From: a bacterium
GTDB lineage: Bacteria > BMS3Abin14
Assembly (NCBI GenBank): GCA_029210545.1
Contig: JARGFV010000015.1
Coordinates: forward strand, 1 to 34,949
DNA: 34,949 nucleotides
Direction: 5' to 3'
Below are positions 1 through 34,949 of the stretch, in pieces (the first letter of the stretch is position 1; each line of letters begins with the position of its first letter). A program made the position numbers and the translations under genes. The notes below the pieces were generated by a model. That model made no database searches, had not been told where the DNA came from, and was given only the letters and a program-made list of their open reading frames with translations.

Positions 1-1
1 T

Positions 2-850
2 CACATCGTCCTCGACAAACGTTTCGCCCCGCCGGACACCGGGCTGCTTATCCCCAAAACGGAGGACGGCAGGGTCCTGTTCGTCCTGCCGTGGGAAGGG
101 CACGCCCTGGTGGGCACAACCGACGAACCCGCCGAGGTCGAGGCGCACCCGCGCCCATCGAAAGAAGATATCGCCTACCTGCTTCGCCACATCGGGCGCT
201 ACTTCGACCTTACCGTGGCAGAGTCTGACATTAAAGCCGCCTGGTCGGGCTTGAGACCTCTCATCTTCGATCCAAAAGCCACGGACACGGCCAGGCTGAC
301 GAGGGACCACCTCATCGACCAGAGCCCTTCAGGGCTCATCACCATCGCAGGGGGCAAATGGACCACTTACCGGAAAATGGCCCTGGACGTCGTTAACCTG
401 GCCGTGCGCAAGTTCTCCCTGAAGCCCAAAACGGGATGCCGGACCGAAGGGATATACCTCATGGGAGGGGAAGGCTACGATCCCGCGGGAGATGCCAGTC
501 TGGTCGTAGAGTACGGCCTGGACGCACGGGTTGCGACGCATCTTAACCGTGCCTACGGCGACCGGGCCGAGGCGGTTGCCCGCATCGCCGCCGACGGCTA
601 CGGAGCCTTCCTGGCAAAGGGCCACCCATACGTGGAGGCTGAAGTATTGTACGGTGTCCGGCACGAGTGCGCCGAGCACGCCATGGACGTGCTTGCCCAC
701 CGCACCGCCCTCGCCCAGCTGGACACCGCGGCCGCCGGGGAAGCTTCCGGGCGGGTCATCGATCTTATGGGCGGGGAGATGAAATGGGATGAAGACCGGG
801 TCAGGAAAGAGCGGCATATGGTCACCGAACGGCTTTCCTCCTCTTTATAG
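2..850 (+). CDS. glpD: FAD-dependent glycerol-3-phosphate dehydrogenase, C-terminal part (5' truncated by window edge)
   Basis: The enzyme oxidises sn-glycerol 3-phosphate to dihydroxyacetone phosphate and passes electrons to the quinone pool at the inner membrane. The frame is open from base 2 to a TAG at 848-850, giving about 282 residues of C-terminal sequence. Visible family motifs are LLIPKTEDGRVLFVLPWEG followed by GTTDEP, then AAWSGLRPLI and GLITIAGGKWTTYRKMA, which belong to the FAD-binding and substrate region. A C-terminal helical domain follows, ending with IDLMGGEMKWDEDR. The VEAEVLYGVRHE stretch resembles the long, mitochondrial-type GlpD proteins. The N-terminal dinucleotide-binding fold lies outside the window. 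No terminator is obvious downstream. The family call is secure; the physiological electron acceptor is inferred from the family. Confidence 0.93.
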   Translation, partial: HIVLDKRFAPPDTGLLIPKTEDGRVLFVLPWEGHALVGTTDEPAEVEAHPRPSKEDIAYLLRHIGRYFDLTVAESDIKAAWSGLRPLIFDPKATDTARLTRDHLIDQSPSGLITIAGGKWTTYRKMALDVVNLAVRKFSLKPKTGCRTEGIYLMGGEGYDPAGDASLVVEYGLDARVATHLNRAYGDRAEAVARIAADGYGAFLAKGHPYVEAEVLYGVRHECAEHAMDVLAHRTALAQLDTAAAGEASGRVIDLMGGEMKWDEDRVRKERHMVTERLSSSL

Positions 851-1165
851 GGGGCAATTCGGTGAGATCCCGCGGGGTTGCGTTCCTCCTGCGCGCAAGG
901 CTGCATCCTTCGCTTCCACTTTCGCTGAAGCTGTCGTGGACATGAAAGCCGCGATTGATAAGAAGATTTGGCGGACAGGTATCCGGGACCCGATGTTTCT
1001 CGCTTGCATTTTCCCCCCATCACGGTAATAAGAATCAGAATTCACCGAATTCTGATTATCAAGGTTTATGTTTGCTTTGGATTCTGAGAATAGTTATCCT
1101 TGTTTTCGCGAACCCCTGCGCCTCTGTCTGCCCTGGCGGACATGAGTGATTCTAAAGGGTGTTTT
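851..1165. other. Intergenic stretch with one perfect 11-bp hairpin
   Basis: I see no convincing gene between glpD and yajQ. The one clear structure is a perfect inverted repeat, AATCAGAATTC at 1033-1043 and its complement at 1047-1057, with a 3-nt loop. No T-run follows, so it is not a typical intrinsic terminator. Short open frames here lack ribosome binding sites and family motifs. Confidence 0.6.
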
Positions 1166-1206
1166 CTGACAGCTAACAGCTGGTTTTTCCAAGCGCAGCT
1201 TGACAG
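1166..1206 (+). repeat. Short-unit repeat with imperfect inverted partner
   Basis: Two 7-bp units (GACAGCT, AACAGCT) are followed by a T5 loop and an imperfect inverted partner that ends CTTGACAG. The pairing is broken by several mismatches. It belongs to the same architectural class as the clearer arrays near pyrR, carA, pyrK and others, but alone it would be weak. Its right end supplies the TTGACA of the downstream promoter. Confidence 0.4.
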
Positions 1207-1250
1207 ATAGAAAAGTATGGACATATGGACGCTAGTCCATACTTTTCTAT
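1200..1250 (+). promoter_or_regulatory. Promoter with 16-bp perfect palindrome upstream of yajQ
   Basis: TTGACA at 1200-1205 matches a sigma70 -35 box; a weak -10 candidate (TATGGA, 1224-1229) lies 18 bp further on. Starting 2 bp after the -35 box is a perfect inverted repeat, ATAGAAAAGTATGGAC at 1207-1222 and its exact complement at 1235-1250, with a 12-nt centre. The right arm ends one base before the AAGGAG ribosome binding site (1251-1256). A palindrome spanning the spacer and start region is the layout of a repressor operator. If transcription starts further upstream it would instead form a 16-bp mRNA hairpin against the ribosome binding site. The palindrome is seen directly; the role is inferred. 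Confidence 0.6.
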
Positions 1251-1262
1251 AAGGAGTTGAAA

Positions 1263-1754
1263 TTGCCATCCTTCGACATCGTGAACAAGATCGACATGCA
1301 GGAAGTGGATAACGCGGTGAACAACGCCAAGAAGGAGATCGCCACCCGGTACGACCTGCGCCAGTCACGCTCCGAACTGGAGCTGGACCGCAAGGAAGGG
1401 GCGCTCAAGGTACTCGCCGCCGACGAGATGAAGCTCAAGGCTATCCAGGAGATTGTCATCACCCACCTGGTGCGGCGCAAGATCGAGCCCAAGGGGCTCA
1501 CCTTCTCCGAACCGGAGGGGACCAGCCAGGGGCACCTGAAGTGCCAGGGAACCTTCGCCCAGGGGATCGACAAGGACACGGCCCGTACCATCGTCAAGAT
1601 GGTCAAGGACAGCAAGCTCAAGGTTCAGGCGGCCATCCAGGACGACCAGGTGCGTGTCACGGGCAAGAAGATCGACGACCTCCAGACGGTCATCGCCGAT
1701 CTCAAGGAAAAGGACCTGGGAATTCCGTTGCAGTTCGTAAATTTGAAAAATTAA
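1263..1754 (+). CDS. yajQ: YajQ/UPF0234 family nucleotide-binding protein
   Basis: This small cytosolic protein family has been reported to bind nucleotides, including cyclic di-GMP in some members. The product is 163 residues, the normal family length. I chose TTG at 1263 because it gives MPSFDIV, the classical YajQ N-terminus, and sits 6 nt after AAGGAG; a TTG at 1257 would leave no spacing. Diagnostic stretches are the N-terminal SFDIV, ATRYDLRQSRSELE, the central GTFAQGIDKDTARTIVK and the C-terminal QVRVTGKKIDDLQTVI followed by LGIPLQFVNLKN. It is preceded by the palindromic promoter and followed at once by a small membrane-protein gene. The family identity is sure; the ligand in this organism is not known. 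Confidence 0.93.
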   Translation: MPSFDIVNKIDMQEVDNAVNNAKKEIATRYDLRQSRSELELDRKEGALKVLAADEMKLKAIQEIVITHLVRRKIEPKGLTFSEPEGTSQGHLKCQGTFAQGIDKDTARTIVKMVKDSKLKVQAAIQDDQVRVTGKKIDDLQTVIADLKEKDLGIPLQFVNLKN

Positions 1755-1771
1755 ATCGGAGATTTAATTTT
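1747..1771 (+). promoter_or_regulatory. Hairpin with Shine-Dalgarno in its loop (yajQ stop / next gene start)
   Basis: A perfect 11-bp inverted repeat (AAAATTAAATC at 1747-1757, complement at 1761-1771) encloses the triloop GGA. It covers the yajQ stop codon (1752-1754), holds the ribosome binding site GGAG (1758-1761), and ends one base before the ATG at 1772. In mRNA it would hide the ribosome binding site until ribosomes finishing yajQ melt it, so translational coupling is a reasonable inference. The 13-bp core AAATCGGAGATTT recurs exactly before carB. Confidence 0.55.
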
Positions 1772-2143
1772 ATGAACCTTAAAAAAATCCTGGTGGCCGC
1801 AGCCGTGATCTACGCCGTCGTCTCCCTGTGGAGGATCGGGACTCCCTACATCAAGAACGCCATGTTCTCAAACGATATCGACACCATCGCCCGGACCCTG
1901 AGCGTCGACGGGACCGTCGAGAAGGCCCGCCTCCAGGTCCTCGAATCGGCGCGCCTCAACGAGATACCCGTAACGGAGGGAAAATTCACCATCGTCAAGG
2001 ACGAGCAGACCCGCCAGGTCCTCATCGAGGTGAAGTACACCGTCCAGGTAAAAACTCCCTTCGAACTTTACACCCACACCTGGAACTTCAGCCCGAGGGC
2101 CGAAAAGGGCCTGCAGAAGCTGCCGAGTGTGCCAAATCGATAG
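1772..2143 (+). CDS. Small membrane-anchored protein of unknown function
   Basis: The 123-residue product starts with KK followed by one hydrophobic segment (about residues 6-20, ILVAAAVIYAVVSLW), most likely an uncleaved signal anchor. The rest is a soluble, probably periplasmic domain with alternating beta-strand patterns (FTIVKDEQTRQVLIEVKYTV). I do not recognise the family with confidence; the shape recalls short single-pass DUF4845-like proteins. Start ATG 1772 has GGAG 10 nt upstream. It follows yajQ by 17 nt with the stop/RBS hairpin between them, so the two are probably co-transcribed. Two hairpins follow the stop. Confidence 0.75.
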   Translation: MNLKKILVAAAVIYAVVSLWRIGTPYIKNAMFSNDIDTIARTLSVDGTVEKARLQVLESARLNEIPVTEGKFTIVKDEQTRQVLIEVKYTVQVKTPFELYTHTWNFSPRAEKGLQKLPSVPNR

Positions 2144-2154
2144 CTCCTCCGGTA

Positions 2155-2201
2155 GCCGCCTTTCAGGCGGCCCGAAGTTTTAATAACCGCTTTGAGCGGT
2201 T
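2155..2201 (+). terminator. Pair of perfect 7-bp hairpins after the yajQ unit
   Basis: GCCGCCT/AGGCGGC (2155-2161 with 2165-2171, 3-nt loop) and AACCGCT/AGCGGTT (2185-2191 with 2195-2201, 3-nt loop) stand in tandem 12 nt after the upstream stop codon. The first is followed by GTTTTAAT, a weak U-tract. Together they may end the yajQ transcript, but neither has a long T-run. Confidence 0.45.
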
Positions 2202-2234
2202 CACAGTTCAAGCCCCTGACTTTGCCGGGGGTAT

Positions 2235-2318
2235 GTGACTGACTGGTGACTGGCAATAACGCGGCATGCGCCTGCCAATCACAAATCACAAATCACAAAT
2301 CACCAATCACCAATCACT
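2235..2318 (+). repeat. Heptamer tandem array with inverted left partner
   Basis: Six 7-bp units of the form AATCAC(A/C/T) run from 2277 to 2318. Upstream, GTGACTG-type units (2235-2254) are their imperfect reverse complement; GTGACTGGCA at 2245-2254 pairs with TGCCAATCAC at 2273-2282 with one mismatch. The loop contains a GCGGCATGCGC palindrome-like core. It has the array-plus-inverted-array design seen at several other gene junctions here. It is not a CRISPR, because units are contiguous with no spacers. Confidence 0.65.
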
Positions 2319-2378
2319 CCGGGCTGTCATCTTCCCACCCTGCCAACCTCAGGAAATTATTGCTAAATCCGGTTGTTC

Positions 2379-2407
2379 TTGACAACTCAGCCCATTCAAG
2401 AGATAAA
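2379..2407 (+). promoter_or_regulatory. Sigma70-type promoter of the pyr gene cluster
   Basis: TTGACA (2379-2384) and GATAAA (2402-2407) are separated by exactly 17 bp. This predicts a start near 2413-2415 and a leader of about 120 nt before pyrR. It is one of the two best promoter matches in the window and sits where a pyrimidine-operon promoter is expected. Confidence 0.72.
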
Positions 2408-2420
2408 GGCGGTCGAACCA

Positions 2421-2521
2421 CCCTTTAATCTAATTCCGTGAGATTAGAAAGGGGCCGTGATGGACCGGAATACCCATTTTATCCACAAGAACCTCTCCGC
2501 GTGCGCGGGGGGGTTTTTTTT
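2421..2521 (+). promoter_or_regulatory. Putative PyrR attenuator: leader hairpin plus intrinsic terminator
   Basis: The leader first forms CCCTTTAATCT (2421-2431) paired with AGATT and AAAGGG (2441-2453, 2-nt bulge). A strong intrinsic terminator follows: a GC-rich stem with arms 2492-2501 and 2504-2513, containing a run of seven G, then eight T at 2514-2521, 15 nt before pyrR. The AAAGGGG strand of the first hairpin could alternatively pair with CCCATTTT at 2473-2480, a switch-like option. PyrR proteins are known to control pyr operons by binding leader RNA and favouring termination. The terminator is seen directly; the PyrR-binding site is inferred, as I cannot match the classical PyrR-binding loop exactly. 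Confidence 0.6.
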
Positions 2522-2536
2522 GTGCGGAGGGCGGCC

Positions 2537-3085
2537 ATGAAGGGCAGACGAAGAACCCAGATCCTCGACAGCGTAGAGATCGACCGGGCGATCAAGAGGA
2601 TCGCTTTCGAGATCCTTGAAAAGAACAAGGGGCCCAGGGGACTGGTGCTGGTTGGGATCCCCACGCCGGGGCCTGCCGTCGCCAGGAGGATTCAGAAACA
2701 TATCTTCAACGTGGAGGGGGTCAAGATCCCTTCCGGGAGCCTGGACATCACCTTTTACCGGGACGACATCGATGACAAGCCCAAACCACTGCCAAAATCC
2801 ACGGACATGCCAGTGGATATTTCAGGCAAAACGGTGGTCCTGGTGGACGACGTCCTGTACACGGGCCGGACGATCCGGGCGGCCATGGATGCCCTCATGG
2901 ACCACGGGCGTCCCGCCCGGGTCCAGCTGGCTGCCCTGGTGGACCGGGGGCACCGTGAACTCCCCATAAGGGCGGATTTTGTCGGCAGGAACATCCCCAC
3001 CGGCAAGCACGAGGATGTCCAGGTCCTCCTCACGGAGGGTGGAGCCGAAATGGACGAGGTGATTATCGTGGAAGGGGAACTATGA
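2537..3085 (+). CDS. pyrR: PyrR, pyrimidine operon attenuator / uracil phosphoribosyltransferase
   Basis: PyrR senses UMP or UTP, binds pyr leader RNA to promote termination, and in many bacteria has weak uracil phosphoribosyltransferase activity. The product is 182 residues, normal for the family. The PRPP-binding signature [13 protein letters not shown] is present with Asp104-Asp105, along with the PyrR-type segments [16 protein letters not shown] and [21 protein letters not shown] chose ATG 2537 because GGAGGG lies 5 nt upstream and the protein then has the usual [12 protein letters not shown] start; a GTG at 2438 would begin inside the leader. It is the first gene after the attenuator-like leader and stands before pyrB, the classical arrangement for self-regulation. 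Confidence 0.95.
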
Positions 3086-3087
3086 TG

Positions 3088-3176
3088 AGTCCAAAGTCCA
3101 ATGTCCAATGTCCAAAGAGGAACAAATTACCAATTGCCACGTATTCCCTTTGGTCTTTGGGCTTTGGTCTTTGGTT
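3088..3176 (+). repeat. Heptamer array and inverted heptamer array filling the pyrR-pyrB gap
   Basis: Beginning 3 nt after the pyrR stop, four 7-bp units (AGTCCAA, AGTCCAA, then TGTCCAA twice) run to about 3115. After a spacer of roughly 30 nt, four units of TTTGG(T/G)(C/T) type fill 3148-3176. The second block is the imperfect reverse complement of the first, so the gap can fold into a long interrupted stem just before the pyrB ribosome binding site. Confidence 0.7.
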
Positions 3177-3197
3177 TGACACCAAGGGGGTTTTTCG

Positions 3198-4136
3198 ATG
3201 ATCGGCAATTCCAGACATTTACTTGGTCTCAATGGGCTCTCTGCGGAGGACATCACCCGGGTCCTCGACACGGCTGTCGGCATGAAGGAGGTCTCCAGGA
3301 GGAAGATCAAGAAGGTCCCCACCCTCAGGGGAAAGACGGTGGTGAACCTCTTCTTCGAGGCGAGCACCCGCACGAGGACCTCCTTCGAGATCGCGGCCAA
3401 GAGGCTTTCGGCTGACGGGGTCAACTTCACCTCCTCCGCCAGCAGCACCGTCAAGGGCGAGACCCTCATCGACACGGCGAAGAACATCGAGTCCATGGCT
3501 CCCGATGTAGTCGTCATCAGGCACAAGTCCAGCGGGGCGCCGGAGATGCTGTCGACCCGTCTCGGCTGTTCGGTGGTCAACGCGGGGGACGGCACGCATC
3601 AGCATCCGAGCCAGGGGCTGCTGGATCTTTTCACAGTGCGGGATAAAAAAGGCGGCCTGGCCGGCCTGAAGGTGGTCATCGCCGGGGACATCACCCACAG
3701 CCGGGTGGCCCGGTCCGATATCTACGGGTTCACGACCATGGGAGCCGAGGTCCACGTGACAGGCCCCCCCACGATGATCCCCCCGGGCATCGAGCACATG
3801 GGGGCAAAGGTGGCCCCCTCCTTCGACGCGGCCATCGATGGCGCCGACGTCATCATCATGTTGAGGATCCAGCTGGAGCGCAAGAGCGGCCCCCTGATCC
3901 CAACACTGCGGGAGTACGCAAGGTTCTTCGGGCTGAACCGGCAGCGGCTGGAAAGGGCCAACGACGGCGTCATCGTCATGCACCCCGGGCCGATCAACAG
4001 GGGTGTCGAGATCTCATCGGAGATCGCTGACGGGCCCGACAGCGTCATTCTCAACCAGGTGGAAAACGGGGTCGCGGTGAGGATGGCGATCCTTTATCTT
4101 TTATGCGGAGGGGCGGATGAAATGGCTGATCAGTAA
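3198..4136 (+). CDS. pyrB: Aspartate carbamoyltransferase catalytic subunit
   Basis: PyrB condenses carbamoyl phosphate with L-aspartate to N-carbamoyl-L-aspartate, the committed step of pyrimidine synthesis. The 312-residue product has normal length. The carbamoyl-phosphate loop [13 protein letters not shown] is present (Ser56-Thr-Arg-Thr-Arg60), with HPSQ at 136-139, [15 protein letters not shown] and [12 protein letters not shown] near the C-terminus. Start ATG 3198 follows an AAGGGGG-type ribosome binding site. The end overlaps pyrC by 20 bp, so translation of the two is likely coupled. No pyrI regulatory-chain gene is visible here. The identification is secure. Confidence 0.97.
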
Positions 4137-5418
4137 CGGACGGATCGTGGATCCCGCCAGCGGGCGGGACGAGGTCGTGGACCTTCTCCTCGACGGAGGT
4201 GTCGTCGCCGGTATCGGGAAGGGGCTCGAAGCGCCCAGGGGATGTGAAAAAATGGATGCGGCAGGGTTCCTCGTGATGCCCGGTTTCATCGACATGCACT
4301 GTCACCTGAGGGAACCCGGTTTCGAGTACAAGGAAACGGTGGCCAGCGGGTGCGCGGCTGCCGTCAAGGGGGGCATCACCTCGGTGATGTGCATGGCCAA
4401 TACCAACCCTGTCAACGACTGCGCGTCGGTGACCTCCTACATCCTGGAAAAGGCCCGCCTGGCCGGCCTCGCCCGGGTCTACCCGGTGGGTTCGGTCACC
4501 AAGGGAATGGCGGGTGAGTCCCTTTCGGAGATGGGGGAACTCGCCGACTGCGGTTGTGTCGCCGTTTCCGACGACGGGCGGCCCGTTCCGAACGGTGAGA
4601 TCATGAGGCGGGCCATCCAGTACGCGGCAGCCTTCGGGTTGTTCGTCATCGACCATGCCGAGGATCTCAACCTGGCCGGCGACGGTGTCATGCACGAGGG
4701 TTACGTCTCCACCATGCTGGGCCTGGAGGGGATCCCCGCGGCGGCCGCCGTCTCGGAGATGGCGCGGAACATCGCCATCATCAGGGAGTTCGGGGGGAGG
4801 ATCCACATTGCCCACGTCAGTTCACGGGGAGCCGTGGACCTCATCCGGCACGCCAGGGCGGAGGGGCTCAAGGTCTCGGCAGAGACCTGCCCCCACTACT
4901 TCACCCTAACCCACGAGGCGGTGATCGGGTACGACACCAGCGCCAAGGTGAAACCGCCCATCAGGACGGTCGATGACAGGGAAGCGGTCATCGAGGGACT
5001 TGTGGACGGGACCATCGAGGTCATCGCCACCGACCACGCCCCGCACCACAGGGACGAAAAGGACGTGGAGTTCGACCACGCGGCTTTCGGCATCTCGGGG
5101 TTCGAGACCGCCCTGGCCCTGACTCTCAGCCTGGTGGAGTCGGGCAGGATCGGCCTTATGGACGCCGTCGCCAGGTGGACGGTCAACCCCGCGAGGGTCG
5201 CGGGGCTCCCGGGGGGAACCCTCGCCGACAGAGCCCCCGCCGACGTCGTCATCGTGGACCAGTCGGCGAAGTGGACCGTCGAACCCGGGTCGTTTTTGTC
5301 CAGGGGAAAGAACACCCCCCTGGCGGGGATGGAACTGACGGGCCAGGTGGTAAGTACCTTTGTTGGGGGGAGGAAGGTATACGACAGGGAAGAAGGAATA
5401 ATCGTTAAAACGGAATAG
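4117..5418 (+). CDS. pyrC: Dihydroorotase (class I, PyrC)
   Basis: This zinc amidohydrolase cyclises N-carbamoyl-L-aspartate to dihydroorotate. The 433-residue length and motifs fit the class I enzymes found beside pyrB in many bacteria. The metal motif is [10 protein letters not shown] (Asp59, His61, His63, Arg65; most relatives have V or T where Cys62 stands). Later come [22 protein letters not shown] and ATDHAPH with Asp306, His307 and His310. The N-terminal [21 protein letters not shown] is the typical amidohydrolase opening. The start lies inside pyrB, with GGAGGGG just upstream of ATG. The TAG stop at 5416-5418 lies inside a 7-bp tandem array. Metal-binding residues appear intact, so an active enzyme is expected. 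Confidence 0.96.
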
Positions 5419-5432
5419 GGAACAGGGAAGGA
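5412..5432 (+). repeat. Heptamer array across the pyrC stop codon
   Basis: Three contiguous 7-bp units, GGAATAG, GGAACAG and GGAAGGA, start in the last pyrC codons. The first unit contains the TAG stop. No clear inverted partner array was found. Confidence 0.55.
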
Positions 5433-5460
5433 GCTGTATGGTGATCGCCGCTAACGTGCC

Positions 5461-5520
5461 TCAGGTTCCAGGTTTTTCACCGCTTGCAGCCCTTCTCTGA
5501 GCTCTCTGTGACCTGGTTTA
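5461..5520 (+). repeat. Short-unit inverted repeat in the pyrC-carA gap
   Basis: CAGGTTC and CAGGTTT units (5462-5475) face CTCTCTGTGACCTGG (5502-5516); CCAGGT (5468-5473) and ACCTGG (5511-5516) are exact complements. Read on the minus strand, the right part resembles the CACAGAG-type nonamers found after carB. It is a weaker member of the short-unit class. Confidence 0.4.
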
Positions 5521-5544
5521 TTGTAGTCAAGCTTTTTATTTATA

Positions 5545-5761
5545 GCACCTTGCCCGCCTCTGGTGATTCGAGGGTCTCAACGGAGCCCTTACCTTGCTTC
5601 ATGCGGGCTAAGGTGCAAACGGGGCGCTAGCTTGCTCTGTGCGAAAATCGACAACGTCGCCTTAATGTCACAAGACTGTAGTCACCCCGCTCACACGCTT
5701 GAGATTTTCTGTTATGCCGCTTAGTGGTGAACGCCCTTCCGGGCCTTGACGTGACGCCACT
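5545..5761. other. Candidate structured non-coding element upstream of carA
   Basis: This 217-bp stretch lies in the unusually long (383-bp) gap between pyrC and carA. Several inverted repeats nest or stack: 5545-5557 with 5603-5616 (GCACCTT.GCCCGC, one bulge) around an inner GGG/CCC stem; GAAAATC 5643-5649 with GATTTTC 5703-5709; and AGTGG 5723-5727 with CCACT 5757-5761 enclosing GCCC/GGGC (5733-5744). It carries no convincing reading frame; minus-strand frames lack a ribosome binding site and family motifs. It could be a leader RNA for carAB, a small RNA, or a dispersed repeat. I cannot name a known RNA family. Confidence 0.4.
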
Positions 5762-5801
5762 TGGGTGCGCATTTCCCGGATGAACCATAAAAGGAATTCC
5801 A

Positions 5802-6971
5802 ATGCTCTCACTTTCACAGATCTTGAAAGACAACAAGCCCCGGGCCGTTCTGGCCCTGGCCGACGGGACCATATACCGGGGCTGGGGTTTCGGGGCTGGC
5901 GGTGTCACGGTGGGGGAGGTCGTTTTCAACACCTGCATGACCGGATACCAGGAGATCCTCACGGACCCTTCCTACCATCGCCAGATCGTGGTCATGACGC
6001 CGGTTCAGATCGGCAACACGGGGGTCAATTACGAAGACGAGGAGTCAGCGAAACCCTGTGTGGCCGGGTTCGTGGTCCGGGAAAACTCCCCCCTTACCAG
6101 CAACTGGCGGGCCGTGGACGAGATGGGGGCGTATCTTGCGCACCACTCCATCACCGGTATCGAGGGGATCGACACGAGGGCACTGACAAGGCATATCCGG
6201 GACCAGGGCGCCCAGGCGGGCGCCATCGGGGTGGGGGAGGAACACAGCGTGGAAGGGCTCGTTCAGATGGCCCGTTCCTGGGGGTCCATGGCCGGGAAGG
6301 ACCTTGTCGGGCAGGTGACGCCGGATGCCGAATACAGCTGGGAGGAGGGGCCGTACCACCCCCTCACCGGGTTCGGTTCGGCGGCAAAGAGGTTCCACGT
6401 CGTGGCGGTGGATTACGGGATCAAGCGCAACATCCTGCGGGAACTGGCCGGTGTGGGATGCCGGGTCACAGTGGTCCCGGCATCCACGACGGCGGAAAGG
6501 ATCCGTGAGCTGGGCCCGGACGGTGTGTTCCTGTCCAACGGCCCCGGCGATCCCGAACCGGTCACCTACGCCGTCGAGACGGTCAAAAAGCTCCTCGGGC
6601 ACGTCCCCATCTTCGGGATCTGCCTTGGGCACCAGATACTGGGCCTCGCCCTCGGCGGGCGGACCTACAAGCTGAAGTTCGGGCACCACGGGGGGAATCA
6701 CCCCGTCAAGGACCTGTCAACGGGGAAGGTGGAGATCACCTCCCAGAACCACGGCTTCGCGGTGGACCCGGAGTCCCTCCATGCGGCGGGCCGGAGTGTC
6801 GAGGTCACCCATGTCAACCTCAACGACCGGACCGTGGAGGGGATCCGCCACCTTGAGATACCGGCCTTCTCGGTGCAGTACCACCCCGAGGCGGCCCCCG
6901 GGCCCCATGATAGTCATTACCTCTTCCATCGGTTTGTTAAATCGATGGAAGAGTTTGGGGCTAGGGGCTAG
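5802..6971 (+). CDS. carA: Carbamoyl-phosphate synthase small (glutaminase) subunit
   Basis: CarA hydrolyses glutamine and channels ammonia to CarB for carbamoyl phosphate synthesis. The 389-residue product has the N-terminal CarA domain ([31 protein letters not shown]) and a C-terminal class I glutamine amidotransferase domain. The nucleophile lies in FGICLGHQ (Cys274), and YHPE supplies His361 and Glu363. Start ATG 5802 is preceded by AAGGA, which lies within the palindrome GGAATTCC (5793-5800). The last codons and TAG stop fall in a 7-bp tandem repeat that runs into the carB leader. The 383-bp gap before carA suggests separate control from pyrBC. Confidence 0.97.
6921..6953 (+). repeat. 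Perfect 11-bp inverted repeat inside the 3' end of carA
   Basis: CTCTTCCATCG (6921-6931) and its exact complement (6943-6953) flank an 11-nt loop, within the codons for the last residues of CarA. It is followed by TTTGGGG and no T-run. It may be an mRNA structure between carA and carB; the function is unknown. Confidence 0.5.
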
Positions 6972-7046
6972 GTACTATGGGCTAAGTCAAGCTGTGAATT
7001 GCGCAGACTCTTGACATAGTTCATAGCACACAGCACATAGCACAGC
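6957..7046 (+). repeat. Heptamer array across the carA stop and inverted array before carB
   Basis: Two near-identical GGGGCTA units contain the carA stop (6969-6971), followed by degenerate units to about 6985. An exact GTCAAG (6986-6991) / CTTGAC (7010-7015) inverted pair forms the centre. Then ATAGTTC, ATAGCAC, ACAGCAC and ATAGCAC units (7016-7043) form the right array, roughly the reverse complement of the left. This fills nearly the whole carA-carB gap. Confidence 0.65.
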
Positions 7047-7061
7047 GAAATCGGAGATTTT
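7047..7061 (+). promoter_or_regulatory. Small hairpin with carB Shine-Dalgarno in its loop
   Basis: AAATC (7048-7052) and GATTT (7056-7060) flank the triloop GGA, with a possible extra G-U pair outside. The ribosome binding site GGAG (7053-7056) is therefore partly closed; the TTG start of carB follows at 7065. The 13-bp core AAATCGGAGATTT is identical to that at 1753-1765 before the small membrane-protein gene. Confidence 0.45.
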
Positions 7062-7064
7062 CAA

Positions 7065-10000
7065 TTGCCAAAGCGCACTGACATCAAGAAGATCCTCATC
7101 ATAGGTTCCGGGCCCATCGTGATCGGGCAGGGGTGTGAATTCGACTACTCCGGCACCCAGGCGTGCAAGGTCCTCAGGGAAGAGGGGTACGAAATCGTCC
7201 TGGTCAACAGCAACCCGGCCACCATCATGACCGATCCCGAAATCGCCGACCGCACCTACATCGAGCCCCTGCTTCCGGAGTTCGTGGAAAAGATCATCGC
7301 AAAGGAAAGGCCCGACGCCGTCCTGCCCACCCTGGGCGGTCAGACTGCGCTGAACCTGGCGGTGGCCCTGGACGAAAGGGGCGTTTTCAAAAAGTTCGGT
7401 GTGGAGATGATCGGGGCTGACCGCGCTGCCATCGAGAAGGCCGAGGACCGGGAAAAGTTCAAGGCAGCCATGAAGAAGATCGGCCAGGACCTTCCCAAGA
7501 GCGGTGACGCCAGGACAATGGCTGATGCCCTGAAGGTCCTTGAGGAGGTGGGGCTCCCTGCCATCATAAGGCCTTCCTTCACCCTCGGGGGCACCGGCGG
7601 GAACGTGGCCTACAACATGGACGAGTTCAACCGGTACGTCCAGTGGGGCATCGACCTGTCTCCCACGGGTGAGATCCTCGTGGAGGAGAGCATCCTGGGA
7701 TGGAAGGAATTCGAGCTGGAGGTAATGAGGGACCGCCTGGACAATGTGGTCATCGTCTGCCCCATCGAGAACTTCGACCCCATGGGGATCCATACGGGAG
7801 ATTCCATCACGGTCGCTCCCGCCATGACACTGACGGATCGCGAATACCAGATGATAAGGGACGCCTCCCTGGACATCATCAGGGAGATCGGCGTGGACAC
7901 GGGCGGGTGCAACATCCAGTTCGGTGTCCACCCGGAAAACGGGCGCATGGTTGTCATCGAGATGAACCCCAGGGTATCCCGCTCCAGCGCCCTGGCCTCC
8001 AAGGCGACGGGGTTCCCCATCGCCAAGATCGCGGCCAGGCTTGCCGTTGGCTACACCCTGGACGAGATCACCAACGACATCACCCGCCTTACCCCCGCCT
8101 GCTTCGAGCCCACCATCGACTACGTCGTGGTCAAGTTCCCCCGCTTCACCTTCGAGAAGTTCCCCAAGGCCGATCAGGTGCTGACCACCCAGATGAAATC
8201 GGTGGGAGAGGCCATGGCCATCGGTCGGACCTTCACGGAGGCCCTTTTAAAGGCGGTCTCCTCCCTCGAGATCTCCTCGGCGGGCCTCGAGGAGCGGGCC
8301 GACGCGTCGGACGACCAGGTCCTGGAACAGGTGCGCGTCCCCAACTGGGAACGACTGTGGTACCTGGCCGAGGCGTTCAGGAGGGAGATGCCCTTCGGGA
8401 AGATCCGGAAAATATCCTCCTTTGACCCGTGGTTCCTGGAGCAGGTCTCCCAGCTTGCGCGGGCCGAGGAGTGGTTCGCCGGCAAGGGCCTTCAGGACGT
8501 CACCGAAGAGGACCTCATGGCCGCCAAGCAGGCCGGCTTTTCCGACATCCGTCTGGGTCAGCTCACCGGGACGGACGAGCACGAGGTCAGGAAAAGGAGG
8601 GCTGCGGACGGGATCCGGGCGGTGTTCAAGAAGGTGGACACCTGCGGCGCCGAGTTCGCGGCCCACACGCCCTACCTGTACTCCACCTACGAGACGGAGG
8701 ACGAATCGGCTCCCGGCGACCGGAAAAAGATCATCATCCTCGGGGGAGGGCCCAACCGCATCGGGCAGGGGATCGAGTTCGATTACTGCTGCGTCCACGG
8801 CGTCTTCGCACTGCAGGACGAGGGGTACGAGACGATCATGGTCAACTGCAACCCCGAGACGGTGAGCACCGATTACGACACTGCGGACCGGCTCTACTTC
8901 GAACCTCTCACACTGGAGCACGTACTTAATGTCGTCCATACTGAAAAGCCCGACGGCGTCGTGGTCCAGTTCGGAGGGCAGACGCCGCTGAAGCTGGCCC
9001 TGGACCTGGAGGCGGCCGGGGTCCCGATCATCGGGACATCACCCGATATGATCGACCTGGCCGAGGACCGGGAACGGTTCCAGAAGCTCCTCCACCATCT
9101 CGGCCTCAAGCAGCCCCCTAACGGTATCGCCACCTCAGTCGAGGAGGCCATGGCAGCGGCCTTCGGGATCGGGTACCCCGTGGTGGTGCGTCCTTCCTAC
9201 GTCCTGGGGGGGCGGGCCATGGAGATCGTCCACGACGAGCGGAGTCTCGAGCGGTACATGACCGAGGCGGTGACGGCGTCGCCGGAGCACCCGATCCTCG
9301 TGGACAAGTTCGTGGAAGACGCCATCGAAGTGGATGTGGACGCCATCTCCGACGGCGAGATGGTGGTCGTGGGCGGGGTCATGGAGCACATCGAGGAGGC
9401 CGGGGTCCACTCGGGGGATTCGGCCTGCAGCCTGCCGCCCGTTTCCCTGGACCGGGATGTCGTGGAAGAGATCATCCGCCAGACCAGGCTCCTGGGCAGG
9501 GCTCTCGAGGTCAAGGGACTCATGAACGTCCAGTACGCGGTGCGCGACGGGGAAGTGCTGATCCTGGAGGTCAACCCGAGGGCCTCGCGCACGGTGCCCT
9601 TTGTGAGCAAGGCTATCGGTGTGCCCCTGGCGGGGCTGGCGGCCAGGGTCATGGTGGGCAGGACCCTCGGGGAACTGGGCTTTACCCGGGAGATCGTCCC
9701 GGAGCACGTTTCGGTCAAGGAGGCGGTGTTCCCCTTCATCAAGTTCCCCGGCGTGGATGCCCTCCTGGGGCCCGAGATGCGATCCACAGGCGAGGTCATG
9801 GGGATCGATGCCGATTTCCCCATCGCCTACGCGAAAGCCCAGCTGTCTGCCGGAATGCGGCTTCCCAGGGAGGGGACCGCCCTCATCTCCGTCAAGGACC
9901 ACGACAAGGAGGCGCTGGTCCCGGTTGCGGCCAAACTGCGCGAAATGGGCTTTACCATCCTTGCCACAGGCGGCACCCATGACCATCTCCAGGCCGGCGG

Positions 10001-10310
10001 GATCCCATGCGAGTTCGTCAAGAAGGTCCGGGAGGGACGTCCCCACGTGGTGGACGCCATCATCAACGGTGAGGTAAAACTGGTCATCAACACGGTGGAG
10101 GGTGTCCAGGCCATTGCCGATTCCTATACGATCCGAAGGTCCGCCATCGACCGCCAGGTGGCCTATTTCACCACGGTTCCGGGGGCCAGGGCGGCTGTCC
10201 TCGGGATCGAGGCGCTCAAGAGGGAAAACTGGGATGTCAAGGCGATCCAGGATTTCCACCGCCAGGATGCGGGAAGAGCCGACACGGAGACGAGGAGACT
10301 GAGCGACTGA
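7065..10310 (+). CDS. carB: Carbamoyl-phosphate synthase large subunit
   Basis: CarB makes carbamoyl phosphate from bicarbonate, ammonia from CarA and two ATP. The 1,081-residue product is full length. It has two homologous ATP-grasp halves, each opening with the family signature ([20 protein letters not shown] near residue 8; [20 protein letters not shown] near 558), and a C-terminal MGS-like allosteric domain from about 945 ([13 protein letters not shown]). TTG 7065 is chosen because it gives MPKRTDIKK, the canonical CarB N-terminus, with GGAG 8 nt upstream. UMP and ornithine effects on the C-terminal domain are known for enterobacterial enzymes and only inferred here. The stop lies in an 8-bp repeat. 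Confidence 0.98.
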
Positions 10311-10324
10311 GCGAAAAACACATT

Positions 10325-10401
10325 TGTCATTGCGAGTCACGCCGAGGGCGCGACGAAGCAATCCCGGGATCACTTCACTCGGGTGGCGGTTCGCGATGAC
10401 A
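10325..10401. repeat. Palindromic intergenic repeat (GTCATTGCGA type)
   Basis: The ends TGTCATTGCGA (10325-10335) and TCGCGATGACA (10391-10401) are inverted with one mismatch, enclosing GCGCGACGAAGCAATCCCGGG. Similar GTCATTGCGAG and GCAATCCC pieces recur around 33720-33830. This type of palindrome is widespread between genes of many bacteria. It has no coding potential. Confidence 0.65.
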
Positions 10402-10422
10402 GAAATAGTTCAAAGGCAGTTT

Positions 10423-10523
10423 CTCACAGAGTGCACAGAGGCCACAGAGAAAGGCGAATTCGGGGTAAACTTGATTATATGGTTCTCTGATTTTCTCCGT
10501 GTTCTCCGTGAGCTCTGTGAGAG
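10423..10523 (+). repeat. Nonamer array and inverted nonamer array after carB
   Basis: The left array has three 9-bp units starting CACAGAG (10426-10452). The right array (10490-10523) reads, as complement, CACAGAGCT then CACGGAGAA twice. The arms can pair over most of three units around a loop of about 40 nt. A related, directly oriented nonamer region recurs at 32735-32860. Confidence 0.65.
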
Positions 10524-10582
10524 GCCGCTCTACGGGATGTTGAGCCGATCGGCCGGACAGAATAATTAAATATGTATTCATC

Positions 10583-12034
10583 ATGAAAAATGTGAGTGAT
10601 AAATTTGTGGCCGCACGGTTGGTGCTTTGCGTTCTTTTGACGCTAACTGTCGGATGCCGTGGAAAACAGGCCGCCTTCGATCCGGCTTCCCGTTTCACCG
10701 ACCCTGGTCCCGAACGGGTCCGGGAACTGGGGGTTTACTCCGGCGATAAACGGGTCGGAGACCTGACCTTCGCGGCAAGGGACGGCAAGTGGGATCAGAC
10801 CGTCCCCGCCCGGGAGCTGTCCGAGGCGGTGACCCTTCGCCTGTCGTTCCGTGGGGACCGTTTCGAGATGGCCTCCGTGGGCCGATCGTGGGTGGACGGG
10901 GAACTGGGACTTTTAGGCAGCGTGGCTCAGATCGACTTCGGCGCGGGCGGCTGGGAGACCCGTGCCATCAGGACCGGTCCCGGCACCTTCCAGCGGGAGC
11001 AGATAACGGGAGGTTCCAGAAGCCGGGAGAAGGTCACCATACCGGAAAAGGCAGTCCTGACCGACGTGCTTCCCCTTTTCCTGAACCGAAACCCGGGTGA
11101 GGTGGGAAAAGAACGGTCCATGGGTGTGCACAACCTGACCCTGGGCCAGGATCTTCCGTTCACCTCCGTGTACCACGGCCAGACACCCATGGGGCGTTCC
11201 TTTACGGTGAGGTACTGGGGGATGGAGGAAAGGCTCTGGCTGGACGATGACGGGATGGTCACCAGGGAGGAGATGGCCCTGGGCGTGGTGGCGAGGGAGC
11301 CCGGCGATGGAGAAGTTGAAGGCGCCCTGCCCCTGGAACAGATCCTTTCCCAGACAGCGGTCCCGGGCACCGGCATCCCCGATGACCTCGGGGCGCGTTC
11401 AAAGGCCGAGATCACCCTCGAAGGTTCCTTCCGTAAGTTTCCCGATACGAGATGGCAGACCGTGAAGATGGGTGACGGCAGCGCCACCGTTACCCTCGAA
11501 TCGCCCCGGGTTCCGCCTCCCGGCGCCAGGGTGAGCCAACAGGGTGAATCCCCGGCCGACACTTTCGGCCTTGACCTCGATTCCTCCCGTATCAGGGAGT
11601 TGGCTGCCGAGGTGACCAAGGGCGTCCAGGATCCGTGGGAAAAGGCGCTCGCCGTCGGGAGGTGGGTCTACGGCAACCTGGGCAAATCGATGCGCGAATG
11701 TTTTTCAGCTCTCACGGTGCTCGAAGCCGGGGAGGGGGAGTGCCAGTCCCACAGCCTGCTCACCGTAGCCCTGTGCCGCGCTTCCGGGGTGCCTGCGCGC
11801 TTCGCCTACGGCGTGGTTTACCTGCCCGACAGGGATGCCTTCCTCTTCCACACCTGGGTGGAAGTCCACGTCGGTGAATGGATCCCCATCGATCCAACCC
11901 TGGGCAATTTCCCCGCGGGCGTCGATCACCTGACCCTCGCCGTGGGCGGGTACCGGGACCAGCTCAGGCTCTTCCCGTTCATAATGGGAAAAGGGGGCTG
12001 GCGGATATCCATGCCGGAGGCCAGGGACGATTAA
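10583..12034 (+). CDS. Putative exported lipoprotein with transglutaminase-like (papain-fold) domain
   Basis: The 483-residue product has an N-terminal hydrophobic segment ending in Cys25 (LTLTVGC, a loose lipobox), so export and lipid anchoring are likely. The C-terminal third is a transglutaminase-like domain: GEGECQSHSLLTVALCRASG with Cys387, FLFHTWVEV with His423 and WIPIDPTLG with Asp437 form a complete Cys-His-Asp triad, preceded by KALAVGRWVYGNL. The region 30-330 is beta-rich with no family I recognise. In bacteria such domains act as peptidases or amide-bond enzymes as often as cross-linkers, so the reaction is unknown. It interrupts carB-pyrK although nothing links it to pyrimidines. 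Start ATG 10583 lacks a clear ribosome binding site. Confidence 0.85.
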   Translation: MKNVSDKFVAARLVLCVLLTLTVGCRGKQAAFDPASRFTDPGPERVRELGVYSGDKRVGDLTFAARDGKWDQTVPARELSEAVTLRLSFRGDRFEMASVGRSWVDGELGLLGSVAQIDFGAGGWETRAIRTGPGTFQREQITGGSRSREKVTIPEKAVLTDVLPLFLNRNPGEVGKERSMGVHNLTLGQDLPFTSVYHGQTPMGRSFTVRYWGMEERLWLDDDGMVTREEMALGVVAREPGDGEVEGALPLEQILSQTAVPGTGIPDDLGARSKAEITLEGSFRKFPDTRWQTVKMGDGSATVTLESPRVPPPGARVSQQGESPADTFGLDLDSSRIRELAAEVTKGVQDPWEKALAVGRWVYGNLGKSMRECFSALTVLEAGEGECQSHSLLTVALCRASGVPARFAYGVVYLPDRDAFLFHTWVEVHVGEWIPIDPTLGNFPAGVDHLTLAVGGYRDQLRLFPFIMGKGGWRISMPEARDD

Positions 12035-12050
12035 CGGGTTTGCGATCGTC

Positions 12051-12070
12051 ATTCCCGCGATAGCGGGAAT
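12051..12070. repeat. Short hairpin repeat (ATTCCCGC-GATA-GCGGGAAT)
   Basis: A perfect 8-bp stem with a GATA loop, set within GTCATTCCCGC and GCGGGAATCCAG. It is related to GTCATTCC pieces near 29977-29985 and 33620-33660, so it is a dispersed intergenic repeat. It may also act as a weak transcript end for the preceding gene. Confidence 0.6.
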
Positions 12071-12182
12071 CCAGGAGAAAAGCTCTAACGCTGTAACAGA
12101 TTTACCAGAACTGGAAACTAGAACTAGATATTATTTGTTCTTACACTGTGAAACCCTGCGTACCCTGTGGTGGATCAGCTTT
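12071..12182 (+). other. Intergenic stretch before the pyrK leader hairpin
   Basis: Degenerate short units such as CTGGAAA, CTAGAAC and TAGATAT lie around 12110-12132. I see no gene, promoter or terminator that I would defend. Confidence 0.4.
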
Positions 12183-12231
12183 TTGGATCTTGGATTTTAG
12201 ATTGTTTTGAAATTTGAGATTTGAGATCTGA
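12183..12231 (+). repeat. Heptamer-built 21-bp hairpin in the pyrK leader
   Basis: Three left units, TTGGATC, TTGGATT and TTAGATT (12183-12203), face three right units, AATTTGA, GATTTGA and GATCTGA (12211-12231), across a 7-nt loop. All 21 positions pair if G-U pairs are allowed (13 Watson-Crick, 8 wobble). On the other strand the wobbles become A-C mismatches, so the structure forms properly only in + strand RNA, the direction of pyrK transcription. More right-hand units (GATATGA, GATTGTA) continue to 12245 unpaired. Confidence 0.65.
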
Positions 12232-12245
12232 GATATGAGATTGTA

Positions 12246-12262
12246 TTTCACCGGAGGTGAAA
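12246..12262 (+). promoter_or_regulatory. Hairpin with pyrK Shine-Dalgarno in loop and stem
   Basis: TTTCACC (12246-12252) and GGTGAAA (12256-12262) are perfect complements around the triloop GGA. The ribosome binding site GGAGGTG (12253-12259) is thus held in the loop and right arm, 7 nt before ATG 12267. Translation of pyrK may depend on melting it. The geometry matches the hairpins at 1747 and 7047. Confidence 0.55.
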
Positions 12263-12266
12263 ACCC

Positions 12267-13094
12267 ATGTGCACCCCTGACGGCATCAAACCTGCCCTGA
12301 CCGCAGCGGTGGTCTCCCAGCATGAACTGGTGGGTACCGGCCTGTGGAGGATGGCCCTTTCAGTCCCCACATGGTCCGGAAAGGAGCCCGAACCGGGGCA
12401 GTTCATCATGCTCAGGGTCTCTGAAGGGTTCGAACCCCTCCTGGCGAGGCCCTTCGGAGTGGCCGGTTTCGAGAGGAACGGCGAATCTGCCGTCATCGAG
12501 ATCATTTACCGTGTCGTCGGAAGGGGGACAGGGCTCATGGCCCGGTGGGTTCCTGGGCGGGAAGCCAGTTTCCTGGGCCCCCTGGGCAGGGGGTTTACCC
12601 TGCCCCCGGAGGGAAGCCGGACCATCCTTGTCGCCGGCGGGGTCGGTCTGCCGCCCCTGCTGGCCATGGCACGCCGCCTGTCCGCACTGGGCAGGGCCCG
12701 GGAGGTGACACTCCTTTACGGAGAATCGAGCCGGGACCGGCTCCTTCATCTGGAGTTGCGGACTTTCCCGGGAGTCGGGACCTTCACCTGCACCGAGGAC
12801 GGTTCCTGCGGGACCGCGGGGCTGGTAACGGACCTCCTGGCGCCGAGGCTCGATGAGAAGGGGACCCACCTGTTCGTCTGCGGCCCCAGCCCCATGATAA
12901 AGGCCGTCCGAGGGATGGTCGCGGGCAGGGGCCTGGCGGCCCAGTACTCCCTGGAGGCGAGGATGGCCTGCGGTTTCGGCGTCTGTTCCGGGTGCGCGGT
13001 GATGATCGCCGGCAGGGGGTACGTCAGGGTGTGCCGCGAAGGCCCGGTGTTCGACGGGGATGAACTGACGGAAGAGTCGTTCGGGGACATCTGA
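12267..13094 (+). CDS. pyrK: Dihydroorotate dehydrogenase B, electron transfer subunit
   Basis: PyrK passes electrons from PyrD to NAD+ through FAD and a [2Fe-2S] cluster. The 275-residue product has the ferredoxin-reductase-type FAD domain (PGQFIMLRV, LLARPFGVAG), an NAD-binding domain (TILVAGGVGLPPLLAMA, LFVCGPSPMIKAV) and the C-terminal cluster ligands Cys235, Cys240, Cys243 and Cys256 in MACGFGVCSGC and VRVCREGP. It directly precedes pyrD, whose product is the class 1B partner. ATG 12267 has a strong GGAGGTG 7 nt upstream, inside a small hairpin. The NAD+-linked class suggests that pyrimidine synthesis here can work without respiratory quinones, an inference from the family. Confidence 0.96.
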   Translation: MCTPDGIKPALTAAVVSQHELVGTGLWRMALSVPTWSGKEPEPGQFIMLRVSEGFEPLLARPFGVAGFERNGESAVIEIIYRVVGRGTGLMARWVPGREASFLGPLGRGFTLPPEGSRTILVAGGVGLPPLLAMARRLSALGRAREVTLLYGESSRDRLLHLELRTFPGVGTFTCTEDGSCGTAGLVTDLLAPRLDEKGTHLFVCGPSPMIKAVRGMVAGRGLAAQYSLEARMACGFGVCSGCAVMIAGRGYVRVCREGPVFDGDELTEESFGDI

Positions 13095-13206
13095 AGGAGG
13101 AATGATGAAGGATGAAGAAAAAAGGGTAAAGCATTTACCAGCCTCGAAAAGAAATGATTTTGGCTGTCGTTGGGAGTTCCTTCCTCCTCCCTCCTTTCTC
13201 CTTCCC
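13093..13206 (+). repeat. Purine-rich heptamer array and pyrimidine-rich partner filling the pyrK-pyrD gap
   Basis: Starting in the pyrK stop, units GAAGGAG, GAATGAT, GAAGGAT and GAAGAAA run to about 13120. At the other end, TCCTTCC, TCCTCCC, TCCTTTC and TCCTTCC (13178-13205) form the complementary array. In the centre GGTAAA/TTTACC is a 6-bp hairpin. The whole gap is thus one array-hairpin-array element ending 8 nt before the pyrD ribosome binding site. Confidence 0.65.
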
Positions 13207-13223
13207 TATTCCGGAGAGGCCCA

Positions 13224-14150
13224 ATGAAGGATATCGATCTCAGCGTTGATCTTGGCCGCGGTCTGGTGCTCCCCAATCCCGTCATGACCGCCTCCGGTAC
13301 CTTCGGGTACGGTGAAGAGGCTTCGGAGTATTTCGACATCGCCGAACTGGGCGCGGTGGTGGTCAAGGGGATCTCCGCCGAACCGAGGCAGGGCAACCCG
13401 CCCCCGAGGGTCGTGGAGACCCCTTCGGGCATGCTCAACTCCATCGGCCTGCAGAACGTGGGCATGGAGGCGTTCATCGCGGAGAAGATGCCCTTTTTGA
13501 GGAAGCGCGGCGCACGGGTCATCGTCAACGTCCTGGGGAGCACCGTTGAAGAGTACATCAAGGTGTGCGAGACCTTGAGCGGGGTTGAAGGAATCTCGGC
13601 CCTGGAGATCAACATCTCCTGCCCCAACGTCAAGGAGGGGGGCGTACAGTTCGGGATGAAGCAGGCCCTGGCGGCGGGGCTGGTCAAGGCCCTCAGGCCG
13701 GTCACGGAGCTTCACCTCATGGTAAAACTTTCTCCCAACTGCGGCGACATCGCCGGGGTGGCCTGCGCGGTTCAGGGAGCGGGGGCCGACTCGGTATCCC
13801 TCATCAACACCATCACCGGGATGGAGATCGACATCGCCACCAGAAAACCGTTCCTCGGCGGTTTGGTTGGCGGGCTTTCCGGTCCGGCCGTCACGCCCGT
13901 GGCGCTGAGGATGGTCCACGAGGCGTTCAAGGCCGTGAAGATCCCCGTCGTCGGTATCGGGGGCATCTCCGACAGTGCCACCGCCCTGAAGTTTCTCATC
14001 GCGGGGGCGAGAGCCGTCCAGGTAGGGACGGCCACATTTGTCGATCCTCTCGCGCCGGTCAGGATACTCGAAGGGGTGCGGAAATACTGCATGGAGGAAG
14101 GTGTCGGGGTCCTGGAACTGTCCGGTTCACTCGTGACGGACACCGGATGA
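13224..14150 (+). CDS. pyrD: Dihydroorotate dehydrogenase B, catalytic subunit
   Basis: This FMN enzyme oxidises dihydroorotate to orotate. The 308-residue product is a class 1B type: the catalytic residue is Cys133 in EINISCPNVKEGG (class 2 enzymes use Ser). Other family signatures are NPVMTASGTFGYG, GMLNSIGLQNVG, LMVKLSPN, INTITGMEIDI, GGLSGPAVTPVALRMV and VGIGGISDSATALKFLIAGA. Start ATG 13224 has GGAGAGG 4 nt upstream; a GTG at 13170 would begin inside the pyrimidine-rich array, so I rejected it. Pairing with pyrK immediately upstream supports a PyrD2K2 complex. Confidence 0.97.
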   Translation: MKDIDLSVDLGRGLVLPNPVMTASGTFGYGEEASEYFDIAELGAVVVKGISAEPRQGNPPPRVVETPSGMLNSIGLQNVGMEAFIAEKMPFLRKRGARVIVNVLGSTVEEYIKVCETLSGVEGISALEINISCPNVKEGGVQFGMKQALAAGLVKALRPVTELHLMVKLSPNCGDIAGVACAVQGAGADSVSLINTITGMEIDIATRKPFLGGLVGGLSGPAVTPVALRMVHEAFKAVKIPVVGIGGISDSATALKFLIAGARAVQVGTATFVDPLAPVRILEGVRKYCMEEGVGVLELSGSLVTDTG

Positions 14151-14157
14151 GACCCAC

Positions 14158-14200
14158 ATTAGGTTGATTTTCATACCTAATCCTGTTAATCAGGTTTATT
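14158..14200 (+). terminator. Two small hairpins between pyrD and pyrF
   Basis: ATTAGGT (14158-14164) pairs with ACCTAAT (14175-14181) around a 10-nt loop. Directly after, CCTG (14182-14185) pairs with CAGG (14191-14194), followed by TTTATT. This could be a weak terminator or attenuator, but the second stem is only 4 bp. Confidence 0.35.
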
Positions 14201-14261
14201 GCGGATGACAGCTCCTAGAGGCTTTTTGCGAGGTTGCTGGAATCGGATCCAGGAGTGGTAA

Positions 14262-14966
14262 TTGAACACGGGTCTCATGGTGGCACTGGACATGGACGAC
14301 GGTGATGAGGCCGTGGAACTGTCCGACGACATCGGACATGAGGTTGCCGCCCTGAAAGTGGGTTCCCAGCTTTTCACCCGCCATGGTCCACGGATCGTGG
14401 AAAGGATCATCGGATCGGGAGGCAAGGTCTTCCTGGATCTGAAGTACCACGATATTCCGAACACCGTCGCCGGCGCCGTCCGGGGGGCATCGGCATTGGG
14501 AGTCAGCTGGCTTACCGTTCACGCTTCCGGGGGGCGGGACATGATCCGGGCCGCCAGGGAAGCCGCCGGCGACGCCAGGATCCTGGCAGTCACGGTCCTG
14601 ACAAGTCTTGACCGGGACGCTGTGAAGGAGATAGGCTGGAACGGTGATATCAGGGAGCGGGTCCTGAGCCTTGCGGTTATGGCCCGGGAGGCGGGGGCAG
14701 ACGGGGTCGTCTGTTCGCCTCTCGAAGTCAGCGCCGTGAGGGCTGTGGTGGATGACCATTGCGCTCTTGTTATACCGGGGATCAGGCCTGCCGGAACCGC
14801 CGCCGATGACCAGTCCAGGATCGCCACCCCGGAAAAAGCCGTTGCCGACGGGGCCGATTACCTTGTTGTCGGCAGGCCTATCGTCAAGGCAGCCGACAGG
14901 AAAGAGGCTGTGCGGATGATCCTCGATGAGATGGAACGGGGATCGGCCGCCAGGGGAACGGGCTGA
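14262..14966 (+). CDS. pyrF: Orotidine 5'-phosphate decarboxylase
   Basis: PyrF decarboxylates OMP to UMP, the last step of the pathway. The 234-residue product has the signatures LMVALDMDDG, the catalytic FLDLKYHDIPNTV (Asp59, Lys61, Asp64), VTVLTS and the phosphate-binding C-terminal segment IPGIRP through YLVVGRPIVKAADR. TTG 14262 is chosen because AGGAGTGG lies just upstream and the protein then opens like other group I PyrF enzymes; the next Met is residue 6. It is followed after 55 nt by an orphan receiver gene and then pyrE. Confidence 0.95.
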   Translation: MNTGLMVALDMDDGDEAVELSDDIGHEVAALKVGSQLFTRHGPRIVERIIGSGGKVFLDLKYHDIPNTVAGAVRGASALGVSWLTVHASGGRDMIRAAREAAGDARILAVTVLTSLDRDAVKEIGWNGDIRERVLSLAVMAREAGADGVVCSPLEVSAVRAVVDDHCALVIPGIRPAGTAADDQSRIATPEKAVADGADYLVVGRPIVKAADRKEAVRMILDEMERGSAARGTG

Positions 14967-15021
14967 GATCAAATTCCCGGCCAGGAAAACCGGGTTTTAC
15001 GTCCACAGGAGGGACTTAGAA

Positions 15022-15402
15022 ATGGCCAAGAGAATTCTCATCGTTGAGGATAATATTGTCATCCTCACCATGCAAAAGCAGATCTTCGAGATGGAGGGGT
15101 ACGATATCGTCACCGCCCAGGAAGGGATGGACGCTCTCAAGAAGGTCCACGAGGAGAGTCCCGATGTCGTTCTCCTCGACGTCAACATCCCGGGAATGAA
15201 CGGGTTCGAGCTCTGCCGGCAGATCAAGGAGGATCCAAATTTAAGGAGGATCATCGTCGTCATGATCTCCGCCGTCTACTATTCGGATGAGGACGCCAAA
15301 AAGGGCATGGCCATGGGTGCCGATGCCTACTTCACCAAACCCTACGAGAACGAGGTTCTCCAGAGCAAGATCAAGGAACTCATCGAAAGCAGGGATGGAT
15401 AA
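15022..15402 (+). CDS. Stand-alone CheY-like response regulator receiver
   Basis: The 126-residue product is a single receiver domain with no output domain. Phosphorylation-site features are all present: acidic VEDN near the N-terminus, the acceptor Asp53 in VVLLDVNIPGMNGFE, Ser83 in MISAV and Lys106 in YFTKPYE. Such proteins act by protein-protein contact after phosphorylation by a kinase encoded elsewhere. ATG 15022 follows AGGAGGGA. Its 3' end overlaps pyrE by 8 bp, so the two are translationally linked, which is odd for a signalling gene in a biosynthetic cluster. No partner kinase lies next to it. Confidence 0.93.
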   Translation: MAKRILIVEDNIVILTMQKQIFEMEGYDIVTAQEGMDALKKVHEESPDVVLLDVNIPGMNGFELCRQIKEDPNLRRIIVVMISAVYYSDEDAKKGMAMGADAYFTKPYENEVLQSKIKELIESRDG

Positions 15403-16012
15403 CAACGGCCTCCTCGAAATCTTCAGGGAGAACGGGGGTCTCCTCAAGGGGCACTTCGGCCTGACCTCCGGGCGTCACAGCGACACCTACCTTCAATGCG
15501 CCCAGGTCCTCCAGCACCCCGAACTTGCCAGGAGGATAGGCAGGGAACTTGCCCTCCGCGCCGCCGAGCTTTTTGGTGAAAAAGGGGAGGGGGGCGTCAA
15601 CCTTGTTGTCTCCCCGGCTGTGGGAGGGATCGTCATCGGTCACGAAGTGGCCGCCGCCCTTGGGGTAAGGGCCATCTTCAGCGAACGCGTAGGAGGGGAG
15701 ATGACCTTCCGGCGCGGATTCGCCGTCCAGCCCGGCGACCGGGTCCTTGCCGTGGAGGACGTGGTCACCACCGGAGGGTCGATCCGGGAAACAGCCGAAC
15801 TGGCCTCTGCCTCAGGAGGAGAAGTGCTGGCGACGGCCTCCATCGTACACCGTTACACAGAAGAACCGGTGGCACCCACCGGCCTGCCGCACCTTTCCCT
15901 GCTCCAGGTACACGCCCTTGCCTACGATCCGGAAGGTTGTCCCCAATGTCTTGAAGGGATTCCTGTAGAAAAACCGGGGAGTAGGCACCTCTCACCTAAA
16001 CAGGCACTTTAA
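15395..16012 (+). CDS. pyrE: Orotate phosphoribosyltransferase
   Basis: PyrE joins orotate to PRPP to give OMP. The 205-residue product has the PRPP-binding signature VLAVEDVVTTGGS (Glu121-Asp122), the orotate-site opening GGLLKGHFGLTSGRHSDTYLQ and VVSPAVGGIVIGHEVA. The C-terminal extension with CPQC and LSPKQAL is longer than in E. coli but resembles PyrE proteins of the thermophile/deltaproteobacterial type. ATG 15395 lies inside the preceding response regulator gene (overlap ATGGATAA), within weak GGGA spacing, so expression likely depends on coupled translation. It closes the pyr cluster. Confidence 0.95.
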   Translation: MDNNGLLEIFRENGGLLKGHFGLTSGRHSDTYLQCAQVLQHPELARRIGRELALRAAELFGEKGEGGVNLVVSPAVGGIVIGHEVAAALGVRAIFSERVGGEMTFRRGFAVQPGDRVLAVEDVVTTGGSIRETAELASASGGEVLATASIVHRYTEEPVAPTGLPHLSLLQVHALAYDPEGCPQCLEGIPVEKPGSRHLSPKQAL

Positions 16013-16030
16013 AGATCCCTCGAAAAACCC

Positions 16031-16091
16031 TTGACATACAAGGAGTATTTCCTTAACTTGAAGTGTAAGCGCTGAGTAACACTTTACACTT
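16031..16091 (+). promoter_or_regulatory. Promoter and palindromes upstream of the MerR-type gene
   Basis: TTGACA (16031-16036) and TTAACT (16053-16058) lie 16 bp apart. The spacer contains the palindrome AAGGA-GTATT-TCCTT (16040-16054), the position MerR-family proteins occupy. Further down, AAGTGTAA (16061-16068) and TTACACTT (16084-16091) form a second perfect 8-bp inverted repeat. Autoregulation by the encoded MerR protein is an inference from position. Confidence 0.5.
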
Positions 16092-16108
16092 TCAGGTGAG
16101 GGATGGGT

Positions 16109-16378
16109 ATGTCGAAGCTTGTCAAGCGTAAGGATATCTGCCGCATGCTGGGGATCTCCCCTTCCAAGGTGAACTTCTACACCACCCAGGGACTGTTCCC
16201 CCTCGAAGGGAGGACCCAGGGCGGTTACGGTCTCTACGACTCCGACAAGATCCGTGGGCGTTTCGCCCGGATCTCGGAGCTCAAAAGTGAGAGGCTCACC
16301 ATTGCCGAGATCCTGGAACGGATCCTGGAGGAGGAAAGGGAAAGAGGGCAGTTCCTCGAACTGCAGTTCAATGATTGA
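16109..16378 (+). CDS. Short MerR-type DNA-binding regulator
   Basis: The 89-residue product is an N-terminal winged helix-turn-helix (LVKRKDICRMLGISPSKVNF, then YTTQGLFPLEGRTQGGYGLY) followed by a short charged helix (ILERILEEERERGQF). It lacks the effector-binding domain of classical MerR proteins and has no metal-binding cysteines, so it is of the short DNA-binding type. ATG 16109 is preferred over ATG 16103 because AGGTGAGG ends 7 nt before it. It sits between pyrE and the HD-GYP gene under its own palindromic promoter. The target is unknown; the adjacent HD-GYP gene is a reasonable guess. Confidence 0.85.
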   Translation: MSKLVKRKDICRMLGISPSKVNFYTTQGLFPLEGRTQGGYGLYDSDKIRGRFARISELKSERLTIAEILERILEEERERGQFLELQFND

Positions 16379-16420
16379 TGGACTTATTACGAGTCCATCA
16401 ACGCGCCCTGGGTGGGGCGC
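16375..16420. repeat. Two perfect hairpins after the MerR gene
   Basis: TTGATGGACT (16375-16384) pairs exactly with 16392-16401 around TATTACG; the stop codon lies in the left arm. Two nt later GCGCCC (16403-16408) pairs with GGGCGC (16415-16420). There is no T-run. It may be a dispersed palindromic repeat, or an mRNA 3' end or stabiliser. Confidence 0.55.
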
Positions 16421-16466
16421 CCGAATCAATAACTGATCTTTTCCGGCATCCTATGACGGGGAACCA

Positions 16467-18662
16467 GTGACCAAGACCGATACCAGACTCAGGCTTCTGG
16501 TCCGAAGAAGTCCAGGGCTACCGGAGCAGCAGCTCGGGAAGTTCCTTCCCGGCCGCCTGTTTCAGGTGGACGTGGCAGATTGCGCCGATGAACTGGAGCT
16601 TATGCTCCGCGGCACCGAACCGGACGTCGTCCTTCTCGATCTGTCGACGCCGACCCTGGACAACCGCAAATCCTTCGACGTGGTCAGGTTACTTGCCCAG
16701 CCACCCCCGATCCTTGTTTTCGGACCCAGGGAAAACCTGTCCCTGCTCTCCAATTTCATCAAGCACGGTGCCCACACCATGTTCTTTATCGAGGACGATC
16801 CGGATGTCATTACCCATGCCATCCGGCAGGCCGCCGACCTTTCCCGCCTTCGCAGGGAAAACCGGCGTCTCCGGACGGCCCTGGATCAGAAGAACCGTAC
16901 CGTTGGGATCCTGGAGCATCTCGGTGAAGCCATGTCCACGGTCTTCGACGTCCGGCGGATCCTCAACCTCACCTTGAAGGTCGTTCGCCGCGCCCTGGAT
17001 TGCGAGGCATGCGGCCTGTATCTGCTTGATGGTGACAGCCCGGATCTGGTGGACGTGAGAGACCTGGGGTTCACGGACGGGCACCCCCAGATGAAACTGT
17101 GGAACGGCGGGGGCGCCAACAGGTCCGACATCCTTCGGGCAGCTGCCCAGGCGTGCCACGACAGGGGCCAGTCCATCAAGCTGGACACCAGCGCCGACGT
17201 GGCGGCCATCATTCCGGGTTCGAACGAGAGCCAGGACGGCGGGGAGATCACGTGCCTGCTGGCCGCTCCCCTCAAGGTCGGGAAGCTGAAACTGGGAACC
17301 CTGGTGGCGGTCAACAGGCTCGACGGAGCCGGTTTCACTCAACGGGACGAGGATATCATCGTGGCGGTGGGCCGGCAGACCGCCCTCGCCCTGGCAGGGA
17401 TGCAATCCGCCGAAAGGGAGACCAGTTTCCGGGAGGAACTCTCGGCCCAGGTGCAGGTGGCCACCGGAAAGCTCAAGGAGCGGAACCTGGAACTGACCAG
17501 GAGGCTGCGCGAGAAGGAGGAAGCCAACAGGAAGATCCGGGAAATGGCCGAGGAGATCGCCGACAAGAACAGCTCCCTCGAGGACATGGTCAAGCAGTTT
17601 GCCGTTATCCACGAGGTCAGCCAGGTCATCGGTTCGGAACTCCAGGACGAAAAGCTCATCCGCAAGATCATCGTGGAAACGGCAGCCCTTCTCAAGGCCG
17701 AGACCGTATCGGTCATGCTTAAAAACGGCGACGGTTGCCTCAGGATAAAGCACGCGGAAGGTCTCGACACCGATATCATCAAGGCGACGAGAGTGAGGCC
17801 GGGGGAGGGGATCTCGGGATGGGTGGCCGAGGAAGGCAAGCCTATCCTCGTCAGGGACGTATCCAGCATACGGAAGGATGCCCCTGACAAGACCCTTTAC
17901 CACAGCGATTCGCTCCTGTGCGTCCCTCTCAAGATCAAGGGCCAGGTGTCGGGTGTCCTGAACGTCACCAACCGCAAGGGCGGCGGCTCTTTCGACGAGA
18001 GGGACCTTTTCCTCCTGACGATCCTCGGCAACCATGCCGCTATCGCCATCGAGAACGCGAAGCTTTACACCGCCATCCGGGAGAGCTATTTCAAGACCAT
18101 CAAGGCCCTCGTCAACGCCGTGGAGGCCAAGGACAGCTGGACCAAGGACCATTCGGAGAACGTGACCAACTACAGCCTGAAGATCGCCGATTACCTGGGC
18201 CTCTCCGACCAGCAGAAAGACATCATCCGTTACGCGGGCGTGCTCCACGACATCGGGAAGATCGTCATCTCAAGCACCATCACCGACAAGCCCGGAAAGC
18301 TGACCGGCGACGAGTGGGAGCGGATCAAGGAACACCCCCTTATCGGACAGCGCATCCTCGACCCCATCGACTACCTGGAACCGGTCAAGATCTGCATCCA
18401 GACCCATCACGAGCGGTGTGACGGTTCCGGGTACCCATTTGGCCTGCGGGCTCACGAGATCCCCCTTGAGACGCGCATCCTTTCGGTGGCGGACGCCTAC
18501 GATGCCATGATCCATTCTCGTCCCTACCGTTCGGCCCTCACCGTAAAGGACGCGGTGGACGAACTGAAAAGATCGGCCGGGTCCCAGTTCGACCAGGCAG
18601 TGGTGGGGAGCCTGGTCCGGATCATCGAGGCGGAAGACAGGGAAGAGTCAATTAGGCACTGA
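16467..18662 (+). CDS. Receiver-like/GAF/GAF/HD-GYP signalling protein (probable cyclic di-GMP phosphodiesterase)
   Basis: The 731-residue product has, in order: a receiver-like domain (about 8-125, Asp58 in VVLLDLSTP, the rest degenerate), a GAF domain (about 150-310), a long coiled coil (about 320-375, RRLREKEEANRKIREMAEEI), a second GAF domain (about 385-535) and a C-terminal HD-GYP domain (about 545-725). Metal and signature residues are intact: HDIGK (His594-Asp595), HHERCDGSGYP (His647, Gly655-Tyr656-Pro657) and VADAYDAM. HD-GYP proteins hydrolyse cyclic di-GMP to pGpG or GMP. No membrane segment is seen, so sensing is cytosolic. GTG 16467 has a GGGGAA ribosome site. It precedes the surface-protein cluster. 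Confidence 0.92.
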   Translation: MTKTDTRLRLLVRRSPGLPEQQLGKFLPGRLFQVDVADCADELELMLRGTEPDVVLLDLSTPTLDNRKSFDVVRLLAQPPPILVFGPRENLSLLSNFIKHGAHTMFFIEDDPDVITHAIRQAADLSRLRRENRRLRTALDQKNRTVGILEHLGEAMSTVFDVRRILNLTLKVVRRALDCEACGLYLLDGDSPDLVDVRDLGFTDGHPQMKLWNGGGANRSDILRAAAQACHDRGQSIKLDTSADVAAIIPGSNESQDGGEITCLLAAPLKVGKLKLGTLVAVNRLDGAGFTQRDEDIIVAVGRQTALALAGMQSAERETSFREELSAQVQVATGKLKERNLELTRRLREKEEANRKIREMAEEIADKNSSLEDMVKQFAVIHEVSQVIGSELQDEKLIRKIIVETAALLKAETVSVMLKNGDGCLRIKHAEGLDTDIIKATRVRPGEGISGWVAEEGKPILVRDVSSIRKDAPDKTLYHSDSLLCVPLKIKGQVSGVLNVTNRKGGGSFDERDLFLLTILGNHAAIAIENAKLYTAIRESYFKTIKALVNAVEAKDSWTKDHSENVTNYSLKIADYLGLSDQQKDIIRYAGVLHDIGKIVISSTITDKPGKLTGDEWERIKEHPLIGQRILDPIDYLEPVKICIQTHHERCDGSGYPFGLRAHEIPLETRILSVADAYDAMIHSRPYRSALTVKDAVDELKRSAGSQFDQAVVGSLVRIIEAEDREESIRH

Positions 18663-18680
18663 TTTACCCGTGCTTTTTTA
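18654..18680 (+). terminator. Probable intrinsic terminator after the HD-GYP gene
   Basis: AGGCAC (18654-18659) pairs with GTGCTT (18670-18675, one G-U) around a 10-nt loop, followed by T residues to 18679. The stem is short and overlaps the stop codon, so strength is moderate at best. Confidence 0.45.
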
Positions 18681-18715
18681 TTGAAGGACAAGCGTCAGGA
18701 GGTACCTGCTCGATC

Positions 18716-18744
18716 TTGAAATTAATGTCATATATATTGATAAT
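18716..18744 (+). promoter_or_regulatory. Strong sigma70-type promoter ahead of the surface-protein cluster
   Basis: TTGAAA (18716-18721) and GATAAT (18739-18744) are spaced by exactly 17 bp within a locally AT-rich patch that contrasts with the GC-rich surroundings. The predicted start is near 18751, leaving a leader of about 265 nt before the first secreted-protein gene. Confidence 0.68.
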
Positions 18745-19015
18745 GGCAAATATGTAAAATCTGTGCACCTATTTTGAAATAATTTCAGATTTTGTTCGTA
18801 TCAACCTTTGAAAGGGAGGCCTATCGGAGGAATTGCCCTTTTATTTTGGTTACTTGCGGTTTCCTGTGAAGTGGGGGTTGCTGGAACTGAATTTGCATAT
18901 TTTATCAATTAGTTAGCTGGCTTCCTTGCCCCGGCAGGTTTCGTTGTGCCCTGTCAAGACAGGATATCATGGGGAAGGAGAGTGAGACTTTATCATTTTG
19001 TTCCGGGAGGGTCAT
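18745..19015 (+). other. Long leader of the surface-protein cluster
   Basis: No gene is seen. Structures include AAAGGG (18811-18816) with CCCTTT (18836-18841), and CCTGTC (18950-18955) with GACAGG (18958-18963). I compared it by eye with the GEMM cyclic di-GMP riboswitch and found no match to its conserved core, so no riboswitch is claimed. Confidence 0.45.
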
Positions 19016-20653
19016 TTGGGAAACGCGGTTGAAAAGGAGCGCAAGGGGACTATTGGAGAACGGTTCGTCTCACCTTTGATCCTGCATGTCGGCGCACTTT
19101 TCCTTGTCATCGGATCTTTGCTCCTGCTGCCCTGTAAAGCCCTGGCCGTGTGCGCCTGCGGAGACGGCGACGGACAGCCCACCCTTTACGAACCCATCAC
19201 GATCGACGGCAGTGTGGCCGACTGGAACACGACGATCGCCGATGAGGACAACAACGTGTGCGATGGCCCTGCGGGAGGTCTGACCGATCTGGACGCCCCC
19301 GTTCCATCCATCGGACGGGATATCGTCCAGTTCTCCTACACCTACGACAACACGTGGCTGTACCTCTACACAGAAAGGCTTGGTGGCGATAGTTCCGCCA
19401 ACACCCAGACGTTCCTCTTCTACGCCGACACCAACGACGACGGTTACATGAGCAGCACCGAGACGGTCATCGTGGCCGAGTGGAAGGGGAACAACAGGCT
19501 GGTGAGCATTTACCTCGCCCAATACAACCCGGTGGATGCCGTCAACGGTGACTCCACAGTGGACTCGGCCGGGTTCGGCGACGGCTATGCCCTGCCCGGG
19601 AACCTCAAGAACATCTCGAGCGCCATATCGACTTACTCCGGACACTACGGGACGGCCGATGGCTTCGCCATGGAGTTCGCCATTAACTGGTTTGCTCTCG
19701 ATCCCAGTTTCACCGGACCTGTCGGGCACACGATCCACGTTTCCAGCACCAACGTCAACAAGAGCGCCAACGGCCTGGGCGCCCAGATCAACGACAACCT
19801 GGGCGGGTGCGGCGGCGGCGGCGGATCCACCCAGTTCGCCGACCTGGATTTTTCGCCAGCGTATACCCTGTCCGGGTACTGGGGAGACACCGTGTGGGGC
19901 CTTCACCACTTGGTGAACCTGGGCAACGGAGACGACGCCTTCGCCTTCGCCTACACCATCCTCCCCACGACCTGGTCGCCAGCGGTGACCCTTTACCTGG
20001 ACGACGGCGACAGTATTTACGACACGGGCGATAGCCTCATCGCCGGTACGGTGGCCCTTGCCAGCGGCAGTTCCGTGGACATTTTCACCGTGTACACTAT
20101 TCCGAGCTTTTCTTCGGGCATCGCCACCGTGGTGACCACCGCTACCTCGCAGTACAACACCGCCGTGGCCGATTCGGTGAGCGATACGGTGAACGCACCT
20201 TACCCCAACATTTCCAGCATGAAGTATATTTCGGCCGTTGCCGACAGCACCGCCGCCACACCCGGGGGCGCCGACAAGGCTCTTCCCGGGTCCGTGGTGA
20301 CCTACACCATCACGACGACCAACAGCGGCAACGCGCCCCCCAACAGCGATTCCCTGGCGATCCGGGACTCGATCCCTGCTGTCGTAACCATGTACGTCGG
20401 CACGGGGGCGGCTTCGCCGGTCACCTTCGACGCGGGGACCACTTTGCTCTCATACTCTTATGTAAGCTTTGCCAGCACGGGCGACGACATCGCCTTTACC
20501 AGCGGGAGTTCCGCCTCCCCGGCCTACACCTATACACCGGTCCCCGACGCGCAAGGGTACGACAGCGCGGTGACCGGGTTCAGGATAGAACCCCAGGGGG
20601 ATTTCGACGGATCGACAAGCTTCGATCTCACCTATCAGGTGATGATCCCATAG
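19016..20653 (+). CDS. Secreted protein with CBM9/DOMON-like, GNG/DDGD and DUF11-like modules
   Basis: The 545-residue product has a signal peptide (hydrophobic LILHVGALFLVIGSLLLLP, likely cleavage near ALAV). The mature part begins with a CBM9/DOMON-like beta domain (ITIDGSVADWN, IVQFSYTYDNTWLYLYTERL) to about residue 270. A module with NLGNGDDAFAF and LYLDDGDSIYDTGD follows, shared with two downstream genes, then a C-terminal DUF11-like module (ADKALPGSVVTYTITTTNSG). TTG 19016 is preferred because GGGAGGG lies 5 nt upstream; TTG 18998 has no site at proper spacing. It is the first gene after the strong promoter. A sugar- or surface-binding role is inferred from the fold; no catalytic residues are recognised. 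Confidence 0.8.
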   Translation: MGNAVEKERKGTIGERFVSPLILHVGALFLVIGSLLLLPCKALAVCACGDGDGQPTLYEPITIDGSVADWNTTIADEDNNVCDGPAGGLTDLDAPVPSIGRDIVQFSYTYDNTWLYLYTERLGGDSSANTQTFLFYADTNDDGYMSSTETVIVAEWKGNNRLVSIYLAQYNPVDAVNGDSTVDSAGFGDGYALPGNLKNISSAISTYSGHYGTADGFAMEFAINWFALDPSFTGPVGHTIHVSSTNVNKSANGLGAQINDNLGGCGGGGGSTQFADLDFSPAYTLSGYWGDTVWGLHHLVNLGNGDDAFAFAYTILPTTWSPAVTLYLDDGDSIYDTGDSLIAGTVALASGSSVDIFTVYTIPSFSSGIATVVTTATSQYNTAVADSVSDTVNAPYPNISSMKYISAVADSTAATPGGADKALPGSVVTYTITTTNSGNAPPNSDSLAIRDSIPAVVTMYVGTGAASPVTFDAGTTLLSYSYVSFASTGDDIAFTSGSSASPAYTYTPVPDAQGYDSAVTGFRIEPQGDFDGSTSFDLTYQVMIP

Positions 20654-20660
20654 GAGTAAA

Positions 20661-20693
20661 CGTCCGTAGGGAGAAATATCTCACCATGGACGG
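20661..20693 (+). other. Imperfect stem-loop before the second surface gene
   Basis: CGTCCGTAGGGAGA (20661-20674) pairs imperfectly with TCTCACCATGGACG (20679-20692) around a 4-nt loop, just before the GAAGGAGGGG ribosome site of the next gene. It could be an mRNA stabiliser or processing site; no T-run follows. Confidence 0.4.
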
Positions 20694-20708
20694 AAGGAGG
20701 GGCGGGAC

Positions 20709-21704
20709 ATGCAAAGATTAGCAATGGGAACAGCCCTGGCCGCGGCCATACTGCTGGGGGCAGCTGCCCCGGTATCCGCCCTGGGCACCGATGCCGGTAC
20801 GGTGATCGAAAACCGCGCCATGGCGACCTACGACATCGGACCGGCCACGAACCTCACGGCATACAGCTCCACGGCATCCACTACCGTGGACGAGATCATC
20901 GATGTCGCTGTGGGCAGCGCCGGATCCGGGACGACCTTCATCTTTACGATTCCGGCGGCAAACCAGCCTTTGCTCTTCACCGTGACCAACAACGGCAACG
21001 GTACCGAGCCGTTTGTCCTTACTATCGTGGAGAGCGGCAGCGACGATTTCGACACAGATCCGCCCGCAGGAGCTCCCGCCACGCCGGGAGTGGAGATCTA
21101 CATTGATGATGGCGACGCCATTTTCACCTCGGCGGATGCCGCCTACGGTACCAGCCTTACCCTTGTCGAAGACGAAATCGTCAACGTGTGGGTCATCCAG
21201 GATATCCCCGCCGCTGCCGGTTCGCCAGGCGATATCGCTGCCATCACCCTGGAGGCTGCCCACCGGCACGCACCGTTCAGTACCGTTCCGGGGACCTCCT
21301 ACACCGGAGAAGGGGATGGCGGAGGGTTAACCGATGCCGTTCTAGGGGTCAACGGTGGAACACGCAGCGTGACCAAAGTCTACGAACTCACCCTCACGGT
21401 CCTGAACATGGTCAAGTCCTACGCCGTCGCCAACACCCTGGGGACAACGGATCCCATACCGGGAGCCACCGTCACCTACACCATCGAGTTCGGGGTCACC
21501 GGGGCAGGAGGTATCGACAACCTTGTGATCACAGACCCCATCCCGACCAACACAACCTTCGTGCCGGCTTCCATAACAGCGGGGCCTATAACGGCCGATT
21601 CGGAGGCCCTCATCGGTTCCACCGTCACGGTCTTCTATGCCAGCACCACCATAAGTGCTGTGGCAGGGACCCAGACCATCACCTTCGATGTGACCATCGA
21701 TTAG
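20709..21704 (+). CDS. Secreted three-module DUF11-type protein
   Basis: The 331-residue product has a clear signal peptide (residues 1-25, ending PVSALG). The mature protein opens with GTVIENRAMATYDIG, then a VDEIIDVAV segment; this N-terminal module recurs in the genes at 22404 and 23418. The middle module has TNNGNGTEPFVLTI and EIYIDDGDAIFTSADAAYG. The C-terminal module is DUF11-like (PIPGATVTYTIEFG, LVITDPIPTNTTFVPAS). No cysteine pair, sortase or lipobox signal is visible, so the attachment mode is unknown. A strong GGAGGGG site precedes ATG 20709. It is co-oriented with, and 55 nt after, the previous gene. Confidence 0.8.
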   Translation: MQRLAMGTALAAAILLGAAAPVSALGTDAGTVIENRAMATYDIGPATNLTAYSSTASTTVDEIIDVAVGSAGSGTTFIFTIPAANQPLLFTVTNNGNGTEPFVLTIVESGSDDFDTDPPAGAPATPGVEIYIDDGDAIFTSADAAYGTSLTLVEDEIVNVWVIQDIPAAAGSPGDIAAITLEAAHRHAPFSTVPGTSYTGEGDGGGLTDAVLGVNGGTRSVTKVYELTLTVLNMVKSYAVANTLGTTDPIPGATVTYTIEFGVTGAGGIDNLVITDPIPTNTTFVPASITAGPITADSEALIGSTVTVFYASTTISAVAGTQTITFDVTID

Positions 21705-21715
21705 GAGGTGAGAGC

Positions 21716-22210
21716 ATGAAACTTGTTAACCGTTTTCTTGTCATTTTCTTCCTGCTGACCATCATTGGTCCGACAGCACAGGCCCGGGAAGAGGGTGGTG
21801 TGACGCTGACTTCAACGATCCTCCGCCAGGTGGAGTTGGAGAACGAAAAGGGAGAGAAGGAGATCGACCTCGTACCCGTGGACAAGGCTCTCCCGGGGGA
21901 GGAACTGATCATCCGGATCACTTACACGAACTCCGGTTCCGACCCGGTCGAGAACATCGTGATCGTCAACCCCGTTCCCGATCAGACGTCCTACCTGGTC
22001 GGGTCCGCCAGCGGTGATTTCACCCTGGTGACCTTCTCCATCGACGGTGGCGGCGGCTTCGACCTGCCGGAAAATCTCACTGTCGAGGACGAGGAAGGCA
22101 GCCGGAAACCGGCGCCCCCGGAAATATACACGCACATCCGGTTCAGGCGGATCCAGGCCCTGCAGCCAGGGCAGACGGACAACGTCTCGTTCCGGGCCGT
22201 TCTGAAATAA
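21716..22210 (+). CDS. Small secreted DUF11-like single-module protein
   Basis: The 164-residue product has a signal peptide (residues 1-23, ending AQA) and essentially one DUF11-like module: VPVDKALPGEELIIRITYTN, then VENIVIVNPVPDQTSYLVGSAS. The C-terminal half adds GGGGFDLPENL and a final ALQPGQTDNVSFRAVLK strand typical of DUF11 ends. GGAGGTG lies 6 nt before ATG 21716, and the gene starts 11 nt after the previous stop, so co-transcription is near certain. It could be a periplasmic adaptor or minor subunit; that is inference. Confidence 0.8.
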   Translation: MKLVNRFLVIFFLLTIIGPTAQAREEGGVTLTSTILRQVELENEKGEKEIDLVPVDKALPGEELIIRITYTNSGSDPVENIVIVNPVPDQTSYLVGSASGDFTLVTFSIDGGGGFDLPENLTVEDEEGSRKPAPPEIYTHIRFRRIQALQPGQTDNVSFRAVLK

Positions 22211-22323
22211 AAACGGGGAAAGAACGGGCTTTCGCGGATCTGGAGCCCGATAACAGGATCAAAAAGAAGAAAAAGAATGGGAGGTGGTATTCGATTGGAT
22301 CTGAAAAACGGCCTGATTTGGCG

Positions 22324-22368
22324 GGCACCAGGCGGAAGGAAGCTGCAAGTTCTGAGCAGTCTGGTGCC
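22324..22368 (+). other. Nested hairpin in the gap before the fourth surface gene
   Basis: GGCACCAG (22324-22331) pairs exactly with CTGGTGCC (22361-22368); inside it CTGC (22343-22346) pairs with GCAG (22356-22359). It lies in a 193-nt gap with no recognisable gene and could set relative expression of the flanking genes. Confidence 0.4.
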
Positions 22369-22403
22369 ATTAAAGCGCATTCCAATGCGAGATGGAGAAT
22401 ATA

Positions 22404-23399
22404 ATGAAAACTCGAAAGAAGTTAATACTTACGGCACTGACGGTGGCCCTCGCGGCGGCTGTGGTCCCGGGCTCCGCTCTGGCCGGCGGGACCTGGGCGG
22501 GAACCGTGGTGGACAACACGGCTCTGCTGAGCTGGGATATCGGGTCCGTCGCGTACACCACGAGCGATACAGCGACCTTCGTGGTTGACGAACTGATCAA
22601 CGTACAGGTCACCAACAACGTCCTGGGTACGAACCTTTCGGTGTGGCCAGGAGACACCTTCCGGCCCCTGGCCTTCGACGTTCAGAACGCGGGTAACGGC
22701 ACCATCGACTTTTATGTCGAGGCGCTGGGTGACGGAGCCTTGTTCGTCACCAACGTCAATATCTGGGCCGACTCCAACGGCAACGGTACCCTGGACACCC
22801 TGGTCGACGTGAACCTCGGTGCAGGGCCCATTACCGAATCGTCGGTGACGATGGATACGGTCTACACCTTCTTCATCGTGGCAGACGTTGGCGCCTCGCC
22901 CGTTACGACAAACACCCCGGATACCTACGACCTGCGGGTGATGGCCTACCGGGCGGAAGCAGCCATTACCGCCGACAACGGCGCCGCCTTCAACGCGACA
23001 ACCATCGAACAGGTCATGGCCGACACCGGCGGAACTGCCACCGGTTTCGCCGATTACGATGGCGCCGATTCAGCCCGGGCTGTTTACAACCTCGTGTGGG
23101 CAAACCTCAGCCTGACCAAGTCGTTCACGGTCATCGACACCGATCCGATGAACAGCGGACAGCACGCCATCCCGGGAGCCACGTTACGTTACACACTTCA
23201 CGTGCTCAACTCCGGAACCGGCGCGGCAACCGCCCTGTCCATCGCCGACGCAACCCCGGCAGGCACCACCTTCGGGGCTGTCCAGTCTGCCTCTGCCGGG
23301 ACCGTGGATAACATCGATCCCATCATGTGGAGCATCAACTCCCTTGGCGGCGGTTCTTCGGCCGATCTGGTCTTCGACGTGACCATCACGGGCCCCTAG
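22404..23399 (+). CDS. Secreted three-module DUF11-type protein (paralogue)
   Basis: The 331-residue product has a classical signal peptide (KTRKK, hydrophobic core, SALA cleavage). The mature N-terminus GTVVDNTALLSWDIG followed by VVDELINVQVTNN is paralogous to GTVIENRAMATYDIG and VDEIIDVAV in the gene at 20709. The middle module contains VQNAGNGTIDFYVEA, and the C-terminal module is DUF11-like (AIPGATLRYTLHVLNSGTG, then ATPAGTTF). ATG 22404 is preferred over ATG 22392 because GGAG lies 6 nt before it and the signal peptide then starts MKTRKK. The equal length (331) and module order suggest duplication of one subunit gene with strong divergence. Confidence 0.8.
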   Translation: MKTRKKLILTALTVALAAAVVPGSALAGGTWAGTVVDNTALLSWDIGSVAYTTSDTATFVVDELINVQVTNNVLGTNLSVWPGDTFRPLAFDVQNAGNGTIDFYVEALGDGALFVTNVNIWADSNGNGTLDTLVDVNLGAGPITESSVTMDTVYTFFIVADVGASPVTTNTPDTYDLRVMAYRAEAAITADNGAAFNATTIEQVMADTGGTATGFADYDGADSARAVYNLVWANLSLTKSFTVIDTDPMNSGQHAIPGATLRYTLHVLNSGTGAATALSIADATPAGTTFGAVQSASAGTVDNIDPIMWSINSLGGGSSADLVFDVTITGP

Positions 23400-23417
23400 G
23401 AACGGACAGCGACGTTC

Positions 23418-26400
23418 ATGGGTCTTCGATGGCGGTTTGACATGGTTCCACCCTCCCCCAACGCCGGCATTTTTGCCGCGCAGGGACCGGTGCGTTTTTC
23501 CGTCCGCCGCCTGATAAACGTGATGGGTGTCTTCACAACAAAGTTGAGCCGGTGGAGCGGTCTTGCGGCCGTTCCATCGGCCCTGCGCGCGCCTGGTTCC
23601 CGGGGATTACCCGCGGGTTCCAGGCCCACGCAGGCCTCTGTTTATGCCGTTTTGCTATTACCGTTACTGTTACTGGCGTTTATGCCGGCTGTAGCCACTG
23701 CCGTCCCCGCCGGCACCGTTATCACCAACACGGCCGGCGCGGATTACACCATAACCGGCACGCCCCAGTCTGCCGTCTCCAACTCTGTCAGCCTCACCAC
23801 GGTGGTCCTTGGCACCCCGTCTACCCTGGAGCTTTACAGGTACGCACCTTCCGCCCCGGCCCTTTTCCTCACCGTTGGGATCACGCCCTATTTCGATGGA
23901 GCATCTTTTGTCCCGGCGCCGGCACCCTCTGACCCTGCCACCGGGACCAGTATCGACCTGTCCGTACCGGTGCCCCTGGAGCCGGCCGCCAACTTCAGCC
24001 AGGGCGATCCCGTTTTTGTCCTGCTCACCGATCCCGACGGCAACATCAACCCGGCGGTGGCGGACACTATCCGCGTCGAGATCGAGGATCCGGGTTCCAC
24101 CCTGGTGGAAACCGTTCTTCTGACCGAGACGGGCGTCGACACCGGTGCCTTCACCGGGTACATCCTGTCGGGCGCTCCCTCCGAGACGGCCAACGACGGC
24201 CAGCTTTTCGGTTACCCGGGTGCCCAGTTCACCTCCCGTTACACCGATACGGCGGTCCCTGTGGACGTGTCTACGGCGCTTTTCCTCTTCGATGCGTCCG
24301 GCGTGCTCTGGGTCACGGCTGTACCGGGCAAGGGGACCGTATCTGCAGGCGATTACCTCACCTACACCATCACCGTCCAGAACAGCTCCGGAACCACCGT
24401 GCCCTCGACGGTGCTCACCACCGACCTTCCCGTGGGGTTCCGTTACGAGGCTGGCTCCGCCAGGACCGCCGCTGTGCCTTCTCCAGATCCCCTCACGGCC
24501 CCTGACGGCAGATCCCTGGCCTTCTCGGTGGGGGATATTCCTCCCGGTGGGACCATCGAGATAGTCTTTGTCGCCAGGGTTGGGGCCGCCGCCAGGACAG
24601 GCAGGGCCGTGTCTCCCAATACCGCGAGTTCCGGGGTCCTGGTGTCTAATACGGCCCTGGCAGTCGTGCGCGTCAAGGAGGATCTGTTCAAAAGCCGGAA
24701 CACCATCATGGGCCGGATCGTTGCCGGCGCCTGCGGGGATACCGATGGTTCCGGTGTGGGCGGAGTCACGGTCTTCCTGGAGGACGGGACTTTCGTGGTG
24801 AGCGATGAAAAGGGCCGGTTCCACTTCGAAGGGGTACGGTCCGGAACTCATGTCCTGCAGCTGGACCTGGAAACGGTGTCCGAAATGTACGATGTCGTGG
24901 CCTGCGACGACGATACGCGCCAGGCCGGCCGGCCCTGGTCCCGGTTCGTGGACCTTGCCGGCGGTTCCCTGTGGAGGGTTGATTTCTACCTGGTACCCAA
25001 GGCCCCCACCGCTGGCAAGGCGGTCCTTGTCCTGAAGACGGTTTCCCAGGTCGACCGGGTCACCTTCAGCGCTTCCATGAGGGGCGAGCATGTTCCGCTG
25101 GGTAACGTGCGGTTCAGGGTGACCCTGCCGGAGGGAGTGGAGTTCGAGCCCGGTACGGTCATGCTCGAGGGAGAACCTGTAGGCGATCCGGTGGCGGACG
25201 GCCGTATCCTCACGTGGAATATCGGCGATGTGCCGGGCGTCTGGGAGAAGGGGATCACCTTCGAAACGAAGATCCTGGAGAATTGGGACTGGGCGAAAGA
25301 GAACATCCTGGAGCCCCTCGGAGAGGACGGTACCTTCGAACCGGTGAAGAATATCCAGGGGCGCATGACCGAGGTCGTAAGTTCGGCCAGCGTCACCTTC
25401 GACACCCCCCTCCGGGCCGATATGAGCACCCCTGAGGTCCAGAACGTCCTGCTGAAGGCTTCCGAGAGGGAGGAGACCCGCACGCGGAAGTTTGTCTTCC
25501 GGCCCCATTTCGCCACCTTCGAATCCCGGCTGACAGCGGAAGACAAGGAGGCGCTGGATATCATCGCTTCCCAGTTCGATCCGGGTGAGATCGGGAGGGT
25601 CCAGGTCACCGGGCACACGGACAATGTGCCCATCAGCAGACGCGGCCGGCAGATATACTACGACAACCACGACCTGTCCAGCTCGCGGGCAAAAAGCGTC
25701 GCCCGCTACCTTCGGAGCGTGTGGGACCTTCCCTCAGGTATTTTCATCACCGATGGAAAGGGGCCGGACGAGCCGGTGGCCTCCAACGATACAGCCAGGG
25801 GCCGTACCCTCAACCGGCGGGTTGAGGTGAACGTCATAACCACCACGGTGGAGACCCGGACCGAGCTCGAGCCCATCGACGATCAGAACATCACCGAGAT
25901 CGTTATCGAGGGGTTAAGGCCGGGCCAGAGGAGGGCGGCGTCAGGCCTGGCGCCCGAACTCGATGTCCTGGAACCTGGGGCTGATGCTGCCGGTTCGGCC
26001 GAGGTTGACCTACTGGCGGACAAGGGCTGGCTCGAAGATACGGACGGCTCCCTGGAGTGGGTGTACCCGCCGGCGGGGTATGCGTTCAGGGTCCCCGGTA
26101 TCAGGGTGGCAGTGAAACACGATCCCGGGAGCGAGGTTAAACTGACGGTGAACGGGAACGAGGCGCACCGCCTGAACTTCATGGGGACCGAGTACAATGC
26201 CGGCAGAACTGCCGCCCTGAGCGTCTGGAAAGGTATCGAACTCAAGACGGGGGACAACGTTCTCAAGGTGGAGGAGATCAACAGCCTTGGCCTCGTTTTC
26301 AGGACCGTGGAGAGGGAGGTCCACCTGTCAGGTTCCCCCGTGAGCGTCCAGTTCCTGCCTGAACAGTCGGTCCTGGTGGCCGACGGACGAACCGTACCGG

Positions 26401-29114
26401 TTGTGGCGGTTCGCCTGACAGACGAGGATGGGTACCCGGCGCGGATCAAGTCCATGGGACAGTACTTCGTGGACACGCCCCACCAGCCGTTCAGATCCGG
26501 GGGCGGCAGGGGGGATGCTTTCTTCGGGGTCGAGGAGAACGGGATCGCCCGGCTCATGCTCAAGCCCACGGTCAGAACCGGTGATGCCGCTGTCCGGGTC
26601 AGGCTTCAGGACGGTGAGGAGGAGATCAGGGTCTGGCTTAACGCCCAGCGGGAGGAATGGATCCTGGTGGGCCTGGCGGAAGGGACCGTGGGATACAATA
26701 CGGGGAGCGGCAACATGCAGTCCCTTGAGGATTCCGGCGGCGAGGAGGATCTCTATTACGATGGCCGTGTCGCTCTCTTCGCCAAGGGCCAGGTCAAGGG
26801 AGAGTACCTCCTGACCATGTCCTACGATTCCAACGGGCCCCATGGAGCCGCCGGGGAAGGACTTCACGGAACCATCGATCCGGACAGCTACTACACCCTT
26901 TACGGAGACGGTACCGAACAGGATTACGAGGCTCCCACATCGAAGAAGCTGTACCTGAAGATCGAGAAGGGACAGTTCTACGCCCTCTTCGGCGACACCA
27001 GCTCCGGCCTGACGGTGACGGAGCTCTCCCGGTATGATCGCAGGATCACGGGCCTGAGATCGGAGCTGAGGGGTGAAAAATACTCCTACAACCTCTTCGC
27101 CTCCGAGACGGAGCAGGGTTACATCCGGGACGAGATCCCGGGTGACGGGACCTCGGGTATCTACCGCCTCTCGGTGCCCGATGTCGTCATCAACTCCGAT
27201 TTCATCCGCATCGAGGTGAGGGACCGGTTCCAGTCCCACGTTGTGCTCGCCACGGAAACCCTCACCAGGCACGTGGACTACAGCATCGATTACAGTGACG
27301 GGACCCTCTTCTTTAAAAAGCCGGTTCCCGTGCGTGACGAGTTCTTCAACCCTGTGATCATCGTTGCCGAGTTCGAAACGTCGGACCCGGATGCGGCGGG
27401 TCTCACCTACGGCGTGAGGGGCGAGGTTGCCCTGGAAGGCGCCGGAACAACGGTGGGCCTTTCCCGCATTCACGAGGACCGAGGCCAGGACGAGGGTGAT
27501 ATCACCGGGATCGATATCACAGCCCGCCTCTCGGAAGGGGTGCACCTTCGCGCAGAGGCAGCGGCTAGCAGCAACGTTGTGTCAGGCAATGCCGATGATG
27601 CATCCGCCTTCATCGTGGAGCTGGCAGGACAGACTGAAAAGAGCAAGGGAACCGTCTACCTCAGGGAAACGGAATCCGGGTTCGGGCTGGGGCACCAGAA
27701 CAGTTCCGAGGTGGGGACGAGAAAGAGGGGCCTCCAGGTCGAGCACGCCATATCCGAAACGGTGGGTGTGACCGCTGAACTGTTTGATCAGGAGAACCTG
27801 GAGACCGGAGCCGATCGGCAGGTCCAGGAACTGGGCGCGGTGAAGACCGCGGGAAATACCGTTCTGAACGCCTCCGTGCGGCAGGCCAGGGATACCGACA
27901 GCGACGGTACGGAAGAAAGCAGCCGCCAGCTGACGGCGGGTGCCAGATGGCATTCCGGGGATCAGCGGCTGGAACTGCGCGCGAACCGCGAGCAGTCCCT
28001 GGGGGACAACGCCAATACCGATTATCCTACCAGGACCCTGCTGGGGACCGATTACCAGCTGACGGACAGGGTATCCCTCTACGCCGAACAGGAGTACACC
28101 GACGGGGACGATACCTCCGTGACAAGCTCCAGGCTGGGTATGAGGGCCAAACCGTGGGAGGGGGCGGAGGCGGTTTCCACGGTCGACAGGAAACATGACG
28201 AGAACGGTGAGCGGGTCTACGCCACGACGGGCCTGGACCAGACGTGGCGGATCAACCCCCGCTGGCGGCTGAGCGCCGGCCTGGAAAGCGCCAGGGTTAT
28301 CCGGGAGTCCACCAGTGAACCGCTGAACCCTGACGCTCCTCCGGTTTCCAGTGAAGAGGATTACACCGCGATCTCCCTGGGTACCGGCTATACCCTCGAA
28401 CTCTGGGATTTCGACCTGCGGTACGAGTCCCGCAGCGCCGAGAGCAGCGACAAGCGTGGGATCGTGTACGGGATGTTCGGTGAGCCCGCCGACGGTGTGG
28501 GGATCTCCCTCGATCTGAAACAGTTCAGGACCGAGTCCGATCCCAACGTCCGTCAAACGGAAACGGATCTTCGCATAGGGATCGTGTACCGGCCGTGGGA
28601 CCGTCGATGGACCTTCCTGAACCGACTGGACTACTTCTCGGATGAAGAGACCGGCGGAGGGCTGGATATGGAATCGTGGAAGGTCGTGGATAACCTCAAT
28701 GCCAACTTCAGGCCGGCGGACGACCTCCAGGTCTCCTTCAAGTACGGGATAAAGCAGGTCAAGGATACCGTGGATGGACAGCTTTACAGCGGGACGACCC
28801 AGCTGCTGGGAGTGGACAGCCGGTACGACCTGACGCGGCAATGGGATATCGGTGCGTGGACGAGTGTCCTGGCCGCCCTGGACGCGGGTTCAACTGACTA
28901 CGGACTGGGTGCTTCGGTCGGGTACGGCTTCATCGAGAACCTGTGGCTCAGTTTCGGTTACAACCTCCACGGTTATGAAGATTCCGATTTCTCCCAGGGC
29001 GATTTCACAGCCCAGGGCCCCTTCATCAAGTTCCGTCTCAAGTTCGACCAGGAGAGCCTGAGGGGGATACTGGGGAAAGGCAGGAGCCATGAGCCTGGAG
29101 CCGGGAGCCGGTAG
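23418..29114 (+). CDS. Giant outer-membrane protein: DUF11-like, Sdr/CNA-B-like, OmpA-like and C-terminal beta-barrel regions
   Basis: The frame encodes up to 1,898 residues. The true start is uncertain: the hydrophobic signal segment lies at residues 75-95 (VYAVLLLPLLLLAF, cleavage near AVATA), so a start at ATG 23523 or later is likelier than 23418, which has no ribosome site. The mature N-terminus GTVITNTAGADYTITG repeats the module of the 20709 and 22404 proteins. Then come a DUF11-like module (about 305-400), an Sdr/CNA-B-like fold (about 430-500), an OmpA-like peptidoglycan-binding domain (about 690-810, VTGHTDNVPI, LSSSRAKSVARYLRS, RTLNRRVEV) and from about 1080 a long run of alternating strands ending FIKFRLKFD, a probable beta barrel. 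The last about 10 residues are encoded by an intergenic-type heptamer repeat. It is likely the membrane anchor or export partner for the four upstream proteins. Confidence 0.82.
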   Translation: MGLRWRFDMVPPSPNAGIFAAQGPVRFSVRRLINVMGVFTTKLSRWSGLAAVPSALRAPGSRGLPAGSRPTQASVYAVLLLPLLLLAFMPAVATAVPAGTVITNTAGADYTITGTPQSAVSNSVSLTTVVLGTPSTLELYRYAPSAPALFLTVGITPYFDGASFVPAPAPSDPATGTSIDLSVPVPLEPAANFSQGDPVFVLLTDPDGNINPAVADTIRVEIEDPGSTLVETVLLTETGVDTGAFTGYILSGAPSETANDGQLFGYPGAQFTSRYTDTAVPVDVSTALFLFDASGVLWVTAVPGKGTVSAGDYLTYTITVQNSSGTTVPSTVLTTDLPVGFRYEAGSARTAAVPSPDPLTAPDGRSLAFSVGDIPPGGTIEIVFVARVGAAARTGRAVSPNTASSGVLVSNTALAVVRVKEDLFKSRNTIMGRIVAGACGDTDGSGVGGVTVFLEDGTFVVSDEKGRFHFEGVRSGTHVLQLDLETVSEMYDVVACDDDTRQAGRPWSRFVDLAGGSLWRVDFYLVPKAPTAGKAVLVLKTVSQVDRVTFSASMRGEHVPLGNVRFRVTLPEGVEFEPGTVMLEGEPVGDPVADGRILTWNIGDVPGVWEKGITFETKILENWDWAKENILEPLGEDGTFEPVKNIQGRMTEVVSSASVTFDTPLRADMSTPEVQNVLLKASEREETRTRKFVFRPHFATFESRLTAEDKEALDIIASQFDPGEIGRVQVTGHTDNVPISRRGRQIYYDNHDLSSSRAKSVARYLRSVWDLPSGIFITDGKGPDEPVASNDTARGRTLNRRVEVNVITTTVETRTELEPIDDQNITEIVIEGLRPGQRRAASGLAPELDVLEPGADAAGSAEVDLLADKGWLEDTDGSLEWVYPPAGYAFRVPGIRVAVKHDPGSEVKLTVNGNEAHRLNFMGTEYNAGRTAALSVWKGIELKTGDNVLKVEEINSLGLVFRTVEREVHLSGSPVSVQFLPEQSVLVADGRTVPVVAVRLTDEDGYPARIKSMGQYFVDTPHQPFRSGGGRGDAFFGVEENGIARLMLKPTVRTGDAAVRVRLQDGEEEIRVWLNAQREEWILVGLAEGTVGYNTGSGNMQSLEDSGGEEDLYYDGRVALFAKGQVKGEYLLTMSYDSNGPHGAAGEGLHGTIDPDSYYTLYGDGTEQDYEAPTSKKLYLKIEKGQFYALFGDTSSGLTVTELSRYDRRITGLRSELRGEKYSYNLFASETEQGYIRDEIPGDGTSGIYRLSVPDVVINSDFIRIEVRDRFQSHVVLATETLTRHVDYSIDYSDGTLFFKKPVPVRDEFFNPVIIVAEFETSDPDAAGLTYGVRGEVALEGAGTTVGLSRIHEDRGQDEGDITGIDITARLSEGVHLRAEAAASSNVVSGNADDASAFIVELAGQTEKSKGTVYLRETESGFGLGHQNSSEVGTRKRGLQVEHAISETVGVTAELFDQENLETGADRQVQELGAVKTAGNTVLNASVRQARDTDSDGTEESSRQLTAGARWHSGDQRLELRANREQSLGDNANTDYPTRTLLGTDYQLTDRVSLYAEQEYTDGDDTSVTSSRLGMRAKPWEGAEAVSTVDRKHDENGERVYATTGLDQTWRINPRWRLSAGLESARVIRESTSEPLNPDAPPVSSEEDYTAISLGTGYTLELWDFDLRYESRSAESSDKRGIVYGMFGEPADGVGISLDLKQFRTESDPNVRQTETDLRIGIVYRPWDRRWTFLNRLDYFSDEETGGGLDMESWKVVDNLNANFRPADDLQVSFKYGIKQVKDTVDGQLYSGTTQLLGVDSRYDLTRQWDIGAWTSVLAALDAGSTDYGLGASVGYGFIENLWLSFGYNLHGYEDSDFSQGDFTAQGPFIKFRLKFDQESLRGILGKGRSHEPGAGSR

Positions 29115-29226
29115 AAAACTTCCAGTGCATAAAGTGCATAGAGCGCCTGAAGTGCAAAAGTACCATGTACATGTCAGCGGTTTTCCTGCATTTTTTTGCA
29201 CCGCTCCTCCTGCACTTCATGCACTT
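29082..29226 (+). repeat. Heptamer array across a stop codon plus nonamer array with inverted partner
   Basis: Four 7-bp units ending GAGCC (29082-29109) encode the C-terminal tail of the giant protein and run into its TAG stop (29112-29114). Then 9-bp units AGTGCATAA, AGTGCATAG and AGTGCAAAA (29124-29159) face an inverted set containing TGCACTTCATGCACTT (29211-29226). Two different array types abut at one gene end. Confidence 0.65.
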
Positions 29227-29283
29227 GTTTAAAAGGGCAATTTCACCGCTGTACATAGTCCCCTAAATGAGAGAAAAAAGGCC

Positions 29284-29715
29284 ATGGTCCAACAACGGAG
29301 CAATACCGTCAAGATTCCCTACCGCGTCGCCTACCAGGACACGGATGCCGGCGGGGTGGTATATTACGCCAACTACCTCGGGTTCATGGAGAGGGGCCGC
29401 AACGAGTATCTCAGGCAACTGGGGCGCTCCATAAAGGATTACCAGGACAGCGGTATCTTCTTTGTCGTGGTGGAGGCCGCCCTCAGGTACAGGGCTCCGG
29501 CCGTTCTGGACGACCTGCTGACCATCGAAACCTGGATCGAGGAGGGGAGACGGTCCAGCGCGGTGTTCGGCCAGCGTGTCCTGAGGGAAGGGGACGGAAC
29601 CCTTCTTGTGAAGGGTGATATCAGGGTCGCCTGCATAAACGACCGGCTCAGGCCGACAAGACTTCCTCCCGAACTGTTACCTGGACGCGGGGGAGACCCT
29701 CGACTTGCCGACTGA
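29284..29715 (+). CDS. ybgC: YbgC/4-hydroxybenzoyl-CoA-type acyl-CoA thioesterase, copy 1
   Basis: This hot-dog fold thioesterase hydrolyses acyl-CoA (or acyl-ACP) substrates. The 143-residue product shows YQDTDAGGVVYYANYLGFME with the catalytic Asp of the DTDAGG motif, and FMERGRNEYLRQLG. In many proteobacteria ybgC precedes tolQ; here no tol-pal gene is near. ATG 29284 follows GAGAGAAAAAAGG. From codon 13 onward the gene and 271 bp beyond its stop are apparently identical to copy 2 at 32927, while the first 12 codons differ. The stop lies in an octamer array. Confidence 0.92.
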   Translation: MVQQRSNTVKIPYRVAYQDTDAGGVVYYANYLGFMERGRNEYLRQLGRSIKDYQDSGIFFVVVEAALRYRAPAVLDDLLTIETWIEEGRRSSAVFGQRVLREGDGTLLVKGDIRVACINDRLRPTRLPPELLPGRGGDPRLAD

Positions 29716-29986
29716 GCGACTGAGCGAGAGGGCGGGCAGAGGAGCGTGGGAGCAGGGGGGAAGAGGTGTCGAAGTGTCGGTATGGCGGTTTACTTTATTC
29801 GTCATCCCGGAAATCACGACGGACTTGTCCACCATAGCTGATCGACAGGCGTTAGCGAAGGCGGAAGGAGCGATTATCCGGGATCCATGGACCCCGGGTC
29901 TACGCATGCGCTTCGCCCGGGGTGACGGTAGTATGGTCACCTGGAACCCGCAACCCGGAAAACGGCTGCCCCTCTCCGTCATTCCG
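29318..29986 (+). repeat. 669-bp direct duplication, copy 1
   Basis: This block appears identical to 32961-33629 (constant offset 3,643 bp). It spans ybgC from codon 12/13 to the stop, the GACTGAGC octamer array after it (29710-29760), and an intergenic repeat with a short palindromic GTCATCCCGG region. The right boundary falls inside a GTCATTCCG repeat motif. Left of the boundary the sequences are unrelated. Confidence 0.9.
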
Positions 29987-30002
29987 AATGAAGTCAACCA
30001 AG

Positions 30003-30043
30003 CTAAAAAAATACAGCGGGTTTAACCCACTGTATTTTTTTAG
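30003..30043. terminator. Bidirectional intrinsic terminator
   Basis: A stem of about 19 pairs with one mismatch, CTAAAAAAATACAG (30003-30016) with its complement 30030-30043 plus GGGT/ACCC inside, has A7 on one side and T7 on the other. It ends transcripts from both directions. The minus-strand PilZ stop codon (30040-30042) lies in its right arm. Confidence 0.85.
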
Positions 30044-30390
30044 TATCCTTTCTGTGTCAGCTGCGACCGTCCGATGTACTGCAGAAGGATAGCCTCGTCG
30101 GCCTTGCTCAGTTCGGTAAACTCGATGCCCATGCCCGGAGGGCCTTCATCAGTTTCCGCAGACTTTTTCCAGACTACCTTGCCCTTGATCCGGAAGGAAT
30201 ATGCGAAGCCGGGCAGCGTGAAATCCACTGTGATGATCGAACCTGTTTCCAGGGGACGTGTTGTCTTGATGTACAGTCCTCCCAGACTCAGGTTAATCGT
30301 GTAATCGGTGAAGGACTCCATCCCATGCTCGTAATTGACCTCGACGGAGGTCTCCTGCCGCGGGAAGCTCCTGCGCTTTTCGTATGACAT
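30040..30390 (-). CDS. Single-domain PilZ protein (cyclic di-GMP receptor)
   Basis: The 116-residue product is one PilZ domain. The two binding motifs are present: an arginine-rich N-terminal motif (KRRSFPRQE) and NLSLGGLYI, the (D/N)xSxxG box. A beta-barrel core (IITVDFTLPGFAYSFRIKGKVVW) and GMGIEFTELSKADEAIL follow. It should bind cyclic di-GMP and act by contact with a partner protein. It is the only convincing minus-strand gene in the window and is transcribed away from the kinase gene, ending in the shared terminator. The partner is unknown. Confidence 0.9.
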   Translation of the reverse strand: MSYEKRRSFPRQETSVEVNYEHGMESFTDYTINLSLGGLYIKTTRPLETGSIITVDFTLPGFAYSFRIKGKVVWKKSAETDEGPPGMGIEFTELSKADEAILLQYIGRSQLTQKGY

Positions 30391-30450
30391 CCGGCCCCCT
30401 TTTCCCAGGTACTTGTTTCATCCGACACTTGTGACTCACCAACAGCGGCT

Positions 30451-31689
30451 TTGATTTATACAAGATCGAAAGCTAATTTAACACAGGCAACACAGGGTGA
30501 AACAAAAAAAACTGACACGGAAAGGAAAAGGCTCGCTAAGGAATCGCACCACCTGCAAAGGCTCGAGGGGCTGGGCGTTCTGGCTGGAGGCATCGCCCAC
30601 GATTTCAATAACGTCCTGACGGGGATCCTGGGGAACATCTCCATTGCCCGGATCACCGCGGACCCCGGCAGCAAGGTCCAGGAAGCCCTTCTCAATGCCG
30701 AAAAGTCCTGCCAGGTGGCCAGCGGGCTGGTGCAGAAACTTCTGCCCTTCGCGCACAGCGGGGCTCCGGTCAAGGCCCTCGTCCCCATGAAGATCTTCAT
30801 CCGCGAGTCTCTCAGGTCCTACGAGTTTCCACCATCCATCCAGCTGAGGTTTTCACTGGAGGATGATCTGTGGGACGCGGAGCTCGATGGAGGGCAGGTG
30901 AAAAATGTGCTCATTTCCCTGGTGGACAATTCCGTTCATGCCTGTCCCGAGGGCGGCGTCATCGAGCTGGCGGGCAAAAACGTGATCGTCGGTGAAGGCG
31001 GACCGGGAAACCTTGCGCCGGGCCCGTACGTCAGGCTGACGATAACCGACACAGGAAGGGGGATCGCCGAAGAGGACCGGGAAAGGATCTTCGATCCTTA
31101 TTTTACCACGAAGGACGGTTCCAACGGTCTCGGCCTTGCCTTTGCTTTCTCTGTCCTCAAAAGGCACAGTGGAAGTATCACGGTCCGGTCACTGCCGGGA
31201 AGCGGGGCCGCTTTCGATCTGTTCCTCCCCGCGAAGGCTGAAATAGAGCAGGAGTCCTCACCCGTACCCGACAGGGTGGGCGAGAGGAAAGGATCGCGCG
31301 CCGGGAAAGGTCGAAAGTCTGTCCTCATCATGGATGACGAGAAGGATATCCTGGAAACGGCCGGGCAGATGATCGCCATCATGGGCAACTCGGTCAGTAC
31401 CGCGAGGGATGGGGAAGAGGCCATAAGCCGTTACCGGGAATCACTCGATGAGGGCCGGCCCTTCGACGCGGTTATACTGGATCTGAGGGTACCGGGAGGG
31501 ATGGGTGGCCGTGAAACGATGGAAAAGCTCAGGGTGATTGACCCGGGCGTGACGGCCTGGGTGTCGAGCGGCTATTCCGGTGACCCGATCATGTCCGAGT
31601 ACGGCAGGTATGGGTTCAAGGCGGCTGTGGCCAAACCTTACAGTTCGGATGACCTGAAAAGGGTCCTTGAGAAGGTGCTGGAAGAGTAA
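30451..31689 (+). CDS. Hybrid histidine kinase without sensor domain, C-terminal receiver
   Basis: The frame encodes 412 residues: a HisKA-type segment with His50 in AGGIAHDFNNVLTGILGN, an HATPase domain (NVLISLVDNSVHA, LTITDTGRGIAEEDRERIFD, GLGLAFAFSVLKRHSG) and a receiver (Asp344 in AVILDLRVPGG, Lys395 in AVAKPY). The start, TTG 30451, has no ribosome site. The N-terminus reads TERKRLAKESHHLQRLEGLG, typical of the linker after a PAS domain, but no PAS or membrane domain precedes it. A repeat-like AACACAGGCAACACAGGG stretch lies at 30480-30497. So it may be 5'-truncated, or take its input from a partner. A later start is possible. Confidence 0.85.
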   Translation: MIYTRSKANLTQATQGETKKTDTERKRLAKESHHLQRLEGLGVLAGGIAHDFNNVLTGILGNISIARITADPGSKVQEALLNAEKSCQVASGLVQKLLPFAHSGAPVKALVPMKIFIRESLRSYEFPPSIQLRFSLEDDLWDAELDGGQVKNVLISLVDNSVHACPEGGVIELAGKNVIVGEGGPGNLAPGPYVRLTITDTGRGIAEEDRERIFDPYFTTKDGSNGLGLAFAFSVLKRHSGSITVRSLPGSGAAFDLFLPAKAEIEQESSPVPDRVGERKGSRAGKGRKSVLIMDDEKDILETAGQMIAIMGNSVSTARDGEEAISRYRESLDEGRPFDAVILDLRVPGGMGGRETMEKLRVIDPGVTAWVSSGYSGDPIMSEYGRYGFKAAVAKPYSSDDLKRVLEKVLEE

Positions 31690-31830
31690 CTGGGGGACAC
31701 GGGGAAGGGAGCGGGGGCCCATGCGCCCATGCGCCCCCGCGTCCGCTCTTCCCCCGACACCCCGATACCCCCTTACTGCCCTTACCCCCTCTCACCATCT
31801 GGACTCCCTTACCCCCCTGTGCCATATTAG
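31690..31830 (+). repeat. G-rich / C-rich short-unit inverted array after the kinase gene
   Basis: Directly after the stop, G-rich units (CTGGGGGA, CACGGGGA and so on) are followed by two CCCATGCG octamers and C-rich units (CCCCGACA, CCCCGATA, then CCCTTAC types). The two halves are roughly complementary and could form a very GC-rich hairpin. No gene is seen in this 174-bp gap. Confidence 0.55.
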
Positions 31831-31863
31831 CCTTTGTTTTCAATTTGAGGGGAGAACCGACCT

Positions 31864-32712
31864 GTGAAAAACCCGACCGGAGTTGACTCCAAGGAACTGG
31901 GCCTGGCCGCCGGTCTCGTTTTCGCGCGCTATTTCCTGAAAACTGCACATCTGCACTACGGTTTATGGACCGGCGATCTGGAAGTTGATATCTCCAACCT
32001 CAAGGCGGCCCAGGATCGGTACAGCGATCTCATCGTTTCCAGCATCCCGGAAGGTGTGAGCACCATCCTGGATGTGGGTTGCGGCACGGGGGTGCTTTCC
32101 GCAAGGCTGCTGGATGAGGGCTACCTGGTCCAAAGCGTGTCGCCCAGCCCTTTCCTGACCTCCTGCGCCAGGGATGTACTGGGGAAAAGAGGGGTGATCC
32201 ACGAAAGTACCTTTGAAGAGCTGGAGCTTGCAGACAGGTTCGATCTCGTGCTTTTTTCCGAGAGTTTTCAGTACATCGATCTCAAGCGCGTCTTTGGAAA
32301 GTGCAGCACTCTGCTTTCCGAAAACGGGTCTGTCCTGGTATCGGACTTTTTCCGCCGCGACGATGCCAGGGGCCGCAGCCGCCTGGGCGGGGGTCATTCA
32401 CTGGGCAGGTTTTACGAGGTGCTTGAAGGATCCAGGTACGACATCCTCAGTGACAGGGATATCACCCAACAGACTGCCCCGAACATGGACGTGGTTAACG
32501 ACCTGCTCCGCAATTTCGGACAGCCCATGTGGGAGCTGTTCCTTTATTACCTGCAGAGTAACTACCCGCGGTTGAACCGCCTTGCCCGCTGGAGGTATCG
32601 AAAAAAGATCGCCAAGATCGAGAGAAAGTATTTCACGGACAGCCGGACTGCCGAGACTTTTGCCGAGGACAAGAGCTACAGGTTGGTGGTGTGTAAAGCA
32701 GCGGAGAGATGA
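31864..32712 (+). CDS. Class I SAM-dependent methyltransferase
   Basis: The 282-residue product has the SAM-binding motif I ILDVGCGTGVLSARL (about 68-82), an acidic SVSPSPF loop in place of the usual motif II, and LVLFSESFQYIDL with NGSVLVSDFF as later motifs. Residues 20-40 (ARYFLKTAHLHYGLWTGDLE) resemble the lid of small-molecule or lipid methyltransferases. The C-terminal third is helical and basic (RLARWRYRKKIAKIERKY). GTG 31864 follows GAGGGGAG. The substrate cannot be read from the sequence; lipid or quinone-like substrates are only a guess. Confidence 0.85.
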   Translation: MKNPTGVDSKELGLAAGLVFARYFLKTAHLHYGLWTGDLEVDISNLKAAQDRYSDLIVSSIPEGVSTILDVGCGTGVLSARLLDEGYLVQSVSPSPFLTSCARDVLGKRGVIHESTFEELELADRFDLVLFSESFQYIDLKRVFGKCSTLLSENGSVLVSDFFRRDDARGRSRLGGGHSLGRFYEVLEGSRYDILSDRDITQQTAPNMDVVNDLLRNFGQPMWELFLYYLQSNYPRLNRLARWRYRKKIAKIERKYFTDSRTAETFAEDKSYRLVVCKAAER

Positions 32713-32727
32713 CAACGAAGAATGAAG

Positions 32728-32860
32728 AGCGATCACCACGGAGACACGGAGAAAAGCGGAGGAAGGCTGAATTCAGGGATTTTTGGCCGAATGGCACCAA
32801 AGCCCGCATTTCACCACAGAGAAAACAGAGAGCACAGAGAAAAGCCAAGAACTGGGGAAG
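32728..32860 (+). repeat. Nonamer-type CACGGAGA / CACAGAGA repeats before ybgC copy 2
   Basis: Two CACGGAGA-type units near 32737-32754 and CACAGAGAAAACAGAG-type units at 32812-32845 lie in the same orientation, unlike the inverted pair after carB. No gene is seen in this gap. Confidence 0.5.
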
Positions 32861-32926
32861 GATTGTAACTCCCTCCTTACAATAGCCCATATCCCTGATA
32901 TCTTCTTCCCCCTTGAGGGAGATGCC

Positions 32927-33358
32927 GTGACCGACCTGAAAAAACATATTTCCCGCATCACCTACCGCGTCGCCTACCAGGACACGGATGCCGGCGGGGT
33001 GGTATATTACGCCAACTACCTCGGGTTCATGGAGAGGGGCCGCAACGAGTATCTCAGGCAACTGGGGCGCTCCATAAAGGATTACCAGGACAGCGGTATC
33101 TTCTTTGTCGTGGTGGAGGCCGCCCTCAGGTACAGGGCTCCGGCCGTTCTGGACGACCTGCTGACCATCGAAACCTGGATCGAGGAGGGGAGACGGTCCA
33201 GCGCGGTGTTCGGCCAGCGTGTCCTGAGGGAAGGGGACGGAACCCTTCTTGTGAAGGGTGATATCAGGGTCGCCTGCATAAACGACCGGCTCAGGCCGAC
33301 AAGACTTCCTCCCGAACTGTTACCTGGACGCGGGGGAGACCCTCGACTTGCCGACTGA
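32927..33358 (+). CDS. ybgC: YbgC/4-hydroxybenzoyl-CoA-type acyl-CoA thioesterase, copy 2
   Basis: This has the same 143-residue length and, from residue 13, the same sequence as copy 1, including the DTDAGG catalytic motif. The first 12 residues differ (MTDLKKHISRIT here, MVQQRSNTVKIP in copy 1). GTG 32927 is chosen because GAGGGAG lies 5 nt upstream and it gives exactly the same length as copy 1. The unrelated but equally long N-termini suggest that both were complete genes before the shared part was made identical, for example by gene conversion. Both copies should be active. Confidence 0.9.
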   Translation: MTDLKKHISRITYRVAYQDTDAGGVVYYANYLGFMERGRNEYLRQLGRSIKDYQDSGIFFVVVEAALRYRAPAVLDDLLTIETWIEEGRRSSAVFGQRVLREGDGTLLVKGDIRVACINDRLRPTRLPPELLPGRGGDPRLAD

Positions 33359-33629
33359 GCGACTGAGCGAGAGGGCGGGCAGAGGAGCGTGGGAGCAGGG
33401 GGGAAGAGGTGTCGAAGTGTCGGTATGGCGGTTTACTTTATTCGTCATCCCGGAAATCACGACGGACTTGTCCACCATAGCTGATCGACAGGCGTTAGCG
33501 AAGGCGGAAGGAGCGATTATCCGGGATCCATGGACCCCGGGTCTACGCATGCGCTTCGCCCGGGGTGACGGTAGTATGGTCACCTGGAACCCGCAACCCG
33601 GAAAACGGCTGCCCCTCTCCGTCATTCCG
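32961..33629 (+). repeat. 669-bp direct duplication, copy 2
   Basis: Apparent exact match to 29318-29986. The right end lies in GTCATTCCG, after which this copy continues as a GTCATTCCGG-type repeat whereas copy 1 enters the terminator region. Confidence 0.9.
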
Positions 33630-34200
33630 GACATCACGCTGAAGGCGGGATGAGCCGGAATCCAGACCTGCTTGCCTGCCGCGGCGTAGTCACGCTCCTG
33701 GCGTGACGAAGACGGGTCATTGCGAGCATAAAGCAGTAACTTTCCATATTCTTCTTCCCCCTTGAGGGGGGAAGACCGAGATGGGGGTGACTACGCTGGG
33801 GAATGAGAGCGACGCGGCAATCCCAGGCGACCTGTCCGTCGTAGCTCGTCAGAGCGAAGCCGGAAGCTGAAATGGTCGTCGCGGCTTTTTCCGGTCGCCC
33901 GTGAGATCGCTTCACTCAGGAAAAGCTTTCCCCCCTCACCTCGATCCTCTCCCTCCAGCCCCCTTCGCATAAACCTCCTTCGTTAAAACTACGGAGGTCA
34001 GGAGCTTCGGCGGGCCAAGGGGGAGAGGAAGATTAAGGAATTGGACTATTTTAGGGTTCGCGATGACAAACGGGGTGTCCCTTCGACAAGCTCCTTTCCC
34101 CCCGACAGGCTCGGGACAAGCGACAAGCTCGGGGCAGGGAGCGATGAATGAAGATGAGGGGTTTCCATCGCGCTTCGATCTTTGCGCTTTGCGCCTGGAT
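33630..34200. repeat. Mosaic of dispersed palindromic repeats, no gene
   Basis: About 570 bp made of short repeat pieces: GTCATTGCGAG with GCGGCAATCCC (33716-33825), CTTCCCCCTTGAGGGGGGAAG (33754-33774, hairpin), CCTCTCCC...GGGGGAGAGG (33946-33955 with 34019-34028), ACCTCC...GGAGGT (33972-33977 with 33992-33997) and CCTTCGACAAGCTC with a GACAAGCTCGGGGCAGG partner (34080-34138). No reading frame here shows family motifs or a ribosome site. Confidence 0.6.
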
Positions 34201-34235
34201 CCCGGAAACCGGTACCCGGAACTCGGAACCTGAGC
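34201..34235 (+). repeat. Heptamer array upstream of the ArsA-type gene
   Basis: Contiguous 7-bp units CCCGGAA, ACCGGTA, CCCGGAA and CTCGGAA, then CCTGAGC, occupy 34201-34235. They lie 33 nt before the next gene and again show 7-bp periodicity with a locus-specific sequence. Confidence 0.6.
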
Positions 34236-34267
34236 GCGGCGAAGCGAACACCGGGTACGGAGGATCG

Positions 34268-34949
34268 ATGAAATCAAAAAATGCCAGGCTGTTCCTGTTC
34301 GGCGGGAAGGGGGGCGTTGGCAAGACCACCTGTTCAGCAGCCATTGCGGTTAAGCTTGCTTCCGAGGGGATTAAGACACTCCATATCACTTCGGACATGG
34401 CTCCTTCCCTGTCCGACATCTACGGTATCAAGATCGGCGACCGGATAACCGGGGTCGCACCGGAGCTGGACGCCATGGAGATCACCCAGGACAGTATCGG
34501 AGCCGCCTGGAAGAAGAAGTTCGGTCCCGATTTCGCCGAGATCCTTTCCCACATCCTGGACATGGACGGCATGCGGAAGGAGGGGGATCTCGACCTCCTG
34601 GATTACATCGGCACAGCGCCGTCCCTCCGGGAGGAGACGCTCCTCGACATGATCGTTGAAATGGCCCGCGCGGGAAGCTATCGGCGGATCATCTGGGACA
34701 CCGCGCCCGCCGGGGAGACTCTCAACCTGCTTCACATGCCCCGTCTCATGAGAAAACACCTGAAAGCCGGAGCCAAACTTTACGAGGCGGTGGATCGCCT
34801 GGCAGGCGCTGTTGTCCGCAAACGTTCCCTTGCCTCCATCATGGAGGAGTGGGTCGTCCGCTCCGAGAAGATCGCCCTGTTCCTTCAATTCAACACCCTG
34901 TTCTTCATCGTGGCAAACCCGGAGGCGCTGGTTGTACGGCAGGCCTCCC
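34268..34949 (+). CDS. ArsA/Get3-type ATPase, N-terminal part (3' truncated by window edge)
   Basis: The visible 227 residues open with a deviant Walker A P-loop, LFLFGGKGGVGKTTCSAAIA (about 8-27), typical of ArsA/Get3 anion-transporting ATPases. ITSDMAPSLSDIYG takes the place of the switch I DPAHSL motif, and RIIWDTAPAGETLNLLHMPRL is the switch II DTAPTGHTLRLL equivalent. The presence of GET-like motifs without neighbouring arsenic genes favours a bacterial ArsA-like protein of unknown cargo. ATG 34268 follows GGAGG with 4-nt spacing. The C-terminus lies outside the window. Confidence 0.9.
   Translation, partial: MKSKNARLFLFGGKGGVGKTTCSAAIAVKLASEGIKTLHITSDMAPSLSDIYGIKIGDRITGVAPELDAMEITQDSIGAAWKKKFGPDFAEILSHILDMDGMRKEGDLDLLDYIGTAPSLREETLLDMIVEMARAGSYRRIIWDTAPAGETLNLLHMPRLMRKHLKAGAKLYEAVDRLAGAVVRKRSLASIMEEWVVRSEKIALFLQFNTLFFIVANPEALVVRQAS

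Follow-up and report, generated by a model that had tools for sequence, protein, structure and literature searches.

To our knowledge, the splitting of an isopeptide-forming domain is known only as an engineered tool. The DUF11 domain, renamed CLIPPER in 2025, contains a Lys-Asn isopeptide bond in crystal structure 9IFR, where the Lys lies in the first strand, the Asn in the last and an Asp aids the reaction; the bond is absent from many DUF11 domains (PMC12617251). The crystallised adhesin (Acinetobacter silvestris B9T28_05395) resembles the cassette described here in domain family, in its Lys/Asp/Asn set and in its cell-surface context, and it also has an OmpA-like anchoring domain (PMC12617251). 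In that adhesin the whole domain and its bond lie within one chain, whereas in the cassette the domain is split across neighbouring proteins and the predicted bond would be inter-chain. DUF11 domains also build the surface filaments of the grappling hooks GhpA and GhlA, the latter a bead-like DUF11 array (PMC13319060). Each hook consists of a single giant chain in which dozens of intact DUF11 domains stand in tandem, whereas the cassette encodes separate subunits with split domains, and its first four proteins have one DUF11 apiece.

The window analysed is one entire contig of 34,949 nt, and the phylum of the genome was compared through 12 genomes, all of one family. Five genes, p1 to p5, form the cassette (Table 1), with intergenic gaps of 55, 11, 181 and 18 bases, a HD-GYP signalling gene upstream and ybgC downstream. 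GTGCA-type motif repeats in both orientations lie between p5 and ybgC (29120-29230). Elsewhere in the window a 483-aa ORF (10583-12034) with no NCBIfam match sits in a pyrimidine operon, flanked by carB and by the gene for the electron transfer subunit of dihydroorotate dehydrogenase. Searches for RNA elements and tRNAs in the window returned none.

Table 1. Positions of the cassette genes, their modules and the upstream signalling gene in the window.
Feature	Position	Strand	Remarks
REC-like/GAF/HD-GYP protein	16467-18662	+	predicted c-di-GMP phosphodiesterase upstream of cassette; possible regulator
p1	18998/19016-20653	+	551 aa; acceptor-only; tip candidate; orthologues in G003, G006, G011
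p1 variable N-terminal domain	19184-19861	+	
p1 middle module	19868-20323	+	
p1 C-terminal incomplete DUF11	20210-20650	+	Lys409 (20222-20224), Asp457 (20366-20368)
p2	20709-21704	+	331 aa; donor + acceptor
p2 N-module	20790-20912	+	Asn35 (20811-20813)
p2 middle module	20943-21398	+	
p2 C-terminal incomplete DUF11	21402-21701	+	Lys236, Asp276
p3	21716-22210	+	164 aa; signal peptide + single incomplete DUF11; non-catalytic cap or chaperone candidate
p3 incomplete DUF11	21821-22207	+	Asn85 at the acceptors' Asp site; lacks first-strand Lys
p4	22392/22404-23399	+	335 aa; donor + acceptor
p4 N-module	22494-22610	+	Asn42 (22515-22517)
p4 middle module	22635-23105	+	
p4 C-terminal incomplete DUF11	23106-23396	+	Lys243 (23118-23120), Asp286 (23247-23249)
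p5	23418-29114	+	1898 aa; donor-only; base/anchor candidate
p5 N-module	23706-23813	+	Asn104 (23727-23729)
p5 beta-rich domain	23826-24305	+	
p5 complete DUF11	24312-24629	+	
p5 CarboxypepD-reg/SdrD_B-like domain	24666-24992	+	
p5 OmpA domain	25509-25835	+	PF00691
p5 C-terminal barrel-like region	26658-29075	+	

The original prediction placed a DUF11 module in each of five consecutive + strand genes. The DUF11-type repeat profile TIGR01451 matched all five products (E = 1.1e-4, 1.3e-8, 2.5e-6, 2.4e-7 and 4.9e-9 for p1 to p5, the p1 score of 22.1 bits being just under the 24-bit cut-off) and nothing else in the genome; the profile-search outcome that would have refuted the original prediction did not occur. 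PF01345 scored above its cut-off for p4 and p5 as whole proteins and for p2 and p4 as C-terminal segments. Two shared modules were likewise confirmed, the middle one in p1, p2 and p4 and GTVxxNxA at the N-terminus of p2, p4 and p5, as was the proposed OmpA domain of p5 (PF00691, E = 1e-12), whose peptidoglycan-binding Asp and Arg (D735 and R757) are invariant in seven homologues. A CBM9-like domain had also been read into p1; neither Pfam nor PDB searches gave a genuine match and the identity was dropped. Matches of p5 to TraB and to type VI TssL were limited to the OmpA domain, and p5 was rejected as a relative of either. The C-terminal region of p5 is barrel-like, as predicted. The last strand of many homologues is aromatic and of OMP type, and PF13505 matches below its cut-off. 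Strand-like peaks numbered 34-42 by a rough measure of hydrophobicity, on which we base no strand count. No PDB relatives of the barrel were found, and AF2 with two sequences modelled the region at a pLDDT of 30. At the other end of p5, some 60-70 residues precede the signal peptide core (23418-23705) and hold a motif, APGSR...G.RP.Q, kept in relatives; this may be an extended signal peptide.

Within the phylum the gene order of the cassette is kept while its presence is patchy. The order of the five genes, which the original prediction had proposed to check in relatives, is intact in G003 together with both neighbours (HD-GYP gene, p1, p2, p3, p4, p5, ybgC). In G001 the HD-GYP gene is followed by a GGDEF gene, a different p1 and then p2, p3 and p4, with p5 elsewhere, adjoining ybgC. 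Parts of the cassette occur on contigs that break off in G006, G007 and G011, and only p4-p5, without p1 and p3, is kept in G002 and G008, genomes that are 73-81% complete; no cassette gene was found in four phylum members (G004, G005, G009 and G010). Six phylum genomes, those of the window and five others (L035, L055, L056, L057, L060), have the HD-GYP gene immediately before the cassette. G001 adds its GGDEF gene, and G007 a GAF-type gene of similar size. This neighbourhood suggests c-di-GMP control of the cassette. Conserved order, co-occurrence and the OmpA and barrel regions of p5 support the earlier proposal that the proteins form one assembly, anchored by the last of them; that the assembly is extracellular and that p5 exports it are further steps of interpretation. 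The p5 gene of G002 lies in two pieces about 400 kb apart (C1 1123359-1128251 and 727327-728010), through an assembly error or a rearrangement. A divergent second cluster type was also seen (L041 1763-12553 in G001, L042 in G011, L136 5580-12469 in G218), with small acceptors that have a variant N-terminus, NTATGxIxG, and an adjoining DUF11-CPD-OmpA-barrel anchor with the N-terminus IENTASG or similar.

The original prediction treated the N-terminal module and the DUF11 module as separate units; the data indicate two parts of one split domain. A complete DUF11 has a '...F.V.V' strand followed by 'aGTxIxNxAxv...SN...V', and the C-terminal DUF11 of p1 to p4 ends just short of the second part. 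Among the 46 non-anchor DUF11 proteins with a true C-terminus in cassette loci, 42 end at the DUF11 strand motif ('titFdVtI*') under a strict pattern, compared with 16/244 other ORFs from the same loci (p = 1e-32), and three of the four exceptions are near-matches. The missing piece is the mature N-terminus of p2, p4 and p5, directly past the apparent signal peptide. A profile made from N-modules only recognised 10/66 segments directly past internal DUF11 cores at >= 8 bits, compared with 4/530 controls (p = 8e-13), and two of these four control segments themselves directly follow a weaker DUF11. Appending modules to the truncated domains gave small gains in the same direction. The Pfam DUF11 match to the p4 C-terminal domain alone reaches only position 84 of 114; an appended donor module extends it to 94-99, and extends that of p2 from 80 to 98-99, for +1.1 to +2.9 bits, whereas shuffled modules gave -0.1 and -2.4 bits. 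With any of the three N-modules the p4 match runs through the Asn (+1.8 to +2.9 bits; shuffled, -0.1). Against our own anchor-DUF11 profile, donor modules on the C-terminal domains of p1, p2 and p3 did no better than shuffled modules and only p4 was clearly improved (with the p2 module, 0/200 shuffles; with the p5 module, 8/200). The Pfam and positional tests were therefore preferred to chimera scoring with this profile. Judged by sequence, the GTxIxNxA module is the final portion that the truncated DUF11 domains lack, and such a division into parts points to a mechanism of assembly. AF2 models of the p4 end and p5 start as an in-frame read-through (the window and one relative) gave pLDDT values mostly of 70-81 for the p4 DUF11, 50-54 for the donor and 21-39 for the linker, and contacts could not be read from the output. 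The modelled p4 DUF11 has 9IFR among its top PDB fold matches (E = 2.5e-4).

The residues of the isopeptide bond are kept and divided in the same way. The C-terminal domains of p1, p2 and p4 have the Lys and Asp and stop before the Asn strand; the Asn is carried by the N-modules of p2 (N35), p4 (N42) and p5 (N104), where alignment with 9IFR matches the GTxIxN Asn to the bond-forming Asn of that structure. By our count the catalytic Asp of 9IFR is residue 749 (with Lys 715 and Asn 806), while PMC12617251 gives Asp748. The 44 acceptor domains have Lys in 41 and Asp in 43, the remaining one having Glu. In the same alignment, only five of 13 p3 orthologues have the Lys and three the Asp (p = 1e-4 and 7e-8 compared with acceptors). 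The N-termini for the N-module profile were chosen by a pattern that requires Asn, and conservation of the donor Asn is therefore better judged on anchors found through their other domains; nearly all of these have it, with Ser in L096.

A donor-strand fibre without covalent links would leave the Lys, Asp and Asn as inherited structural residues, the two halves joining with no isopeptide bond. TasA fibres and chaperone-usher pili are held together non-covalently (PMC9674648, PMC9715654), and the bond is, as noted above, absent from many DUF11 domains. We nonetheless regard this reading as unlikely: the Lys and Asp are near-invariant in acceptors across phyla and not in the p3 proteins of the same operons, and constraint from the fold alone would not part acceptors from p3 so sharply.

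At least ten further clusters share the cassette design, among them clusters from Proteobacteria, Deinococcota and Cyanobacteriota, and Pfam detects DUF11 in the extra-phylum subunits independently of our own profiles. Strong relatives by the p3 profile were found in 6/374 genomes sampled outside the phylum. Five of the six genes have further DUF11 genes as neighbours, together with the anchor modules (DUF11, CarboxypepD-reg-like and barrel) on one large protein or on a pair; the sixth (G273) is on a short contig, with a barrel on another contig. Strong p3 matches and the barrel co-occur (8/9 compared with 19/377 genomes, p = 1.7e-9), also when only genomes outside the phylum are counted (5/6 compared with 15/368, p = 1.5e-6). 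Plasmid records from Acinetobacter haemolyticus, Novosphingobium, Deinococcus ficus and a Synechococcus have p3-like and anchor genes, and the remaining plasmid records have related DUF11 or barrel proteins only. Most tabulated clusters, drawn from those three phyla and from that of the window, consist of one donor-only anchor, one large acceptor-only protein, 0-2 proteins with both donor and acceptor, and one p3. The acceptor-only proteins vary most, with beta-helix (Deinococcus and the paralogous cluster of G001), AgmC-N-like (G319) and tandem DUF11 (Synechococcus) forms, as would be expected of an exchangeable tip adhesin. Deviations are a 279-aa ORF of A. haemolyticus without a clear donor, the L096 anchor with its Ser, and the G116 cluster, at a contig end, for which no tip gene was seen.

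Several variants were also seen. The AgmC_N-like N-terminal domain of acceptor-only proteins, from a gliding motility family, scores below the family cut-off (L151 3075-8201 in G319; L139 2695-4986 and L154 in G273). In G315 (L097/L143) and in a Deinococcus and a Synechococcus cluster (L147, L150), two neighbouring genes, one donor-DUF11-CPD and one barrel, together make up the anchor. Related barrel proteins without an N-terminal donor (L132-L135, L138, L043, L148, L149) include several with tandem whole DUF11 domains, borne on the barrel protein itself or on its neighbour, and may represent the cassette system in single-chain form.

The distribution of halves bears on two other readings. If p2 and p4, which have donor and acceptor on one chain, were circularly permuted and completed their own C-terminal DUF11, the operon would encode separate adhesins and an anchor and there would be no chain; p1 and p3 have an acceptor without a donor, p5 has a donor without a free acceptor, such orphan halves on different proteins recur in other clusters and argue against simple self-closure, and a middle module of about 150 residues lies between the halves of p2 and p4, all of which makes this account distinctly improbable. 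That the C-terminal strand motif instead serves as a signal to be recognised, for instance during export by way of the p5 barrel, with the N-module a stable beta hairpin and the proteins individual surface adhesins, would suit its exactly C-terminal position in nearly all proteins and the exporter role open to p5-like barrels, but the motif is an ordinary DUF11 core end whose missing residues sit at the neighbours' N-termini, and the conserved catalytic Lys and Asp go unexplained, which leaves this reading very improbable.

Module homology, truncation, division of residues, role pattern and synteny are all read from the sequences, and from them we infer that the cassette probably encodes a donor-strand chain of split CLIPPER (DUF11) domains, covalently self-linked and fixed to the outer membrane and peptidoglycan. 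In this chain, Sec would export the subunits, and removal of the signal peptide would expose the N-terminal module (AGTVIxNxA...), which would insert into the incomplete C-terminal DUF11 of the preceding subunit by donor-strand complementation. Since the acceptor holds Lys and Asp and the donor Asn, the completed domain should form its autocatalytic Lys-Asn isopeptide bond between two chains, as a natural counterpart of SpyTag/SpyCatcher. The tip of the chain would be the acceptor-only p1 and its base the donor-only p5, with p2 and p4 as links in between; p5 would be held by its C-terminal outer-membrane barrel and its peptidoglycan-binding OmpA domain. The order p1, p2/p4, p5 would follow from the donors and acceptors, which do not fix the relative order of p2 and p4. 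The p3 protein, with an incomplete DUF11 mostly lacking the catalytic Lys and Asp, may bind donor strands unbonded as a cap or chaperone. The absence of p1 and p3 from relatives that retain p4-p5, the few deviating clusters and the small size of the Pfam gains speak against this model.

The order of donor, OmpA domain and barrel in p5 leaves the position of its N-terminus relative to the outer membrane ambiguous. With the OmpA domain between donor and barrel, we expect the donor on the periplasmic side, unless the barrel is threaded by the N-terminal half of the protein, and a periplasm-facing donor is awkward for an extracellular fibre. Either the fibre and its base are united on the periplasmic side and the fibre then passes out by a pore, possibly that of p5 itself, or the assembly is periplasmic; the likeness of the acceptor-only proteins to adhesins makes a surface fibre our preferred reading. 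A more specific scheme, a self-ligating fibre class with a tip adhesin and subunits welded to the anchor, p3 dedicated to chaperoning donor strands without catalysis and the anchor barrel as fibre conduit, is possible, and we put it forward only tentatively.

Compared with described fibres, the chain proposed here consists of known parts in a new combination. Chaperone-usher pili likewise have incomplete Ig-like subunits, a donor at the mature N-terminus, a donor-less tip and an outer-membrane barrel partner, features predicted for the cassette from sequence; they differ in that the cassette base would bear a donor and be anchored in peptidoglycan, and in the covalent junction predicted for the cassette. 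Pfam and NCBIfam scans of p1-p5 (for p5, the best 25 NCBIfam families) gave no PapD chaperone or usher match. Archaeal threads (Saci_0406) and TasA fibres are, like the modelled chain, head-to-tail donor-strand filaments, in the thread with an isopeptide bond between subunits as well (PMC9715654, PMC9674648). Both belong to protein families different from the cassette's and are without an outer-membrane or peptidoglycan anchor, and the thread bond links the N-terminal Asp of one subunit to an Asn of the next but one, in contrast to the split CLIPPER triad (PMC9715654, PMC9674648). Among the papers searched, on DUF11 in connection with operons, OmpA, donor strands and fibres, none described this system, and a multi-subunit split-CLIPPER chain with its own outer-membrane and peptidoglycan base was not found in the literature searched; there is a fair chance that the cassette represents a new assembly principle. 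If the model is true, bacteria of several outer-membrane phyla build covalent surface chains by split isopeptide formation without sortase, and the common genes annotated as 'DUF11 domain-containing' would gain a function that explains their clustering with an OmpA/barrel protein. SpyTag/SpyCatcher has, like the modelled cassette, a Lys half and an acid/amide half that bond spontaneously (PMC6539128). That pair is engineered and of CnaB type, not CnaA-like, whereas the cassette halves are natural and chained and, if the model is true, would supply natural tag/catcher pairs for protein engineering.
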